Source of the DNA: Halobaculum gomorrense
GTDB lineage: Archaea > Halobacteriota > Halobacteria > Halobacteriales > Haloferacaceae
Assembly (NCBI RefSeq): GCF_900129775.1
Contig: NZ_FQWV01000001.1
Coordinates: forward strand, 1 to 64,000
Length of the DNA stretch: 64,000 nt
Reading direction: 5' to 3'
Under the pieces are notes generated by a model that was given only the letters and a program-made list of their open reading frames with translations, made no database searches and was not told where the DNA came from. How positions within the stretch are numbered: the first letter of the stretch is position 1; each line of letters starts with the position of its first letter. Positions 1-64,000 of the stretch are shown piece by piece. The position numbers and the translations under genes were made by a program.

Positions 1-1
1 A

Positions 2-355
2 TATTGGCTGTATGCCGCCGTCGATCCTGAGACAAACGAATTGCTCCATACAAAGCTTGAACCGACCACCACAAAGGTCCTCGCTCATTCGTTTCTGACG
101 GAACTCTCCGAGAAACACGACGTCTCCGACGCCGTGTTTCTCGTCGATGGATCGCACTCGTTACAAGACGCGTGTCAACGCCACGGCTTCGATTTCAGAT
201 ACGAGAAACATGGAAATCGGAACGCTGTTGAACGTGTCTTCAGAGAGATAAAACGTCGAACTATCTGTTTCTCAAACTGTTTCAGCAACGCCGAAGCAGA
301 AACCGCCGACGACTGGCTCAGATCGTTCAGCTTCGCATGGAATCAGCTTATCTGA
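2..355 (+). CDS. IS6-family transposase, 3' part (cut by window edge)
   Basis: The reading frame is open from base 2, so the gene starts left of the window. An ATG- or TTG-initiated start inside the window would be artificial. The visible part is the C-terminal half of a DDE transposase: AAVDPETNE near the start, then FLVDG (a DDE aspartate), then the region RNAVERVFREIKRRT holding the conserved glutamate, and a C-terminus ending WNQLI. These are features of haloarchaeal IS6-like (ISH) transposases. The frame is intact through the stop at 353-355, so this copy may be functional. The IS right end probably lies near 343-362, because a different gene's coding sense resumes right after it. A second, decayed relative lies at 1318-1762. 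Confidence 0.85.
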   Translation, partial: YWLYAAVDPETNELLHTKLEPTTTKVLAHSFLTELSEKHDVSDAVFLVDGSHSLQDACQRHGFDFRYEKHGNRNAVERVFREIKRRTICFSNCFSNAEAETADDWLRSFSFAWNQLI

Positions 356-362
356 ACACTAC

Positions 363-618
363 CGTCCTTGACGCCGTAGAAGTGCTGCTTGATAACGTGA
401 AAGGGAAAGTCGCCGTTACAGCGGATCATGGCAACGCAGTTGGTGAGTGGGGCGTCTACGGCCATCCCGCGTATGTGCCAGTACCAGCTGTCAAAAGGGT
501 GCCTTGGGCTGTAACATCAGCAGATGGTCACGGATCGTATACTGTTGATCAGGAGTACAGGAACGAAACTGCAGATGCTGATAGAGATGAGTTCTTAGAA
601 GCATTAGGATATAAGTAG
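363..618 (+). pseudogene. C-terminal fragment of an alkaline-phosphatase-superfamily (sulfatase-like) enzyme
   Basis: About 85 codons remain. They contain VAVTADHGN, the metal-binding Asp-His motif typical of the C-terminal half of sulfatase, phosphomutase and alkaline-phosphatase-like enzymes, followed by YGHP, and end in ALGYK. The 5' part is missing and the IS6 transposase lies directly upstream. The ATG at 337 lies inside the IS, so the open frame across the junction is accidental. The intact enzyme at 18062-19387 ends in the same way (RALGYK), so this is probably the remnant of a similar surface-glycan-associated phosphatase or transferase, truncated by the IS insertion. Confidence 0.65.
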
Positions 619-717
619 AATTGCTAGTCCAGAACCGGCGTGCGAGACATTGACGGGTTCTGCTAATGGATCGAACAGAATTGGCAACGAGTGATTGAGG
701 GGCTTGCCCAAGCGTAA

Positions 718-1260
718 TTACAGCGAACTGAGCACAACATCGACGGTATCGGTGGTGGTATCGGCGCAATTACTGATGCTGCCGAACGACACCACCTCGC
801 CAATGTCGACTTCTGGTCGTCGAAGATACTGAAAGTCGACCGACATGATCGCGCGGTCCCCGATGTTGTCCGGATCGTGCTTCAGCGCCTTCGCGATTTC
901 CAGGGGGCCATCCGTATTACCCGGGAGGGGCTCTTTGATCACGATAGGCGTCTCGACGATCTCGAACATATCCTCGGCAGGCCAATCCTTCAGCTCGCAA
1001 CACGTATCGAGTTTCATGCCGCTGATCGCGCCCGTCTCTGAATTGAATCGCTTCCAGTAGCCTGATCGTCAACCGTCTTGCTCGGCGGGCGGATCGACGG
1101 CTCCGTGAGTTCGACGTCCTTGTTCTCATACGAGAGCTGGAGCGATGCCCCGTATCTCTTGGACTCCGGATTGTCGTCGAGCAAGAGCGCGATCGCCTCT
1201 GCCAACTTGCACCCCTACCAGCACGGGATATGGTACTGCTCGCCGCACAGCATTGTCCGC
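718..1260 (-). pseudogene. Decayed gene of unknown function
   Basis: On the minus strand a coherent protein can be followed only by changing frame. A Cys-rich start (MLCGEQYHIPC) is interrupted by an in-frame TAG near 1217. It continues as LAEAIALLLDDNPESKRYG and shifts frame near 1065. It then runs through GYWKRFNSETGAISGMKLD and LKDWPAEDMFEIVETP to the stop at 718. At least two lesions make it a pseudogene. I do not recognise the family. The acidic composition and codon use fit a former haloarchaeal gene. It sits between two IS6 remnants, in keeping with local decay. Confidence 0.45.
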
Positions 1261-1317
1261 TCTTTCGGAGCAGCCCGAACACGATAATCGCGTCCGATCC
1301 TGCTTGCTTTTGAATGA

Positions 1318-1762
1318 ATGGTGGTTCCCCCAATTGCGGTCGCACTCATAGGGCGTCGCACCGTCTGTAGAGTCTCGATTCAAACGACGACCGCGATCCG
1401 AATCAGATTCGCGGTCGACGAGGCAGTGATCCGGAGCAATAATGAACGCCATCGACTGTACGCCGCCGTTGATCCGGAGACCAACGAATTCCTCCATTTC
1501 AGCTTTTCAGACTAGAACCATGCAGCTCGCCGTGCTGTTTCTCCGTGAACTCCGCGAGAAACAGCAGGTCAAGCAAGAGACCTTCCTCGTCGATGAAGCA
1601 CACTATCTCAAAGCCGCGCTAGAGCGACATGGGCTCCGATTTCAGATTACTCGCCACAGAAATCGAAACGCTGTCGAGCGTGTCTATTGTGTGGTAAAAC
1701 GCAGAAATTCTCCCTTTCCAAATACGATTAGTATAGTGGAGCCACCGACGGCAGAATCGTGA
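1318..1762 (+). pseudogene. Decayed IS6-family transposase
   Basis: The fragments show FAVDEAVI and RLYAAVDPETNEFLH in one frame (ending at 1515). The rest is in another frame: FLRELREKQQVKQETFLVDEAH, then RHRNRNAVERVYCVVKRR, ending early at 1762. The motifs align with the copy at 2-355 but at clearly lower identity. A frameshift sits near 1500 and the C-terminus is lost, so it cannot make an active transposase. It is a relic of an older insertion of a related element. Confidence 0.7.
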
Positions 1763-1826
1763 CTCCAAGCCTTCGCCGTCTGGCGGAATCGATACTAAAG
1801 ATAATACGACCGCTGACGGCGGTTGG

Positions 1827-2291
1827 TTACCCGTGGACTTCCGCGTTCCAATCGTAAGGGATCCGGTCGTCGTCGTACGGGATTCGCTCCTCATCGGGTT
1901 CCTCATAGTCGTAGAGCTTTGTCGGATAGTTGATGAGGAACGCGGGCTCGTCGCCGATGACCTTGAACCCGTGCCAGCAGTCCCCAGGAATGCGGATTAA
2001 TTGCTGGTTGTGCTCACCGATGACAAACGTGTTGAGTTCTCCTTCTGTAGGGGAGTCATCTCGTTCGTCGTAGATGCCGACCGTGATCCGACCCTTTGGG
2101 CAGACGAAGTGGTCGATCTGCCCTTCGAGATGTCGGTGCCAGGCTCTGACGACGCCAGGATAAGTCATCGAATAATAGGACATCTCCGGGTCGATTTCAT
2201 ACTCCCCCCAGTCTTCGCGGAAGACCTCGACGAGATGACCTCGTTCGTCAGCGTTCACTTGGAGGTCTCTGATTGCGACTCCATCTATCAT
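1827..2291 (-). CDS. RmlC-like cupin, probable dTDP-sugar 3,5-epimerase family
   Basis: The product is about 154 residues. It has the dTDP-4-dehydrorhamnose 3,5-epimerase fold signature: DERGHLVEVFRED near the N-terminus, SYYSMTYPGVVRAWHRH (the His of the active-site region), QIDHFVCPKGRI, and near the C-terminus RIPGDCWHGFKVIG, followed by LINYPTKLYDYEEPDE. Such enzymes epimerise C3/C5 of nucleotide keto-sugars. The start at 2291 was chosen over an upstream in-frame ATG at 2393 because a TTATA box at 2316-2320 lies about 27 bases upstream, the leaderless spacing. It leads the minus-strand side of the glycan cluster, near the flippase, so it probably tailors a precursor sugar. Its exact substrate is not determinable. 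Confidence 0.8.
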   Translation of the reverse strand: MIDGVAIRDLQVNADERGHLVEVFREDWGEYEIDPEMSYYSMTYPGVVRAWHRHLEGQIDHFVCPKGRITVGIYDERDDSPTEGELNTFVIGEHNQQLIRIPGDCWHGFKVIGDEPAFLINYPTKLYDYEEPDEERIPYDDDRIPYDWNAEVHG

Positions 2292-2403
2292 GTGTGTCGG
2301 CTCGCAGTAACGATGTATAAGTGTTGATTCTGCAAGCGAGGTCGATTCATCGACGAGGCAGTTTGGGTACTGGAAGAAGTGGGGATGGGTCACTGTCGTC
2401 CGT

Positions 2404-3888
2404 TTATGATTCGGGTGATCCTGTGAAGTCTTTAAGTACGGATATCGGATGGGGGCGGATATATCGATATAGTAACGTACTGAAGAGGAAATAGCAAAGA
2501 ACTCCGGTCAAAATTCCTGCTAGTAATCCAACGATGTCCTCAGAGAGTGTGGCTTGAACAGCGATCGCCATTAGGCCAGAACTGATACATGGAATCACGG
2601 CTCTAGTAGCGTACTGGCTGTAACGAGCTGAGATGATACGCCGGCTCACGACGAGCCAGACGGGGATGGTTATTCCGATACCGAGTGTGATACTGATTGC
2701 CGCACCCGTTATCCCCATGTAGTTCGTGAGAGGCCAGATCGTCAAGAGGATCGTTATCGCTCGAAGCAAGTTCATTCTGAAGTCCCACTCAGGAGCCCCC
2801 GTGCCCCTAAAGATCGCTCCACCGGTAGTCGCAATTCCGCGGACGAAACCAGCCACGGCCATCACCTGTAGTGCCGGAACGATCGGTATCCATTCCTCGC
2901 CTAGTACAACGACGGTGAATTCGGGGGCGACAACCAGTATGCCGACAGCCATCGGTACGGTAAGATAAAATGTGATCTCGAGCGTATTAAGGTACGTTCT
3001 CCTGAGTCGTTGTTTCTGGTTCTGGAGGGCGGAATAGGTCGGAAACGCGACTTTCGAAATAACTTTCGAGACCTCTGTAGCGGGCGCGTTTGAGAGGCGG
3101 AACGCCATCTGGTAGAAACCGAGGGCGTCCGCACCGAGCAGCCAGACGACGAATCCGTCGTCGCCCTGTGTCGAGACAAACGTTGTTATTCCGGACGCCC
3201 AGATCCACTTTCCGAATCCGAATAGCTCCTTTGCTTTCTCAGTATCCAATTCGAGAGATGGCCGAAACGGATCGATGCGGTACGATACGATGAGCTGTGT
3301 GAGATGTCTGGCGAGTATTCCAGCCACTAACGCCCAGACGTTCTGAAAAACGAAGCCGAATGCGATGGCGACGATCACATCGACGAAAACCGAAGAGAAC
3401 CTGAGCGAGAAGAACTTATGGAAATCCAAGTTTTTCTCGAAGTAAACTGTGGCTGGATTCATGAACGCTCGAAACAGATACGTGATCCCGATTACCTGGA
3501 GAATGGGTCCTGCCTGCGGTTCTCCTAAGATGTTCGAAATAGCGGATGATGCCACATACAGGACGGAAATGATCAGAACAGCACGAACTATCTTCAGGCT
3601 CCAAGCAGTCGAGAGGTATTGGTCGATGTCGTCCTTCTCCTCTTGGATCAGTGCTTGGTCAACGCCGAGTTGAGAGAGTTGTTCCAGTGCCGCCAACGCG
3701 AGAAGTGCGATACCCATCAGACCGAAATCCGAGGGTGAAAGAAGCCGGGCGAGGACGATCAGCTTGAACGTCTCTAGAAGTCGGTTGAGGACGTTTAGAG
3801 AGCTAACCCAAGCCCCCCCGCTGAGGACTTTACTGGTGAGCCCGTCCCCGTCTTCATGTGCTGGAACCAGCGATCGTAGAAGATCCAT
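2404..3888 (-). CDS. Polysaccharide/oligosaccharide flippase (PST/Wzx family, AglR-like)
   Basis: This 494-residue multi-pass membrane protein begins with the typical PST-family start: a GGAWVSSLNVLNRLLETF segment, then LARLLSPSDFGLMGIALLAL. About 12-14 hydrophobic helices follow. Motifs such as GVDQALIQEE after the second helix and AFPTYSALQNQ in the middle are typical of WzxC/RfbX-like flippases, which move lipid-linked glycans across the membrane. It lies 12 bases downstream of the glycosyltransferase-methyltransferase gene, so the two are probably co-transcribed. It is one of two flippases in the window (the other is at 21858-23303). The family assignment is firm, the carried glycan unknown. 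Confidence 0.85.
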   Translation of the reverse strand: MDLLRSLVPAHEDGDGLTSKVLSGGAWVSSLNVLNRLLETFKLIVLARLLSPSDFGLMGIALLALAALEQLSQLGVDQALIQEEKDDIDQYLSTAWSLKIVRAVLIISVLYVASSAISNILGEPQAGPILQVIGITYLFRAFMNPATVYFEKNLDFHKFFSLRFSSVFVDVIVAIAFGFVFQNVWALVAGILARHLTQLIVSYRIDPFRPSLELDTEKAKELFGFGKWIWASGITTFVSTQGDDGFVVWLLGADALGFYQMAFRLSNAPATEVSKVISKVAFPTYSALQNQKQRLRRTYLNTLEITFYLTVPMAVGILVVAPEFTVVVLGEEWIPIVPALQVMAVAGFVRGIATTGGAIFRGTGAPEWDFRMNLLRAITILLTIWPLTNYMGITGAAISITLGIGITIPVWLVVSRRIISARYSQYATRAVIPCISSGLMAIAVQATLSEDIVGLLAGILTGVLCYFLFSTLLYRYIRPHPISVLKDFTGSPES

Positions 3889-3900
3889 ACGGTAAGCGAA

Positions 3901-5358
3901 TCACCGATCCGTCTTTTTAAAGACCATTATGTTCTTTGGAACGTGGTACAGGGAGTCGACAACGATCTCTTCTTTCAGTTCGTCCGTAGTTTGACGGTCG
4001 TACTCCATTCCGTGATCATTGAAGAGTCGTGTCCAGTATTCCGGCGGTTTCTCGTTAACGTGATGTGTACCGCCCTGTCCGGGAGGAGCAGCAGTTAATA
4101 CGACGACATCACCGGATTTGGCCAGCGTGTTCACGAAGGTTCGGGCGTATCTCTCAGGGATGTGCTCCGCGACCTCGACGCTCAATACAAGATCGTAGTA
4201 GTCGTCCGGTTCGTACGGTTGACGAAGGTCGTGTTGTTCTAGACGATCGTTCGGGACCACGGCGTGACGGAAGGCCGCGGAATTTCCTTCGACGCCATGG
4301 ATCGCCACACCGAGTTCCTCGAACCGTTCGAGGTACGTGCCGATCGCACATCCGAAGTCGATGACGCTACCGGGTTGGAACTGTTCCACCAGCGCATCTG
4401 CAATCTCATGTGATTCACTTCGAAATGGATCTTGTCTTCGCTTCGCATAGTATTCATCGGAGTAGATCTGGTCGGGTCCGAGGATTCCCAGCTGATCTCC
4501 TATTTCTTTCACACGAGTAGCGAGAGTTCTCACGAGCAACGAGGCTGATTTCGATAGCAACGCCAGGAATCCCTCCCTTTTCAAAACAGAGAGAGCCCTC
4601 CCGAAATGAAATACAGCTTTCTTCAAGAGCCCAGGATCGGGATCTGTTCTTACCGACATCCAGTACGGCCAGATTAATCCGAGTTTCCCGTCGGGACGAT
4701 GCGGGTGGATGGCGAACTGAGGGGAGTCTCGCACCGAATGAGGGATCTGATTGTGTTCGAGGTCATGCTTCCACAACACGAACATTAGACTCAGTTGGTC
4801 CCGACTCGCACGCTCTGAAACTTCACGCCACCAGGACCACATTAACTCCTTGATCTCGGGTTCTTGATGGTGACGGAAGAGAATGCGATTCTCGGAGAGA
4901 TCGCGATCATCGGGGAATCCGGCGTCGCGATAGTATTTCAACTGTTCGCGGACGGGACCTTCTTCCGCTTTGTTTTTTTCTATACATGCTTTCGCCTCCT
5001 CGAAGACACTGGTTCGCTTCGGATGCTTGTACAGCGCGAAGTCCGCGGTCGATAGATAATCCTCGACGAGGGGTTCGACTCGCTCCAATATCTGGATGTT
5101 TCCGTCGATGTAGACGCTGATATCGTATTCCTCCAGGTATTCGTGAGCGAGGATCTTGATGCGGCGATTGGAGAGCGCCGAATCAGTCATCGGTGTCACG
5201 TTTCTGATTTCCCAGACATCGGATGTGAGCGTTTCATCGTCGGTAAAACAAACGTAATCGACGCTGGACTCGGCCACTACCGGATCGATGAGTACGTCGT
5301 AATCTGCGAAGATGGCGGTATATACGACGATATTAGGGTCAGCGGAGTCCAAGGACAT
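3901..5358 (-). CDS. Fused DUF616-like glycosyltransferase and class I methyltransferase
   Basis: The product is about 485 residues with two domains. Residues 8-235 begin with IVVYTAIFADYDVL and carry YIDGNIQI near residue 85. This resembles the DUF616 (TOD1/MUCI70-like) glycosyltransferase group, where the Asp would serve metal or nucleotide-sugar binding. Residues about 295-485 form a SAM-dependent methyltransferase with VIDFGCAIGTYLERF (motif I, residues 332 onward) and a later LSVEVAEHI. The start at 5358 is preferred over 5460 because the sequence upstream of it codes an unlikely Cys/Arg-rich extension and a T-rich box lies about 29 bases ahead. It probably adds a sugar and methylates the glycan in the same pathway. 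The fusion is inferred from one uninterrupted frame. Confidence 0.75.
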   Translation of the reverse strand: MSLDSADPNIVVYTAIFADYDVLIDPVVAESSVDYVCFTDDETLTSDVWEIRNVTPMTDSALSNRRIKILAHEYLEEYDISVYIDGNIQILERVEPLVEDYLSTADFALYKHPKRTSVFEEAKACIEKNKAEEGPVREQLKYYRDAGFPDDRDLSENRILFRHHQEPEIKELMWSWWREVSERASRDQLSLMFVLWKHDLEHNQIPHSVRDSPQFAIHPHRPDGKLGLIWPYWMSVRTDPDPGLLKKAVFHFGRALSVLKREGFLALLSKSASLLVRTLATRVKEIGDQLGILGPDQIYSDEYYAKRRQDPFRSESHEIADALVEQFQPGSVIDFGCAIGTYLERFEELGVAIHGVEGNSAAFRHAVVPNDRLEQHDLRQPYEPDDYYDLVLSVEVAEHIPERYARTFVNTLAKSGDVVVLTAAPPGQGGTHHVNEKPPEYWTRLFNDHGMEYDRQTTDELKEEIVVDSLYHVPKNIMVFKKTDR

Positions 5359-5923
5359 ACCCGCATGTGTACACCTGCAGGTAAAAATCACGCGAGATGC
5401 GCTCAATCGCTCACACCGTCGAAAGCCTAGTTTTCGTTCGGATGAGATTCCGGTTTCCAAGCAACTCTGTTGAAATCTTCTATTGTTGATATATAGATGA
5501 GTCGGTTATCAACCCGATATTAGTCGATCCAGTGAGAAACTGGCTTCACAGCAAATCGAAAGACTACAAGAGAGTTTCAACAAAGCCAGATCTCCCAAAA
5601 GTACTGAACTTTGTCTTGTTTAGACACAGTGTAGATTATCCTCTCCGGCCGTTGTCAAAAATACCAATATCGCAGAGAGACACTCACATACCGATTTCGC
5701 TCTCCCAAAATAGACCCTACGCGACGTACTCAGGAGCGTCTAAACAAGGCCTTGACTTTTGAATCACATCTTATATTCGGAGATAGAAAGTTATCAAATC
5801 GAGAACCTGTCTATATAAATAATTCCTGACGATTCAGATATCATCTGCCGCCTGAATTACCGCTGGTAATATCACCTACACCATCTCTGCTCAGTGGATG
5901 CCACTACGATCCCGTTACTCAAA
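5359..5923. other. AT-rich intergenic region with repeat elements
   Basis: No gene is supported in these 565 bases. The first part holds the promoter of the downstream minus-strand glycosyltransferase-methyltransferase gene. The middle carries an inverted-repeat unit at 5615-5749 and a motif at 5503-5540 that recurs at 8808-8845. A 10-base sequence TCTCCCAAAA occurs twice (5591-5600 and 5702-5711). The open frame at 5532-5762 has unhaloarchaeal composition and spans these repeats, so I do not call it a gene. Confidence 0.5.
5615..5749. repeat. MITE-like unit with perfect 11-bp inverted ends
   Basis: CTTGTTTAGAC at 5615-5625 is the exact reverse complement of GTCTAAACAAG at 5739-5749. The 113 bases between them have no convincing gene. 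The arrangement is that of a small non-autonomous transposable element or the fused ends of a deleted IS. No target duplication was identified. Confidence 0.45.
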
Positions 5924-7051
5924 TCAATAGACACTAGAGAGGACATCGTTCATGATGGGGGCGAGAGCATCGTAACTGTATTTTTCAACACATCGCTGCC
6001 TAGCCTTCTTCCCTAGTTCTTCACGGAGTTTTGGATCACGGTACAGGTCGATAATGGACTCTCGTAACTCTTCGACGTTCCCTGACTCGGTGATCCGACC
6101 ACAGTCTTCTAAGATTACAGGCAAATCATTCACATCGCTCGCGATCACAGGTTTGGCCATCGCCATCGCGTCGAATACCTTCGACGGAAGCTGACCCCAT
6201 GTCGCGGGGCTATCCTTCTGTGGGATCGAGATCACGTCCGCTGCGGCCACCCATCTGGGGATTTCATCGAAGGGTTGCATCCCCCTGATAATGAGCGATT
6301 CACCACCGATCCGGCGAATCTCGTCGACGTATTCCGATTCGTGGGCCCCGACGACAACAGCTCGAACGTCTTGGCGATCGATCATGGCGACTGCTCGTGC
6401 GAGGTCGTCGACTCCTTTGTGGGGTCGTGGTGTCCCCGAGAACATGACGAGAAAGTCATCAGCAGGCAAGTCCAACTCTTTCCGAACCTGACTCTGATCG
6501 AATCGGGATGGATCGAGTTTATCGGTATCTTTGGCGTGTGGAATAAGCGTTCCTCCAAATCGGTCCTGAAGAAACCGGTTCGACACAGTACGAGCATCCG
6601 CGAATCCAGAGATCGCTTCGAAGGTCCGTGTATAATAATATGAATTTGAATTAATCAATAGGGGGGCTCCTTTCAGATACGTTTTTATTTTGTTATTCTT
6701 GTGATGGAATCCAGATTCCCAGTCGTCTATATCAAGAATAAGTGGCCGATCACGGCCGATCGTTGCGAGTAATCCAAGACCGTAGCTCGTGGTTCGAGGT
6801 TTGGATGCGTAAACGACATCGCCCGAGATCTGGTCGAGGAGATCGGGTATCGAAAAAGGAAATCGATACATCCGTGTTTTCGTTGTAACACCACGATAAT
6901 CATACTCGTCTTTGATCGGTTCCCAGATCTCGTCTTTGAATTGAGGACCGACGATCTCAACATCATGATTTCGCTCGATGAGTTGTGCGAGTACGTAGGC
7001 CCGTCCGAGGCAGTTATTCGATAGGTCAGGCGAAACGACCGAGACAAGCAT
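5924..7051 (-). CDS. GT4-family glycosyltransferase
   Basis: The product is 375 residues with the GT-B fold of family 4. The N-terminal domain has SPDLSNNCLGRAYVLAQLI and LILDIDDWESGF. The C-terminal nucleotide-binding domain has VMFSGTPRPHKGVDDLARA, followed by the late motif PSKVFDAMAMAKPVIASD with the donor-binding region, then a GNVEELRESI helix. It presumably transfers a sugar from a nucleotide donor onto the lipid-linked glycan at the inner membrane face. The ATG at 7051 has GGAA just upstream, and an ATATATTT box lies roughly 33 bases upstream. The next gene on the same strand starts over 500 bases downstream, so it is a separate unit. Donor and linkage are unknown. Confidence 0.85.
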   Translation of the reverse strand: MLVSVVSPDLSNNCLGRAYVLAQLIERNHDVEIVGPQFKDEIWEPIKDEYDYRGVTTKTRMYRFPFSIPDLLDQISGDVVYASKPRTTSYGLGLLATIGRDRPLILDIDDWESGFHHKNNKIKTYLKGAPLLINSNSYYYTRTFEAISGFADARTVSNRFLQDRFGGTLIPHAKDTDKLDPSRFDQSQVRKELDLPADDFLVMFSGTPRPHKGVDDLARAVAMIDRQDVRAVVVGAHESEYVDEIRRIGGESLIIRGMQPFDEIPRWVAAADVISIPQKDSPATWGQLPSKVFDAMAMAKPVIASDVNDLPVILEDCGRITESGNVEELRESIIDLYRDPKLREELGKKARQRCVEKYSYDALAPIMNDVLSSVY

Positions 7052-7362
7052 TTCCTGTTCATCATAATGTGATAGACAAATATATGACTATCTCAAGCCT
7101 CCGTAGCTGTATTGTAATAGAAAATACATAATATTAATTCAGGCAGAATACCTTCTATTCACATATCTAAAATGATGATCCTCAAGAGAAAATTCTTTCC
7201 GCTCTTCGGGGAGTCGAGCGCACAGTTCGGGGGCGGATCGACCGCACTCTACGGGGGGGTTTGTTTCGATCTGGTGCCTCTGGAACCGTCGTATCAGTCC
7301 TAGCTCGGGCTATGCGTTCTGCGAACCGCGCGAGTTTTGTGTCGGCCGCCGGAAGAAGAGGC
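7052..7362. other. Divergent intergenic region
   Basis: This stretch separates two divergently transcribed genes. The left half is AT-rich and contains the ATATATTTG box serving the minus-strand GT4 gene. The right half is GC-rich, and the open frame from 7261 simply extends the epimerase frame upstream without a convincing start. I see no RNA gene or repeat here. Confidence 0.4.
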
Positions 7363-8349
7363 ATGCGAATTCTTGTGACGGGAGGGGCAGGGTTTATCGG
7401 CGGTCACCTCGCCGAGTCGTTTCTCGCCGACGGCCACGAAGTGACGGTCCTCGACAACTTCGAACCCTTCTACGCGGAAGGGATCAAACGTCACACTCTC
7501 TCGGTCCACCGCGAGGTGGCTGAGGAGGCCGACGCCGAGTACCGGTTCATCGAGGGAGATGTGCGGGACGTCGAGACCGTCCAGAAGATCGTCGCCGACG
7601 CGGACGTAGTTGTCCACCAGGCAGCGCAGGCTGGCGTGCGCGAGAGCGTGAAAAATCCTCGAAAGGTAACCGACATCAACGTTGATGGGACTGTGAACCT
7701 TCTGGAGGCGGCGAAAGAAGCGAACGTGAAGCGGGTGATCCTCGCGAGTTCCTCGTCGGTGTACGGCAAGCCGCACTCGTTGCCCTACGAGGAGGACCAC
7801 CCGACTGAGCCCGTGAGCCCCTACGGGGTGACGAAACTCACTCAAGAGCACATGGCGCGGGTATACACGGAGTTACATGGCCTACCGACGGTCTGCCTGC
7901 GATACTTCACTGTGTACGGCCCGCGGATGCGCCCCAACATGGCGATCTCCAACTTCGTCTCGCGGTGTGTAAACGGGGAGCAGCCAGTGATCTACGGGGA
8001 CGGCCAACAGACGCGCGATTTCACCTATGTGGATGATGTGGTGGACGCCAATCGGACGCTGTTGGAGTCGGACGCGGTTGATGGCGAAGTGTTGAACATC
8101 GGGAGCTCGGACAATATCTCGATCCAAATGTTGGCCGAGACGGTGCGTGACCAGCTCGCGCCAGGGCTTGAGATCGTGTATGAATCTGCGCGGGAGGCTG
8201 ACGCCGAGCACACCCACGCATCCGTGCAGAAGGCCGGAGAGTTGATCGGGTACGAGCCCTCTCGAACAATCGCGGAGGGCGTGGGCGAGTTCATCGAGTG
8301 GTACCAGGCGAACCGGGAGTGGTACGAGCCGTTGGTGCGAGCGTCATAG
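7363..8349 (+). CDS. NAD-dependent nucleotide-sugar epimerase (SDR, GalE-like)
   Basis: The product is 328 residues of the extended short-chain dehydrogenase family. It shows the Rossmann motif TGGAGFIGG (residues 6-14), the GDVRD segment near 65, the SSSSVYG segment, and catalytic Tyr-x-x-x-Lys at Y154/K158 (YGVTK). LRYFTVYGPRMRPNMAI and GDGQQTRDFTYVDD are the substrate-side motifs of UDP-hexose and UDP-uronate 4-epimerases. I chose the ATG at 7363 because family alignment begins at MRILVTGG; the frame upstream to 7261 is Arg/Ser-rich noise. It probably converts UDP-glucose, UDP-glucuronate or their N-acetyl forms for the surface glycan, working with AglF and AglM encoded next door. Confidence 0.85.
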   Translation: MRILVTGGAGFIGGHLAESFLADGHEVTVLDNFEPFYAEGIKRHTLSVHREVAEEADAEYRFIEGDVRDVETVQKIVADADVVVHQAAQAGVRESVKNPRKVTDINVDGTVNLLEAAKEANVKRVILASSSSVYGKPHSLPYEEDHPTEPVSPYGVTKLTQEHMARVYTELHGLPTVCLRYFTVYGPRMRPNMAISNFVSRCVNGEQPVIYGDGQQTRDFTYVDDVVDANRTLLESDAVDGEVLNIGSSDNISIQMLAETVRDQLAPGLEIVYESAREADAEHTHASVQKAGELIGYEPSRTIAEGVGEFIEWYQANREWYEPLVRAS

Positions 8350-8941
8350 AAGCAAGGGCGCCGGTGAAACATAGCTGTGATCCTTCGAAATATTTTGGAC
8401 ATTTCGACAGAGTACTGTACATGTTGGAGGTCAATCTGGCCGCAGGGACGTTCCAAACGAAATACCTACGCTCTTTGATGAATATTTTTGAAAAGTATCT
8501 CAGGTACGAACCGTATTTGCAGGTCGGATAGCTGGAACAATAAAGACGTTTCTCGATCAGCGAATGAGATCGTAGACCGCCAGAAAAACAGCCTATCAAC
8601 CACCACCAGACGAAATCACTAGACAAGAAACTGGATAACTGGGGTGCAATATTGATGGACACGGCTTTAACTTCCGGATGATCGAGACTCAGGCTGTCAT
8701 GGGACGGAGTGATGATGATCACCGTTAGAGTTTGAGCTGGGAGTTTTCACCGACGACGAGCCGGTTCGCGTTGAGAAAATAATATAAAATTTCACAGGAA
8801 AATGGGCCGGTTATCATACCGATATTCCTGGTTTCGGTGAGAAGAATAGATCTTGATTATGGCAAACTTTATGTATCATAAACTAAATTATATTTTTGTG
8901 TTGTCTGATTTTGCCATCTGGGTGCCGAATATCGCCGTCGC
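8350..8941. other. AT-rich intergenic region, no gene supported
   Basis: These 592 bases lie between two convergent genes (epimerase and aglF). Open frames on both strands (8298-8531 plus, 8291-8722 minus) overlap each other and have no recognisable motif, so I reject them. The right part (8770-8890) is very AT-rich and carries the 8808-8845 motif shared with 5503-5540. The stretch could be a decayed IS, but I cannot name it. Confidence 0.35.
8808..8845 (+). repeat. Copy of a ~40-base motif also present at 5503-5540
   Basis: Both copies read CGGTTATCA, then ACC, then GATATT, then after 9-10 variable bases GTGAGAA, in the same order and with nearly the same spacing. Both lie in AT-rich non-coding DNA at the edge of glycan genes and point in the same direction. 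They could be ends of a shared decayed mobile element or a shared regulatory site. Confidence 0.35.
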
Positions 8942-9682
8942 TTAGATCTCGGCTTCCGAGTCTACCTCTGTTTCGTCGCTCAGTCGCTGCTCAGCCTCAT
9001 CACGATCCTCGGGATAGCCGATATCCATTCGCCACCCATCTAGTGGGATCGCGTCGATGGTGCGCCCGCTTTCAAGTAATAGGCCGATCGCGTCGCTGAT
9101 CTCGTACTCCCCGCGGCCGCTCGGCTGCACTAGGTGGCACGCGTGGAAGATAGCAGGCGTAAATGTGTAGAAGCCGGTCATCACGAGGTTCGACGGCGGG
9201 TCATCAGGCTTCTCGATCACATCGACGATCTCGCCGTATTTGTTCGTGTCACAGACGCCGTAGCGAGAGGCTTCCTCCATGGGGACCTCTTCAACAAGGA
9301 ACGCGGCGTCTGCACGGTCCTCGGCCTGCCGGCGGACAACATCTTGCAGGTTCGCCTCGAAGACGTTGTCGCCGAGGATGAGCATGAAGTCGTCATCGAT
9401 GTGATCTTCAACAGTCAGTAGCGCGTGCGCAAGCCCATTCTGCTCGCGCTGGTGAGCGTATGTGATGGGGATACCGTCGTACTCGTCGCCGTAGTGCTGG
9501 ATGATCCGCTCTTTCATGTATCCGACTACGACGATGAGTTCGCTCGCCCCCAGTTCGACGAGGTTGTCGAAACAGTGCGTAAGGATCGGTGCTCCGTCCA
9601 CCTCGACCATCCCTTTCGGTTTATCTTCAGTCAGCGGTCGGAGGCGCGTTCCCTCGCCAGCGGCGAGAACGACGGCTTGCAT
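8942..9682 (-). CDS. aglF: UTP-sugar-1-phosphate uridylyltransferase, AglF-like
   Basis: This 246-residue single-domain nucleotidyltransferase has AAGEGTRLRPLT at residues 7-17, DKPKGMVEV after it, LGDNVF in the middle (the metal-binding Asp region), IEKPDDPPSN, and WRMDIGYPED near the end. It forms UDP-sugar from UTP and a sugar-1-phosphate. In Haloferax volcanii AglF makes UDP-glucose for the S-layer N-glycan. The gene is divergent from the UDP-glucose dehydrogenase aglM with only 90 bases between, a pairing that supports UDP-glucose as the product. A TATTTA box at about 9706-9713 lies 27 bases upstream of the ATG, so the transcript is probably leaderless. The family is secure; the exact sugar is inferred. 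Confidence 0.85.
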   Translation of the reverse strand: MQAVVLAAGEGTRLRPLTEDKPKGMVEVDGAPILTHCFDNLVELGASELIVVVGYMKERIIQHYGDEYDGIPITYAHQREQNGLAHALLTVEDHIDDDFMLILGDNVFEANLQDVVRRQAEDRADAAFLVEEVPMEEASRYGVCDTNKYGEIVDVIEKPDDPPSNLVMTGFYTFTPAIFHACHLVQPSGRGEYEISDAIGLLLESGRTIDAIPLDGWRMDIGYPEDRDEAEQRLSDETEVDSEAEI

Positions 9683-9772
9683 GTGGCGTCATTTTAACCA
9701 CGAGTGTAAATACCTTCAGTGTCGACGCGTCGACGGGAACGCTGATATGAGTGCCACCGCTTCTCACCGACA
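9683..9772. promoter_or_regulatory. Divergent promoter region of aglF and aglM
   Basis: On the minus strand GGTATTTACA (about 9704-9714) is centred about 27 bases before the aglF ATG. On the plus strand GCTGATATGA (9741-9750) is centred about 26 bases before the aglM ATG. Both spacings fit leaderless transcription. A palindrome, TCGACGCGTCGA, lies between them at about 9722-9733 and could be a shared operator. Confidence 0.55.
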
Positions 9773-11074
9773 ATGCGAATAAACGTCGTCGGCTCCGGCT
9801 ATGTCGGTACGACGCTCGCCGCCTCACTCGCCGACCTCGGTCACGAAGTAACCGCGATTGACATTGACGAAGAGATCGTTGCGACTCTCAACAACGGCAG
9901 CGCACCGATTCACGAGCCCGGACTCGATGAGCTGGTCGCTCAGCACGCGGGCGACCGGCTGCGAGCGACGACATCTTACGACGACGTATCGACAGCTGAC
10001 GTGACGTTTCTGGCTATTCAAACACCCTCCCGCGAGGACGGGAGCATCGATACCGGAGCCCTCAGCGCAGCCGCCGAGATGACCGGCGAGGCCTTGGCAG
10101 GTAGCACTGACAGGCACTTGGTCGTAATCAAGAGCACGGTCGCGCCTCCGTCGCTCCCCTGCGTCGCCGACGCGCTTGCGACAGGACTCGACGAATCGCT
10201 TGTTGGTGACGGTGGGGACCGTGTCGCCTTCGGGGCGAACCCAGAGTTCCTGCGTGAGGGAACGGCTGTGTCAGATTTCCGTGAGCCCGATAAGCTCGTG
10301 TTCGGAACTGACGTTGAGTGGGCCGACGAGTTGCTCGACGACGTGTACGCGCCGCTGTTGGCCGAACACGATGCTTCCGTCGTCCGTACCGATCCCGCGA
10401 CTGCGATGATGATCAAATACGCTAACAACGCGTTCCTCGCCGCGAAGGTGAGTCTGATCAACGACCTCGGGAACGTCTGCAAAGAGTTCGGCCTCGACAC
10501 CTACGAGGTCGCTGAAGCCATCGGGCTTGACGATCGGATCGGCGAGCGCTTCCTTCGGAGTGGACTCGGGTGGGGTGGATCGTGTTTTCCCAAGGACACG
10601 AAGGCGCTCATCGCCGCTGCTGAGGGCGAGGGGTACTCCCCGGTGCTGTTGCGTGCGGCTGTTGAGGTGAATGACCACCAACCCGAGCGGCTCGTGGCAC
10701 TGTTGGAAGAGGAGGTGGACCTTGAGGGGGCGCGGATCGCAGTGCTGGGCTTGGCGTTCAAGCCGGGAACTGACGACGTCCGCAACTCTAGGGCGATCCC
10801 AGTGATCGAGGCACTCCGCGAGCGCGGCGCGACCGTCGTCGCCTACGACCCTGTGGCAGGCGAGAACATGTCTGAGCGGTTTACAGAGTTGGAGTACGCC
10901 GACTCCGCTGCGGACGCGCTTGCTGGCGCCGAAGGCGCCGCCGTCGTCACCGGCTGGGACGAGTTTGCCGCGCTTGACTCGGAGTTCGACGCGATGGCCG
11001 ACCCGGTCGTCGTTGATGGGCGTCGTGTGATTGAACGTCGGGAGGGGCTGGTCTACGAAGGGCTGACGTGGTGA
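9773..11074 (+). CDS. aglM: UDP-glucose 6-dehydrogenase, AglM-like
   Basis: The product is 433 residues of the UDP-glucose/GDP-mannose dehydrogenase family. The N-terminal Rossmann motif GSGYVG is at residues 7-12, EFLREGTA near 160 belongs to the substrate domain, KYANN is at 215-219, and the catalytic cysteine is C271 in GGSCFPKD. The third domain has [15 protein letters not shown]. It oxidises UDP-glucose to UDP-glucuronate in two NAD-dependent steps. With divergent aglF this forms a complete glucose-1-phosphate to UDP-glucuronate route, as used for S-layer N-glycans in Haloferax. All catalytic motifs are present, so the enzyme should be active. Confidence 0.9.
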
Positions 11075-11349
11075 GCGCGACTGATCCCTTGTGATCTACT
11101 TTCGGAATATTGTTCTCTATCTCAAGGAGTAGCTGGCGATGCACGCCGCCATCGAGCACCGAATCCACTCCGAGAATCTCTCCCGGCTCGTCCACGGCGA
11201 CGAGATGTATTCGAAGGAACTCCAGGACGTGATTTGAAACGATGACAGCACGTTCCAAATCTCTCAATCGTGCCCCCCACTGCTGCTCGGTATTGAGTTC
11301 ACCGTGACGTCCAACGATGCCGTCGTGCACCGGCCGCCGATTGTTCCTG

Positions 11350-11770
11350 CTAAGTTCCTCCTGACCAGGCCGCCGAGGTGTGGGTTTCCGTTGGTATCAT
11401 CGTCGCGGCGCTTGTGGCATCAGTCGTCCTCACGTAGGCCAACGGGGCGGCGCTGTCGCAGTTCTCCAACTGGTTTCAACACCACAATTTGCGTCGACAG
11501 CTACGAGGCGATGCAGCGCCTCAACATGGCGTTCTTCGACGACAAATAGATCGGGCAGGTACTTGTTATCCTCAACGACGGTACGCAACCTCCGGATGTT
11601 CCTCGGGACAACCGTCTCGTCGGCGCTCCAGTTGGTCGGGACCGTGGGCGAGATCGCGATTGTGTTTTTCAGCCCGAACTAACCGCTGGCGCTCGTTATG
11701 GTGGTGTTCCTCCCGAGACTCGGCGTGTTCACTCTCTCCCTGGGACATGTGGACGATGCACCCCGTATTG
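11350..11770 (+). pseudogene. Decayed ABC exporter (permease part)
   Basis: Three frames together give a recognisable piece of a haloarchaeal ABC multidrug/lipid exporter. There is a hydrophobic segment VGIIVAALVASVVLT, then DSYEAMQRLNMAFFDDK (stop at 11549). In another frame follows NLRMFLGTTVSSALQLVG and IAIVFFSPN (stop at 11682), then LALVMVVFLPRLGVFTL. The MAFFDDK-x-x-G...NLxMF order is typical of the coupling-helix region. The ATPase domain is missing. The rest of the gap 11075-11957 shows only scattered frames, the minus-strand frame at 10947-11330 among them, which I do not support. It is a relic between two sugar-nucleotide genes. Confidence 0.6.
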
Positions 11771-11957
11771 GCGCTGCCTGAGCGATGTGTGTGACGAGAG
11801 TGTTCACTGGAGGTATGGTGCCTCAAGTCGGAACTGTTCACAGTCTCATCGGTATCTGACCACCGTGAATCCCGACGTTCGTACACACAGTGGTGTCGCT
11901 GTCCTCTGTTCTACAACTCAAGAACGCGAGTGACGCAGGACTCGACCCCGAGGTGGC

Positions 11958-12887
11958 TCACCGATAGTACTCGATGGTCGTTTCGAGTCCCTCTACAAAG
12001 TCTACGTCTGCGTCATATCCTAACAGATCCTGTGCCTTCGAGATGTCTGCGTGCGAGTGGCGAACGTCTCCCGGACGCGGGTCGTCGTGTATTGGGTCAA
12101 TGTCGGTCCCGAGCTGCTCGTTGAGCACATTAACCAGTTCGTTGATCGTAACGCGGCCGCCACACCCGACGTTGAACGCCTCGCCGGTTACGTCGCCTTC
12201 CGCTGCGAGGATGTTCGCCTCGACCGCGTTGTCGATGTACGTGAAGTCGCGAGACTGTTCGCCGTCGCCGTAGATGACGGGTTGCTCGCCGGATATCAGT
12301 AGATCAATGAACTTCGGAATGACTGCCGCGTACTCGCCGTTGGGATCCTGGCGCGGACCGAAGATGTTGAAATACCGGAGTGCGGCGGTGTCGATGTCGT
12401 AGAGGTCGCTGGCTTGGAGGGTGAGTTTCTCCGTGTAGTACTTCGAGAGTGCGTACGGCGATTCGGGTTGTTCGGTCATCGACTCGACTTTTGGGAGTTG
12501 TTCTGTGGAGCCGTAGACCGACGAGGACGATGCGACGACGACGGTATCGACGCCGGCTTTGCGGGCGGCGTCGATGACGGTAGCCGTGCCGCTGCAGTTC
12601 GCATCCGTCGTTGTAACGGGGTCGTCAACGCTCCGCGGGACTGAGGGAACTGCGGCCTGGTGGAAAACGTGATCAGCACCATCGGTGACATCAGTCATCG
12701 CGTCTGTATCGCGGATGTCCGCCTCGTGGAACACGAAGTCGTCTTTCGGGTAGAGGTCCTCGAGGTTCTGTTTGCGCCCCGTGGTGAAATTGTCGACGCC
12801 GCGAACGTCGTAGCCGCGGTCGAGCAGGGAATCAGCGAGGTTTGACCCGATGAACCCAGCGACACCAGTGACGAGTGCAGTCGGCAT
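11958..12887 (-). CDS. UDP-sugar 4-epimerase (SDR family)
   Basis: The product is 309 residues with TGVAGFIGS at residues 7-15, SSSSVYG near 120-126, the catalytic pair Y145/K149 (YALSK), LRYFNIFGPRQDPNGEYAAV and GDGEQSRDFTYIDN. The FGPRQ-DPNGEYAAV pattern is common in WbpP/GalE-type epimerases acting on UDP-N-acetylhexosamines or their uronates. The gene follows the WecC/WbpA-like dehydrogenase by 47 bases on the same strand, so the two probably form an operon that makes and then epimerises a UDP-N-acetyl-uronic acid. The specificity is an inference from this pairing. Confidence 0.85.
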   Translation of the reverse strand: MPTALVTGVAGFIGSNLADSLLDRGYDVRGVDNFTTGRKQNLEDLYPKDDFVFHEADIRDTDAMTDVTDGADHVFHQAAVPSVPRSVDDPVTTTDANCSGTATVIDAARKAGVDTVVVASSSSVYGSTEQLPKVESMTEQPESPYALSKYYTEKLTLQASDLYDIDTAALRYFNIFGPRQDPNGEYAAVIPKFIDLLISGEQPVIYGDGEQSRDFTYIDNAVEANILAAEGDVTGEAFNVGCGGRVTINELVNVLNEQLGTDIDPIHDDPRPGDVRHSHADISKAQDLLGYDADVDFVEGLETTIEYYR

Positions 12888-12934
12888 ACGTCGTAATTCC
12901 CACGAGGTGGGGTTAGTATATCGGAACGCGACAG

Positions 12935-14209
12935 CTATAGTCGAACAATATGGTCGTCGTCGCGGTGGCCCGTCGCGTTTCGAGTGTCGAACAGGAGCGT
13001 TGCCTCGTTAGCGAGCCGGTCAACGTCCAGTGAGGAGTGATCAGTGACGAGGATGACACAGTCTGCGGCGGTGAGGCTCTCGTCTGTCAGCGGGGCCGAC
13101 TCGTACGTGGTTGTGCCGATATCGAGCTCGGGAACGTATGGATCGTGGTAGCTGACGTTCGCGTTCCACTCCTCGAGTTGCGTGAGAATGTCGATTGCAG
13201 GAGATTCGCGCGTATCCGAGACGTCCGGCTTGTATGCGGTGCCAATGACGAGCACGTCGGCGTTCGAGAGTGCCGTGCCGTGGTCGTTGAGTTGTTCGAC
13301 GACGCGCTGGACGACGTGGGTGGGCATCTCGCGATTGACCGTGTCCGCGAGGTCGATGAAGCGCGTATCGACCCCCTGTTCATTGGCTTTCCAAGAGAGA
13401 TAGAACGGGTCGATGGGTATACAGTGGCCGCCAAGGCCGGGACCCGGGTAGAAGGGCATGAAGCCGAACGGCTTCGTCTCTGCAGCTTTGATGGCGTTCC
13501 AGATATCGACATCGAGCTCGTGGGCAATCTGGGCGAGTTCATTGATGAGCCCGATATTAACCGCACGGAACGTGTTCTCGAGGAGCTTGACCAGCTCTGC
13601 TTCCGTTGCGGAGTCGACGCGAACGACCTCATCGAAGACGGGTTCGTACAACGCTTCCGCACGGTCGCCGCACTCCTCGGTGACGCCACCGAGAACCTTC
13701 GGGATATCTGTCGGTCCGTACTCCTCGTTGCCGGGATCGATGCGCTCCGGAGAGAATGCGAGATACATGTCTTCTCCCACCGTTGTGCCGTTCTCTGCCA
13801 GGATGTCGCTGACGGCGTCTTCGGTTGCGCCAGGATAGACGGTGCTCTCAAGGACGACCGTACAACCATCATTGACAACCGGGGCAAGACGTTCGGCGGC
13901 GTCTAAGACGTAGGAGAGATCCGGTGTGTCGGTCTTTCGGAGTGGTGTCGGCACACAGATCGAGACCCCATCCGCGTTCGCGAGCTGGTCGTAGTCGGTC
14001 GTGAACGTGAGTCCCTCCTGAACGGCGGTAGTGACTTCCTCGTTGGTGACGTCGTTGACCGTGGAGTCGCCGCCGCGGAGGCGTTCGACCTTTCGGTCGT
14101 CGATGTCGACGCCGACGACGTCGTAACCCGCGTCGTGCATCGCAAGCGCCAGTGGCAGGCCGACGTATCCGAGGCCGACGACGCCGACGCGTGTTCCGTC
14201 GGTATCCAT
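12935..14209 (-). CDS. UDP-N-acetyl-hexosamine 6-dehydrogenase (WecC/WbpA-like)
   Basis: The product is 424 residues. It has the NAD motif GLGYVGLPLA at residues 12-21, SPERIDPGN near 153-161, VKLLENTFRAVNIGLINE, and catalytic C263 in GPGLGGHCIPIDPFYL. The GGHCIPIDP form separates this branch (WecC, WbpA, VipA: UDP-N-acetylglucosamine or mannosamine dehydrogenases) from the UDP-glucose dehydrogenase branch with GGSCFPKD, seen in aglM of this cluster. It converts a UDP-N-acetylhexosamine into the corresponding uronic acid. The required substrate is made by the GlmS/GlmM/GlmU-like enzymes encoded at 42-48 kb. The 121-base gap to the divergent GT4 gene at 14330 presumably holds both promoters. 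Confidence 0.85.
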   Translation of the reverse strand: MDTDGTRVGVVGLGYVGLPLALAMHDAGYDVVGVDIDDRKVERLRGGDSTVNDVTNEEVTTAVQEGLTFTTDYDQLANADGVSICVPTPLRKTDTPDLSYVLDAAERLAPVVNDGCTVVLESTVYPGATEDAVSDILAENGTTVGEDMYLAFSPERIDPGNEEYGPTDIPKVLGGVTEECGDRAEALYEPVFDEVVRVDSATEAELVKLLENTFRAVNIGLINELAQIAHELDVDIWNAIKAAETKPFGFMPFYPGPGLGGHCIPIDPFYLSWKANEQGVDTRFIDLADTVNREMPTHVVQRVVEQLNDHGTALSNADVLVIGTAYKPDVSDTRESPAIDILTQLEEWNANVSYHDPYVPELDIGTTTYESAPLTDESLTAADCVILVTDHSSLDVDRLANEATLLFDTRNATGHRDDDHIVRL

Positions 14210-14329
14210 GTAGATTGAGGGATACGTCTCAGCCGTTTTAGGGTGTCGCTACCAGTGTGGCGAATCCTGGACCGACGTGGAAAACGAGCCTTAAGTCACC
14301 GAGACGTGTCGCCGAACGTGTGACAGTCG

Positions 14330-15451
14330 ATGACCGGTGAACGCCCGCGCGTCTTCCATCTGATCACGCGATTGCTCAAGGGCGGTGCCGAAGCCAAGAC
14401 GCTGGCGACCGTCCGCGGCCTCGACGACGAGTACGAGTTCACCCTCGGCTACGGTGCCGAGTACGACCAAGAACAGGTCGACCTGCTGGAACACGAGGGC
14501 ATCGCGACCCAACACTTCCCGCTGATCCGCCACTACAATCCTGTGACGACGGTCCCAGCAGTGCTTTCGCTGGCGTGGTACCTCCGCCGAGAGGACTTCG
14601 ACATCGTACACACGCACAGCACGGAAGCGGGTATCATCGGCCGTTTTGCGGCGGCGCTGGCGGGTGTGCCACACGTGGTCCACACGGTTCATGGAGTGCC
14701 ATTCGCCGACGACCGGAACGACGTACTGAATCGATTCGTGCTCGCGTGTGAGCGGCAGGCGGCCCGGTACACAGACCGTATCGTCGCGAACGCCGACGTG
14801 ATCGCCGAGGAGTACCTGGAGCTGGGGATTGGACAGCCGGAACAGTACACGACCGTCTACAGCGGCGTGGACCTGGACGCGTTCGCGGATGCCGAGCCCG
14901 CGATGGACCTCCCGGGGGAGCGTCCGCGCCTGGTGATGGTCGGGCGGCTCGCCGACGGGAAGGGTCACGGCGTGTTGTTGGATGCGGTGACGTCGATGGA
15001 CGACTGGGAGGGGTCAGTCTGTATCGTCGGCGACGGCCCGCTGTACGACTCGCTCGAGGCGTCGATCGAGGCGCGCGGGCTGTCCGAGCAGGTGTTCTTG
15101 ACAGGCTTCCGGGACGACGTACCGCGGATCCTTGCGGCGAGTGACGTGCTCGTGTTGCCGTCGTTCCGCGAGGGGACGCCGCGAGTGATCACGGAGGCGA
15201 TGGCGAGTGGGCTGCCCGTGGTGGCGACCGATATTGCGGGGATTCCGGAGCAAGTGGAGGATGAGGAGAACGGGTATCTGGTTTCGACTGGGGATGCGGC
15301 GGCGTTGGCAGCGCGGATGGGGGAGTTGGTGGGGGATTCGGAGCTTCGGGAGCGTATGGGGGAGTGTGGGTTGGAGTATGTAGAGCGGTTTTCGGTGGAG
15401 TCGATGGTGGAGGAATTGGACGGAGTGTATCGGAAACTACTAGAGCAGTAG
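14330..15451 (+). CDS. GT4-family glycosyltransferase
   Basis: The product is 373 residues and a complete GT-B enzyme. The N-terminal acceptor domain has LITRLLKGGAEAKTLATV and HTHSTEAGIIGRFAA, then HTVHGVPF. The C-terminal donor domain has LVMVGRLADGKGHGVLLDAV and VGDGPLYDSLE, and the family 4 signature region FREGTPRVITEAMASGLPVV with the paired acidic residues. It shares its plus strand with the phosphodiesterase-like and deacetylase-like genes that follow. The 3' third has a compositional run of GGTGGAGG-like codons, but the frame is intact. It adds a sugar to the surface glycan; which one cannot be told. Confidence 0.85.
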   Translation: MTGERPRVFHLITRLLKGGAEAKTLATVRGLDDEYEFTLGYGAEYDQEQVDLLEHEGIATQHFPLIRHYNPVTTVPAVLSLAWYLRREDFDIVHTHSTEAGIIGRFAAALAGVPHVVHTVHGVPFADDRNDVLNRFVLACERQAARYTDRIVANADVIAEEYLELGIGQPEQYTTVYSGVDLDAFADAEPAMDLPGERPRLVMVGRLADGKGHGVLLDAVTSMDDWEGSVCIVGDGPLYDSLEASIEARGLSEQVFLTGFRDDVPRILAASDVLVLPSFREGTPRVITEAMASGLPVVATDIAGIPEQVEDEENGYLVSTGDAAALAARMGELVGDSELRERMGECGLEYVERFSVESMVEELDGVYRKLLEQ

Positions 15452-15548
15452 TAACCGTCATTCACAGTACTGGTGGCTTGAACGGGAAAACCACTCATCC
15501 GAACGAGGAACACAGACGCTTTGTCTGTTGGATGGTGAGAAGGAGGAA

Positions 15549-17102
15549 ATGACGACGGTTGTACTCGGGCTGGACGGGGGTTGTTTTGAGCTGATTCAGC
15601 CCTGGATCGACGATGGAGCGCTCCCCACATTCTCGAATCTGGCTGAGGACGGCGTAACCTCTGATATGCAGAGCTGTCTGCCGCCAGTCACGTGCCCGAA
15701 CTGGCAATCTTACGCGACAGGAACGAATCCGGGGAAACTGGGTGTGTTCTGGTGGGAAGCCGTCGATAGAGAAGAGCGAACCATCGAAAACCGGAGTACT
15801 GCGGGAGACTTCGACGGTACGCACTACTGGCGGTTTCTGGATGGAGAAACAGCTGTCGTGAACCTTCCAACGTCGTACCCACCTTCGGAGGTAGACGGAG
15901 TCCACATTGCCGGTGGCCCTGGCGCAGAACAGGCGGGGTACACCTACCCCGAGTCGCTAGAACCGGAGCTCGAAGAGCGGTACGACTATGCGGTCCATCC
16001 CGAGAAGATGTCGCTGCTGTCCGGTGACGATCCCGACAACGAGTGTGTTCCGGAGATCTACGACCTAATCGACATACGGTTCGACGTACTGGAAGACGAA
16101 CTCAAACAGGGGGAGTACGAGCTAGTCCACCTGACGGTGTTCTACCTGAACGTGCTCCAGCACTTCTACTGGGACATGGATGTCGTGAAGCGTGCGTGGG
16201 AGCGCATCGACGAGCGCGTCGACCAGGTGCTGGAGATGGAAGAGTTGGAGAACTTCTTCGTGATGTCCGATCACGGATCGAACGGGATCGAGACCACGTT
16301 CCGCGTCAACACCTGGCTCGAACAGCACGGCTACCTTCAGACTGAATCGAGCATCAGCGATTACCTCCACAGGGCAGGCATTACGCAGGAGCGTGTTCGC
16401 CCGATTCTGGCAAAACTGGGTGTGGAGTGGTGGGCACGACGGCTCCTTCCGGAGCGCGTACAGATGCTCCTCCCCGACGAAGAGGGGTCTGTCGACAAGA
16501 GCGGGAAAGCCGACGTAATAGATTGGGAGAACTCGCGGGCGGTCGCCAGCGGACAAGGCCCTGTGTACGTACTCACCGACGATCCCGCCGAGCGCGAGCG
16601 CATCGTCGACGAACTGATTGCCGATCTCGAAGGACTCACCGACGAGGCCGGAAACCCAGTGTTCGATCAGGTGTTGCGCGGCAAGGACGTGTACAGCGGC
16701 CCGCACGTAGATCGCGGTCCGGATGTGGTTCTCGATCAGGCTGCTGGCGTCCACATCGAGGGGAAGATCGGGAACGCCGAGGTGTTCGGCGCGCCGAGCA
16801 AGTGGCACGGCGAGAACAAGGACACGGGGATGTTCATCGGATACGGACCGACTGTCGACGAGACGGCGCCGTTACCGGACATGCACATCCTCGACATCGC
16901 GCCGACGCTGCTCCACCTGCACGGCGAGGACGTCCCGGAGCGGATGGACGGCGAGGTTCGCCGTGACCTCTTCGAGGCGGGGTCCGAGCCCGCGAACCGC
17001 GACGTCTCCCGCGTCGACGTTGGGGACGTGGGCAGCACGGATTCACGAACGGCCGAGCGCGACGTGACCGATCGGCTGGAGGATCTCGGGTACATGGAGT
17101 AG
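15549..17102 (+). CDS. Alkaline-phosphatase-superfamily phosphodiesterase/phosphotransferase
   Basis: The product is 517 residues. The N-terminus has VLGLDGG with metal ligand D9. The nucleophile region PPVTCPNWQSYATGTNPGK places a Thr at residue 48, as in type I phosphodiesterases and nucleotide pyrophosphatases. The second metal site is MSDHGS in the middle, with a His in KWHGENKDTG later. There is no signal peptide, so it acts at the cytoplasmic side or on released substrate. The ATG at 15549 is chosen because AGGAGG lies just ahead, although with short spacing. The stop at 17102 is followed by the deacetylase ATG at 17104, so the two are translationally linked. It may cleave or transfer a phosphodiester group of the glycan or its lipid carrier. 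Confidence 0.75.
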   Translation: MTTVVLGLDGGCFELIQPWIDDGALPTFSNLAEDGVTSDMQSCLPPVTCPNWQSYATGTNPGKLGVFWWEAVDREERTIENRSTAGDFDGTHYWRFLDGETAVVNLPTSYPPSEVDGVHIAGGPGAEQAGYTYPESLEPELEERYDYAVHPEKMSLLSGDDPDNECVPEIYDLIDIRFDVLEDELKQGEYELVHLTVFYLNVLQHFYWDMDVVKRAWERIDERVDQVLEMEELENFFVMSDHGSNGIETTFRVNTWLEQHGYLQTESSISDYLHRAGITQERVRPILAKLGVEWWARRLLPERVQMLLPDEEGSVDKSGKADVIDWENSRAVASGQGPVYVLTDDPAERERIVDELIADLEGLTDEAGNPVFDQVLRGKDVYSGPHVDRGPDVVLDQAAGVHIEGKIGNAEVFGAPSKWHGENKDTGMFIGYGPTVDETAPLPDMHILDIAPTLLHLHGEDVPERMDGEVRRDLFEAGSEPANRDVSRVDVGDVGSTDSRTAERDVTDRLEDLGYME

Positions 17103-17103
17103 T

Positions 17104-18036
17104 ATGAGTGGCGACAAGGGCGTGTTCACGATCTCGCTGGACACCGAACTCGCGTGGGGGACCTTCGACCAGGGGAACGTGGAGCGCTACGAGGAGGCGT
17201 ACCGAAACACCCCCGAAGTGATCGACCGGCTCTGCGACCTCTTCGACGAGTACGAGATTCCGGCGACCTGGGCGGTCGTCTCCCACTTGCTCGAAGATTG
17301 TGGTGGGGACCATTCTGATCGCACGTCGCCAGACTTCGATTGGGCCGACGACTGGTTCGGCGAACTGCCGTGCGCGAGTGGCATGGACGAGGACCTGTGG
17401 TACGCACCGTGGTTGCTCGACCGGTTACAGGACTGCGAGACGGACCAGGAGATCGGGCTGCACGGCTCCACACACATGCAGCTCGGTGCAGACGGTTGTT
17501 CGCGGCGGCACGCCGAGGAAGAAATCGGTGCTGGCGTCGACACGCTACGCGCGCACGGCGTGGAACCGAAGACCTTCGTATTCCCGCGGAACGACATCGG
17601 GCACGTGGACGTGCTCCGCGAGCACGGAATCGAAGCCTATCGCGGCGTCGATGCACGCTGGTACGAGGGAAGTAGCCTTCCAAGTAAGGTGAAGCCACTG
17701 CTTCGATTCGTAGACGAATCGTTACGTCGAGCGCCGGGGGTCGCCGAGCTAATAGACCGTGACGGTATCATCGAAATCCCTGGGTCGCAGGCGTTCCGTC
17801 CGTCGCGTGGTGGGTGGCAGTACACGCCCGGGGACAGTAGTGTTGCTCGCGCGAAGAAGGGGCTAGAGCGTGCAGCGCGAACTGGTGGAGCGTTCCACAT
17901 ATGGCTCCACCCGTTCAACCTCGGGCACGCAGTAGATCGGGATCTGGGGAGACTGGAACGCGTACTGGAGGCCGCGAGAGAGTTAGCCGATGACGGAGAG
18001 CTGGAGTGTCGTTCGATGAGGGACGTGTCGTCCTGA
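17104..18036 (+). CDS. Polysaccharide deacetylase (NodB/CE4-like)
   Basis: The product is 310 residues. The first motif is SLDTE (D13, E15) in place of the classical TFDDG, as in the DPM/PdaB-like variant branch. The second metal motif is H120-x-x-x-H124 (HGSTH). FVFPRND and later FHIWLHPFNL fill the remaining sites. These zinc enzymes remove N-acetyl groups from amino sugars. It starts one base after the stop of the phosphodiesterase-like gene, which implies coupled translation and a joint role in modifying an N-acetylhexosamine-containing glycan. It has no signal peptide, so it would work before export. It is convergent with the phosphatase-superfamily gene at 18062, 25 bases away. Confidence 0.8.
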   Translation: MSGDKGVFTISLDTELAWGTFDQGNVERYEEAYRNTPEVIDRLCDLFDEYEIPATWAVVSHLLEDCGGDHSDRTSPDFDWADDWFGELPCASGMDEDLWYAPWLLDRLQDCETDQEIGLHGSTHMQLGADGCSRRHAEEEIGAGVDTLRAHGVEPKTFVFPRNDIGHVDVLREHGIEAYRGVDARWYEGSSLPSKVKPLLRFVDESLRRAPGVAELIDRDGIIEIPGSQAFRPSRGGWQYTPGDSSVARAKKGLERAARTGGAFHIWLHPFNLGHAVDRDLGRLERVLEAARELADDGELECRSMRDVSS

Positions 18037-18061
18037 GAGCGTCAACGGCGGTAGCGACGGC

Positions 18062-19387
18062 TCACTTGTACCCGAGTGCCCGAAGACGCTCCTCAACGCC
18101 TTCGTCGTCGTCGACATCCGGGACTTCGACATCCTCGGAAGTTTCCTCGATCTTCTCGAATCGGTCGTTCAGTCGCTTCCGGAAGCGCTCGATAGTTCCC
18201 GGATGCTGGTCCGCGACGTCGTCCGTTTCTCCAGGGTCCTCAGCGAGGTCGAAGAGGGACTGTTCGTCGGTTTTTCCGTCGTAGAGGTACTTCCAGCGGT
18301 CGGTACGGAACCCGATTCGCAGGTAGTCCTCGCCTCGAACCTCTTTCTCAGTGACGATGGCGTCGTAATCCGGGCTCGCTCCGTCGATGACGGGGAGAAG
18401 TGATTCGCCTTCGAGGCGTTCGGTCATCTCGTAGGAGTAGTCGGCGTCGGCGAGATCGAGAAGTGTCGGGAGGATATCCAGGGTTCGAACCATGGTGTCG
18501 AGGGTCGTCGGCTGGTCGACAGGAGCCGAATCCGGGAATCGAATCAGCAGCGGAACCCTCGTGAGTTCGTCGTACGGGAGGTTCTTGTGTCCGTAGAGAC
18601 CGTGTTCGTCGAACTCGTCGCCGTGGTCGCCGACGACGACGACGGTAGTGTCTTCCAGCTCGCCGCGTTCATCCAGTTGATCGAGAAAATCCCCGATCTC
18701 CTGATCAAGATACTCGACTTCCTTCCGGTAGTTCGTCCAGAGTTCCTCGTGTTCCGCGGGCGTGATTTCGTCGGGCGCGTTCACGGCCGCTTTTCGCCAG
18801 AGTCGCTCGGCGCGGAACTTGTTCCGATAGCCGAAATCGCCGCCGGGGAGATACGGACCGTGGACGTCCATGTACTGCGTCCAGAGGAACCACGGGTCGT
18901 CGGTCGACGTGATCCACTCTGCGAGGTTTCGGTTCACCTTCTCAGCTGGTAGGTACGGAGTGCGTCGGAGGATTCGCGCGGCTTTGTTCGCGAACGTGAG
19001 GAGTTTGTCGGGTGCGTTTTCGACGACCCCGTCCGGATCGTAGGGAAAGATGTTCTCCTCGAACGTGTCGAACCCGCGATCGAAGTTCCGGAGTCGGGAG
19101 ACGTTCGGGTTCGAGTGAATCGCGCCCGTGGTGTAGCCGTTCCGTTGGAACTGTTCGGCCATCGTCGGCTGTTCTTTTTCGAGGTACCAGTGTCCGCCGT
19201 AGTCGAGTGGGTAGCGGCCGGTGAGCATCGCAGTCATCGACGGCGCGGTGCTGATACCCTGGGCAAAACACCGCGTGAACGAGATTCCGTCCTCGGCGAG
19301 CTCGTCGAGGGTCGGCGTGTCGAACTCGTCGTCGGCGACGGCGTCGTAGCGTAAGGAATCGACGACGAGAAAGAGGACGTTGGTCAT
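18062..19387 (-). CDS. Sulfatase-like alkaline-phosphatase-superfamily enzyme with Thr at the nucleophile site
   Basis: The product is 441 residues. The start VLFLVVDSLRYD gives metal ligand D10. In the position of the sulfatase motif Cys/Ser-x-Pro-x-Arg it has T47-A-P-S-M51, so the formylglycine precursor residue and the Arg are absent. A Thr nucleophile is found in LtaS-like phosphoglycerol and phosphoethanolamine transferases. VVVGDHGDEFDEHGLYGHK is the second metal site, and a plain soluble C-terminus ends in LRALGYK. A true sulfatase activity is therefore unlikely; phosphodiester transfer or hydrolysis on the glycan is more plausible. It is the last gene of the minus-strand run that starts at 25700. 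Confidence 0.75.
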   Translation of the reverse strand: MTNVLFLVVDSLRYDAVADDEFDTPTLDELAEDGISFTRCFAQGISTAPSMTAMLTGRYPLDYGGHWYLEKEQPTMAEQFQRNGYTTGAIHSNPNVSRLRNFDRGFDTFEENIFPYDPDGVVENAPDKLLTFANKAARILRRTPYLPAEKVNRNLAEWITSTDDPWFLWTQYMDVHGPYLPGGDFGYRNKFRAERLWRKAAVNAPDEITPAEHEELWTNYRKEVEYLDQEIGDFLDQLDERGELEDTTVVVVGDHGDEFDEHGLYGHKNLPYDELTRVPLLIRFPDSAPVDQPTTLDTMVRTLDILPTLLDLADADYSYEMTERLEGESLLPVIDGASPDYDAIVTEKEVRGEDYLRIGFRTDRWKYLYDGKTDEQSLFDLAEDPGETDDVADQHPGTIERFRKRLNDRFEKIEETSEDVEVPDVDDDEGVEERLRALGYK

Positions 19388-19426
19388 GTGGAGTCGTCTA
19401 GCTAGACTGCAGTAAAATGGCTTGTG

Positions 19427-20704
19427 TCATCGTGTCGGCCACCGAACGTCGAATTCGACGTTCGAGAGTCCGACGACGGTGAGGAGGAGAAGGATCGGGA
19501 TGAACTGGATCCGTCGGCGCACGGCAGCACCGTAATTCATCTCGATGATCGAGTACGTGACGACGCCAGTCAGGAAGTAGGAGAGAAGAAGTCCGAGGTA
19601 GTAGGGCCTGTCTTGGAGTATCGCGATTCCCCGTCGGACGAACAGGGTCGCAACGAGAAGTGCAAGAGCACTCATGCCGACGAACAGCTCTGTGACGCTC
19701 TGGATATGCCACGGGAAGGGCGTGTACAGGAAGTACAGAACCTTCATCGGTGCGTAAAGGATTACGTCCAGCCAAGTGTCGTAGTGGAGTCCCATCAGGT
19801 ACACGGCGTCACCATGAGCACGGCCGTACGCGAACGATTCGAGCGCCGCAGGGGAGAGCGTGGATCCGTGGCCGGTGAACGTCTCGAAATTGAGGGCGAA
19901 GAACGCGAGGAACGGGGCGGACAGGAGTGTGAGCCCCGCGAGGTAGTAGGGCTTATCGCGAGTCTTGACGAGACTGACGAACCCGACCATCGCCGCGATC
20001 AAGAACAGGTTCTCCTTGCGGAGTGCGAACGTAAATGCGGTGGCGAGAAGCGCGATTGCGAGGGTCGGTAGTGTGACAGAGTCGAGCCACTGGGCGGCGG
20101 CCCAGAGGAACGTCAGCATCGCGACGACGAGGACGACCTCTCGCTGAATGACGACCGACCGGTAGACGATAGTCGGCCAGAAGAGCACGACGGTGGCCGC
20201 GAGTACTGACGTTCGGTAATCGACGACGTGGCGCGCGAGTTTGAAGACGAGGTAGCCGACGAAGAGGCTGAAAAATGCGATGCCGATACGGCCAGCGACT
20301 GACGAGTGACCGAGGACGACGTAGAACGGCGCGAGCAAGTGCGCCATCACGACGCGCATCGTCGTAACGTCGCCGAGGACGCCGACGAGGTGGCCGTTCG
20401 ACCACGCGGTTGCGAGATCGATTGCACGCCGATTGTGGCCTGTGGAGATCGGTACAGTCGGGAGGAATCCGACGACTGAATCGACCACGACGAACGCAAT
20501 CCGGAACAAGAACGCTCCGGAGAGCGCGGTCAGGAGGTAGTTACGAAATTGGTACGCGGCGACGCCGACGGTGATAGTAAGGGCGGCGACAAACAGAACC
20601 GCGATTTCAACTGGGAGTAGTACGAGGAGGGCGAGTGTACAGACTACTGGGACGGCGAGCGGGGCGAACTGGCGGAATTCTCGGGTTCGATGTACACTAC
20701 TCAT
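19427..20704 (-). CDS. Multi-pass membrane protein, possible GT-C or Wzy-type enzyme
   Basis: The product is 425 residues with roughly ten hydrophobic segments and a short cytosolic N-terminus. A larger extracytoplasmic loop lies around FPWHIQSVTELF, and the C-terminal helix is preceded by NYGAAVRRRIQFIPILLLL. The Arg-rich RRRIQFIP segment before the last helix recurs in predicted membrane proteins of polysaccharide loci, including polymerases and GT-C transferases. No catalytic motif is certain. Its start overlaps the end of the upstream GT4 gene by 8 bases, and the phosphatase-superfamily gene follows 39 bases downstream, so it is in the operon. It could polymerise or ligate the glycan. Confidence 0.65.
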   Translation of the reverse strand: MSSVHRTREFRQFAPLAVPVVCTLALLVLLPVEIAVLFVAALTITVGVAAYQFRNYLLTALSGAFLFRIAFVVVDSVVGFLPTVPISTGHNRRAIDLATAWSNGHLVGVLGDVTTMRVVMAHLLAPFYVVLGHSSVAGRIGIAFFSLFVGYLVFKLARHVVDYRTSVLAATVVLFWPTIVYRSVVIQREVVLVVAMLTFLWAAAQWLDSVTLPTLAIALLATAFTFALRKENLFLIAAMVGFVSLVKTRDKPYYLAGLTLLSAPFLAFFALNFETFTGHGSTLSPAALESFAYGRAHGDAVYLMGLHYDTWLDVILYAPMKVLYFLYTPFPWHIQSVTELFVGMSALALLVATLFVRRGIAILQDRPYYLGLLLSYFLTGVVTYSIIEMNYGAAVRRRIQFIPILLLLTVVGLSNVEFDVRWPTR

Positions 20705-21827
20705 CTACGAGTTCCCGGTAGAGGTCTACGTACTCTTCGACCGTACGCTCAATTGAGAAGTTTTCGGTGACACGCTTATAGCCTCGTGAACCAAGCTCAC
20801 GTCTCCGTACCGGATCATCAAGTAGTTGGATAATTGCGTCTGCAAGTGCAGCCTCATCCTTCGGTTCCACAAGAATTCCAGCATCGTTAACAACTTCTCT
20901 AAACGGTGGGATGTCAGTGCCAATTATCGGACAACGAGCCGCCATCGCTTCAGCAGGTGCGAGTGGCAGCCCTTCCCAGAGTGAAGGAAATACAGCAACA
21001 TCGAACGCTGGGAGATACGGGAATACGTTCGATAGCAGCCCAGTAAAAACAATATCATCTTGATAATCTGTAGATTTCGCCTCGCTCTTTAATTCAGTCA
21101 TCAAATCCCCTCCGCCAATTAACAGAAGTTGTGCATCAGGCCGATGCTGTTTGATTTCGGGAAACGCACGGATCAGGTATTTGTACCCTTTGGCTTCGGT
21201 GAACCGTCCAACAGTCCCGATTACAGGTTGTTCCCTCGAAATCTGTAGATTGGAGAGGACGTCGTCTGTTTTCGAGAATTCCTGCTCGATAGCCTTCACA
21301 TCAACTCCATTCTGGATTGTCCGAATTTTCGTCTCGTCCGTGAGAAGTCGTCGTTCCCAGGGCCGGAGAGAATTAACAACCGCATCACTCACGCCGACGA
21401 TAGCAGTTGAAAGGGGGAGTGTGATGCCATTAGCAATGCGGTTTGATAGCGGGTAGCTGGTATGCACGCTATGCTCGATGCTTACTACGCGGGACATACC
21501 ACTGAGACGGCCAGCTATTCGCCCCCATACTCCAGATATCGGAGAATTTGTCTGTAGTACGTCGTGGTCGGAGGTACGTAAATGACGAACGAGTCTCACG
21601 AAAGCGGCTAAGTCATAATTCGATGATGCCCCAATGTTGACCACGGACGCATCGTGTCGCTCAAATTCGTCCGTATAAGTCCCCTCACCGAACATATAGT
21701 AGATCGTCGTATCGAATTCTGAAGACGGCAGATGACGGCAGATGTCGAAGAGAAGTTGTTGTGCGCCCCCATGCTCTTTGTTCAAATTACCTATTAGATA
21801 AGATATATTGATTTTCTGATTTCTCAT
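20697..21827 (-). CDS. GT4-family glycosyltransferase
   Basis: The product is about 376 residues with a complete GT-B fold. The N-terminal part has NLNKEHGGAQQLLFDICRHL and TNSPISGVWGRIAGRL, then SIEHSVHTSYPL. The C-terminal part has IGTVGRFTEAKGYKYLIRAF and LLIGGGDL, and the family 4 region SLWEGLPLAPAEAMAARCPIIG. I prefer the ATG at 21827 because AGGGA lies six bases ahead; an ATG five codons upstream (21842) is possible. Codon use is more AT-rich than in the genes downstream. It overlaps the membrane-protein gene and follows the flippase by a short gap, so it belongs to the 25700-18062 operon. Confidence 0.85.
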   Translation of the reverse strand: MRNQKINISYLIGNLNKEHGGAQQLLFDICRHLPSSEFDTTIYYMFGEGTYTDEFERHDASVVNIGASSNYDLAAFVRLVRHLRTSDHDVLQTNSPISGVWGRIAGRLSGMSRVVSIEHSVHTSYPLSNRIANGITLPLSTAIVGVSDAVVNSLRPWERRLLTDETKIRTIQNGVDVKAIEQEFSKTDDVLSNLQISREQPVIGTVGRFTEAKGYKYLIRAFPEIKQHRPDAQLLLIGGGDLMTELKSEAKSTDYQDDIVFTGLLSNVFPYLPAFDVAVFPSLWEGLPLAPAEAMAARCPIIGTDIPPFREVVNDAGILVEPKDEAALADAIIQLLDDPVRRRELGSRGYKRVTENFSIERTVEEYVDLYRELVDE

Positions 21828-21857
21828 GTTGTGTCCCTGCATTTAGTTTGCAAAACA

Positions 21858-23303
21858 CTATTTAAGAGCCCTGATTAAGGATTCGTCTTCCGCATCAACT
21901 CCTAATAGTATAGTTAGTAGTATAAACGTAGCAAGTCCAATCGCCCCGGCGATTAGAGCAGTTCGTAAGGAGTTCCCCAGAATATCTCTGAGTAGGAACA
22001 TAGCAATTATTGCACTGACCGAAGAGGCAGCTCCTTTCCAATAAGAACGTGAAAATGGATGGATTCCAATGAAATACTTTACTTGAATAATTCGGAGAGT
22101 ATTCACAACGACGATTGTGGATGCAGTAGCTACGGCAGCTCCAATCACCCCATAACGAGCTATAAGGATAAAATTCAAGATTATATTAAGTAGTGCAGAA
22201 ATTGTGGAGTTTATAAACTCTGACCGCTCGTACCCAGCCATTATCAAAAAGGGGCCACCCAGACCAAATCCTACAGCAAATAACTGTCCAATTACCAGTA
22301 CCCGTAACCCGCGTTCCAATCCAGTAAAACCGCTTCCAAAGATCGAAAGAACTGGGCCAGAGTACAAATATAGAAACCCCCCACCAGCGACACCCAACCA
22401 AATTAAATATTTTGTCATTCCGGTGTAAATATTTGATAGTGGAGATTTATTGGAATTATGATAATAGTCAGATGCGTAGCTAGGGAATATCGCGTTTGCA
22501 GATTGTTGTAAGAGCATCAATGTAGCAGAAGTTTGGAAAATAGCCTGATACTGGCCAACAGCATAGTTATTTTCCAGAATATTTAGCATTAAAATATCTG
22601 TCCAAGAAAGGGCTTGATTCACCACCGCAACAAAGAGAACCGGAACAGAATACCCCACCAGCTCTTTGATATCGACATTCAATTCAAATGAGGGTTTGTA
22701 TTCTACCAACCTAACTAGGAATATTATTGAAAGTGCGGCCCCGAGAGCAGTGGATATCACGTAAACAACAGCCAGGAGCTTGATCGAGTGTAGCGTAATT
22801 GTAACGAGTATTACACCAGCCAAGGCAGTAATTGACTGGCCAAAATCACGAATATACACTGCGTATTTTGTTTCTTTAAATCCGCGGGTAGCTGCCATTC
22901 CAACGGTCATCACACTGTACGGCGCGATGCCTAGAAGAAATATCTTCAAGACATCCCCAGTATCCGACTGGAGAATGGAAAACTGTTTCAGACTAAGATA
23001 CCCGATCCCGCTAATCAACAGACTCAAACTAAAGGATGAAATCAAACAAATAGAAATAATACTGAACGTTTTTTCTTTATTTTCATCACTATTATAGATA
23101 GGTATGTACTTTTGTGCAGTGTTGTCCAAACCGAATCTTCCAACAACACTACCAATACTCAACAAAACGACGCCTGTGGTGAATACCCCCAATGCTTCAG
23201 GGCCGAAAAAACGCCCAATAAGAACATTAGTTAGATATCTGATAGATTTGCCGATTAAGGCTCCGACCAAAGCAATCGAAAATAGCCGTAGAATGTTACT
23301 CAT
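21858..23303 (-). CDS. Polysaccharide flippase (PST/Wzx family), second copy
   Basis: The product is 481 residues with about 12-14 membrane helices. The N-terminus IGKSIRYLTNVLIGRFFGPEALGVFTTG is the PST flippase start. GRFGLDNTAQKYIPIY follows the second helix. An Asp sits in a helix-start WTDILML, and a C-terminal pair of helix bundles completes the family plan. Base composition is strikingly AT-rich relative to the cluster mean, which suggests import from another source. The gene starts four bases after the methyltransferase stop, so it is co-transcribed. With the 2404-3888 protein this gives two flippases in one locus, possibly for two glycans. Confidence 0.85.
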   Translation of the reverse strand: MSNILRLFSIALVGALIGKSIRYLTNVLIGRFFGPEALGVFTTGVVLLSIGSVVGRFGLDNTAQKYIPIYNSDENKEKTFSIISICLISSFSLSLLISGIGYLSLKQFSILQSDTGDVLKIFLLGIAPYSVMTVGMAATRGFKETKYAVYIRDFGQSITALAGVILVTITLHSIKLLAVVYVISTALGAALSIIFLVRLVEYKPSFELNVDIKELVGYSVPVLFVAVVNQALSWTDILMLNILENNYAVGQYQAIFQTSATLMLLQQSANAIFPSYASDYYHNSNKSPLSNIYTGMTKYLIWLGVAGGGFLYLYSGPVLSIFGSGFTGLERGLRVLVIGQLFAVGFGLGGPFLIMAGYERSEFINSTISALLNIILNFILIARYGVIGAAVATASTIVVVNTLRIIQVKYFIGIHPFSRSYWKGAASSVSAIIAMFLLRDILGNSLRTALIAGAIGLATFILLTILLGVDAEDESLIRALK

Positions 23304-23307
23304 CTAC

Positions 23308-24192
23308 CTATAGGCCTCTAACAACACCAATTAGTACACCTGTTTCTTCACTACAATCCCCACTGTCCTTGCGATAAAATCCATACGGAGTCTGTGCTCT
23401 GGAGTCTTCTATTCGTTGGGGATTTTGCACTACCTTCTGTTGTATGTATGTATCAATTGCGCTGTCTTCAAAGACGTCATTAAGTAATCTCTCAAAGGAA
23501 CGGGCATCATAGCTATTGACATGAGGATAGTCCTTGAGTTGTTCTTTGGTATCCATTCTCGATAGATCTTGGTTATTAGGGACAGAGACTATGATACACC
23601 CATCATCACTAACAACTCTGCGCAATTCGTTTAGGAGTTTTTTATCGTCATTAACATGTTCCAGGGTTTCAAAACAACTAACGCTGTCCCTGGAATTCTC
23701 CTTCAACGGCAAATGGGCTGCATTACCCCTAACATAGTTTGCTTCATTGCCATAATGTGCATTTGCGTAATTAATTGCGGCAGAGTCAATCTCTACGCCG
23801 AGGTAATTGGTGCCTGGCCGAAGAGTCCTGAAAATTTTGTTTGCATAGCCAACACCACATGCTACATCTAAATGCTCCGGTCCAACATCATATTTATCAA
23901 ATAGATCTATTGCAAATAGATATCTAGAAATGTGGTTTGCTTTTACGGTATCTTTCACCATAGGAGGGGTTGGGTTAAATGGCGGATCAAGTAACGCATC
24001 GACTCGATCCAACGGTTTTCCAAGAGGCAACACAAGCATTGCCTCAGAAAAACTGCGACCAGTGGCAAACAACGAGATCAGAGCGACGGGAGCGTACAAG
24101 TAACTTTTCAAAAATTTGAGAAATTTAGAAAGGAAGGGTGTTAACCCCTCTTCCCTCAATATTCTAATCCCATATCGAACTAACCTTCGCAT
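23308..24192 (-). CDS. Class I SAM-dependent methyltransferase
   Basis: The product is about 294 residues. The N-terminal 75 residues contain hydrophobic stretches (SYLYAPVALISLFATG) that may bind the membrane. The methyltransferase core has HLDVACGVGYANKIF (motif I), YLGVEIDSAAINYA (motif II), ETLEHVNDDKKLLNELRRV, and a late VVSDDGCIIVSVPN. It resembles UbiE/Coq5-type and glycan O-methyltransferases. The ATG at 24192 is preferred over the GTG at 24204, since GGTGG lies four bases before it. Like the flippase downstream it is AT-rich. It probably methylates a sugar of the lipid-linked glycan, as other methyltransferases of archaeal glycosylation loci do. Confidence 0.8.
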   Translation of the reverse strand: MRRLVRYGIRILREEGLTPFLSKFLKFLKSYLYAPVALISLFATGRSFSEAMLVLPLGKPLDRVDALLDPPFNPTPPMVKDTVKANHISRYLFAIDLFDKYDVGPEHLDVACGVGYANKIFRTLRPGTNYLGVEIDSAAINYANAHYGNEANYVRGNAAHLPLKENSRDSVSCFETLEHVNDDKKLLNELRRVVSDDGCIIVSVPNNQDLSRMDTKEQLKDYPHVNSYDARSFERLLNDVFEDSAIDTYIQQKVVQNPQRIEDSRAQTPYGFYRKDSGDCSEETGVLIGVVRGL

Positions 24193-24278
24193 AGAATCCA
24201 CCAAGATTCTGAGTTACCTTAATCTATCGAATATCCCTACTGTGGCATCGATATTACTTTCGCCCGATGCCCTACAAT

Positions 24279-25700
24279 TTAATCCTGTAAAAATATGTAA
24301 AAGGCGTCCGCACCCACTTTCCACACCTGCCTCACGATCAACTTCAGGTCGTACCAGAACGACTGCTTCTTCACGTACTGAAGGTCGTAGCGGATTTTCG
24401 TTTGCGGGTCAGCGCCCGTGACCCCCCTCACTTGCGCGACGCCGGTCAATCCCGGCTTGACGAACCAGCGTTTCCGCCAGTCGATGACGCCGGACTGGAT
24501 GTCGAAGTCGAATGCTGGACGCTCCGGACGCGGGCCAACGACACTCATGTCGCCCCACAGCACCGCCCAGAGCTGCGGAATTTCGTCGAGGTGCGTCTGT
24601 CGGAGTACGCGTCCGACTCGCGTTACCCTGGGATCAACGCCACCTTCATCTTCGGCACTGATCTTCACGCCTGTGGTCGCCTCGGCGTTCTCGACCATCG
24701 ACCGGAACTTGTACACGTCGAACCTCTCTCCAAACACCGCCGTCCGCTCCTGCTTGTAGAGCACCGACCCACCGTCATCTACCTTAATCGCCACACAGAT
24801 GCCCAGGATCACCGGTAACAACACCACCAACCCTACTCCGGAGAACGCCACGTCGAACGCCCGCTTCAGCATGTAGTCCTGGATATCCCACGGCTCAATT
24901 TGAACGTCCACCAACCGCCCCACATCTTCCCCAGACGTCAACACCGTATCCGAATGATCGCGATGCACCTTCGCGTCGACGCCGTGCTCGTAACAGGCAT
25001 CTAACGCCCCGAAGAACTCCGCCCTGTCCGCGTGCTCGAACGCCAGCACGACCGTGTCGACGTCGTACTCCACGAGCACGTCCTCGATGCGCGAGAGCCC
25101 GCCCAGTCGGGCCAACCCCTCCACGTGCACGCCGCCGTCGGCGATCGCCTGCGCGCCGAGTTCCGCCTGCACGCCGACGGCGTTCGTCGGGCACAGATAC
25201 CCCAGCGGCTCCTCGTCGACCTGTCCGATCACGTCTGCGATCACGTCGGGGTCGTCGCCGACGACGATTGTCCGGTCCCCGTCGCCGTTCGGCCGCTGGC
25301 GGATCCACACGAACCACGCGGGCAGGGCGACGAACAGCACCGGCGCGACCAACAGCACCGTGAGCCGCGGAAGCGCGTACGTGTAGTCGAAGTAGCCGAT
25401 CGTCGCGACGGCGAAGACGGCGACGATCACCCGCTTGTGCGTGAGCGCAACTGTGTCGAGGACGCGGCGCGGCCGCGGCCGGTACAAGGGGAAGAACGCC
25501 CCCGTGAACACCACGACGGTCAGCAGGACCTCGATCGCGAACTCCGGGCCGTCGGGCGAGCCCGCGGGAAGCCGCCGTAACAGCGGTAGCGTCGCCACGG
25601 CTGACTGGACCACGCCGTGGTTCGCAATGGCGACCGCTAGCGTCGATAGGAGGATCACGCCCCCGACGCTGGCCAGTCGATATCGCCACCCTCGCTCCAT
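24279..25700 (-). CDS. Initiating sugar-phosphate transferase (WbaP/ExoY-type polyprenyl phosphoglycosyltransferase)
   Basis: The product is 473 residues. Several N-terminal membrane helices are followed by a Rossmann-like regulatory region (RTIVVGDDPDVIADVI), as in WbaP-like large monotopic transferases. The catalytic domain begins near DYMLKRAFDVAFSGVGLVVLLPV and has VYKFRSMV, THLDEIPQLW (the Asp-Glu catalytic pair) and the phosphate-binding VVGPRPERP, ending after PGLTGVAQVRG. These enzymes transfer a sugar-1-phosphate to a lipid phosphate to start glycan assembly. It is first in the minus-strand unit running to 18062. CACTTAACC about 30 bases upstream of the ATG may be its TATA region. 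It probably primes the glycan with a hexose- or HexNAc-phosphate. Confidence 0.9.
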   Translation of the reverse strand: MERGWRYRLASVGGVILLSTLAVAIANHGVVQSAVATLPLLRRLPAGSPDGPEFAIEVLLTVVVFTGAFFPLYRPRPRRVLDTVALTHKRVIVAVFAVATIGYFDYTYALPRLTVLLVAPVLFVALPAWFVWIRQRPNGDGDRTIVVGDDPDVIADVIGQVDEEPLGYLCPTNAVGVQAELGAQAIADGGVHVEGLARLGGLSRIEDVLVEYDVDTVVLAFEHADRAEFFGALDACYEHGVDAKVHRDHSDTVLTSGEDVGRLVDVQIEPWDIQDYMLKRAFDVAFSGVGLVVLLPVILGICVAIKVDDGGSVLYKQERTAVFGERFDVYKFRSMVENAEATTGVKISAEDEGGVDPRVTRVGRVLRQTHLDEIPQLWAVLWGDMSVVGPRPERPAFDFDIQSGVIDWRKRWFVKPGLTGVAQVRGVTGADPQTKIRYDLQYVKKQSFWYDLKLIVRQVWKVGADAFYIFLQD

Positions 25701-25836
25701 TTAAGTCGTGTTGTCATGGGAACAGGGTTAAGTGCTACGTACGACGCCCGACATTCGGTAGCGGAGCACCCCGACGCAGGCTGCTAGTTTAGTCAGAATA
25801 TGTCGGACGAACACAATATCACGTCCGGTACCCACG

Positions 25837-25950
25837 ATGAGGAAGCGAAATGGGCGTACATTCGGCGTCGACGCAAACGACGCCGTCGACCGGGACCCCG
25901 ACGAGTCACTGGGGGCGGCGTTGGCGACCGTCGAACGGGGAATTCGATGA
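25837..25950 (+). pseudogene. 37-codon C-terminal remnant coupled to the next gene
   Basis: An ATG at 25837 opens 37 codons. The tail FGVDANDAVDRDPDESLGAA, then LATVERGIR, has typical haloarchaeal acidic composition, unlike the neighbouring frames. Its TGA overlaps the ATG of the next gene as ATGA. This suggests the end of a larger upstream gene whose 5' part was lost when the glycan cluster was joined here, leaving the old translational coupling. It might also be a genuine tiny protein. Confidence 0.4.
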
Positions 25951-26660
25951 CGGCCGCCCCGTCGGCTGCGAACCGGTTCCTCCGGCACTCGACCGTCGTG
26001 AGCGGCGTCGTCGCCGTCATCCTCGGTGCCGTCGCTGTGGGACTAATCGCCGAGACGACGCTCCAGCGACAGTTCCTGATGGGGGCGCTCATCGGCGTGA
26101 GCACGTTCGGCCTCGGCGGCCGGTTGTGGCACCGGTGGCGTGGTGCCGTCGGCCTCGGTCTGGTGGTGTGCGGGTGTCTGGTCGTCACCGCCGCGGCAGG
26201 CAACGCCGTCACGCAACCTCCACGGATCATCCATCGGCTCGAACTGTTACCCGGGATACTGGGGCTGTGGACGCTCGCCGCGGCGCTCGTGCCGATAGGG
26301 TTCCGCTGGAGTCGACTCTTGATCGCCGTCGGGTCCGGACTGCTGTTCGTCGCGGTGCTTACGAGCGGCGTCGTCCGCGGGGCGTCCACGACGGCGCTCG
26401 TGGTCGCGGCAGCAGCGACGATCCTCGCGTGGGACGCCGCCGAGAACGCGGTGTCGCTGGGAGTGCAAGTCGGTGCCCACCCGGAGACAGTCACCGTCCG
26501 AGGGGAACTCGCTCACGTGATGCTCAGCGGCGGTCTCGCCGCGGGCGCCGTCGTGGCCGTCCTCGGGGTGACCCATCTCGGCGTCGACAGCCTCCCATTC
26601 GAGGCCCTCGTCGCGCTGCTGGTCGCCGGTGTCGTCCTGCTGTTGGCATCCCACCGGTGA
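25947..26660 (+). CDS. Multi-pass membrane protein, DUF7519-like
   Basis: The product is about 237 residues with six to seven hydrophobic helices and little else: VVSGVVAVILGAVAVGLIAE, GAVGLGLVVCGCLVVTAA, LLIAVGSGLLFVAVLTSG, and a last pair near AHVMLSGGLAAGAVV and LVALLVAGVVLLLASHR. Between them is ATILAWDAAENAVSLGVQVG. This looks like the haloarchaeal DUF7519 proteins that usually travel with MoxR and DUF58 genes, here convergent with moxR. I chose the ATG at 25947 because it overlaps the preceding reading frame as ATGA; the extension to 25800 is an Arg-rich off-frame run. Function unknown. Confidence 0.65.
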   Translation: MTAAPSAANRFLRHSTVVSGVVAVILGAVAVGLIAETTLQRQFLMGALIGVSTFGLGGRLWHRWRGAVGLGLVVCGCLVVTAAAGNAVTQPPRIIHRLELLPGILGLWTLAAALVPIGFRWSRLLIAVGSGLLFVAVLTSGVVRGASTTALVVAAAATILAWDAAENAVSLGVQVGAHPETVTVRGELAHVMLSGGLAAGAVVAVLGVTHLGVDSLPFEALVALLVAGVVLLLASHR

Positions 26661-26758
26661 ACGGTGTTTCCGGTTTCGAATCAGTGAACCCAATTCCGGC
26701 GAGGCGACGCTGTTCCGGAACCGAGCGAGAACTGCTAGCCCGCATCGAACGCGTCGAC

Positions 26759-27713
26759 TCAGGTGTTCAACTGCGGAACGGGAACGTCCGAGAGGATCGC
26801 TGAGACGACATCCGTCGTCGCGACGCCGTCGACGCGAGCGTCGGGGGTTACGACGATTCGGTGAGAGAGGACCGGCAGCGCCATTGCCTTGACGTCGTCA
26901 GGCGTCGCGTAGTCTCGACCCTCGAGTGCGGCGTGGGCACGAACGGCCTCGAAGAACTTCTGGATACCTCGCGGTGACACGCCCGTGCGGACGCCTTCAT
27001 GTTCTCGGGTCGCGCGGGCGACGTCGACGAGGTACTCGCGAACGGCGTACTCCACGCGGACGACCTCGGGCGCCTCCCGCAGTTGGTCGAGACGCTCCGG
27101 GGTGCAGACCCGTTCGACCGACGCCGACTTCGACCGGCGCGACGCCCGGCGCTCGATCAGTTCGAGTTCACCCGAGCGATCGGGATACCCCAGCGTGGTC
27201 TTGACCGCGAACCGGTCCTTCTGAGCGACCGGGAGCTCGAACGTGCCGTCCATCTCGACGGGGTTCTGTGTGGCGATGACGACGAACGGGTCGGGAAGCG
27301 CATACGCGTCGCCGTCGACGGTGACTTGCCCTTCCTCCATCGCTTCCAGCAGCGCCGCCTGGGTCTTCGGCGGCGCCCGGTTGATCTCGTCGGCCAGCAT
27401 GACGTTCGCGAAGACTGGCCCAGGGGGGGAACTCGAACTCCCGCGTCGCTTCGTCGAAGACGTTCGAGCCGATGACGTCCGAGGGCAGCAGGTCGGGCGT
27501 GAACTGCACGCGCGAGAACGACACGCCGAGCGCGTCCGCGAACGATCGTGCAGTCAGCGTCTTTCCCGTCCCCGGAACGTCCTCGAGCAGGACGTGTCCG
27601 TCCGCGAGGATCCCCACGAGGATCGTCTCCAGCGTCGACCGCTCGGTGACGACGGCGCTTGCGATCTCATCGAGGAGTTCATCACACTGGCGGCGTACCG
27701 CCTCCGGTTCCAT
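26759..27713 (-). pseudogene. MoxR-family AAA+ ATPase, single-base frameshift
   Basis: The N-terminal part reads MEPEAVRRQCDELLDEI, then the Walker A segment EDVPGTGKTLTARSFADAL, up to FEFPP. The rest is in another frame: MLADEINRAPPKTQ (Walker B), VIATQNPVE, then GVSPRGIQKFFEAVRA (sensor 2 region) to the stop at 26759. Removing one base from the seven-G run at 27423-27429 restores FEFPPGPVFANVMLADEIN, the standard MoxR sequence, so there is exactly one lesion. MoxR chaperones usually act with VWA/DUF58 proteins, which are absent here. The shift is either a sequencing error, a recent inactivation or a phase-variable tract. Confidence 0.8.
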
Positions 27714-27800
27714 GGCGACTGCTGGGCTATCGGCGGGATTGTTATCCTCTCGATACTGGAAATAAATGACTAAGCGATCTGGGGGATCTGCGAGCCCCGC

Positions 27801-27980
27801 TTACTGCAGCGTCCCTTCGCGGTGGACGTCGTCGTCCGCGAACATCGCGTACCCGACATCCGCGGGTGTGTAGTCGGTGTCGGCGGGTATCTCCCGGGTC
27901 GGGTCGATCATCACTACGTAGTCGTCAGCGCTGAGCCGAGATGAAATGACGCCGATATCGAGAGCAGTCGGGTCAACAGT
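27801..27980 (-). pseudogene. 3' fragment of an unidentified gene
   Basis: Fifty-nine codons with haloarchaeal composition run to a TAA: VISSRLSADDYVVMIDPTR, then IPADTDYTPADVGYAMF, then DDDVHREGTLQ. The frame is closed upstream by a TGA and no start codon fits, so the 5' end is lost. I do not recognise the family. It lies just upstream of moxR on the same strand, at the border between the conserved block and the accessory island. Confidence 0.4.
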
Positions 27981-28037
27981 TCACTACCCCTATGCCAGCA
28001 CCGCTATTCATCGAGCAGACGGTGGTGAAGCGGGGTG

Positions 28038-28292
28038 CTACACTACCACAGTGATCACGAGCTGTCGACGCTCGCCCCGCGGTGTTGCATCTACTAGCTC
28101 GGCGTCAAACCGATCGAAGATACGGAGGATGCGAGACGGGCCACGGTCACGTCGCAGTGTCGTCTCGACTGTCCACCCCACATGAGTGTCGACGCCGGGT
28201 GCAATCACATCTACTCCGATGACACACTCACACGCCGCGAGGGTGTTCGCGAGATTGTGTGCCTGGGTTCGGCGTTGTGCGAGACAACTCAC
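28038..28292 (-). CDS. Small haloarchaeal protein of unknown function (84 aa)
   Basis: The start is GTG at 28292, and it overlaps the TGA of the upstream microprotein gene as GTGA, which argues strongly for a real, coupled gene. The protein has an N-terminal helix RTQAHNLANTLAACECVIG, a strand-like GVDVIAPGVDTHVGWTVETTL, and the C-terminal FDAELVDATPRGERRQLVI. The plan resembles small halophile-specific proteins with a ferredoxin-like alpha/beta layout, but I cannot assign a named family. The T-x-x-W and the paired Cys at residues 21 and 23 are the only distinctive features. Confidence 0.6.
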   Translation of the reverse strand: MSCLAQRRTQAHNLANTLAACECVIGVDVIAPGVDTHVGWTVETTLRRDRGPSRILRIFDRFDAELVDATPRGERRQLVITVVV

Positions 28293-28399
28293 TGTCTCAC
28301 CTCAGTGCCCTTGAAGCAGCTCACACAGAGACTGATGTCATTCTGTCCGCGGATCATTGCTGACCCACATCTTCCACATTGGACACCGTACACCCTCAT
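28289..28399 (-). CDS. 36-residue zinc-finger microprotein
   Basis: An ATG at 28399 opens 36 codons ending at the TGA in 28291-28289. The protein has two CxxC pairs, C8-x-x-C11 in QCGRCGSAM and C25-x-x-C28 in LCVSCFK, a complete four-Cys zinc ribbon in minimal form. Its stop overlaps the start of the 84-residue gene (GTGA). TTGTATC about 27 bases upstream of the ATG would suit a leaderless transcript. Haloarchaea encode many such zinc-finger microproteins with regulatory roles; this one probably works with its downstream partner. It is easily missed by gene finders because of its size. Confidence 0.6.
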   Translation of the reverse strand: MRVYGVQCGRCGSAMIRGQNDISLCVSCFKGTEVRQ

Positions 28400-28683
28400 C
28401 GGAGACTCCACTCATTGACGATACAACTTTCAGGCTGGTTTGAATCTACTACCATGGCTTCTGGTTGCTAGAGAAGCTAGTCCACCTGTTCACGCAGGCG
28501 GGCGCTCGTTCTTTTCAAGCACCTATCGAGACTGACTTCTCATTACCACGTAACAACCTATGGAGCATAAAACCTTGCCTCAAAACAACTGATCTGTTCT
28601 ACTGCACAGGATGGCTCCCTAGAGTGGCCACGCGAGAGGTTGAGGCCAAGCGTTCTCTGCTGTTTCTATTTCTGCTCTACCTG
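28400..28683. other. Intergenic region without a supported gene
   Basis: The stretch separates the microprotein promoter from the winged-helix gene. Composition is less GC-rich than in the surrounding genes. The open frame at 28465-28773 on the plus strand runs antisense into the regulator and lacks halophile composition. No RNA gene or repeat was seen. Confidence 0.35.
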
Positions 28684-28929
28684 TTAGAGCTCCGATTCGG
28701 CGTATGCTTGCCTGCCCTCTGTAGTGAGCCACCAAACCCGAGATCGCGAGCCAGACTTCTTGCTCATTACTAACCCGCGTTCCTCAAGGTCGTTGAGCTT
28801 ACTGTATGCCGCTTGCTGAGAGACGCCTGCATCTTTAGCTACCTCGGAGGATGTAACGACCGGATCTGGAGACATGTAGAGGGCCCGGAGATATTTGATA
28901 TCACTGTCTCGAAGTCCCGGATTCGTCAT
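28684..28929 (-). CDS. Winged-helix DNA-binding regulator (81 aa)
   Basis: The protein has the pattern of a small MarR/PadR-like winged helix: LRDSDIKYLRALYMSPDPVV, then TSSEVAKDAGVSQQAAYSKL (helix-turn-helix with the recognition helix VSQQAAYSKLNDLEERG), then the wing LVMSKKSGSRSRVWWLTTEG and RQAYAES. The ATG at 28929 is preferred to the TTG one codon upstream. It is divergent from the 29191 operon with about 260 bases between, so it is the likely local regulator of that unit. No ligand-binding domain is present. Confidence 0.75.
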   Translation of the reverse strand: MTNPGLRDSDIKYLRALYMSPDPVVTSSEVAKDAGVSQQAAYSKLNDLEERGLVMSKKSGSRSRVWWLTTEGRQAYAESEL

Positions 28930-29141
28930 CAACTATCTGCTATTCGTGCCGCGGCAAAGACCCACCGAACCAATGAACGTATCTATGTGTGGGTTTCCAC
29001 GAAACAACTAAGTGGTCCCTCTTGTTAGAACACAATGAGCGACTCCATACGCACCCGCCGCCCACAGACGTGGCGGCTGACGCCTCACCGTCACCCGCCG
29101 TGTGGGGTCGCAAGCAAGCGACATGATCGATTCGCACACGC

Positions 29142-29161
29142 GCCGGCATCAACGTGCCGGC
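29142..29161. promoter_or_regulatory. 7-bp inverted repeat upstream of the 29191 operon
   Basis: GCCGGCA and TGCCGGC are separated by TCAACG, ending 29 bases before the ATG at 29191. The position overlaps where a TATA box and BRE would lie, so it could be an operator for the divergent winged-helix regulator. It may alternatively form an mRNA hairpin. Confidence 0.35.
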
Positions 29162-29190
29162 ACCGAACCAGTTGCAACACCCACCAACCA

Positions 29191-29703
29191 ATGAGTGAGC
29201 TCGCCTGGGGGGACTTACCGGCCCTCCAACGGGACCTCCTCCTCACAGTCGTCAGACTGGACCGCGATGGCACCCGAGCCACCAGAGAAGCACTCACCGA
29301 GGAACTCGGTCACTCGACGAGCATCGGCCCGGCGCTTGAGGATCTCACCGGCAGCGCCATCGCGATCGACACCTCCTCGCCGCCGACGTACACGCTCACG
29401 CCGACGGGTAACAGACTACTCACCCAGCACCACGCTCGCGTTTCGAGTGTCCTCAGCGCACGCACGTCTCCTGGGACTGTGGCCGTTCCGTACTGTCCAC
29501 ACTGCGACGCGGCGATTACTCTCCTATCGCCGCTTGGAGACTCGACTGTCCGAGCCACACCCTGTGGCTGTCATCTCGAGGTCAGTGACGACGACTCCCT
29601 GTACAAAACCCTCACAAACGCACTCAACCTCACAGCCGACACCGACGCACGCACACACCTCCGGCAGGCACTCCAACTTGCCATCGCGCGGGGTGAGCAA
29701 TGA
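29191..29703 (+). CDS. Winged-helix protein with C-terminal Cys-rich (zinc) segment
   Basis: The product is 170 residues. Residues 1-85 form a winged-helix-like unit (LQRDLLLTVVRLDRDGTRA, TREALTEELG, then YTLTPTGNRLL as the wing end). Residues 100-128 hold C102-x-x-C105 (YCPHCDA) and C125-G-C127-H128, a probable zinc site. A C-terminal helix follows. The ATG at 29191 is chosen because the frame upstream to 29035 is rich in His/Arg/Pro and unlike a domain. Its stop overlaps the next gene (ATGA at 29700-29703), so the two are coupled. It is probably a DNA-binding protein of the accessory island. Confidence 0.65.
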   Translation: MSELAWGDLPALQRDLLLTVVRLDRDGTRATREALTEELGHSTSIGPALEDLTGSAIAIDTSSPPTYTLTPTGNRLLTQHHARVSSVLSARTSPGTVAVPYCPHCDAAITLLSPLGDSTVRATPCGCHLEVSDDDSLYKTLTNALNLTADTDARTHLRQALQLAIARGEQ

Positions 29704-30377
29704 CGTACGACCCGCTTTCCCCAGAGATGGTGATCGAAGGACACGTCATGACGTGGGACGGGCGCAGTGACCCAGTGACCGTCGTTGATCAAGGCGACGA
29801 AACGCTGCTCGTTGAGACCGATAGAGGCGAGCAGTTCCAACTCGCAGGTACGTCTGCTGGACTCATAATCGAGGAAACCGGCGAGCACCTCGAGAACGCG
29901 CGCGTGATCGGTATGAACTCATGGCGGATGACGAATGAACTCACCAGCTACTTCGAAGAGACACTTGAGAAGTACGCCAGCACAACAATCTCTGCTGTCG
30001 AGTTCACCGAGCAAAACGATCTGAGCATCGATGAGATGAATTATCAACTGTCCACGCTTCTGGGGGACGCTCGATCCACGATTACTGCCCTGCGCAGTGG
30101 GAATGATACGTGGATCATCTGTGATTCGGGCTTCTATGGCCGGGGATCACAGTCAGAACTCGCTGACGCACTCTCGCATCGAGAACATGTCGAGGCGGTC
30201 GCCGAGGAGGACAACGTACTCGTTGTCACGTTCGATGGAGAGACGACAGCTGTCCCCCTGTTGGTTGCTCATCTCGTCTATCATGCCGGATGGGCGATCG
30301 TCTCGGTCACGAACCCGTATGGTGAGGACCCGCTCACGATGACACTCACTGACCGGCCGGAGGCGACTACACGATAG
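29700..30377 (+). CDS. Hypothetical protein of the accessory three-gene unit
   Basis: The product is 225 residues, acidic, without membrane segments or a signal. The N-terminal 60 residues look like a small beta domain (VIEGHVMTWDGRSDPVTVVD, TLLVETDRGEQFQLAG). A helical middle follows, with a possible HTH-like stretch (FTEQNDLSIDEMNYQLSTL), then a C-terminal alpha/beta part (VLVVTFDGETTAVPLLVAHL, GWAIVSVTNPYGEDPL). I do not recognise a family. It is translationally coupled to the winged-helix gene, so the two products probably act together. Confidence 0.55.
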   Translation: MTYDPLSPEMVIEGHVMTWDGRSDPVTVVDQGDETLLVETDRGEQFQLAGTSAGLIIEETGEHLENARVIGMNSWRMTNELTSYFEETLEKYASTTISAVEFTEQNDLSIDEMNYQLSTLLGDARSTITALRSGNDTWIICDSGFYGRGSQSELADALSHREHVEAVAEEDNVLVVTFDGETTAVPLLVAHLVYHAGWAIVSVTNPYGEDPLTMTLTDRPEATTR

Positions 30378-30440
30378 GACGCGTCGCCCCGCCTCGCTCG
30401 CTCGCCACCCACACCACCAGCCACAGCTCTCGCAACCCAT

Positions 30441-31286
30441 ATGTCACACACATCATCGACCGCACACGCACTGCCGACGACCGACCAGGATGTCGACCAA
30501 CTCGTCGCACTCGTTCACGAACAGAAGTCGACGATCGCTGACCTCACTGAGACCATCGGAGACCAGGCAGAGCGCATCGATGCACAACAGGAGCAACTAG
30601 AGACAGTCTGTACCCGTCTGAACGCACTCGAAGACGACGAGACCACCGACGACACTCTACAGTCAGCCGAACTCACAGAGCGGCTCGACACCCTCGAGCG
30701 CACGGTGACGATCAAACACGACCGGCACCTCTCGTGGCTCGATGGGATCATTGTCGGCGACGAGAGCGGCTACATCACCGACGAACAGGAAGCACTGCTC
30801 GAAGCACACGACTCACTTATCGACGCCCTCGATACGACGGCACAGTCTGACACCTCACATGAAGCCAATGCAGAGCCGACCCGTCTCCGTCGCATCGTCG
30901 ACGCGATCGCCGACAAGGTGGACCTCGACACGACAGCGGCACTTGGTGGCGCAACTGAGGACACACTCACGCGCCTGCTCAAACACGGGCCAAGCGACAT
31001 CACCGACCGCGTCTATGCGGTTCATCACCGGGCTCGTGACCTGTTGAGCCACATTGGCGAGTGGGGAACGACAACCAACGACGCCTACGGACGGAGAATT
31101 ACCATTTCAGCACCAGTCGTGAAGGAGAATCTGAGTCTCAAGCGGGATGAACACCTCTCCTCGACAGAGGTCCGCCGCATCTTCGAGAAACTCGAAGCAC
31201 TCGCTGCAGACTCACCGCGAGAGGTCACGGCCGACATCGGCGGTAGATCACAGAATCGACTCACGATCGCGCTTCCGGAGCCCTGA
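30441..31286 (+). CDS. Coiled-coil protein with C-terminal winged-helix-like domain, function unknown
   Basis: The product is 281 residues. Residues about 18-95 form an amphipathic coiled coil with two parts (VDQLVALVHEQKSTIADL through LNALEDD, then LTERLDTLERTV). A middle section has helix pairs (EPTRLRRIVDAIADKVDL, ATEDTLTRLLKHG). The C-terminus (ITISAPVVKENLSLKRDEHL, TEVRRIFEKLEALA) has the shape of a DNA-binding wing. Proteins with this plan are common on haloarchaeal plasmids and integrated elements. It is the third gene on the strand, 63 bases after the 29700 gene. Possible roles in partition or transfer are speculative. Confidence 0.6.
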   Translation: MSHTSSTAHALPTTDQDVDQLVALVHEQKSTIADLTETIGDQAERIDAQQEQLETVCTRLNALEDDETTDDTLQSAELTERLDTLERTVTIKHDRHLSWLDGIIVGDESGYITDEQEALLEAHDSLIDALDTTAQSDTSHEANAEPTRLRRIVDAIADKVDLDTTAALGGATEDTLTRLLKHGPSDITDRVYAVHHRARDLLSHIGEWGTTTNDAYGRRITISAPVVKENLSLKRDEHLSSTEVRRIFEKLEALAADSPREVTADIGGRSQNRLTIALPEP

Positions 31287-31605
31287 CAGCTGGTGATAGC
31301 CCGCCCACACGAGTTGGGGTGACACCATCCCGCCATAGACGCCACTACCTCACCTCGGACAGCTGTCCCAGATACCGCCCGCGCCGCGATTGTCCATGGG
31401 CACTCACACGTTGTGTGGGTGGGTAGCTGCGGGTGTGTCTCGAAGAGCGGTTGTCGGCGGTGGTCACGGCCTCACGCAGGCTCGATTGTCCACTACCACC
31501 AGCTGTCAGGGTCGTGTTGAGCCACGTGGAGTCTGGCAGCCAGGCCCGGACTTGCCGATAACACATGCTGTACGACTGCAAATTCCCGTTACATATCGGG
31601 AAAGT

Positions 31606-31628
31606 AGTATATAATTCTTTGCCCATTT
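31606..31628 (+). repeat. Left copy of a 23-bp direct repeat flanking the HerA/membrane module
   Basis: The sequence starts AGTATATAA and ends GCCCATTT. It matches 35511-35533 at 21 of 23 positions, the differences being T/A changes at positions 10 and 14. Both copies lie outside the two-gene unit 31688-35451 in the same orientation. The TATA-like core could also be a promoter on the plus strand. Confidence 0.5.
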
Positions 31629-31661
31629 GAAGCGGTTTCAGCTCCTTGAGACCGCTTCAAA
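31626..31661. repeat. 11-bp perfect inverted repeat
   Basis: TTTGAAGCGGT at 31626-31636 is the exact reverse complement of ACCGCTTCAAA at 31651-31661. The spacer carries a further short complement (TCA and TTGA). It overlaps the end of the left direct repeat and lies 26 bases beyond the herA-like stop, so it may be a terminator hairpin for the minus strand or a protein-binding site. Confidence 0.5.
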
Positions 31662-31687
31662 CGAGAAGGCCGCGATCAAATGGAGGC

Positions 31688-34108
31688 CTACACCAAGCTA
31701 GGTTCTCCAAGCGCATCCCGTAGGTGCTTCATCGTGAAGACCTCGGTCAACCCTGCACAGTCGATCGCGTCGTTCACGTCGCGCATCGGCGTCCGGTCAC
31801 TGTAGGACTCGTCAATCCGTGGCTTCCCGTCAGCAGGCTCAGACAGCGGCCCGATGATCGCGCGGTGTGCGGCTTTCCGTGAGACGGCTGCCCACAGCAC
31901 TTCCGACGCATCCAACTCACTCATCTTATCGAAGTCACGAGGGGCCGCCTCACTAGCGTCGTGGTTCTTGCATTCCCCCTCGCCAACGACGACGACGTTT
32001 CGGTCTGCATCCAAGCCGGCGACGTCGACGCGAAAGTCTATGCCGGGCGGCTCATAATACGGGATCACTCGATCGACAGGCGAGTCATCACTGCGTTTGT
32101 ACTCCCGAACGATGTAGCGACGCAACGCCTCAACTAACGCCCTGTGCGTCGCCGTCTCATCGAGATCACCATACCCGTTACCGTGGTCGACACCCTCGCG
32201 ATTGTGCTCGTTCAACAGCGAGCGCCCGTCAGCAGTCACCGTATATAGCGTCTCACGTAACCCATCATCCCGCTTCAACAGGCCTTCTTCGAGCAACTCA
32301 TCTACCGCACCGCGTGACATCCCACAGTAGTTGCGCAACTGCACCATCGAGTTGTGCACGATATCGAACTCAACGGGGGAGTACACCATCCGCGTCGCGT
32401 TGAGCACGACCTGCAAGAACAGCAGTTGTTGCACCGAGACGTGCGTTGCCGCGATTTCTTCAGCAGACAACTTCAGCGAAGCGTAAATCGCCGGAATCGA
32501 CTCGATCGACACGTCGGCGACTGAATGATGGCATCGAATCGCCGCACGCAGTCCTTCGTAGGTCGGGTCATACACTTGCGAACACGAGGGGTGCCCACAT
32601 GCGATCGCATCGCGGTCTGCAACATATGACACACAGTCTGGCAAGACCGGCGTCACCGGCAGTGTTGTCCCCGCTTGCACGAGTTCAGGAGCCGATGAGG
32701 AGACTGTATCGGACTCATCAGTCGTCACGTGCTCGTAGGCTGTCGGGTGGATACCGATCTCGTTACTGGTTCGCGCGACCAATGCGTCCAGTGCTTGGTC
32801 CAACCCCGAACGCTCGGCATCTGAAAGCGGTCGGTCACTCTCCGGATAGCCCGGCGGAAGCGGTGCCGACCGCATCGGCACCGTCGAGGCTGAGCGACCG
32901 TCGAACTCCACCGGTGGTGCACGAAACAACCACTGGCCTGGAGAAAGCGCACTGAGTACCTGTTGAGTCTCTGCAGGCGAGGAGCTTCGCACCGACAACT
33001 GCTTTGCCAATACGGGGTCATCCGGAACCTGCCCAGAAACGAAGGCGTGTGACTCAGCTACTAACTCGTGATAGAGTCGGTCAGGTGCGTGACTGTCGTG
33101 TTTAGCCTGCCCCGGGAACTGCATCGAAGAGACAATCGACAAGCCGTATCCACGCCCCTCTGAGAGCATCGTCGACAGCAGCGGCGTCAGTGCGATGTTT
33201 GCGACCTCCTCAATATGGAGGAACACATGTCCCGGGTCCACATCCAACGCAAGCTGCCTGCTTCGGCGTTTTAGTGCGAACCATAACTCGGCCAGCAAGA
33301 CAGTGGCGAGCCCACGCTGTGTCTCTCGGGCGACATCACCGAGATCGAACAACAGTGTTGCATCCGTGTCGAGGATCTGGTCGAACCGAAACTGTGGTGT
33401 CGACTCGTCAGTCGCAAGATGATTGAATACCGTTGCTAAGTCGACACGGCCGGTGACCTGCTCGAGGACAGTAATCACACCGGTCATCACTGCCTCCCGC
33501 ACATCTTCATCCAGTTGCGCAAGATCCTCGAGAATCCGAGCGGCCCTGTCGCTCGAGACAGACGGGGGCGCTCCGCCATGCTGGATCGCCCGCGCTTCCT
33601 CGAACAAGTCTCGATGCCGAAACGCATTGTCGCCGTAGGCTGGGTCGAACTGCGCTCGAATCAACGCCCGAATGGTCGGCGCTGTTCGCTTCCCGAACGA
33701 CACATCACTGCTCAAATACCGGACGACCTCGAGATATCGGTCAGCACGGTTTTCGATCGCCCGTGAGCGACCAAGGCCTGCCGCAAGATCAGCGCTGATG
33801 TCGAAAAACGGGATCGCCGGGAGTACCTCCGCAACTGGGATATACACCACCGAACCAAGCGGCGCACCACTTGCATAGACAGCACGGATAATCCGCTCAC
33901 TCATCCCGTCACCTTTCCCGTCGATAAGGATTCGAGGCCCCTCCATCGACTTGTGTGCCGAGGTGAACATCGTCTCCCCAAGCACTGATTTTCCCGTATT
34001 CGTCTTGCCAGTGATCAGTGTGTGAAACGGAAGCGCCGTACGCGGAATCTCAATCGCCTGCCTCCTCGTGACATCGTCCGGTGTGGTGTCGCCAATTCGT
34101 AGTCCCAT
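31688..34108 (-). CDS. HerA/FtsK-like ATPase with winged helix and PD-(D/E)XK-like C-terminus
   Basis: The product is 806 residues. Walker A is G34KTNTGKS41, preceded by LPFHTLI. Walker B is VFLHIEE at 295-301. The pattern LSEGRGYGLSIVSSMQFP after it is typical of HerA/TraD/VirB4-type DNA pumps. A Cys/His cluster (C504, C509, C526, H527, H528) follows, then a winged helix around 585-640. Residues 690-714 hold D695 and then E712-C-K714, with the strand VVVVG before them, the spacing of a PD-(D/E)XK nuclease core. It is expressed downstream of a membrane protein 56 bases away. It could pump DNA through a membrane port or act as an anti-element nuclease; the nuclease part is inferred from motif spacing only. 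Confidence 0.7.
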   Translation of the reverse strand: MGLRIGDTTPDDVTRRQAIEIPRTALPFHTLITGKTNTGKSVLGETMFTSAHKSMEGPRILIDGKGDGMSERIIRAVYASGAPLGSVVYIPVAEVLPAIPFFDISADLAAGLGRSRAIENRADRYLEVVRYLSSDVSFGKRTAPTIRALIRAQFDPAYGDNAFRHRDLFEEARAIQHGGAPPSVSSDRAARILEDLAQLDEDVREAVMTGVITVLEQVTGRVDLATVFNHLATDESTPQFRFDQILDTDATLLFDLGDVARETQRGLATVLLAELWFALKRRSRQLALDVDPGHVFLHIEEVANIALTPLLSTMLSEGRGYGLSIVSSMQFPGQAKHDSHAPDRLYHELVAESHAFVSGQVPDDPVLAKQLSVRSSSPAETQQVLSALSPGQWLFRAPPVEFDGRSASTVPMRSAPLPPGYPESDRPLSDAERSGLDQALDALVARTSNEIGIHPTAYEHVTTDESDTVSSSAPELVQAGTTLPVTPVLPDCVSYVADRDAIACGHPSCSQVYDPTYEGLRAAIRCHHSVADVSIESIPAIYASLKLSAEEIAATHVSVQQLLFLQVVLNATRMVYSPVEFDIVHNSMVQLRNYCGMSRGAVDELLEEGLLKRDDGLRETLYTVTADGRSLLNEHNREGVDHGNGYGDLDETATHRALVEALRRYIVREYKRSDDSPVDRVIPYYEPPGIDFRVDVAGLDADRNVVVVGEGECKNHDASEAAPRDFDKMSELDASEVLWAAVSRKAAHRAIIGPLSEPADGKPRIDESYSDRTPMRDVNDAIDCAGLTEVFTMKHLRDALGEPSLV

Positions 34109-34164
34109 TAGTCTCTGTGAATGCGTGGTTCGCCGTTTTAGCGGCGATCGGTTCGACAGCGCCG

Positions 34165-35451
34165 CTAGTCGTCTCCGCCGAGGAAGCCGCTGTCTAAGTC
34201 GTCGGGACCAGTCGGGAACTGTGACTCCCCACCAGTATCCCCGAGTCCCCCGGTATCTTTGTCAGTTTCCGAGGGAAGGAAGTCGACTACCGCTTCCTTC
34301 AAGATGACCGGCGTCCGCTTCCCGTTCAATCGCTTGATCGTTGGGCGGTGGTCATCCCAGACTGCGTTCGGGTGCAGTTGTTCAGGTGGCGACTCAGTCA
34401 GGGAAGCCACATCTGTCGAGTCGATGTGAGACTTCGCCGACACGCCCGGCGTCTGGTTGAAGTACGACTTCGCGTCCTGCAGAAGTGTCTTCACCGTCGC
34501 TCTCGCAGACACTCCGACAGCAACTGCAACGACAGTCACGGCGAACTGTCCGCCGTCATTGCGACAGTCTGCGAGGATCTCTCTGGTTACACCGTTGTCC
34601 GAACGCTTGCGCCAGGCACCGATCCGCTTGTTCGACAGATCGATGGGCGCGAACCGTGCTTCGAACCCTGCAAGAGGTGCCTGTGACTCTCGTAGCGTCC
34701 GCGTGACTCGCTCACCGACCACCTCGTTGGAGTTGTCTTGCTTGTTCCCGGGTTTCATCACGACATTGCCTTGTTCATCAGGGGCGATCGTCACAGCGCC
34801 GACAACGACCTGTTCACTTTCGGGACGCTCTGCACTGGCACGCTGTAGTCCCGTCAGAAGATCCGGAGCGCTCGCCTCGGTGGTACTGATCGATCGACCC
34901 ATCGATGAGTTCAACAACTGCGTGACCGGGGCCGACTCATCAGTTCCGACCGTTGTTTCGACCTCACCGTTGGTCGCGAGTCCACTGATCCGACTCGTGG
35001 ATGTCCGCGTCCACCCCCGACGAAGCATCGGACCGGCGGCGAGCGCTGGGATAACTGCGACACTGCCCGCCATCACAGCGACTGGGCCGCCGTACAGCGT
35101 TGGGACGCCAGGAGCGAGCTTCGCAGAGAGAACGATAGTGTAGAGTGTCTCATGATCAACCACCAGGTACCGAAGAAGTGACAGCATCCACTCTTCCACC
35201 CACGCAGTAGCGACGACACTCACCGCCAGAGCGGTGGGCACTGCCGCGACACCGATCACTGTAGCCCTGCACAAGTAGTTGAACCACCGGTCACGTGCCC
35301 GTTCCCTGTACTCAGCTCCGATCGACTGTTCCCATCGCTTCACAGTCTGCCATCTCGTCGTCTCGTGGAGGCCATCTGCGAATTTCCGCGCAGCTACCTC
35401 GCCACTACTGCGGTCGAATCTCGTGACCCGCCGCACTCGATCGCCTTTCAC
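34165..35451 (-). CDS. Membrane protein paired with the HerA-like ATPase
   Basis: The product is 428 residues and starts with GTG at 35451; a stop lies nine bases upstream, which fixes the start. Two to three hydrophobic segments lie in residues about 60-140 (TVIGVAAVPTALAVSVVATA, VAVMAGSVAVIPALAAG). The remaining 290 residues are soluble, with LEVQ-like strands (SEQVVVGAVTIAPDEQGNVV) and a hydrophobic strand FAVTVVAVAVGVSA. The tail is acidic and Gly-rich (GPDDLDSGFLGGDD). I cannot name a family. The pairing with a HerA/VirD4-type ATPase suggests a membrane anchor or channel part of a conjugation-like apparatus. Confidence 0.6.
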   Translation of the reverse strand: MKGDRVRRVTRFDRSSGEVAARKFADGLHETTRWQTVKRWEQSIGAEYRERARDRWFNYLCRATVIGVAAVPTALAVSVVATAWVEEWMLSLLRYLVVDHETLYTIVLSAKLAPGVPTLYGGPVAVMAGSVAVIPALAAGPMLRRGWTRTSTSRISGLATNGEVETTVGTDESAPVTQLLNSSMGRSISTTEASAPDLLTGLQRASAERPESEQVVVGAVTIAPDEQGNVVMKPGNKQDNSNEVVGERVTRTLRESQAPLAGFEARFAPIDLSNKRIGAWRKRSDNGVTREILADCRNDGGQFAVTVVAVAVGVSARATVKTLLQDAKSYFNQTPGVSAKSHIDSTDVASLTESPPEQLHPNAVWDDHRPTIKRLNGKRTPVILKEAVVDFLPSETDKDTGGLGDTGGESQFPTGPDDLDSGFLGGDD

Positions 35452-35510
35452 CTCACTTCACCGCCGACTGTGTTCGTACGTTTAAACACGGATCCAATCC
35501 CAATAACCAG

Positions 35511-35533
35511 AGTATATAAATCTATGCCCATTT
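35511..35533 (+). repeat. Right copy of the 23-bp direct repeat
   Basis: It matches 31606-31628 at 21 of 23 bases (AGTATATAA ... GCCCATTT). It lies 60 bases upstream of the membrane-protein start. Read on the minus strand the same bases contain TTTATATACT, which might serve as the promoter of the two-gene unit with a leader of about 40 bases. Confidence 0.5.
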
Positions 35534-35649
35534 TCTCACGATCCGTTACATTTTAGCGCGATCGAGATTTGAATCTATACTATATCTCCTGTTGTAATCG
35601 ATATTACTATCAATAGATGAACGTATGTGGCTTATTTAGCAAATATTGT

Positions 35650-36186
35650 GTGTATTAGCGGCGTCACTTCCCAGCGCGCTACGCGCTGGCGTACGCCGCA
35701 GAACCAATCATCGTCCTCACGAAGGACAACGATGGAAAGCACTCAGCGCTCAACCACGGACTCAGACATACGGACACCGACCACATCGTCACCGTCGATG
35801 CCGACTCTGTCATCAAGCAAGATGCTCTCTCGGAACTCGTTTGATCACTGAAAGCGAACCCCAACGCCGGCGCCGTCGCAGGGAATGTCAAGGTAGCCAA
35901 CCGGGATTCGTTCATCACGCGCCTCCAAGCACTCGAGGCATCGGCGGGGTCACCACGTTCAGACGTACGGTCGGCCTGCTGGGCTTGTTCATCCTGCTAC
36001 AACTGTTGCTCTCGCTAGTAGCGATCCACATCGAAAAACGATGATCTGTGGCTCGGACGATACGCACCGCTGTCAATTGTCGACTACAAGCAGTTCCTCG
36101 ATACCGTCTTGCTCAAGCGTGTCGCCGACGGCTTCACGTACGACGATCTTGCGTGGACCGGTCCCGAGCCGATCCGCCAACGGTAG
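35650..36186 (+). pseudogene. Decayed GT2 polysaccharide synthase with internal deletion
   Basis: The first fragment has EPIIVLTKDNDGKHSALNHG and HIVTVDADSVIKQDALSEL, the nucleotide-binding and D-x-D motifs of processive GT2 synthases (NodC, hyaluronan and cellulose synthase kin). An in-frame TGA follows, then NAGAVAGNVKVANRDSF. After a break only the C-terminal end remains: a hydrophobic LLGLFILLQLLLSLVA and, in another frame, LWLGRYAPLSIVDYKQFLDT, ending LAWTGPEPIRQR. The membrane and catalytic QxxRW parts are gone. It is a relic of a former surface-polysaccharide synthase next to the epimerase gene. Confidence 0.65.
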
Positions 36187-36294
36187 TAGACGAGTGCCCC
36201 GATGACTGATCTCGTGACAACTCTCCATTGTGTGGCTCACTGACCCCGTAATGGGACCGCAGAACACATAGTCTGGGCACCCGCACGCTCGCTC

Positions 36295-37233
36295 GTGTCT
36301 ACTGGATGTCTCACGGACCGACGAATTCTCGTGACCGGTGGAGCGGGCTTCATCGGCAGTCATCTCTCGGATGCGCTTGTTGACGACAACGATGTTCGGG
36401 TCATTGACAATCTCACGAGTGGCGAGCGATCAACCCTCCCGGACGACGTGACGTTCGTCCACGGAGACATTCGCGACGAGGACACGCTTTCACAGCTCGT
36501 GGCCGACGTCGACGTTGTCTTTCATGAAGCCGCTCTCGTGAGCGTCCAGCACTCCATCGAAGATCCGGTTGAAAGCCACGAGACCAATACACGGGCGACC
36601 CTCGGATTGCTTGAGGCTGCCCGAGCGAACGACGTGCGAGTCGTCCTTGCATCGAGTGCGGCGATCTACGGCCATCCCGAATCCGTCCCGATTTCGGAGA
36701 CCGCTCGGAAAGAGCCAACCTCGCCCTACGGGCTCGACAAACTCGCCATCGATCACTACGCGCGGTTGTATGCCAACCTGTACGACGTGGAGACCATCCC
36801 GCTCCGGTATTTCAACGTCTATGGTCCCGGACAGGTCGCGGGCGACTACAGCGGCGTCATCAGCGTGTTCATCGAGCAGGCGCTCTCCGGTGAGAACATC
36901 ACCGTCCACGGGGACGGCGACCAGACACGCGATTTCGTCTACATCGACGACGTTGTCCGGGCGAACTGCGCGGCCGCAACTACTGACGTGGTTGGGCAAG
37001 CGTATAACGTCGGCACTGGGGAATCCATCTCAGTCCGCGAGTTAGCTGAGGAGATTCAAGACATTACGGATACGTGCTCAGACATCGTTCATACCGACGC
37101 CCGCTCGGGAGATATTGCTCACTCGCAAGCGGACATCTCACGGATGCGTGACCAACTTGGGGTTGAGCCGACGGTTTCCCTCCGAGAAGGCCTTGAGTAT
37201 ACGGTCGAGTGGTACCGAGAATCACGACTGTGA
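36295..37233 (+). CDS. NAD-dependent UDP-sugar epimerase (SDR family)
   Basis: The product is 312 residues with TGGAGFIGS at residues 14-22, NLTSGERSTLPDDVTFVHGDIRD region near 39-61, SSAAIYG near 120-126, catalytic Y145/K149 (YGLDK), LRYFNVYGPGQVAGDYSGVI and GDGDQTRDFVYIDD. The YGPGQ-x-x-GDYSGVI form resembles UDP-glucose/GlcNAc 4-epimerases of haloarchaea. The start is GTG at 36295, with ACACATAG about 29 bases ahead, fitting a leaderless transcript. It is the third SDR epimerase of the window. It follows the decayed GT2 gene and may have served the same lost polysaccharide, but its own frame is intact. Confidence 0.85.
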   Translation: MSTGCLTDRRILVTGGAGFIGSHLSDALVDDNDVRVIDNLTSGERSTLPDDVTFVHGDIRDEDTLSQLVADVDVVFHEAALVSVQHSIEDPVESHETNTRATLGLLEAARANDVRVVLASSAAIYGHPESVPISETARKEPTSPYGLDKLAIDHYARLYANLYDVETIPLRYFNVYGPGQVAGDYSGVISVFIEQALSGENITVHGDGDQTRDFVYIDDVVRANCAAATTDVVGQAYNVGTGESISVRELAEEIQDITDTCSDIVHTDARSGDIAHSQADISRMRDQLGVEPTVSLREGLEYTVEWYRESRL

Positions 37234-37808
37234 CCGCGGTACCTCTTTGACCCCTAGTGTAGTGCTCGTAAGAATCACCGAGACAGCTCTGTGAGGCCTA
37301 CAGCGGTAGTGGGGGCATCAAGTTACTGAGGGGCTCAGGAGTCGTCGCCAGAGCTGGGTACTCGGCATAGCCGCCCGGGATGGAGGCACCACACTGAAGC
37401 GAACGCCGGGACTGCAATCTCTGCTCGCGAACTGAGTGAAAGCGACGAGCGACTGTCCGGATCAACGGCCGTCGCCCGTCGCTGGCATGGTGGCGCCCGG
37501 AAGTGGGAGCACGAAGGTGTATGTCCAGATCCCGGACGGGTTCAGACTGATGTCGAATCATCATAAAAGCGTTACTCGCGATGATCGCTGGGTGATACTA
37601 GACGGGAGCAACTCAATTCAGATGGCCCACGCTACGGACTACGTCCGATCGAATACCCGCGGCGGGTCCATGTCAGACGCTTTTGTCGCCTATCTCCCGC
37701 CGCGGACACACGGGTCCACAGCCGCTATGAGCATTGTTAGTACGGGTGTAGCCGCGGCGGTGTAGCCAGTACGCTACCAGCTGGCTGCAGCCAAACACCA
37801 GATTTCCC
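37234..37808. other. Intergenic region without a supported gene
   Basis: These 575 bases have halophile-like GC content but no convincing coding frame. The plus frame at 37436-37765 has no motif and a composition unlike neighbours, and the minus frame at 37298-37564 is similar. It is probably decayed DNA between the epimerase and the truncated membrane protein gene. Confidence 0.3.
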
Positions 37809-38171
37809 ATGCTTGAAACACTCCAGTCGCACGCACTGGTAGTCGCATCGCTCGTCAGTCTCGTCGCGCTCGTATTGTTCGTCCGCGCGCTCCAGGGTCC
37901 GCGGGCGCGTCGGCTGCTCGGTCCCGCTGCGGACTGGCGGGAGTCGCTCCGACGCGGGTTACTCCCGCTCGTTGACCGCGTCGCTCGGGCGCGACTGTCC
38001 CGCGATCACTACGCATATCTACCTAACGGCTGTTTCAGTTGGAGATTTATCGTAATAATGGATCTTCAACAGAATCACCGTGACCCAATTGGTACGAACC
38101 AGGCGACACGTAGCTCGATTGCGACCGACCACGTGAGGTCGGCTGTTGGTAGTGGGAAAACCAGCAAGTGA
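37809..38171 (+). pseudogene. Truncated haloarchaeal membrane protein
   Basis: The first 70 codons look real: an N-terminal membrane helix (LVVASLVSLVALVLFVRAL), then DWRESLRRGLLPLVDRVAR and RDHYAY. After about 38022 the composition changes abruptly to a Ser/Asn/His-mixed sequence without halophile bias, so the original gene is cut there and the remaining codons are read-through. I recall similar small haloarchaeal membrane proteins, but I cannot name the family. It marks a recombination junction. Confidence 0.45.
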
Positions 38172-39806
38172 TCCGCTCATCGAGGCTCGATATCGGTGGT
38201 GCGCAGGCTTCATGCTCTGCGCGTGTTCCAGCAGTCTCGGAGTCAACCAGCTGCCGGAGTGAATGCGCAGGTCTCACTGCGGTCTCTATCTCCCGAATAA
38301 TCCGTTGGGGACCCTCATGAGTAGGCAACTACCGACTCATTGTACTGTGAAAATACTGTTATTATGGTCTCGGTCGAATACGTTCCTGCTGGGACCAGCG
38401 TTGGTTCCGACTGGATACGGCAATGGGTGTGTCACACTCTGACGGAGTAGATCTGAGAGGCCATATCCAGTTCCGGCGGTGAGCTCAAAATTCCGCGTTT
38501 GTGAGAGAGATCCACCGCCACAAACTGCTGTATGCCTGATTCCATCAGAAACGAACAGGTTCGGTTGTCTGTAGATTCAGGTATCGCGATCAATGGCCAG
38601 ACTGCATGTGGGATCCGACCACTGCGCCACACCCCCTCATTTCAACTCCAATTCCACAGTCGCCGGTAAGTCGATTCTGGGGAGTACTGCCTATGAAGCC
38701 GGGGATATCTCACTCCACAGGTACAGTACTGCTCCGCAAGAGAAGATCATAGAGAGAGGCAAACGTACACCACCCAACTACCATTTTGCGCCATTCAGGG
38801 CGACCGCCCGCGCGGCCGGCCGCGACCCAGTGGGTGCGGCGTCGCGACGCCAGGAGTGAGCACTTGTCGGTAGCGTCGAGATGGCGATTCAGCGGTGTCA
38901 TCATCAATCTGGACGACGGCCCGTTGAGTAACGCGGGCACACTACTGATGGCTGCTCTTGTGGCACGCCGACCCACTATGGAGAACTACGTGATAGCACT
39001 GATGCGCGATAGAGTACGCTGGCCGAGTTCACACACTCAAATTCGTCGCAATTAGCACCGCTGTCGCGATCGAGGCTCGGTAGCGGTGCCGTTTGCGGAC
39101 TAGAACTGTTCGGTTAATCTGCTGCAGTAATCTGCTGCAGTAATCTGCTGCAGTAGTCGGCTGCAGCAGTTGCACACAGATATCCAGACACAGCATATCC
39201 AGAACTATCACAATACCTGCTGGTCGTGAAGGGGTGATCCGAGTAATCTCCATTCAGGCACGCTTGTCAGTTTCTACACACGGCCGCGTACCCTTGTCAC
39301 GGACTGTCGATACAGTGGGCGTCGCCGCGTCGACGCTCGCGACTGTGTGCCCGCGTGCACACCCTGCCCGACGGGGAGTCGGGTTCGTCGCCTTCTGTTT
39401 GTTCGGTGTTTCTTCACTCTCTCCTGTTTCCCCCTCTTGCGGTGTGGTTGCGTAAGCGTGACCCGGCTGTTTCTGAGCGACTGTCAGGTACGACAATCGA
39501 TCGCTACATTACCTCGTTGTGAATACCCACTCTGCGGTTTGGCTGCGTAATATTTGATGAGTTGACTGTTGGCCAGACAATCGAGTAGAGGGCCTCCACA
39601 GACAGAATTCGCTTGTGGAGAGCATCCCATACGTCTGTGGAACACCACTGTTCAGACCACTGAATCTACTCGAGGGCGAACTTCGAAATACGTCGGTTGC
39701 CACCAGGGAGACTACCGTAAAAAGCTCTATGGAGTGGAGCAGTCACACTTCTAAATGAGACAGTATATACGGGAAAAGAGATAGCCAACCCACAAGGCAC
39801 GAACGA
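38022..39806. other. Long non-coding or decayed stretch
   Basis: About 1.8 kb carry no convincing gene. Composition alternates, and short open frames on both strands (for example 38047-38328 and 39254-39496 minus) have no motif. The only clear structure is the 13-base tandem repeat at 39115-39166. The right end holds a TATA-like box CAGTATATAC (39761-39770), 41 bases before the glycosyltransferase ATG at 39807, which fits a short leader. It probably consists of remnants of mobile elements. Confidence 0.4.
39115..39166 (+). repeat. Tandem repeat, 13-bp unit, four copies
   Basis: TAATCTGCTGCAG occurs three times without a gap (39115-39127, 39128-39140, 39141-39153). A fourth copy, TAGTCGGCTGCAG (39154-39166), differs at two positions. 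Each unit ends in the palindrome CTGCAG. Function unknown: slippage product, or a cluster of binding sites. Confidence 0.8.
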
Positions 39807-40931
39807 ATGAGTAGAGAATCAGTTGCGATCCTTCACGATCGGTTCCCGACTATTGGCGGGAGCGAGACGTTCGCGATTGAGGCTGCCAGAGTTCTCGATG
39901 CTCCGATCTACACCATGTATGTCGACAGTGGGGTCGATGTTCCTTCCGACGTAGAGGTCCGACCTATCCGGCAAGATAAGTATTCTCGCGGGCTCTCCGG
40001 GCGTCTGCTCGACTGGAAGAACAATGGAATGAACCCCTTCGAATCTGCCAGCGTTGCGATCGATATGACTCAGGGCTGTGACGAACTCGCCGAATACGAC
40101 GTGATCCTCGAAAGCGGTCCGCTCTCGAAGTTCTACGTACCCGAAACTCACCAGCGGATCGTCCACTACCCGCACAGCCCACCACGCTGGCTGTATGACC
40201 TGTTCCGAGACCGGATGAAACGCATAGACTATCCGATCATCGCCTTCGGTGCACGCACATACGCCAAGATCTGGCGGACGCTCGATAAGGAGGCAGTAGA
40301 TTACGTTGATACCTTCGTCGGAAACAGCGAACTGATTCGCGACCGGATCAGACGATTCTATGATCGTGATGCAGAGGTCGTCTACCCTCCAGTCACTGGC
40401 GACTGGCGAAACGAAGGCGACGACGGGTACTTCGTCACCTGGTCACGATTGGACCCGGAAAAGCGAATCGACCTCATCGTCGAGGCGTTTCAGGGGTTGG
40501 ACGAGCAACTGGTTGTAGCTGGCGACGGTGAGGAGCGAGAGAACCTCGAGCAGTTGGCTACGGGTCACGACAATATCGAGATCCGTGGCTTCGTTGAGGA
40601 CATTGAATCGCTAACCGCGCGCGCAACGGCAGTGGTATACGGTCCTCGAAAAGAGGACTTCGGTCTGGTTGCTGCAGAAGCGTTGTGTGCCGGAAAACCG
40701 GTGATCGGCGTCAACGAAGGCTTCACGAAAGACCAAGTTGAGGAAGGATTGACCGGTCTCACATTTGAGCCAACTGTTAAATCGCTTCAGAACACGATCC
40801 GAACGTTCGATCCCGCTGATTTCGACACTCACCGGATTCAGGAGTTCGCCGAACAGTATCGATATGAGGTGTTTGAGGAGGGGTTACGCGAAGTGGTCTT
40901 TGAGAACGAGGACCGATTCAAAAGCGAGTGA
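39807..40931 (+). CDS. GT4-family glycosyltransferase
   Basis: The product is 374 residues. The N-terminal part reads AILHDRFPTIGGSETFAIEA, then VHYPHSPPRWLYDLFRDRM, a mannosyltransferase-like start seen in WbaZ/MtfB relatives. The C-terminal part has TWSRLDPEKRIDLIVEAF and VVAGDGEERENLEQL, and the family 4 region GPRKEDFGLVAAEALCAGKP. It uses a nucleotide-sugar donor. The gene is followed after 49 bases by another GT4 on the same strand, so the two form a short operon of successive transfer steps. Confidence 0.85.
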   Translation: MSRESVAILHDRFPTIGGSETFAIEAARVLDAPIYTMYVDSGVDVPSDVEVRPIRQDKYSRGLSGRLLDWKNNGMNPFESASVAIDMTQGCDELAEYDVILESGPLSKFYVPETHQRIVHYPHSPPRWLYDLFRDRMKRIDYPIIAFGARTYAKIWRTLDKEAVDYVDTFVGNSELIRDRIRRFYDRDAEVVYPPVTGDWRNEGDDGYFVTWSRLDPEKRIDLIVEAFQGLDEQLVVAGDGEERENLEQLATGHDNIEIRGFVEDIESLTARATAVVYGPRKEDFGLVAAEALCAGKPVIGVNEGFTKDQVEEGLTGLTFEPTVKSLQNTIRTFDPADFDTHRIQEFAEQYRYEVFEEGLREVVFENEDRFKSE

Positions 40932-40980
40932 GCGGTACCGAACCGACATTGATAAAGTATCGATACGCGCTATCGCATGC

Positions 40981-42192
40981 GTGCACCTGACTCAGGTCGC
41001 CCCGTATGTCACGTTTCCACCGCGCATGGGTGGTGACCATCGGACTCACGGCCTAGTCAAGGAGTTTCCTGCCGAAGGTCATACTGTCTCCAGATATTGT
41101 CAGGGTGGGTCCCCTGCGATGTACAAATCGTTCGACCTCCGTCGGCACGTCGAAATCGACGAGGGATACGACGAGTACCGCCATCTCAATCCTCTCCACG
41201 AAGTCAGTAAGTCCCTGATGCTGCTTGGGTATCCGAACCTTCTTGCCCACCAGACACTCCGCGTTGCAAGCGACGGCCTGGACAGATTGATCAAAGGCGC
41301 TGACGCGGTTTTAACCCGCGAGCCCTGGCAGATGCCGTACGTCCTTGACAACGCTCCTGCGGATACGCCGGTCATCTTTTCGAGCCACAACGTCGAAACC
41401 GAGCGGTTCGCTGACATCGAACAACCCCTGTTCGCAAACAGCGTCCAACGAAAAATTGACCAACTCGAACGTCGCTCCGTGGAGGAGACCGACGCCATCG
41501 TCTGTACAAGTCAAACTGACGCGGCGGTCTATCGGGAACGATACGACCCTGGTGGTCCAGTTCTGGTCGCACCAAACGGGACCTATGTGGATAGCCTCCG
41601 AAAACACCGTCCCGAGAGTCAGAGAGCAGGTCACATTCGATCACTGTACGGCATCACTACCGAAGAGACCGTCTGCCTGTTTATGGGCAGCAACTACAAG
41701 CCGAACGTAGAGGCAGCTCGAGAACTAGTCGGAATCGCTCGAGAAATGAACAGCGGTGAAGAACGCGCGCACTTCATCATCATGGGATCGGTTGGGAACG
41801 CTCTGAACGAGAAGTCGCTTCCCTCCAATGTAACTACGACCGGGTATGTTGAGGATCGATTTGAGGCCCATTTCGATGCCGCTGATATCGCTCTCAATCC
41901 AATGATATCTGGAGGTGGTACGAACATCAAACTCATCGACTATTTCGCTCGAAGCCTCCCGGTCGTCTCTACGCCGTTCGGCGCCAGAGGGTTCGACGCA
42001 GAGCATGGGGAAGTGATGCTCGTCTCCGAACTCGCTGAATTCCCTCGGGTCATTACTTCCCTTGGCAGTGATCACGACCGGAGGCAGGCCCTCGGCGACC
42101 GCGCACGACGACTTGCCAAACGAGAATACACGTGGGAGGCGTCCTCGCGAGCACTCATCAACTTCATCGAAACCGAGTTTGACCTAACCTAA
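40981..42192 (+). CDS. GT4-family glycosyltransferase
   Basis: The product is 403 residues. The start is GTG at 40981, chosen because the upstream part of the open frame overlaps the previous gene and a TTGATAAAG box lies about 28 bases ahead. The N-terminal part has LTQVAPYVTFPPRMGGDHRT (an acceptor-site Gly-Gly-x-x-R), then SSHNVETERF and VCTSQTDAAVYRERY. The C-terminal part has CLFMGSNYKPNVEAARELV and, near the end, ISGGGTNIKLIDYFARSLPVV. Such sequences are typical of GT4 enzymes of surface-glycan loci. It is probably co-transcribed with the preceding GT4 gene. Confidence 0.8.
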   Translation: MHLTQVAPYVTFPPRMGGDHRTHGLVKEFPAEGHTVSRYCQGGSPAMYKSFDLRRHVEIDEGYDEYRHLNPLHEVSKSLMLLGYPNLLAHQTLRVASDGLDRLIKGADAVLTREPWQMPYVLDNAPADTPVIFSSHNVETERFADIEQPLFANSVQRKIDQLERRSVEETDAIVCTSQTDAAVYRERYDPGGPVLVAPNGTYVDSLRKHRPESQRAGHIRSLYGITTEETVCLFMGSNYKPNVEAARELVGIAREMNSGEERAHFIIMGSVGNALNEKSLPSNVTTTGYVEDRFEAHFDAADIALNPMISGGGTNIKLIDYFARSLPVVSTPFGARGFDAEHGEVMLVSELAEFPRVITSLGSDHDRRQALGDRARRLAKREYTWEASSRALINFIETEFDLT

Positions 42193-42431
42193 GTCTCTTC
42201 CCGGATTTGGCGTGACAAGCGGATCTTCGCTGGACGGCTCCTCTGGGGCGTATTCGGTCGAATCACAATAGCTCTCCAGATAACACAGCCTCAGCACCAC
42301 TAAGGAGCCGAAGAGTAACACGAAGTCACCTGCAGGGCAGACGGCTCAGTTTCCAACCGTACCGGAGAAGGATCCACCGGGTTACCTACTTGGGTCGAAA
42401 GATACAGTAATGTACTCACCCACACTCGGGC

Positions 42432-43625
42432 ATGTCAATTGGTTCTGCGGTTGTCCTTGCGGCCGGCGAGGGCCGACGACTCAGACCACTTACGAAGTAT
42501 CGTCCGAAGCCGATGCTTCCCGCGGCAAATCGCCCCATCCTTGAGTACGTCTTCGACGCGCTCGTCGATGCCGGCATCGACGACCTCCACGTCGTCGTCG
42601 GCTACGAGGGTGACCGCGTGCAGGACCACTTCGGCCCCACCTACCGAACCCGGACGATAACCTACCACAGACAGGACAAGCAACTCGGTAGCGGCCACGC
42701 CCTCCTGCAGGCCCGCGAGGCCCTCGACGGCGACTTCCTCGTGGTCAACGGCGACGAGGTCGTCGACACCGACCTGATCGAAGCGGTCATCGACGGCCAC
42801 TCGGCCCAAAACGTCTGTACGCTCGCGGTCGTCGAATCCACTGAGGCACCGATGTACGGGGCGGTCACGCTCGACGGCGACACCGTCACCGACCTCATCG
42901 AGAAACCCGGTAGCGGCTCATATCGCCTGCTCAACGCGGGCGTCTACGCGTTCGGCCCGTCGTTCTTCTCGGCGGTCGAGAACGTCGAACGCGAGGAGGG
43001 CGAACTCGCTCTCACCGACGGCATCGCCGACGTGATCGACCGCGGTGGTCACGTGCGCGGCGTCAGAGCGAACGGGATGCACTCGGAGGTGACCTACCCG
43101 TGGGACCTGACCGAACTCGCGCGAACACTGCTCGCGGACGGGCGCGTGAACGAACCGGAGCGAGAGCCAGGGGTCCACGTCGCCGACTCGGCCTCGATCG
43201 CCGACGAGGCGACGCTGTACGCGCCGGTCGTGGTCGGGGCGGACGTGGCGATCGAACCCGGGGCGATCGTCGGTCCCGATACCGCAGTCGGGCGCAGCTC
43301 GACGGTCGAGGCGGGCGCGGTCGTCCGTCACTCGGTGATCGATAGCGACACGCGCGTCGGCACGAACGCGACGGTCGAGGACTCGATCACGGGTCAGGGC
43401 GTCGAGATCGGCGTCGGGTCGACCGCGCCGGGCGGCCCCGCGGACGTCCGCGTCGGCGACCGCGTTCACGAGGGCGAGCGCCTCGGCTGCGTGCTCGCCG
43501 ACCGGGCGCGACTCGGCGGCGGCGCGACCGTTACGCCCGGACTGCTCGTCGGTCCGGGCGCCGACATCGCCGCGGGCGTGACGCTCCGTCGAAACGTCGA
43601 CGAGGACACGGAGGTGCAGGGCTGA
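42432..43625 (+). CDS. Bifunctional-type sugar-1-phosphate nucleotidyltransferase with left-handed beta-helix
   Basis: The product is 397 residues. The N-terminal nucleotidyltransferase has LAAGEGRRLRPLT and RPKPMLPAANRPILEYV, NGDEVVDTDL, and IEKPGSGSYRLLNAG. The C-terminal third is a hexapeptide-repeat beta-helix with VVGADVAIEPGAIVGPDTAV and SITGQGVEIG. This is the layout of GlmU-like and Stt-type thymidylyl/uridylyltransferases. The stop overlaps the glmS start (TGATG), so it belongs to the hexosamine pathway: GlcN-1-phosphate acetylation and uridylylation. A paralogue sits at 46942. Confidence 0.85.
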   Translation: MSIGSAVVLAAGEGRRLRPLTKYRPKPMLPAANRPILEYVFDALVDAGIDDLHVVVGYEGDRVQDHFGPTYRTRTITYHRQDKQLGSGHALLQAREALDGDFLVVNGDEVVDTDLIEAVIDGHSAQNVCTLAVVESTEAPMYGAVTLDGDTVTDLIEKPGSGSYRLLNAGVYAFGPSFFSAVENVEREEGELALTDGIADVIDRGGHVRGVRANGMHSEVTYPWDLTELARTLLADGRVNEPEREPGVHVADSASIADEATLYAPVVVGADVAIEPGAIVGPDTAVGRSSTVEAGAVVRHSVIDSDTRVGTNATVEDSITGQGVEIGVGSTAPGGPADVRVGDRVHEGERLGCVLADRARLGGGATVTPGLLVGPGADIAAGVTLRRNVDEDTEVQG

Positions 43626-45433
43626 TGTGCGGGATCATCGGCTGTGTCGGCCACGACGACGACACCCTCGACGTGATCCTCGACGGCCTTGAGACGCTGG
43701 AGTACCGCGGCTACGACTCCGCGGGCGTCGCGCTCGCGGGCGACACCATTGACGTGGAGAAGAAGGAGGGCCGCCTTGACGTCCTCCGCGAGTCGATCGA
43801 CAACGGCGACGCGACGCCCAGTGGCCCGATCGGCATCGGGCACACCCGCTGGAGCACGCACGGCCCGCCGACGGACGCCAACGCCCACCCGCACACCGAC
43901 GAATCGGATCGGGTCGCAGTCGTCCACAACGGCATCATCGAGAACTACCAGGCCCTCCGGGACGAACTCGAAGCCGACGGCGTCACCTTCACCAGCGACA
44001 CCGACACGGAGGTCGTTCCGCACCTCTTCGGCGCGTTCCTCGACGCCGGGATGGAGGCGGAAGCGGCGTTCCGTCGGACGCTTGACCGGATCGAAGGAAG
44101 CTACGCCATCGCCGCCGTCGTCGCCGGCGACGACCGGATCTTCGCGACGCGCAACGACTCGCCGCTCGTCCTCGGCGTCGGCGACGGCACGTACTACCTC
44201 GCCAGCGACGTGCCCGCGTTCCTCGAACAGACGCGGGACGTCGTTTACCTCGATGACGGCGAGGTGGCGGTCATCGACGCCGACGGCTGGCGCGTTGCCG
44301 ACCGCGACGGCGACGCCGTCGACAAGGAGGTGTCCACCGTGACCTGGAGCGCCGAGCAGACCGGCAAGAGCGGGTACGACCACTACATGCTCAAGGAAAT
44401 CCACGAGCAGCCGACCGCGCTCCGACAGGGGCTCAGCGGCCGCCTCGACGAGCTCTCCGGGCGGGTCACCGTCGAGGAGTTGGACGACGTGGGGACGCCG
44501 GAGACCGTCCACTTCGTCGCCTGTGGCACCTCATATCACGCCGCCCTCTACGGGGTCGAACTGTTCCGCGAGGCGGGCATACCCGCGCAGGCGTTCATCG
44601 CGAGCGAGTACGCGACCGGGCCCGCACCCGTGCCCGAGAACGGCCTCGTCATCGGCGTCACACAGAGCGGGGAGACGGCCGACACGCTCGCTGCGCTCCG
44701 GGAGGCGGCGGGGCGCGGCGCGGAGACGCTCGCGCTCACCAACGTCGTCGGGAGCACCGTCGCGCGCGAGTGTGATCACGTCATGTACATCCGGTCGGGG
44801 CCGGAGATCGGCGTCGCCGCGAGCAAGACGTTCTCCTCGCAGCTCACGTCGTTGAACCTCCTCGTCGAGTCGCTCGCGGGCGGGGCGACCGGGGACTCGC
44901 GGGAGCTAGTGAGCGCGCTTCGGGACCTCCCGGGCGACATCCAGCAGGTGCTCGACGAGACGACCGCCGAGGCCGTCGTCGACGAGTACCTCGGCGACGA
45001 CGCGTTCTTCTTCATCGGCCGGGGGCAGAACTTCCCGGTCGCCCTGGAGGGGGCGCTGAAGTTCAAGGAGATCACCTACGAGCACGCGGAGGGCTTCGCC
45101 GCGGGCGAACTGAAACACGGGCCGCTCGCGCTCGTCACCGCGCGCACGCCGGTGTTCGCGGTCGTCACCGGAAACGACGAGCGCGCCCGCAAGACCATCG
45201 GGAACGTGAAGGAGGTCGAAGCGCGCGATGCCCCGGTCGTCGCCGTGACCGACGGCCAGTCCGACGTGGAACGATACGCCGATCACGTCCTGTCCATCCC
45301 GGAGACGCACCCCCGGACGGCGCCGATGCTGGCGAACGTCCAACTCCAGCTCGTCTCGTATCACATGGCCGACCGACTGGGTCGCTCGATCGACAAACCG
45401 CGGAACCTCGCGAAGAGCGTCACCGTCGAGTAG
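43625..45433 (+). CDS. glmS: Glutamine:fructose-6-phosphate aminotransferase (GlmS)
   Basis: The product is 602 residues, the usual length. It begins MCGIIGCVGH with Cys2 the N-terminal nucleophile of the glutaminase domain, and has LEYRGYDSAGVAL, GHTRWSTHG and HNGIIENY. Two SIS domains follow (VACGTSYHAALYG, TQSGETADTLAALREA; and FIGRGQNFPVALEGALKFKE), and it ends PRNLAKSVTVE. It makes glucosamine-6-phosphate from fructose-6-phosphate and glutamine. The start overlaps the stop of the nucleotidyltransferase gene by one base. With glmM convergent 38 bases away it feeds UDP-GlcNAc to the glycan and S-layer machinery. Confidence 0.97.
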   Translation: MCGIIGCVGHDDDTLDVILDGLETLEYRGYDSAGVALAGDTIDVEKKEGRLDVLRESIDNGDATPSGPIGIGHTRWSTHGPPTDANAHPHTDESDRVAVVHNGIIENYQALRDELEADGVTFTSDTDTEVVPHLFGAFLDAGMEAEAAFRRTLDRIEGSYAIAAVVAGDDRIFATRNDSPLVLGVGDGTYYLASDVPAFLEQTRDVVYLDDGEVAVIDADGWRVADRDGDAVDKEVSTVTWSAEQTGKSGYDHYMLKEIHEQPTALRQGLSGRLDELSGRVTVEELDDVGTPETVHFVACGTSYHAALYGVELFREAGIPAQAFIASEYATGPAPVPENGLVIGVTQSGETADTLAALREAAGRGAETLALTNVVGSTVARECDHVMYIRSGPEIGVAASKTFSSQLTSLNLLVESLAGGATGDSRELVSALRDLPGDIQQVLDETTAEAVVDEYLGDDAFFFIGRGQNFPVALEGALKFKEITYEHAEGFAAGELKHGPLALVTARTPVFAVVTGNDERARKTIGNVKEVEARDAPVVAVTDGQSDVERYADHVLSIPETHPRTAPMLANVQLQLVSYHMADRLGRSIDKPRNLAKSVTVE

Positions 45434-45471
45434 TCGCGACCGGACCGCAATCGGTCGGTTCCGGGATTCTC

Positions 45472-46839
45472 TCAGTTCTCGGACGCAGTCGACACCAGCG
45501 CCCGCGCTTCCGAGAGGAGTTCCGTAGTTCGTTCCTCCGATCGCGCCTCGGCGGTGAGGCGGACGAGCGGCTGGGTCCCGCTCGCGCGGACGAGGATCCA
45601 GCCGTCGGGGAACGAGACTCGAACGCCGTCGAGCGTCTCGATCCGGTCGGCGTCGTAGCGCTCGCGCACCAGCGTCTCCACCCGGGCCAGCACCGCGCCG
45701 TTGTCGTCGGACTCGACGTTCTCGCGTCGGATCGGGTAGGTATCGATCCCGTCGACGAGTGCCGACAGCGCCCCCTCGTCGTCGACCAGCGCGGCGAGTT
45801 TCGCGGCCGCGAGCGGCCCGTCCGGACACAGCGTCTCCGCGGGCCAGATCCACGCCCCGCTCGGCTCGCCGCCGAAGGTGACGTCCTCGGCCGTGGCCGC
45901 CTCGGCGACGAACACGTCGCCGACGCGGGTCCGCGTCACCGTCACGTCCATCGGGGCGAGCGCGTCGTCGACTGCCAGACTCGTGTCGACGGGCGCGGCG
46001 ACGCTGTCGCCCGCCTCGACGCTCCGCTGTGCCAACAGCGCGAGCAGGACGTCGCCGGAGACGAACCGCCCGGTCTCGTCGACCGCCAACATGCGGTCGG
46101 CGTCGCCGTCGTGGGCAATGCCGAGGTCGGCGTCGGTGTTCGCGACGGTCGCACGGAGGACGTCACAGTGATCGGCTGTGGGTTCGCTCGGCCGGGCGGG
46201 AAACGAGCCGTCGGGCCGGGCGTTGAGCGTCTGCACGTCGCATCCGAGCGCCGTGAGGGCGTCCGCGCTCACGCCACCGGCGCCGGTTCCACTGTCGACG
46301 ACGACCGAGCAGTCGAGGGGGCCGCCGACCGACGCTCGGATCGCCTCTATGTGTGCGCGGTCAGCGCGGTCGTCGGTGGTCGTCTCGCCGATTCCGTCCC
46401 AGGCGGCGAACGCGAAGTCCGCCTCGCGAACCCGGTCTGCGATCCGCTCGCGTCGCTCGGTGTCGAACGCCTGTCCGGTGGGCGTCCACAGTTTCAGTCC
46501 GTTGTCCGGCGCGGGGTTGTGGGAGGCGGTGATCGCCACGCCCGCGTCGGCAGCGTGGCGGCCGACGCTGCGTGCGACGGTCGGCGTAGCCGCCATTCCC
46601 AGGTCGACCACGTCGCTGCCGCCCTCCTCCAGTCCAGCGACGACGGCCTTCCGGAGCATCCGGCCGCTGTCTCTCGGGTCGCGGCCGACGACGACCCGGT
46701 CGTATCCGTCGGCTGCGAGCGCCCGGCCCACAGAGAGGGCCGTCGCCGCGGTAACTTCCTCGCCGATCCGACCCCGGATCCCACTGGTCCCGAACACGGA
46801 GACCGGTGGTCGTGCCGGTCGCTTCAGTGTTCGCTTCAC
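45472..46839 (-). CDS. glmM: Phosphoglucosamine mutase-type phosphohexomutase (GlmM-like)
   Basis: The product is 455 residues. It shows SVFGTSGIRGRIGEEV near the start, the active serine S106 in TASHNPAPDNG, the metal loop HDGDADRM, and near the end VRASGTQPLVRLTAEA, the phosphate-binding site. It interconverts the 6- and 1-phosphates of glucosamine (or of other hexoses). The GTG at 46839 is chosen because only there does the family alignment begin; the open frame to 47358 is a low-complexity antisense extension over the divergent gene. GlmM, GlmS and the GlmU-like genes are clustered, which supports the GlcN role over a phosphomannomutase role. Confidence 0.88.
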   Translation of the reverse strand: MKRTLKRPARPPVSVFGTSGIRGRIGEEVTAATALSVGRALAADGYDRVVVGRDPRDSGRMLRKAVVAGLEEGGSDVVDLGMAATPTVARSVGRHAADAGVAITASHNPAPDNGLKLWTPTGQAFDTERRERIADRVREADFAFAAWDGIGETTTDDRADRAHIEAIRASVGGPLDCSVVVDSGTGAGGVSADALTALGCDVQTLNARPDGSFPARPSEPTADHCDVLRATVANTDADLGIAHDGDADRMLAVDETGRFVSGDVLLALLAQRSVEAGDSVAAPVDTSLAVDDALAPMDVTVTRTRVGDVFVAEAATAEDVTFGGEPSGAWIWPAETLCPDGPLAAAKLAALVDDEGALSALVDGIDTYPIRRENVESDDNGAVLARVETLVRERYDADRIETLDGVRVSFPDGWILVRASGTQPLVRLTAEARSEERTTELLSEARALVSTASEN

Positions 46840-46941
46840 TCGCGGACCGCCGGGGGCGGTCCCGGGCGGAGAAACGCACAGAAGGAGGCAACGCGGTCGG
46901 CAGTCGGAACGGATTTGGGCGTCCCGGGAGTTCCGACTCGC

Positions 46942-48150
46942 GTGCAAACCGTCATTCTCGCCGCCGGGCAGGGGACCCGGATGCGGCCGCTCACCGACCG
47001 GCGGCCCAAACCAATGCTCCCCGTCGCCGGGAAGCCGCTCGTGGCCCACACCGCGGAGACGGCCGTCGCGGCCGGCGCGTCCCGGCTGGTGATCGTCGTC
47101 GGATACGAGTCCACCGACGTTCGCGCCTACTTCGGCGACGAGTACGCCGGCGTGCCGGTCGAGTTCGCCGAACAGGCCGACCAGCGCGGCACGGCAGACG
47201 CGGTCCGTGCCGGCGCGGACGCCCTCGACGACGGCCCCTTCGCGGTGCTCAACGGCGACGCGCTGTACGACGAGGCGTCGTTGACGGCGCTGTACGACCG
47301 CGCCCCTTCGGTCGGCTCCTACCGCGTCGACAACCCCAGCGCCTACGGCGTCCTCCACACGTCGGAGTCAGAGGGCGAGACGCGCGTTACCGGCGTGACC
47401 GAGAAACCTGCGGACCCTCCCTCGAACCGCATCAACACGGGCGCGTACGTCTTCCCCGCGGCCGCACACGACTGGCTGGACGTCGGCGAGAGCGAACGCG
47501 GCGAACTCGAACTCACCGACGTGCTGGAGCGGGCGTGTCGCGAGCGGGACGTGCGGGCGGTGCCGTTCGACCGCTGGCTCGACGTGGGTCGTCCGTGGGA
47601 ACTGCTCGCGGCGAACGAGTGGAAACTCGACGAGTTGGAGCGCCGTCTCGACGGCCAGATCCACGAGAACGCCGAGGTCCGCGGCGACGTCGTCGTCGAG
47701 GAGGGCGCCGAGGTCGACGCCGGCGTCGTCGTCGAGGGGCCGGCGCTGATCCGGTCGGGGGCGACTGTCGGCCCCAACGCGTACGTGCGCGGGCGAACAC
47801 TACTCGGAGCGGACGCGTCTGTCGGCCACAGCGTCGAGGTGAAAAACAGCGTGCTCATGGCGGGCGCGACGGTGGGGCACCTCTCGTACGTCGGCGACAG
47901 CGTGCTCGGGCGCGACGTGAACTTTGGCGCGGGGACGACGGTCGCGAACCTCCGGCACGACGACGAGGACGTTCGGGTGCTGGTGAAGGGGGAAGTCGTC
48001 TCGACCGGGCGCCGGAAGTTCGGCGTCGTCTGCGGCGACGGCGTGAAAACCGGGATCCAGACAAGTCTGAACGCGGGGGTGAAGCTCTCGACAGATGCGC
48101 GAACTGGTCCCGCGGAGCAGGTCGTTCGCGATCGGAGCGGTGAGTGGTGA
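46942..48150 (+). CDS. GlmU-like sugar-1-phosphate nucleotidylyltransferase/acetyltransferase
   Basis: The product is 402 residues from the GTG at 46942; the frame extends far upstream only as shadow of glmM. It begins TVILAAGQGTRMRPLT, RPKPMLPVAGKPLVAHT, then NGDALYDEASL, VTEKPADPPSNRINTGAYVF, and a beta-helix domain with GVVVEGPALIRSGATVGPNA and VKNSVLMAGATVGHLSYVGD and the acetyltransferase-like end NFGAGTTVANLRHD. The NFGAGT-x-x-ANLRHD pattern resembles the GlmU acetyl-CoA site. Together with glmM it completes UDP-GlcNAc synthesis. It is the second such enzyme, after 42432-43625. Confidence 0.85.
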   Translation: MQTVILAAGQGTRMRPLTDRRPKPMLPVAGKPLVAHTAETAVAAGASRLVIVVGYESTDVRAYFGDEYAGVPVEFAEQADQRGTADAVRAGADALDDGPFAVLNGDALYDEASLTALYDRAPSVGSYRVDNPSAYGVLHTSESEGETRVTGVTEKPADPPSNRINTGAYVFPAAAHDWLDVGESERGELELTDVLERACRERDVRAVPFDRWLDVGRPWELLAANEWKLDELERRLDGQIHENAEVRGDVVVEEGAEVDAGVVVEGPALIRSGATVGPNAYVRGRTLLGADASVGHSVEVKNSVLMAGATVGHLSYVGDSVLGRDVNFGAGTTVANLRHDDEDVRVLVKGEVVSTGRRKFGVVCGDGVKTGIQTSLNAGVKLSTDARTGPAEQVVRDRSGEW

Positions 48151-48403
48151 ACCGCGCAGGGGCACGGCTGACCGTTCGGCGTTGCTCCTCGTCCATGAGA
48201 GTGATCACTACCGATCAGAGAACACTACCGCAGTGTCGACTCGTGCAGCAGTGCGCGCAAAATATATTCACTCAGTTTCTACGCTGATGATAGTCAGATC
48301 TCTAACTGTTTCCCACAAAATACTTATCGGCGATTTTGGGAAGCGGGCTTCTACCCCCCAAATTCGGGTGTGTGAAGCGTTGACTTGGGTTCCGATTTAC
48401 CAC

Positions 48404-48420
48404 AAGAGATTTATAAGGTC
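48404..48420 (+). promoter_or_regulatory. Promoter of the surface glycoprotein gene
   Basis: TTTATAAG at about 48410-48417, preceded by the purine-rich AAGAGA (BRE-like), is a strong archaeal TATA box. It would start transcription near 48440, leaving a leader of about 115 bases before the ATG at 48556, which fits the leadered mRNAs of haloarchaeal S-layer genes. A second box AATACTTATC lies near 48323-48333 and could be an alternative promoter. The rest of 48151-48403 has no gene. Confidence 0.6.
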
Positions 48421-48555
48421 CGATGTTGGTTACGCCCGTACCCCTACCCATGGTGACAGCAGAGAGTATCCCTCGCCGAGTCTGCATCGCGGGCGTTCTG
48501 GAGCAGGCGTGGGCGAACGATGTTGTCGCCGGTTGCAGTGCGACTACAGCAAACC

Positions 48556-50958
48556 ATGACAGAAACTAACAACAAGATCCGCGCGCTGTTCCTGACAGCG
48601 CTGATGGTGTTCAGCGTCTTCGCTGGCACTGTCGCGTTCACAGGAGCTGCCGCTGCGGCAAACGCATCTGGAGCCCCTGACGTGCGTAAGGCTACGCACT
48701 ACGTCGATTCCGACGACGGGGCCATCATCGAGATCGCGTTCAACGAAGATGTAACGAACACAAGCAACGCCACGGTTGAGGTTGGCTTTGAGGACGGCTC
48801 TACCGCCACCCTCGCCGACGCTGCTCTATCGGTCAATACTACCGCATCCGGCGGTGCACGCTTCGTCGTTGACACGGACGAAGTCTACAGCAATGTCCAG
48901 AACGTCACTGTCGCTGGTCTTGAAGATCAGGACGGTAACGTAATGGACCAGCAAACTGTGGACGTCAGGTTCGCGCCGACCACCGTGAGTGGATTCGGTA
49001 ACAACAACGTGGCCAACACGACCGGATACTCCGGTGCAAACGTGGCACTGGAGGGCGAGTCGCTCCAGTCGATGTTCACTATCGATGGCCCGAGCACTGA
49101 CGTGACTCGTGGATCGGGCGTCGGTAGCCAGGTCTACGTCCTGAACACGGACGGCTTCGAGACCGGCACGTACGAAGTCGGCTCGAACTCCACCACCGAG
49201 AACCTCGTCCTGAAGGACCTCGGTCTGGGAATCTCGGTCGATCAGACCTCCTTCACTACGGAGGAGAACATCACGGGCACCGTCACGTCCGGTGACATCA
49301 ACCGCCCGGTCGATGTTGAACTCGTCAACAGCGACGACGAGGTCGTCGACTCGACGCAAGTCACCGTCGACTCTGACGGTGAGGTCGCATTCGACCTCGG
49401 CACCTACGACACGTCTGGTGAGTACACTGTCCGCGCGACGGACGTGAACACCGGCGTCACCGCCACGACGACCACCAACGTCACTCAGGCGGCCGACAAC
49501 ATGGCCTCCTTCGGCCAGTCCGGTAGCTACGAGGTCGACCAGGGTGACATCGCGAGCATCACGGTCAACCTGGAGGGTACCCAGACTGGGACGGTCGTTA
49601 TCGGTAACGCCGACCAGTCCGGTTACCAGGCGAACCTCACGGTGACCGACGGTGAGGACGACGGTCAGTCCGTCACCATCCAGTTCAACACCTACACGGC
49701 GGGTAACAACAGCCTTGGTACCGTCGTGTCGGTTGCGGACTCGGACGACTCGGTTACCTTCAACAACCCCACCAGCCCCGAGGCGAACGTCGGTTCGCTC
49801 CTCGACACTGGCGACTACAGCCTCTACGCCTCTGCCGGCAACGTGCAGCCCGGCACCGTAGTCAACGCCGCCGACGCGCTCGGCACGCTGTTCATCCAGG
49901 AGCGGCAGACCACGGGCCAGCAGCTCTGGACCGCGCCTGCCGGCACCTCCTTCAGCAACGCCGACGCCTCGACGGTCACCACGCTCGTCGAGAACACGGA
50001 GCTGACGCAGGACAGCGCGATCGTCAAGGGCGACTACATCGTCCACCAGCTCAGCGCCTCCGGTCTTGAGGGCCTCGCGGCCTCTCAGAACGGCCTCGCG
50101 AACGCCATCCTCAACGGGAACGTGTCGGTGTCGGTCGTCCAGACCAACCCGATCTCGAACCGCGAGCCGCTCGAGCTGAACGTCACGGAGTCCGCAAGCT
50201 CTCTGACGATCATCTCGGACGCTGAGAACGACACCTACTACATCGCGTACCAGCCGAGCGCTGTCGCCTTCGAGCGCCAGGGTAGCGACACGAACGTCGC
50301 GCTCAGCGCGGGCAACAACTTCAACGCGACCATCACCGTGGACGACGAGCGTCTCCTCGATGATGGCGACACCAGCACGGACGCTGCGCAGTCCGTCTCC
50401 TCCGAGTTCGAGATTGTCGACGGGACGGTCTCGTACAACATGGACCCGGTCAACGTGACCGCGTCCTCGGGCCAGATGATCTCCGGTACGAGCACCTACG
50501 CGCCTGGTACGAACTTCACGGTTCGTGTCCAGTCCGCGCAGGACAGCCAGCCGGCGTTCATCAAGAGCCAGAGCGTCGAAGTCTCCGCCAGCGGTACGTG
50601 GTCGGCGAGCTTCGACTTCACGACGCCTGACGGCCTCAACGCTGGTGACGCGTTCAAGGTCAGCAACACGCTGACTAGCTCAACCGTCGACGGCAACATC
50701 GTCGAGAGCACGGCCACCCCGACGGCCACCGCGACGGCCACTGAGGGCACGCAGACGGCAACCGCGACGGCGACGGCAACCGCCACCGCCACCGCCACCG
50801 CGACGGCCACTGCGACGGCCACCGCGACGCCGGCTGACGGCGGCGGCGACACGGCAACGCCGACCGAGACGTCCACCTCGACGCCCGGCTTCGGCGCTGT
50901 CCTCGCAGTCATCGCCCTCATCGGCGCTGCGCTGCTGGCAGTCCGCCGTGAGAACTAA
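48556..50958 (+). CDS. Surface (S-layer-type) glycoprotein with PGF-CTERM anchor
   Basis: The product is 800 residues. A haloarchaeal surface-glycoprotein signal peptide, IRALFLTALMVFSVFAGTVA, is at residues 8-27, with cleavage near GAAAA. The body has Ig-like strand repeats such as VDSDGEVAFDLGTYDTSGEY. About 16 Asn-x-Ser/Thr sequons are visible (for example NTS, NAT, NVT, NIT, NLT, NDT, NFT). The C-terminus has a Thr/Ala dipeptide tract, a Thr/Pro spacer, PGFG, a hydrophobic helix and the basic RREN tail, the PGF-CTERM sorting signal. It should be N-glycosylated by the neighbouring pathway and processed by the adjacent archaeosortase A to a lipid anchor. The ATG at 48556 is preferred over 48520 because the signal peptide begins there. 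Confidence 0.9.
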   Translation: MTETNNKIRALFLTALMVFSVFAGTVAFTGAAAAANASGAPDVRKATHYVDSDDGAIIEIAFNEDVTNTSNATVEVGFEDGSTATLADAALSVNTTASGGARFVVDTDEVYSNVQNVTVAGLEDQDGNVMDQQTVDVRFAPTTVSGFGNNNVANTTGYSGANVALEGESLQSMFTIDGPSTDVTRGSGVGSQVYVLNTDGFETGTYEVGSNSTTENLVLKDLGLGISVDQTSFTTEENITGTVTSGDINRPVDVELVNSDDEVVDSTQVTVDSDGEVAFDLGTYDTSGEYTVRATDVNTGVTATTTTNVTQAADNMASFGQSGSYEVDQGDIASITVNLEGTQTGTVVIGNADQSGYQANLTVTDGEDDGQSVTIQFNTYTAGNNSLGTVVSVADSDDSVTFNNPTSPEANVGSLLDTGDYSLYASAGNVQPGTVVNAADALGTLFIQERQTTGQQLWTAPAGTSFSNADASTVTTLVENTELTQDSAIVKGDYIVHQLSASGLEGLAASQNGLANAILNGNVSVSVVQTNPISNREPLELNVTESASSLTIISDAENDTYYIAYQPSAVAFERQGSDTNVALSAGNNFNATITVDDERLLDDGDTSTDAAQSVSSEFEIVDGTVSYNMDPVNVTASSGQMISGTSTYAPGTNFTVRVQSAQDSQPAFIKSQSVEVSASGTWSASFDFTTPDGLNAGDAFKVSNTLTSSTVDGNIVESTATPTATATATEGTQTATATATATATATATATATATATATPADGGGDTATPTETSTSTPGFGAVLAVIALIGAALLAVRREN

Positions 50959-50974
50959 CTGAGTTCTCACGTGC

Positions 50975-51048
50975 TCCCGGCTTTCGCCGGGAACGCCGCG
51001 ACAACTAAAGATACGACTGACCGGGCGTAACCCGGTCACTTTCCGCTT
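50975..51048 (+). terminator. Tandem hairpins after the surface glycoprotein gene
   Basis: Three GC-rich stem-loops follow the stop: TCCCGGC/GCCGGGA with a 4-base loop (50975-50992), GACCGGG/CCCGGTC with a 5-base loop (51019-51037) and CCGC/GCGG with a 5-base loop (51042-51054). T-rich CCCTTTCTTTCG follows. This fits an intrinsic terminator and mRNA-stabilising end for a highly expressed gene. Confidence 0.6.
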
Positions 51049-51180
51049 CACGCGGACCCTTTCTTTCGACACGCTACACCCTCCAGCGACAGCGCCATCG
51101 ATTCGCAGGCCGGCGCGGCTTCGCGTCCACGATACACGAGACGACAAGGGCTTTACCTCACAGCGCCGACCATACGACGA

Positions 51181-52182
51181 ATGGCGAGTCTCTTCACCGA
51201 CCTGCTCGGGTGGGTGGTGATCGCGACGTTCCTCGCCGGGGCGGGCGTCGAGTACGTCCGCCGCCACCGCGTCGGCGGCGAGGCGGGCGCGCTTGCGACC
51301 CTCCGCCGTCGCCTCGACGGGTTCGAGACGCCCCCCGAGCGCACGCTCGCGACCGCCGGCTGGGTGCTGTTCGCCGCCTTCTGGCTGGCGCTGTTCCCGC
51401 ACTTCGCGTTCACACAGAAGAGCTACGTCGAGGGCGTGCTCTCGCTGCTGGCGGTCCCCGCGAGCCTGTACGCCGGGTGGCTGCTGTGGACCGGCCGCGA
51501 CTCGCTGCTGGTGCTCTCGCGCGCCGTCGCCGCGATGGGGATCGTCTACTTCCCGTTCGAGTCGGTCGAGCCGCTCAAGCGGGGCCTCGTCCTCGTCGTC
51601 ACCGAGCAGACCGGCTGGGCGATGGCGCAGTTGGGGTACCACCCGACGCGTGTCACCGGCCCGATCCTCGGGTATCACAACGCCTACCGGTTCGTCACCG
51701 CCGAGGGGCACGGCCTCGTCTTCGAGATCGTGCTCGCGTGCACCGGGCTGGGAAGCATGGCCATCTTCGCCGGGCTCATCGCCGCGGTTCGCGCCCCGCT
51801 CGGCCGCAAGCTCCGCGGGCTGGCCGTCTCCATCCCGACGATCTGGCTGCTCAACATCGTTCGAACCACCTTCATCGGGATCGCCTTCGGGAACCAGTAC
51901 CTCCAGCTGTTCGTCGACGAGGTGCTGTTCCTGTTCGGCTCGTCGGACCCGTACATGGTGTCCTTTTTTCTCTCGGACCGCGTCATCTCGCAGGTGCTCG
52001 CGGTCGTCGCGCTCGTGGGGATCACCTACCTCGTCGTCCGCGAGCTTCCCGAGCTCGTCACCGTCATCGAGGACGTGCTGTACATGGTCACGAACGAGGA
52101 GTACGACCTGCTGGAGTCGCTTGACCTCCCGCGGGAGCCGGTGCGGGCGGATGGTGGCGGCAGCGACGCCGACGAACGGTAA
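51181..52182 (+). CDS. artA: Archaeosortase A
   Basis: The product is 333 residues with about eight membrane helices. The catalytic Cys is C187 in VLACTGLGSMAIF; Arg R228 in NIVRTTFIG and R267 in FLSDRVIS complete the site. By recall these are offset by exactly 14 residues from C173, R214 and R253 of the Haloferax volcanii enzyme. It cleaves PGF-CTERM proteins and promotes lipid attachment of the surface glycoprotein encoded immediately upstream. A TTTACC segment about 30 bases ahead of the ATG may be the promoter core. Co-location with its main substrate is noteworthy because archaeosortase genes are often unlinked. Confidence 0.92.
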   Translation: MASLFTDLLGWVVIATFLAGAGVEYVRRHRVGGEAGALATLRRRLDGFETPPERTLATAGWVLFAAFWLALFPHFAFTQKSYVEGVLSLLAVPASLYAGWLLWTGRDSLLVLSRAVAAMGIVYFPFESVEPLKRGLVLVVTEQTGWAMAQLGYHPTRVTGPILGYHNAYRFVTAEGHGLVFEIVLACTGLGSMAIFAGLIAAVRAPLGRKLRGLAVSIPTIWLLNIVRTTFIGIAFGNQYLQLFVDEVLFLFGSSDPYMVSFFLSDRVISQVLAVVALVGITYLVVRELPELVTVIEDVLYMVTNEEYDLLESLDLPREPVRADGGGSDADER

Positions 52183-52225
52183 CGGGTTCGGCTACAAACC
52201 GGACTGTCTCAGCCGATGCCTCGCG

Positions 52226-53038
52226 TCACTCGAACGAGGGCAACACGTCCCGCGGACACCCCGCCAACGTCGCGAGCGCTTCGGCCTCCAGGTGGTGCAA
52301 CTCCCCCGGGATCACGAGCATGTGCAGCGGCTCGCCGAACTCGCGCTCGCCCAGCACCCCCAGCGCGTCCGCGGCGACGACCGGCTCCGGGCTGCCAGCC
52401 CGCGCGACCGCGACGCCCACCGCGTCCTCGTCCCAGTCGCGCGCGAGCGCCGCGGCGGCGTGGTCGGCGGTCATGTACTCGTCTGACTCCCCCTCGGCAG
52501 GCCCGGCGGGCGAGGACCCGGCGACCTTGATGTCGAGGTAGACGAGGGTGTGGAGGCCGCGCTCGCGGTTCGCCTCGATCCCGTCAATGACGCTTTGCGG
52601 GGTTCCCTCGGCACCGTGGGCGTACTCGAATGGGAGGGTCACCGCCTTGCCGAAGCGGTAGTTCTGGAGCCCCGTCAACGAGGAGGCGGCCGACTGGGCG
52701 GTGACGCCGTGGATCACGCGGGTGTCGATGCTGCGCTCGGCCGCGCGCACGCGGAGGTCGACGTGCGTCGTCGAGATCATCGTGTCGCCGGCGGTACAAA
52801 AGGCGATCTCCCCGTCTTCGGCGGCGTCGAGGATCGCCGACGGGTCCTGCTCGACGCCGGCGCGGTCGCGCACCTCGATGTCGGCGCCGTGGTGCGCTTC
52901 GAGTGCCTCGACGGTGGTGCCCGCGAGCCGACTCGTGTAGAACTCCGCGAACACGCGGTCGGCCACCCGCAGCGCCTCGCGGCCCTCGACGGTGACCGAG
53001 CGCTCGTTCCAGAGGCCGAGTCCGATGAAGGTGAGCAT
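52226..53038 (-). CDS. dphB: Diphthine synthase (DphB)
   Basis: The product is 270 residues. It begins MLTFIGLGLWNERSVTVEG, with GDTMISTTHVDL (the SAM-site motif), YRFGKAVTLPF, HTLVYLDIKV and the C-terminal LHMLVIPGELHHLEAEAL. It methylates the modified histidine of elongation factor aEF2 to build diphthine. The ATG at 53038 is where the family sequence begins; the 75 codons upstream to 53263 are a shadow. It is convergent with artA, 43 bases away, and housekeeping in nature. Confidence 0.95.
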   Translation of the reverse strand: MLTFIGLGLWNERSVTVEGREALRVADRVFAEFYTSRLAGTTVEALEAHHGADIEVRDRAGVEQDPSAILDAAEDGEIAFCTAGDTMISTTHVDLRVRAAERSIDTRVIHGVTAQSAASSLTGLQNYRFGKAVTLPFEYAHGAEGTPQSVIDGIEANRERGLHTLVYLDIKVAGSSPAGPAEGESDEYMTADHAAAALARDWDEDAVGVAVARAGSPEPVVAADALGVLGEREFGEPLHMLVIPGELHHLEAEALATLAGCPRDVLPSFE

Positions 53039-53293
53039 GGCGGGAGGACGCCCGCCCGGCGCTTCCCGGTTTCGCTCCGGGCTCGGTGTCGTCGCCGCTC
53101 CCGCTTCGTGTCGCCCCGACAGGGCTTCCGTACTCCTGTCACCGATCGACGTGTCCGCATCGGGATCCACGCTCGCGGCACCGCCGCTCCGCCTCGGGCT
53201 GGACCGGTTGACGGTAGGCTGACAATTGTGCCGCTCCTCGCCGTGCGCCGATGTGGCTAACAAAGGGCTTCGATCGCCTCGATTCCAGTTGGT

Positions 53294-54058
53294 ATGCGCT
53301 CTATCACTGGCGGCGCGGTCGTCGCCCAGATCACGGTACCGGACTGGCTTCAGGAAGTTGTCGCGCAGACGGTAGCCTTCCTGCCGCGGTTGCTCGGCGC
53401 GCTGGTGATCCTCCTGATCGGCTGGGTGGTCGGGGACGGCGCCTCCCGGGTGATCCGCGTGCTCGCCGACCGCGTCGAAGTCGACCGAGCGGTGTTGGCG
53501 ACGCCGCTAGAGACGATCCTCGGCGGAACGGAGTCGGCCGTCTCGAGGGCGTTCGGCACGCTCGGCAAGTGGTTCGTGTACGCGCTGGCGGTGCTGGCGG
53601 CCGCGAACGTGCTCGCGATCCCGCTGCTGTCGGAGTGGATCCAGGCCGCGGTGTCGTACCTCCCGGCGTTCGTCGGTGGACTGCTCGTGATCGTGTTCGG
53701 GTTCGTCGTCGCGGACTTCATCGGCGACGCGATCACCCGGACTGAGGCGGCGACGCAGACGGAGTACACCACCTGGTTCGCTACGGGGACGAGGCTGTTC
53801 CTCTACTTCACCGCCGTCGTGATCGGGCTGTCGACGATGGGCGTCGACACCAGCATCCTCACCGTGTTCGCGCAGGCGATCGCGTGGGGGATCGCCGCAG
53901 CCATCGCCATCGGCGTCGGCGTCGCCGTCAGCTGGGGCGGCTACACCTACGTCCAGGACAACATCGCGCGGTGGGCAGGCCGGGTGTCGTCAGCGACCCC
54001 CCGGCCGCGACACGAGCGCATGGAAGGCGAGGGGGCGCCCGCTGCGGACGACGACTGA
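53294..54058 (+). CDS. Membrane protein of the MscS-like conserved TM helix group
   Basis: The product is 254 residues. Hydrophobic helices are at LLGALVILLIGWVVGDGASR, WFVYALAVLAAANVLAI, FVGGLLVIVFGFVVADFIGD, LFLYFTAVVIGLSTMGV and AIAWGIAAAIAIGVGVAVSW. The Gly-rich helix ends with charged turns are typical of the conserved-TM-helix domain found in mechanosensitive-channel-related proteins; the MscS beta domain and its conserved motif are absent. It may be a small osmotic-response channel or a scaffold. No operon partner is apparent; tRNA-Thr follows on the other strand. Confidence 0.75.
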   Translation: MRSITGGAVVAQITVPDWLQEVVAQTVAFLPRLLGALVILLIGWVVGDGASRVIRVLADRVEVDRAVLATPLETILGGTESAVSRAFGTLGKWFVYALAVLAAANVLAIPLLSEWIQAAVSYLPAFVGGLLVIVFGFVVADFIGDAITRTEAATQTEYTTWFATGTRLFLYFTAVVIGLSTMGVDTSILTVFAQAIAWGIAAAIAIGVGVAVSWGGYTYVQDNIARWAGRVSSATPRPRHERMEGEGAPAADDD

Positions 54059-54231
54059 CCGACGGGTCGCCACCGGCAAGCGGATCGCCACCGGCTGGCT
54101 GGAACTGATGTGAAGAGCGGTGGAAAGTCGGTGGAGAGGAGTGCGAACCACGCCCGGAGGAGCGAAGCGAGTCCGGTCTAATTCAAATTCCTATCCACCT
54201 TTCGCTGTTCACGTTCGTTCGCAGCAGGAAA

Positions 54232-54303
54232 GCCGGTGGAGGGATTTGAACCCTCGGCCTATTCCTTACGAAGGAATCGCTCTGCCAGCTGAGCTACACC
54301 GGC
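54232..54303 (-). tRNA. tRNA-Thr, anticodon CGU
   Basis: Read on the minus strand, 72 bases fold as a cloverleaf. The acceptor stem is GCCGGTG/CACCGGC. The D-arm is GCTCAGCTGGCAGAGC. The anticodon stem ATTCC/GGAAT encloses the loop TTCGTAA, giving anticodon CGT (codon ACG, Thr). The T-arm is GAGGG TTCAAAT CCCTC. No 3' CCA is encoded and no intron is seen. The RNA is expected to be processed at both ends and used for threonine ACG codons. Confidence 0.95.
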
Positions 54304-54380
54304 GCGTGCAATCAGTCGTACTGCCATGACGGGAATAAGGGTTGCGAATGTGCGTCGGCGTGGCTCGGACTCGCACGCGG

Positions 54381-55370
54381 CTACGGACGCCGAATCCGCA
54401 CGTCCAGACAGACGTTCACCTCGTGGGGCGCGTACGACCGCACCTCCCGACGCGTGAGCACCTCCACCTCGTAGCCCGCGGGCTCCGCGACCGCTCGAAC
54501 CGCTCGCTCCCCGGGGCCGAACGGGTCGTCCTCGTGGGTGATGTCGTACAGGTGGATCACGCAGTCGTCGCCAGCGAGCCGCACGGCGGTGTCGAGGAAC
54601 CCGTCGGCGCTGTGGGGGAGATTCATCACGATCCGGTCGGCCCAGCCGTTGTAGTCGGCGGTCGTCTCGCGCACGTCGCCCTCCAGCACGGTGACCGCGT
54701 CGGCGACGCCGTTGCGCGCGGCGTTCTCCCGGAGGGACGCGACCGCCGCGGGGTTCACGTCGCACGCGAGCACCGCGGCGCCGCGGGCGGCCATCGGCAC
54801 CGCGAAGGGGCCGACGCCCGCGAACATGTCGACAATGCGTTCGTCCGCTTCGACCTGCGCTGTGACGCGGTGGCGCTCGGTCGCGAGGCGGGGCGAGAAG
54901 TACACCTCGGCGATGTCGATGGCGAACTCATGGCCGTACTCGCGGTGGACCGTCTCGGTCCCGTCGCCGTAGAGCACGTCCCACTCGCGGACGCGGTACT
55001 CGCCGGCGACCTTCGAGGCGCGGTTGACGACCGCCTCGCAGGGCACGTCCGACTCGACGATTGCGTCGGCGATCCGCCGCGCGCGCTCGGGGTGGTCCTC
55101 GTCGAGGATGACGATGTCGCCGAGGCGCTCGTAGGAGGGTTCAAACCCGAGAAGCTCCGCGGGCGGCGTCGGGCCGTCTCGCTCGGCTGTCTCGCGGTTG
55201 ACGACCTCGTACCCCGCCTCGCGGGCGGCGGCCGCGTCGACGACGGGGAGAAAGATGTCGCCGTCCTCGACGGCGATCTCGCGGTCGCCGTCGAGCAGGT
55301 CGCGCTCGGCGAGCGCAGCCCTCGTCGGCTCGCCCTCAGAGACGGAGACGCGGACGCAGGGCGTGGTCAT
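54381..55370 (-). CDS. trm5: tRNA (guanine37-N1)-methyltransferase (Trm5)
   Basis: The product is 329 residues. The D1/D2 region reads EPSYERLGDIVILDEDHPE, then VYFSPRLATERHRV (the Trm5 hallmark), VDMFAGVGPFAVPMAARGA (SAM motif I), ACDVNPAAV, and the catalytic RIVMNLPHSADGFLD. A C-terminal RSYAPHEVNVCLDVR follows. It methylates N1 of G37 in many tRNAs, required for reading-frame maintenance and for wyosine synthesis in archaea. It is near a tRNA gene but transcribed independently, 77 bases upstream of the tRNA 5' end. Confidence 0.93.
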   Translation of the reverse strand: MTTPCVRVSVSEGEPTRAALAERDLLDGDREIAVEDGDIFLPVVDAAAAREAGYEVVNRETAERDGPTPPAELLGFEPSYERLGDIVILDEDHPERARRIADAIVESDVPCEAVVNRASKVAGEYRVREWDVLYGDGTETVHREYGHEFAIDIAEVYFSPRLATERHRVTAQVEADERIVDMFAGVGPFAVPMAARGAAVLACDVNPAAVASLRENAARNGVADAVTVLEGDVRETTADYNGWADRIVMNLPHSADGFLDTAVRLAGDDCVIHLYDITHEDDPFGPGERAVRAVAEPAGYEVEVLTRREVRSYAPHEVNVCLDVRIRRP

Positions 55371-55417
55371 ACCCGGCCTCGGCCGGCCGCGCGAAAAGGG
55401 CTACCGGTCCGCCCCGA

Positions 55418-56998
55418 CTACGGACCCGACTCGGCGTCGTGAGCCGCCGCGTCGCCGAACAGCGCCTCACAGTCGAGGGCGGCGACGAGGTCGGCGGCCG
55501 CCTCGTACGGGGAGCCCGCGGCGGCGGTCCCCGCGGGACGCTCGCGCCCCGCGCGCTCGAAGACGGCGTCGACGAACGCCTCGCGGACGGGCCGGGCGGC
55601 GAACACGTCGTGGAGGTACGTCCCGACCACGTCGCCGAGGGCCGCGCTCCCCGGCTCCAGCGGGGTCTCGACGGCGTCCGAGTCGATCGGCTCCGTCCGG
55701 CCCATGTGGATCTCGTACCCCGATACGGTCCCGTCGGCGGCCGCAAACGGGCCGGTGCCGTCGACGGAGACCGTCGTCTGCCGGACGCGCTTGTCAGTCG
55801 AGAAGCGCGTCTCGACCGGGAGCAGCCCCAGCCCGTCGACCTCGTCGGCGTCGCCGGTGCCCTCGACCGCGGCGTTCGTGATGCGCTCGCCGAGGATCTG
55901 GTAGCCGCCGCAGACGCCGACGACGGGGCCGTCGAACGCCCGGAGCCGGTCGCCGACGCCCGCCGCGCGCAGCGCCAGCAGGTCGTCGACCGTGTTCTTG
56001 GTGCCCGGGAGCACTACCGCGTCGGCGTCCGCGAGGTCGGCGTCGAGCGGGACGTACGCGACCCGGACGCCGGGCGTGCGCGCCAGCGGCTCGAAGTCGG
56101 TGAAGTTCGAGACGCGCGGGAGGCGCGCCACCGCGACCGTCACCGCACCCGCGTCGGCGACGCCGTCGTCGGTGCCGACGACCGCGCGCTCGCCGGCGGC
56201 CGGCAGCGACACGCTGTCCTCCTCCGGGAGCCCTGGGTCGTCGTACGGGAGCACGCCGAGGACGGGGACCCCGGTCCGCTCTTCGAGGTCGTCGAGCCCC
56301 GGTTCGAGGATCGCGGGGTCGCCGCGGAACTTCGTGATCGTCGTCCCGACGACGCGTTCGCGCAGATCCGCAGGCATGAGTTCGAGCGTCCCGTAGAGGC
56401 TCGCGAACACGCCCCCGCGCTCGATGTCGCCCAGCAGCAGGATCGACGCGTCGGCAAAGCGGGCGACCTCGACGTTCGCCAGGTCGCGATCGTGGAGGTT
56501 GATCTCGGCGATGGAGCCGGCGCCCTCGGCGACGATCACGTCGTGGTCGGCCGCGAGCCGCTCGTACGCCCCGCGGGCGGCCGACCGCGCCCGCTCCCAG
56601 TGCTCGTCGTAGTAGGCGCCGGCTTCGACGTGCCCGACGGCCTCGCCGTCGATCACGAGCTGGCTCTCGCCGTCGCCGCGGGGCTTCAAGAGCACGGGGT
56701 TCGCGTCCGTCGTCGGCTCCACTCGCGCGGCGCGCGCCTGCACGAACTGCGAGACGCCGACCTCCCCCCACTCGCCGGCGGGCGTGAGCGCCGCCCGAGC
56801 GTTGTTGCTCATGTTCTGGGCCTTGAACGGCGCGACCGACACGCCGGCGTCGGCGAGGCGGCGACACAGGCCCGCGACGACCGTGCTCTTGCCGACGTGG
56901 CTCGCCGTGCCCGCGACGAGCAGCGTCGCGGCGTCGGCGTCGCCCTCGCGGTCTCCGGCTCCGGCCACGGCCCCGGGTTCGGACTCTCCCCCGCGCAT
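55418..56998 (-). CDS. cbiP: Cobyric acid synthase (CbiP/CobQ)
   Basis: The product is 526 residues, the usual length. The N-terminal amidoligase domain has [20 protein letters not shown] (P-loop-like), [22 protein letters not shown] and [11 protein letters not shown]. The glutaminase domain has [24 protein letters not shown] with the nucleophile Cys, and TYLHDVF. It amidates the b, d, e and g carboxylates of adenosyl-cobyrinate diamide. The start overlaps the stop of the cobO-type gene (TGATG at 56996-57000), so translation is coupled. It closes the cobamide operon. Confidence 0.95.
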
Positions 56999-57771
56999 CA
57001 GTACTCGGTGCCCTTGCGGGCGCGGTGGCCGTCGTCGAACGGGTGTTTTCCCTTGCGGACGTTGGTGATCAGATCCGAGGCCTCGCGCAGGTACTCGGGT
57101 TCCTCGTGGCCACCGGTGAGCACGAGTTCGAGGGCGTCGGGCTTCGAGTCGATCAGGTCGAGCAGGTCCTCGGGGTCGACCAGTCCGCGGTTGGCCGCGT
57201 ACACCACCTCGTCGAGCACGAGCATGTGCGCGCCGTCCGCGGGGTCGCCGTCGAGGGGGAGCGGTTCCGTCAGGTCGAGATCGGCCCACCCGTCGACCAG
57301 TTCGCGGGCGCGCTCGAACCCCGCGGCCGCGCGGGCGGTGTGGTCGTCTTCGTCGGTGCCGTCGGCCATCGCGTGCCAGCCGTAGTGACCGGAGTTCTCA
57401 TAGCTGATCCCCGGAAGCGCCGCGATGGCGTTGTACTCGCCGCGGACGTCCTCGACGCTGTCCGCGCCGCCCTTCATGAACTGGAGGAGGTGGACGCGGT
57501 AGCCGTGGCCGGCCGCCCGGAACGCCATCCCCAGCGCGGCGGTCGTCTTCCCCTTCCCGTCGCCCCACCACGTCTGCACCAGCCCGAACGCCTCGGGCGC
57601 GGCGGGCTCGATGTTGCGGGCGGACGGGGTGACGCCCCTCCCGGGCGTTCGCGCGCGGGGGTTCTCGGCGTGGTCGTCGGATCGGCTGTCCTCGTCGGAT
57701 AGGCCGTTCTCGTCCGGGCGGTCGTCGTCGTCGGATCGGTCGGCTTCGGTGTCTGGGTCGGTGTCGGTCAT
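56998..57771 (-). CDS. cobO: Corrinoid adenosyltransferase (CobO/BtuR/CobA-type)
   Basis: The product is 257 residues with a highly acidic 45-residue N-terminal extension (Asp/Glu/Arg-rich, likely a halophilic tail). The core has [21 protein letters not shown] (ATP-binding loop), [21 protein letters not shown] and [19 protein letters not shown]. It adenosylates cob(I)alamin or a cobinamide precursor. It is coupled to cbiP and lies 73 bases downstream of cbiZ on the same strand. The extension is unusual in length for the family. Confidence 0.93.
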
Positions 57772-57844
57772 AGGTAGCTCCTACTGGCTGGATCGGCAAA
57801 CGATTCCGGGTCGGTCGTCGTCGCGCCGCGCCACACTGGGTCGG

Positions 57845-58660
57845 TCACGCCCGCCTCACCTCCGTCTCGCGGTCGGTGACGACGCCGTGTTCCGCGTCGG
57901 CGACGCTGGCCGGAACGCTCGCGTCGCCGGCGGCGTACCGCGAGTCGAGGCTCGCGCGGACGGCGTCGCGGACGCACGCTCGCGCGGCGCTCCCGACGGG
58001 CGTCGCGCTCCCCGAGAACGTCGCTGGCTCGCCGTCGCGGGCGCTGCCGACGACCACCGCGTCGGTCGTCGTCCCGGGGACCCCCGTCGCAGACAGCAGC
58101 GTCGCCGCCTTCGCCTCGGCGGCGACCGCGACCAAGTTCGCGAGCGCGCCGTCGTCGAGACGGCGGTCGGTTCCGACGAGGATGTTCACCGTCCCGCGGC
58201 CGGGGCGGTCAGGGGCGTCGCCGGCGGTCGACTCGTCGTCGGCGGCGACGGGCTCGCCTTCCGCGGCCGGCCCCCCGCCGCCCACCGGCAGCGCCGCGGG
58301 GTTCGAGACGCCCGCGGTGGCGACCGCGAGGACGGACCCCGACCGCGCGACCCGCGCGTGGCGCATGTCGACGCCGGTGAGCAGCGCCGGCGAGGACGGC
58401 GGGCGCTCGGCGCGGGCGACTCCGTCTTCGCCGCTCACACCGTCGCCGTCGTCCTCGCTGAAGTCGTCGCGAAAGCCGGCATCAGCGAGCCGCCGTGCGA
58501 CGTACGCGTCGAGATCGGTCCGGTCCCACCCCTCGGGCACGGAGACGTTGTACCCGGCCGGGGCGTCGGCGAAGCCGCCGGCCCACCCAGTCGAGAGCCA
58601 GCGGGTGTCGGGTCGCCGGAGGCGGAGCACGCCCGCGGCGACGGCGGTCTCAAAGCCCAC
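57845..58660 (-). CDS. cbiZ: Adenosylcobinamide amidohydrolase (CbiZ)
   Basis: The product is 271 residues. The start is GTG at 58660, which lies inside the last codons of cobD; the motif begins VGFETAVAAGVLRL. Further blocks include LSTGWAGGFADAPAGYNVSV, ALLTGVDMRHARVAR, GTVNILVGTDRRLDDGALAN and TDAVVVGS. CbiZ removes the aminopropanol side chain from cobinamide to let it re-enter the archaeal pathway, a salvage step. A long acidic insert (DDFSEDDGDGVSGEDG) interrupts the middle. The 10-base overlap with cobD indicates coupling. Confidence 0.88.
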   Translation of the reverse strand: MGFETAVAAGVLRLRRPDTRWLSTGWAGGFADAPAGYNVSVPEGWDRTDLDAYVARRLADAGFRDDFSEDDGDGVSGEDGVARAERPPSSPALLTGVDMRHARVARSGSVLAVATAGVSNPAALPVGGGGPAAEGEPVAADDESTAGDAPDRPGRGTVNILVGTDRRLDDGALANLVAVAAEAKAATLLSATGVPGTTTDAVVVGSARDGEPATFSGSATPVGSAARACVRDAVRASLDSRYAAGDASVPASVADAEHGVVTDRETEVRRA

Positions 58661-59663
58661 GCAGCACCTCCAGCAGGCGGTCGTTCTCGTCGGCGGTCCG
58701 GACCGCGACCCGGACGTGGGAGTCGAGCCCGCGGAACGTCCGCGCGTCGCGGACCGCGATCCCCGCCTCGGCGGCGCCATCGAGGACGGCGTCGACCCCG
58801 CGGTCGCCCGCATCGAGCACGAGGAACGGCGCGTCGGAGGGGTGGACCCCGTACCCCGCGTCCGTCAGCGCCGCCCGCATCCGCTCGCGCTCGCTCGCGA
58901 CCCGCTCGCGCGTCTCGGCGACGAACGCCCCCCGTCGCATGCAGTGGGCGCCAACGGCGAGCGCGGGCGCGCCGAGGTTCCAGGTGCGCCGGGCGTTTGC
59001 GAGCGCCTCGCCCCACGCGCCGGTCGCGACGGCGAAGCCCGCGCGGATCCCCGGCAGGCCGAACAGCTTCGTCAGCGACCGGGCGACGACGACGCCCGGC
59101 TCGCCCGCGAGCGAAGGCCGGTCGGTGAACCCGAGGAACGCCTCGTCGACGAGCAGGGGCGTCCCGGCGTCGCGACACCGCGCGGCCAGCGCCCGGAGGT
59201 CGTCGTCCGGATACGCGTTCCCGGTCGGGTTGTTCGGATTACAGACGATCGCGAGCGCGTGCTCGGCCGGGTCCACGTCAGCGATCGCCGCCTGCGGAAC
59301 GAACGTCGGTTCGCCGCCCTGCAGGCGCACCTCACGGGCGTACTCTCCGAAGCTCGGGTACGGCACCGCGACGGTGTCGCCGGGGTCGACGGCGAGGTCG
59401 ATCGTCAGCCGAATCGCGGCGAGACCGCCGGGCGTCGGGGTCACCGCCTCGGGCGCACAGTCCACGTAGTCGGCGGCCGCGTGGCGATACGCCGCGGGCG
59501 GCTCTGCGGGGTACGTCCGCGCCGCCTCGAACGCGCCGCGGTAGGCCGCCTCGGTGCCGTCGGGAACGCGCGGGTTCGTGTTCGCGCTGAAGTCGAGCAC
59601 GTCGGTGTCGTCGCTGCTGCCGTGGGGCGTGCGCGGTGTGTCGCGCGCGGTGTCGAAGTTCAT
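58650..59663 (-). CDS. cobD: Threonine-phosphate decarboxylase (CobD-like), class I/II aminotransferase fold
   Basis: The product is 337 residues. It shows VLDFSANTNPRVPDG near the start, IVCNPNNPTGNAYP, LLVDEAFLGFTDRPS, and the pyridoxal-phosphate lysine in RSLTKLFGLPGIRAGF. It makes the aminopropanol-phosphate linker of cobamides from threonine phosphate. The ATG at 59663 overlaps the TGA of cobY (ATGA). The upstream open frame to 60368 is antisense shadow. The position between cobY and cbiZ supports CobD over a histidinol-phosphate aminotransferase role. Confidence 0.9.
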   Translation of the reverse strand: MNFDTARDTPRTPHGSSDDTDVLDFSANTNPRVPDGTEAAYRGAFEAARTYPAEPPAAYRHAAADYVDCAPEAVTPTPGGLAAIRLTIDLAVDPGDTVAVPYPSFGEYAREVRLQGGEPTFVPQAAIADVDPAEHALAIVCNPNNPTGNAYPDDDLRALAARCRDAGTPLLVDEAFLGFTDRPSLAGEPGVVVARSLTKLFGLPGIRAGFAVATGAWGEALANARRTWNLGAPALAVGAHCMRRGAFVAETRERVASERERMRAALTDAGYGVHPSDAPFLVLDAGDRGVDAVLDGAAEAGIAVRDARTFRGLDSHVRVAVRTADENDRLLEVLRGL

Positions 59664-60385
59664 GGGCTGGTGTCGGTGGAGTTCGACTGCTCGGTCGGTC
59701 CGCGGGGGTCGTCGCTCGCGTCGCGCCCCCGCTCGCGACGCAGCAGCGCCTCGGCGACGCGGCAGTCGCGCGGGCGGTTCGCGTTCACCGCGAGGGGCTC
59801 GGTGTCGAGGACGAGCGAGGCGTCGGTCGGTCCGTCGCCGCTGCCGTCGTCGGCACCGACGACGTTCAGGCCCGTCGGCGCCACGGGGCGACCGTCGACC
59901 GTCGTCGTGGTCTCGGGGTCGACGCTGACGCCGAGGCCGCGTTTCAGGTCGACGGGGACGTAGACGGCGAGCGAGGCGTCGGCGGCGCCGGCCCGGTCGC
60001 CCGCGGCGCCGAGCACCCGGTCGATCGCCGCGGCCGACAGGAGCGGGAGGTCCGCGACGACCGTGAGGACCGGCCGGTCGACCCGCTCCAGCGCGTACCC
60101 GAGGTCGGCGACGTAGCCGTCGCCGGGGGCGTCGACGACGGCGAGGGAGTCGCCGGTGCCGCCGTGGCCGGCCGCGCCCGTAGCCCGCGTCCGGAGGTGT
60201 TCGCGCGTCGCGGGCGCCTGCGGCGAGACGACGGCGTGAGCGCGGTCCGCGCGGCTGGCCGCGAGCGCGTCGAGCACGCGGTTGACCATCGGCTCGCCGC
60301 CGACCTTGACCAGCGGCTTCTCTGCGGCCTCGCCGACCGCCCCAAGGCGGGTGCCGCGCCCCCCGCACATCACGAGAGCGTCCAC
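59660..60385 (-). CDS. cobY: Adenosylcobinamide-phosphate guanylyltransferase (CobY)
   Basis: The product is 241 residues with GTG start at 60385. It begins ALVMCGGRGTRLGA, with EKPLVKVGGEPMVNRVLDAL and VLTVVADLPLLSAAAIDRVL, then GLNVVGADD. This is the archaeal non-orthologous replacement of bacterial CobU: it attaches GMP to adenosylcobinamide phosphate. The C-terminus is a polar tail. Its 5' end overlaps cobS by 16 bases and its stop overlaps cobD (ATGA), so it sits inside a tightly coupled operon. Confidence 0.92.
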   Translation of the reverse strand: MDALVMCGGRGTRLGAVGEAAEKPLVKVGGEPMVNRVLDALAASRADRAHAVVSPQAPATREHLRTRATGAAGHGGTGDSLAVVDAPGDGYVADLGYALERVDRPVLTVVADLPLLSAAAIDRVLGAAGDRAGAADASLAVYVPVDLKRGLGVSVDPETTTTVDGRPVAPTGLNVVGADDGSGDGPTDASLVLDTEPLAVNANRPRDCRVAEALLRRERGRDASDDPRGPTEQSNSTDTSP

Positions 60386-61158
60386 GCGATCACCCCCACG
60401 TGGAGCCCGGCGACGCGGGCGGTCTCGCTCGTCGCACCGAGCACGTCGCCGCTGACGCCGCCGAGGCGGGTCCTCGCCCACCACAGCGCCGCGGCGGCGA
60501 CGACCGTCGCGGTGAGGAGAACGGCGAGACCGGGGGCGAGCGCGGGCCAGCCGACGAGCGCGGCGGGCGCGGCGACGACGCCCACTCCGGGCAGCGAGCG
60601 CGGGCCGGACTCGGCAGTCAGCGCCGACCCGAGTCCCTCGTGAGCGGCGTCGCCGAGGCACACCAGCGCCGCGGTCGCGGCCTTCCCGCCGACCTCGGCG
60701 GCGACGACGATGCCGACGGCGGCCGCCGGCGCGGTCCGCGCGAGGGCCGCGAGCAGCGCCGCCGCGGCCGCGAGGCCGAGGACGACGAGCGCGAGCGCGA
60801 GCGCGCCCCCGACGCCGACGGCGCTGTCTTTCAGCACCTCGCGGCGGCGCTCGGCGTCGCCGTGGACGACCGCCGCGTCGCCCAGGTCGGCGACGCCGTC
60901 GAGGTGGGTGATCCCGGTGACCGCGTACGCCCAGCCGACGAACAGCGGCGCGACCGTCTCGGTCGGGAGCGCGGCGGCGCTGCCGGGCACGACCGCCACC
61001 GCCGCGAACGGGAGCGCCAGCAGCGCGCCGATCGGGTAGCCGACGGCGGGGATCGCCGCGGGCGTCCGACGGAACGCCTCCCACCGCTGTTCGCCGTGCC
61101 CGACGGGGATGCGCGAGAGGAAGCCGAGCGCGCCGACGACGGCCGCGAGCGGCCTCAC
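60370..61158 (-). CDS. cobS: Adenosylcobinamide-GDP ribazoletransferase (cobalamin synthase, CobS)
   Basis: The product is 262 residues with several membrane helices. It has LGFLSRIPVGHGEQRWEAF near the N-terminus, then GWAYAVTGITHLDGVADLGD with the conserved His-Leu-Asp-Gly and Asp metal sites, and KDSAVGVGGALALALV. It joins adenosylcobinamide-GDP to alpha-ribazole to form the complete coenzyme, in the membrane next to CbiB. The GTG at 61158 overlaps the cbiB stop as GTGA; a GTG two codons earlier (61164) is possible. Confidence 0.92.
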   Translation of the reverse strand: MRPLAAVVGALGFLSRIPVGHGEQRWEAFRRTPAAIPAVGYPIGALLALPFAAVAVVPGSAAALPTETVAPLFVGWAYAVTGITHLDGVADLGDAAVVHGDAERRREVLKDSAVGVGGALALALVVLGLAAAAALLAALARTAPAAAVGIVVAAEVGGKAATAALVCLGDAAHEGLGSALTAESGPRSLPGVGVVAAPAALVGWPALAPGLAVLLTATVVAAAALWWARTRLGGVSGDVLGATSETARVAGLHVGVIAWTLS

Positions 61159-62132
61159 GGCCACGTCGTCACCTCCGCGACCCCTGCGGGCAGGACTGCG
61201 ACCCCCGCGAGCAGGAACGCCAGCGCCCCGGCGAGCGCGACCGCTCGGACGCCGGCTCGCGACTCGGCGAGCGAGGGGAGGTCGGCGTCCGGGTTGAGCG
61301 TGTACGCGCCCGATTTCGCGAGCCGCACGTCGAGCGCGGCCGCCGCGGTCGCCATCGGCCACCCCGAGTTCGGCGAGGCGGGGACGCGGGCCCATCGCCG
61401 GGCGGCGAGCAGCGATCCGGGCGACCCGGCGGCGACGGCGAGCAACACGGCCGACACGCGGGCGGGCACCCACATAACCGCGTCGTCGAGGCGGGCGCTG
61501 GCGGTGCCGACCGGTCTGTCCGGGTAGCCGAGCATCGAGTCGAGCGTATTCACGCCCTTCACCCACGCGGCGGCGGCGACGCCGAGCACGAGCGACGCCT
61601 GCGCGCCGAGCGCGAACGCCAACAGGGGCGCGACGAGCCCGTCGGCGAGGTTCTCTGCGGCGCTCTCGACGGCCGCGCTCCGGATCCCCGCGGCCGACAG
61701 CGCCGACGTGTCCCGGCCGACCAGCGCGATCGCCGACTCCCGGGCAGCGCCGGCGTCGCGCCCGGCCGCCTTGACCACCTCGCTCGCGACGGCGACGAGC
61801 ATCCGCAGGCTTGTGAGCGAGAACAGCGCGAGCCCCGCGACGACCGCGGTGGCGACGGGGACGACGAGCGCGACGGAGGTCCCGGTCCACGCGACGCTCG
61901 CGGCGACGACGCTTCCGGCGCCCGCGACGACGCCCCACGCGACCGCCGCGAACGCCAGCGGGAGAACGACCGCGGCGACGACGCCGACGGCCCGCGGTCG
62001 GGGCCACTCGCGGTCGACCGCGCCGACGACCCGGCCGAACAGGGCGATCGGGTGCACGCGACCCGGCGGCTCCGCGAACGCCGCGTCGAGCGCCGCCGCC
62101 AGCCCGACGGCGGCGAGGGCGGTCAGCCCCAT
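61155..62132 (-). CDS. cbiB: Adenosylcobinamide-phosphate synthase (CbiB)
   Basis: The product is 325 residues with four to five membrane helices. The family marks are AFAEPPGRVHPIALFGRVVG near the start, RDTSALSAAGIRSAAVESAAENLADGLVAPL, VKGVNTLDSMLGY and LDDAVMWVPAR. It attaches the aminopropanol-phosphate linker to adenosylcobyric acid in the membrane. It starts 10 bases inside the end of the HAD gene and overlaps cobS with its stop, so it is translated in series. Confidence 0.93.
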   Translation of the reverse strand: MGLTALAAVGLAAALDAAFAEPPGRVHPIALFGRVVGAVDREWPRPRAVGVVAAVVLPLAFAAVAWGVVAGAGSVVAASVAWTGTSVALVVPVATAVVAGLALFSLTSLRMLVAVASEVVKAAGRDAGAARESAIALVGRDTSALSAAGIRSAAVESAAENLADGLVAPLLAFALGAQASLVLGVAAAAWVKGVNTLDSMLGYPDRPVGTASARLDDAVMWVPARVSAVLLAVAAGSPGSLLAARRWARVPASPNSGWPMATAAAALDVRLAKSGAYTLNPDADLPSLAESRAGVRAVALAGALAFLLAGVAVLPAGVAEVTTWP

Positions 62133-62818
62133 CGCTCCGCGACGACCGACGGCAGTTCCGGAAGCGACGCCTCGCCGACCTCGACGAACTGTGCGCCAGC
62201 GTCGGCGGCCCCGCCGTCGGTCTCCGGGTCGTCGCCGACGTGGAGCAGTCGCTCGGCCGGGACGCCGAGGTCGGCGGCGACCGCCTCGAACGCCCGCGTG
62301 TCGGGCTTGCGCCACCCGCACTCGACGCTGGGGACCACGGCGTCGAGGTCCCCGGCGTCGACGGCCGACCGCTCCAGCGTCCGTTCGACGAGTCCGGGAA
62401 CGCTGCAGTTCGACAGCACGCCCACGGGCCGCTTCTCGGCCAGCGCCGCGACCGTCTCGGCGGCGCCGGATCTGGTCTCGACCGGCCGATCGAACGCCGC
62501 GCGGACGGCCACCGCGGTGTCGTCGACGAACGTGCGCGCCTCGCGCTCGGACGCCCGGCTCGCGAGCGCCGCCGCGACGTGGTGGTGTAGGGGGTGCTCG
62601 ACTCCCTTCTCATACTCCAGGTGTGGCTCGGCGTACGCGTCGGTCCAGTCGTCGGGGACGACGACGCCCCGCTCGCGGAGCTCGGCGGCGACGGCCGCGG
62701 CGGGGTCGTCCGGCGCGTCCGCGTCGACGAGGGTGTCGAACAGGTCGAACGAGACGGCGGCGACGCCGTCGTCGGATCTCTCCTCTGTCCCGGCGTCGAC
62801 GGCGCCGCCGGATCCCAT
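62123..62818 (-). CDS. HAD-family hydrolase
   Basis: The product is 231 residues. HAD motif I is SFDLFDTLVDAD, motif II is GVLSNCS, motif III has GWRKPDTRAFE, and motif IV is HVGDDPETD. The cap region, with EPHLEYEKGVEHPLHHHV, is of the C1 type. It lies between cbiA and cbiB with a one-base gap on one side and a 10-base overlap on the other. A role in the cobamide pathway is likely, for example dephosphorylation of a ribazole or linker phosphate, steps for which archaeal enzymes are incompletely known. The substrate is not shown by sequence. Confidence 0.85.
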   Translation of the reverse strand: MGSGGAVDAGTEERSDDGVAAVSFDLFDTLVDADAPDDPAAAVAAELRERGVVVPDDWTDAYAEPHLEYEKGVEHPLHHHVAAALASRASEREARTFVDDTAVAVRAAFDRPVETRSGAAETVAALAEKRPVGVLSNCSVPGLVERTLERSAVDAGDLDAVVPSVECGWRKPDTRAFEAVAADLGVPAERLLHVGDDPETDGGAADAGAQFVEVGEASLPELPSVVAERWG

Positions 62819-62819
62819 C

Positions 62820-64000
62820 TCAGATCGCCTCCAGGAACGCGTCGAACGCGCCGCTCTCGGGGTGAACGTGCGCGTAGGTGCCGAGCGTCCGGTGTTCGGT
62901 CAGGCCGTCCAGCCCGTCGGCGATGCCGTCGCCGCGCTCCACCTCGAAGGCGAAGCGGGCGTCGTCGGCCACCTCGGCCGAGGAGTAATGGAACTCGTGA
63001 CCCCGACGGATCTCGCCAGCCCGGGCGGTGAGCGTGTCTCCGCGTGCGCGAAGCTCGACGTGATCGAGCGCCTGATACCGGTCGTGCATTCGCACGTCCG
63101 CCGGGAGGACGCCCGCCATCTCGTGGGTGTCGCCGTCGGCGGTCGTCAGCGTCTCCGCGAGCGCCATCAGCCCGCCGCACTCCCCGAGCACGGGGAGCCC
63201 CTCGGCGGCCCGGTCGGCGAGGTCGTCGAGGGCGTCGCTGTCGGCGAGTGCGGGCGCGTGGAGTTCGGGGTAGCCCCCGGGAAGGTAGACGGCGTCGCAG
63301 TCGGGCAGCGCGTCGCCGCGGGTCGGCGCGAACGTCGCCACCTCGGCGCGCTCCCGGAGGCACTCCAGCGTCGCCGGATACGAGAAGGCGAAGGCGGCGT
63401 CGTCGGCGACGGCGACGCGCTTCCCGGTCGGCGGTCGCGGGTCGCGCTCGGGCGGTCGCGGCGGCTCGCGCGCAAGACCGGCCAGCGCCTCGGCGTCGAG
63501 GTGGTCGGCCGCGGCGTCGAGCGCCTCGATCGGGAGCGGCGACTCATCGCCCATGTGGAGGCCGAGGTGGCGGTCGGGGATCTCCAGGTCCGGGTCCGGC
63601 GGGATCCGACCGAGGTAGGCCATCCCCTCGGGCAGCGCCTCGCAAATGCCCCGTTCGTGGCGCCCGCCGTGGGCGCGCTGGGCGATCACGCCCGCGACCT
63701 CGATGTCGCGGTCCGCGTGGGCGGCGTACTCGCGGAAGCCCAGCGCGGTCGCGGCGACGCTCTCCATCCCCGCCTTCGCGTCGACGACGAGCACGACCGG
63801 CAGGTCGAGCGCCTCGGCGACCATGGCGGTGCTGGAGCCGTCGCCGTCGTACAGGCCCATCACCCCCTCGACTACGCACAGGTCCCCCTCGCCGCGGCGG
63901 TAGTTCCGACGGAGCCCGTCTTCACCCTGTAGCCACGCGTCGAGCGTCCGGGAGGGAGTTCCGGCGACGGCCTCGTGGTGGCTCGGGTCGATGAAGTCCG
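62820..64000 (-). CDS. cbiA: Cobyrinic acid a,c-diamide synthase (CbiA), 5' end beyond the window
   Basis: The frame is open to the right edge, so the N-terminus with the P-loop is not seen. Inside are DFIDPSHHEAVAGTPSRTLD near the edge, VEGVMGLYDGDGSST, VVLVVDAKAGMESVAA, GVIAQRAHGGRH, YLPGGYPELHA, the glutaminase nucleophile region LGECGGLMALAE and a late YAHVHPES. It amidates the a and c carboxylates of cobyrinate (or Ni-sirohydrochlorin in a relative, less likely here given the context). It is upstream of the HAD gene by one base and leads the cobamide operon visible in this window. Confidence 0.93.
   Translation of the reverse strand, partial: DFIDPSHHEAVAGTPSRTLDAWLQGEDGLRRNYRRGEGDLCVVEGVMGLYDGDGSSTAMVAEALDLPVVLVVDAKAGMESVAATALGFREYAAHADRDIEVAGVIAQRAHGGRHERGICEALPEGMAYLGRIPPDPDLEIPDRHLGLHMGDESPLPIEALDAAADHLDAEALAGLAREPPRPPERDPRPPTGKRVAVADDAAFAFSYPATLECLRERAEVATFAPTRGDALPDCDAVYLPGGYPELHAPALADSDALDDLADRAAEGLPVLGECGGLMALAETLTTADGDTHEMAGVLPADVRMHDRYQALDHVELRARGDTLTARAGEIRRGHEFHYSSAEVADDARFAFEVERGDGIADGLDGLTEHRTLGTYAHVHPESGAFDAFLEAI

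Follow-up and report, generated by a model that had tools for sequence, protein, structure and literature searches.

HerA-nuclease pairs act in defence. In Thermus, DNA is donated with the help of TdtA, an orphan hexameric translocase encoded in an integrative element, and donation is efficient only when a NurA-like nuclease and a restriction enzyme are also present (PMC5365140, PMC7767461). The MOBC relaxases consist of a winged helix followed by a catalytic domain related to the PD-(D/E)XK nucleases (PMC12857230), and Rep-Arvir rolling-circle endonucleases have been reported in archaeal conjugative elements (PMC13107129).

The locus examined here lies in a stretch of 64,000 nt from Halobaculum gomorrense (contig NZ_FQWV01000001.1, positions 1-64,000), which we refer to as the window. 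It consists of two genes on the reverse strand, 56 bases apart: an 806-aa protein with an ATG start, P0001 (31688..34108), in which an ATPase is joined to a winged helix and a nuclease-like domain, and, upstream of it, a 428-aa membrane protein with a GTG start, P0002 (34165..35451). Both frames had been described in an earlier note made from the sequence, and we confirmed them. P0001 is under strong purifying selection, with a dN/dS of about 0.13 between the window and the homologous locus L031, and of 0.07 between L031 and L032. A TATA-like repeat, AGTATATAAATCTATGCCCATTT, lies upstream of P0002 (35511..35533) and is the likely operon promoter; AGTATATAA also precedes the homologous operon of L031. 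A second copy of the repeat is found in the same orientation downstream of P0001 (31606..31628), so that the pattern has two matches in the window, where none would be expected. We propose, with a probability of roughly 55%, that the pair is related to the VirD4/TraD-type (type IV) coupling protein found in conjugative elements of haloarchaea, but is split in two and stands alone; P0002 would provide the membrane anchor and N-terminal subunit.

The motor part of P0001 carries both ATPase motifs that had been read from the sequence. In the Walker A motif, G34KTNTGKS41 (33986..34009, reverse strand), G39 and K40 do not vary among 21 relatives, and in the Walker B region, VFLHIEE at residues 295-301 (33206..33226, reverse strand), E301 is likewise invariant. 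The ATPase had been assigned to a HerA/TraD type, and it is the TraD half of this assignment that is supported. Profile comparison with solved structures ranks TrwB first for P0001 (E 4.8e-6), with HerA-type proteins behind it, and residues 295-336 match TraG-D_C (E 0.005). Members of the family match TrwB_AAD_bind, DUF87 and TraG-D_C, and the NCBIfam models for SXT TraD and VirD4-like CD1115 match 18 and 12 of the 21 members, respectively, with scores below the curated cut-offs. These profile matches support the assignment of the ATPase to the coupling-protein type (TrwB/TraD/VirD4). The HerA half falls away: the helicase_HerA model matches 5 of 21 members, with a best E of 4e-5, and a plasmid member scored in full against it reached 22 bits, far below the cut-off of 970. 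Membership in the HerA-NurA group was rejected on these grounds, and the genes that flank the pair in the surrounding element (28684-31286) gave no Pfam match to nurA, mre11 or rad50. A viral packaging ATPase was likewise rejected, with no match among 50,697 phage records and weak PHROG matches. Between the motor motifs and the C-terminus lies the Cys/His cluster that the earlier note had pointed out (C504, C509 and C526-H527; 32528..32599, reverse strand), a possible zinc knuckle. It is mostly conserved outside of the plasmid branch, from which it is missing, with C504 found in 18, C509 in 17 and C526 in 16 of the 21 relatives.

Structure prediction supports the winged helix and the PD-(D/E)XK-like fold that had been suggested for the C-terminal region. 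Residues 559-631 (32216..32434, reverse strand) are modelled by AF2 as a MarR-like winged helix, and a Foldseek search of the PDB with the C-terminal model finds members of the MarR family most clearly (probability up to 1.00, E ~0.01). Residues 651-756 (31841..32158, reverse strand) are predicted to form a restriction-endonuclease-like domain with the topology alpha-beta-beta-beta-alpha-beta. The pLDDT is 90.4 for the winged helix and this core, and about 90 over the nuclease-like domain. In an alignment of 40 sequences that are 23-77% identical to P0001, the residues E651, H655, Y684, D695, E710, E712, D725, D727 and W739 are invariant. The earlier note had placed the nuclease core at D695, E712 and K714. 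While D695 and E712 are indeed invariant, position 714 is a lysine in only 3 of 21 relatives, and because K714 is variable we rejected E712-x-K714 as the active site. The core of the family instead reads D695-x14-E710-x-E712, accompanied by E651, H655, D725 and D727, with the codon of D695 at the start of core strand 2 (32024..32026, reverse strand) and those of E710-x-E712 at the end of core strand 3 (31973..31981, reverse strand). Judged by its conserved residues, D695...E710-x-E712 fits a conserved E-x-E variant of the PD-(D/E)XK motif. A Foldseek search with the C-terminal model returned no PDB or viral match at E<=1e-3 and no significant match to a nuclease, and the assignment of a nuclease fold therefore rests on the predicted topology together with the motif. 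The proteins of a second plasmid branch (L064-L067) end in a nuclease-like C-terminus that reads PD...E-V-E and has no significant profile match to the P0001 domain.

We confirmed that the upstream gene encodes a membrane protein, as hydropathy predicts two transmembrane helices in P0002, at about residues 59-77 (35221..35277) and 119-137 (35041..35097), both on the reverse strand. Homologues of P0002 occupy the equivalent position in two congeneric genomes only, and analogous two-helix proteins lie upstream of the motor gene at five other loci. Two of the latter, encoded at the split loci L112 and L113, are homologous to the N-terminal domain of fused coupling proteins (E 4e-7 and 2e-4), and a profile built from these matches found the upstream membrane protein of L055 (E 1e-5). 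A direct profile comparison of P0002 itself with the fused-form N-terminal domain gave no significant match (hhalign E 0.2-0.34), and its structure model is unusable (pLDDT 32). The membrane protein, of unknown family in the earlier note, can nevertheless be explained through its counterparts at the same position in L112 and L113. In the phylogenetic tree, all split forms are situated on one side of a branch with 100/100 support, and all fused forms on the other. The form found in the window is a distinct class, in which the N-terminal part is predicted to reside on a separate two-helix membrane protein and no TrbL/VirB6 gene is nearby.

The pair is best read as deriving from an integrated mobile element. 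Four genes on its downstream side would belong to this element: a 281-aa coiled-coil protein (30441..31286, forward strand), with a homologue of 76% identity in the element of a congeneric genome (G009) and others on further replicons; a 225-aa protein (29700..30377, forward strand), 57% identical to its G009 homologue; a 222-aa winged-helix/zinc-ribbon-like protein (29035..29703, forward strand), with weak Pfam matches and a positional counterpart at 710556-711173 of G009; and an 82-aa winged helix of the TrmB/MarR type (28684..28932, reverse strand), a probable regulator of the element, which matches Pfam over cut-off and is 35% identical to its G009 homologue. The G009 element contains the same genes together with a tyrosine integrase. 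The window itself showed no integrase and no paired attachment sites, which counts against our main reading. Broken genes neighbour the pair, namely a glycosyltransferase relic (35683-35850) and a frameshifted MoxR gene (26759-27713).

The P0001 family is widespread in haloarchaea: among 394 genomes from the order, 198 have a member at E<=1e-20. Most relatives are single proteins of 1,160-1,300 aa encoded on plasmids and integrative elements. Those on plasmids, including pNRC200 of Halobacterium salinarum NRC-1, share one operon with TrbL_3/VirB6 (E 3.5e-137), VirB4 and a primase. On chromosomes, 26 of 38 long forms have a TrbL_3 gene within 110 kb, as compared with 2 of 12 short forms, both of which are broken or incomplete long forms; full VirB6/VirB4 clusters are found near long forms. 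Neither TrbL_3/VirB6 nor VirB4 is present in the window genome or in G009. The lack of a type IV secretion system (T4SS) channel gene in the window genome, through which DNA could exit, counts against a split coupling protein. The earlier note had asked whether relic relaxase or VirB4-like genes accompany the pair, and a search of the window genome for VirB4, VirB6 and relaxase genes came back negative.

If the pair is a split coupling protein, P0002 would bind P0001, tether the complex to the membrane and contribute the N-terminal domain, while the motor of P0001 would, as expected from its family, form a hexameric ring through which DNA is threaded. The winged helix would bind and recognise a DNA site, and the PD-(D/E)XK-like domain (D695, E710-x-E712) would act as a nuclease that nicks or cuts DNA to create an entry point for the motor. 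The two proteins together would recognise and cut DNA, either the element's own or chromosomal, and drive it across the membrane, most likely for transfer from cell to cell. The orphan motor, the nuclease-like domain and the lack of a T4SS would also suit donation of the TdtA kind, in which chromosomal fragments are cut by the nuclease and pumped out in the service of chromosomal exchange rather than of the element. We regard this as unlikely; the kinship to TdtA considered here is that of the ATPase superfamily, and TdtA works with the natural competence of the recipient.

The earlier note had left the choice between a DNA-transfer device and a defence system. The coupling-protein-type ATPase and the relatives in TrbL/VirB6-VirB4 operons favour transfer, and render it rather improbable that a membrane-bound, HerA-like motor captures incoming viral or plasmid DNA for degradation by the fused nuclease. 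The precedent of HerA-nuclease pairs does speak for such a device, as does a weak match of the ATPase region to PADLOC mad8 (E 6.9e-7), and the location, which varies between genomes, is of a kind typical of both defence systems and mobile elements. The mad8 match is, however, confined to residues 11-334, PADLOC finds nothing in P0002, the genes next to the pair in the window include no other recognised defence gene, and the relatives are located in conjugation operons. Marginally less credible still is a mobilizable element that is self-sufficient in coupling protein and nuclease but uses the TrbL/VirB4 channel of a conjugative element in the same cell. Some genomes with split forms (G006, G030, G316 and G372) do carry TrbL_3/VirB4 elements elsewhere, and the element module of G009 has an integrase, but the window genome and G009 have neither channel gene, and the split forms have a predicted membrane anchor of their own and are separated in the tree from the T4SS-linked forms. 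That the pair is a decaying, functionless remnant of an integrated conjugative element is very improbable: the window copy does lack an integrase and T4SS genes, and its neighbours are broken, but neither frame is broken, no motif has been lost, and the low dN/dS (~0.07-0.13) of P0001 argues against decay.

The split coupling-protein reading has a bearing on the relaxases of haloarchaeal conjugation. All 143 plasmids with a family match are typed 'non-mobilizable'. PF03432, a common relaxase family, occurs in only 4 of 89 relative genomes, and none of these four carries the P0001-type coupling-protein family. Replic_Relax (PF13814) had no match among 40 family members at E<=1 and nothing over cut-off in 99 relative genomes; at cut-off, both relaxase families are absent from the window genome. 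In the CloDF13 record, our MOBC yardstick, mobC was neither annotated nor evident among the ORFs. Archaeal conjugation seems to have no DNA-cutting enzyme of its own, a role for which the fused nuclease-like domain is a candidate. We tentatively suggest, while thinking it doubtful, that the winged helix and nuclease-like domain of the family are a built-in substitute for a relaxase, such that the coupling protein itself recognises and nicks DNA in haloarchaeal conjugation, and that the split pair is a minimal two-protein machine for DNA export without a T4SS. Nicking by the coupling protein itself would explain why no recognised relaxase is found in haloarchaeal conjugation systems. The Rep-Arvir endonucleases offer an alternative answer. 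In a widespread haloarchaeal coupling-protein family, an invariant nuclease-like active site is predicted to be fused beside a DNA-recognition domain; together with the scarcity of relaxases, this allows the question of the missing relaxase to be put to a direct test with point mutants, in an archaeon that is tractable, and the split class without a T4SS suggests what a minimal DNA-translocating unit might look like.

How does the pair compare with known systems? HerA-NurA and the HerA-nuclease defence systems share with P0001 the ATPase superfamily and an associated nuclease, a candidate one in P0001. P0001 is, however, closer to coupling proteins, its nuclease-like domain is fused, and no NurA, SIR2 or DUF4297 gene was recognised beside it. 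The Thermus TdtA/NurA/Tth111II system of ICETh1 is likewise built on an orphan translocase that comes from an integrative element and works together with nucleases, but there the nuclease genes are separate and the translocase is of the HerA/FtsK type. The archaeal ATPases with DUF234 (ATPase_2 + DUF234) have another type of ATPase, yet they too carry a winged helix and a D...E-C-K core, and a weak, non-significant profile alignment sets E710-x-E712 of P0001 on E-C-K. The order of a winged helix and then a PD-(D/E)XK-related catalytic domain, as predicted for P0001, recalls the MOBC relaxases (TraX of pAD1; Replic_Relax; PMC12857230), although the C-terminal scan gave no Pfam Replic_Relax match and the P0001 domain is fused to a coupling ATPase. 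Like the type IV coupling proteins (TrwB/TraD/VirD4), the pair has a Walker A/B ATPase from that branch of the superfamily, and it has relatives in TrbL/VirB4 operons; P0002 would add a membrane anchor on the N-terminal side. Unlike them, it has its putative anchor on a separate polypeptide and its motor fused to a C-terminal winged helix and nuclease-like domain, in a genome without a T4SS. A further comparison is with the haloarchaeal plasmid and ICE proteins annotated as 'ATP-binding/DUF87 protein' and encoded next to VirB4 and TrbL_3 (e.g. VNG_RS11050 of pNRC200). Whereas these are single, T4SS-linked polypeptides of 1,160-1,300 aa with no predicted transmembrane helices, their motor and C-terminal domains are homologous to those of P0001 at ~30-39% identity and carry the same nuclease-like residues.

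Both open reading frames reported in the earlier note are present on the minus strand and 56 bases apart: P0002, the two-helix membrane protein (34165-35451, 428 aa, GTG start), and P0001, the motor (31688-34108, 806 aa). Relatives of P0001 occur in 81 of 147 related genomes and, across the order, in 198 of 394, and conservation across so many haloarchaea rules out a chance ORF. P0001 and its homologue at the congeneric locus L031 are 72% identical, with a dN of 0.20 and a dS of 1.54, giving a ratio of about 0.13 in which dS is near saturation; the homologues at L031 and L032 give a dN/dS of 0.07. Evolution is faster in the membrane protein than in the motor (dN/dS about 0.28-0.35).

When P0001 is searched by itself, Pfam gives only matches below threshold. 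Among 21 relatives, however, DUF87 is matched in 16, TrwB_AAD_bind in 15 and TraG-D_C in 13, and among models for coupling proteins, SXT TraD is matched in 18 and the VirD4-like CD1115 in 12. The top solved-structure match of the family profile is the coupling protein TrwB. The HerA reading of the motor was dropped, as HerA models match more weakly than coupling-protein models. G39, K40, E301, R319, Q330 and Q334 are invariant in the 21 relatives.

The C-terminal part was modelled with a mean pLDDT of 90.4 (residues 487-806) and aligned over the same residues in 40 sequences. The winged helix proposed earlier is seen in the model at residues 559-631, and its clearest Foldseek matches are MarR proteins. 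Beyond it come a helix (653-670), three strands (680-685, 694-699, 705-711), a helix (718-730), a strand (736-741) and a helix (744-756), which in the predicted model is the order of restriction-endonuclease-like folds. D695 at the start of strand 2 and E710-x-E712 at the end of strand 3 fall, in the model, at the metal-ligand places of PD-(D/E)XK enzymes. Across the 40 sequences, at 23-77% identity, E651, H655, Y684, D695, E710, E712, D725, D727 and W739 are invariant; the proposed core D695/E712/K714 thus keeps its two acidic residues, while K714 is variable. Active enzymes with E-x-E variants exist, such as BamHI. An alignment to the profile of DUF234, a domain of archaeal ATPases encoded nearby, weak and not significant, places E710-x-E712 on the DUF234 E-C-K. 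Neither Foldseek nor Pfam confirmed the nuclease domain, and because the C-terminal model gave zero Foldseek matches at E 1e-3, nuclease activity is a prediction. A related C-terminal domain (E 2.8e-31) is found in a 1449-aa protein at L068 (7352-11701); its E-x-E motif lacks the second E (GEVISN), and it is possibly an inactive variant. In another plasmid branch (L064-L067), the coupling protein ends differently: its C-terminal part carries a PD...E-V-E motif and may be a restriction-endonuclease-like domain acquired independently.

The relatives of P0001, whose loci were annotated with a simple ORF scorer, fall into three kinds. The genes for plasmid forms (about 1,220-1,300 aa) share a single operon with those for an exported protein, a lipoprotein, TrbL_3/VirB6 (E 3.5e-137), a two-helix protein, VirB4 and a primase. 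One such plasmid is pNRC200 of H. salinarum NRC-1, whose typing is MPF_T and non-mobilizable; each of the 143 plasmids with a match is likewise typed as non-mobilizable. Chromosomal long forms (about 1,160-1,300 aa) have a TrbL_3 gene within 110 kb in 26 of 38 cases, a limit set after the distances had been seen; in several neighbourhoods the entire VirB6/VirB4 cluster is visible, and these look like integrative conjugative elements. Short forms (about 800-880 aa) include P0001. Directly upstream of the short form, a two-helix membrane protein is encoded in the window and at L031, L032, L033, L049, L055, L112 and L113; L050 and L056 have a small two-helix gene and a soluble gene instead. Only 2 of 12 short or interrupted forms lie near TrbL_3, both being broken or incomplete long forms. 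Neither TrbL_3 nor VirB4 was found in the window genome, where the earlier note had considered relic VirB4-like genes, or in its closest relative, the congeneric G009; four split-form genomes do carry TrbL_3/VirB4, but on other contigs or more than 1 Mb away. An archaeal ATPase with a winged helix and DUF234 (ATPase_2 plus DUF234) is a frequent neighbour of the coupling proteins (L031, L032, L037, L038, L039, L049, L114).

Sequence matches (E 4e-7 and 2e-4) link the upstream proteins at L112 and L113 to the fused forms' N-terminal domain, and a profile built with both picks up the upstream protein at L055 (E 1e-5). By sequence, these matches indicate that the coupling protein is divided at the three loci into a motor and an N-terminal part with two membrane helices. 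P0002 and P0001 share this layout. Since P0002 gave no significant match to the fused N-terminal domain and no usable model, it is from position and architecture that we infer it to be the anchor part of a split coupling protein. In a tree of the motor and C-terminal domains, which has long branches, a single 100/100 branch parts all fused from all split forms, so one change of state suffices.

In G009 the window's element genes recur in the same order and orientation: a winged-helix gene and three genes on the plus strand form a first group, followed by the minus-strand genes for the motor and the membrane protein. The first group is flanked by a tyrosine integrase, absent from the window copy, and 22 kb that hold a cluster of tRNA genes and some transposase-like genes separate the two groups; seven tRNA genes were located between the module halves (L090, 14172-17757). 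In both genomes surface-sugar genes adjoin the element on one or both sides. Of 9 split-form loci (L119-L135, window excluded), 4 have at least four matches to sugar genes of the window at a distance of up to 20 kb, as does 1 of 10 long-form loci (L137-L156), which is only suggestive of a tendency of split forms toward such clusters. Two copies of the 23-base AGTATATAAWTCTWTGCCCATTT, oriented alike, flank the gene pair (31606-31628 and 35511-35533; expected 0), and the right-hand one is the likely promoter of the operon. Beside the element lies a degraded family-2 glycosyltransferase fragment (35683-35850, EPIIVLTKDNDGKHSALNHGLRHTDTDHIVTVDADSV...). A MoxR-type AAA ATPase gene (26759-27713) is in two overlapping frames (27168-27713 and 26759-27400), through either a frameshift or a sequencing error.

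Transfer and defence had both been proposed for the pair. Kinship to coupling proteins and the conjugation operons of relatives argue for transfer, whereas a defence device, though possible, has no specific support. What we observe of P0001 and P0002 is their anatomy, conservation and kinship, and the best reading of these is a transfer scheme in which P0002 would tether P0001 to the membrane, the winged helix would locate a DNA site, the nuclease-like domain would open the DNA and the motor would pump it across. Published papers report that archaeal conjugative plasmids have no recognisable relaxase. Our search for relic relaxases, also raised earlier, covered two families: Replic_Relax exceeded the cut-off in 0 of 99 relative genomes, and PF03432 occurred in 4 of 89, none of them among genomes with a P0001-type coupling protein. 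This rarity, together with the published reports, makes the fused nuclease-like domain a candidate relaxase substitute; Rep-Arvir endonucleases (PMC13107129) are a rival candidate for that role.

For a relaxase made of a winged helix and a restriction-endonuclease-like domain, the closest precedent is MOBC/TraX (PMC12857230); at the sequence level, the P0001 C-terminus gave no match to that family (Replic_Relax). For an orphan translocase that is carried by an element and paired with nucleases, the closest working precedent is the Thermus system of TdtA, NurA and Tth111II (PMC5365140, PMC7767461).
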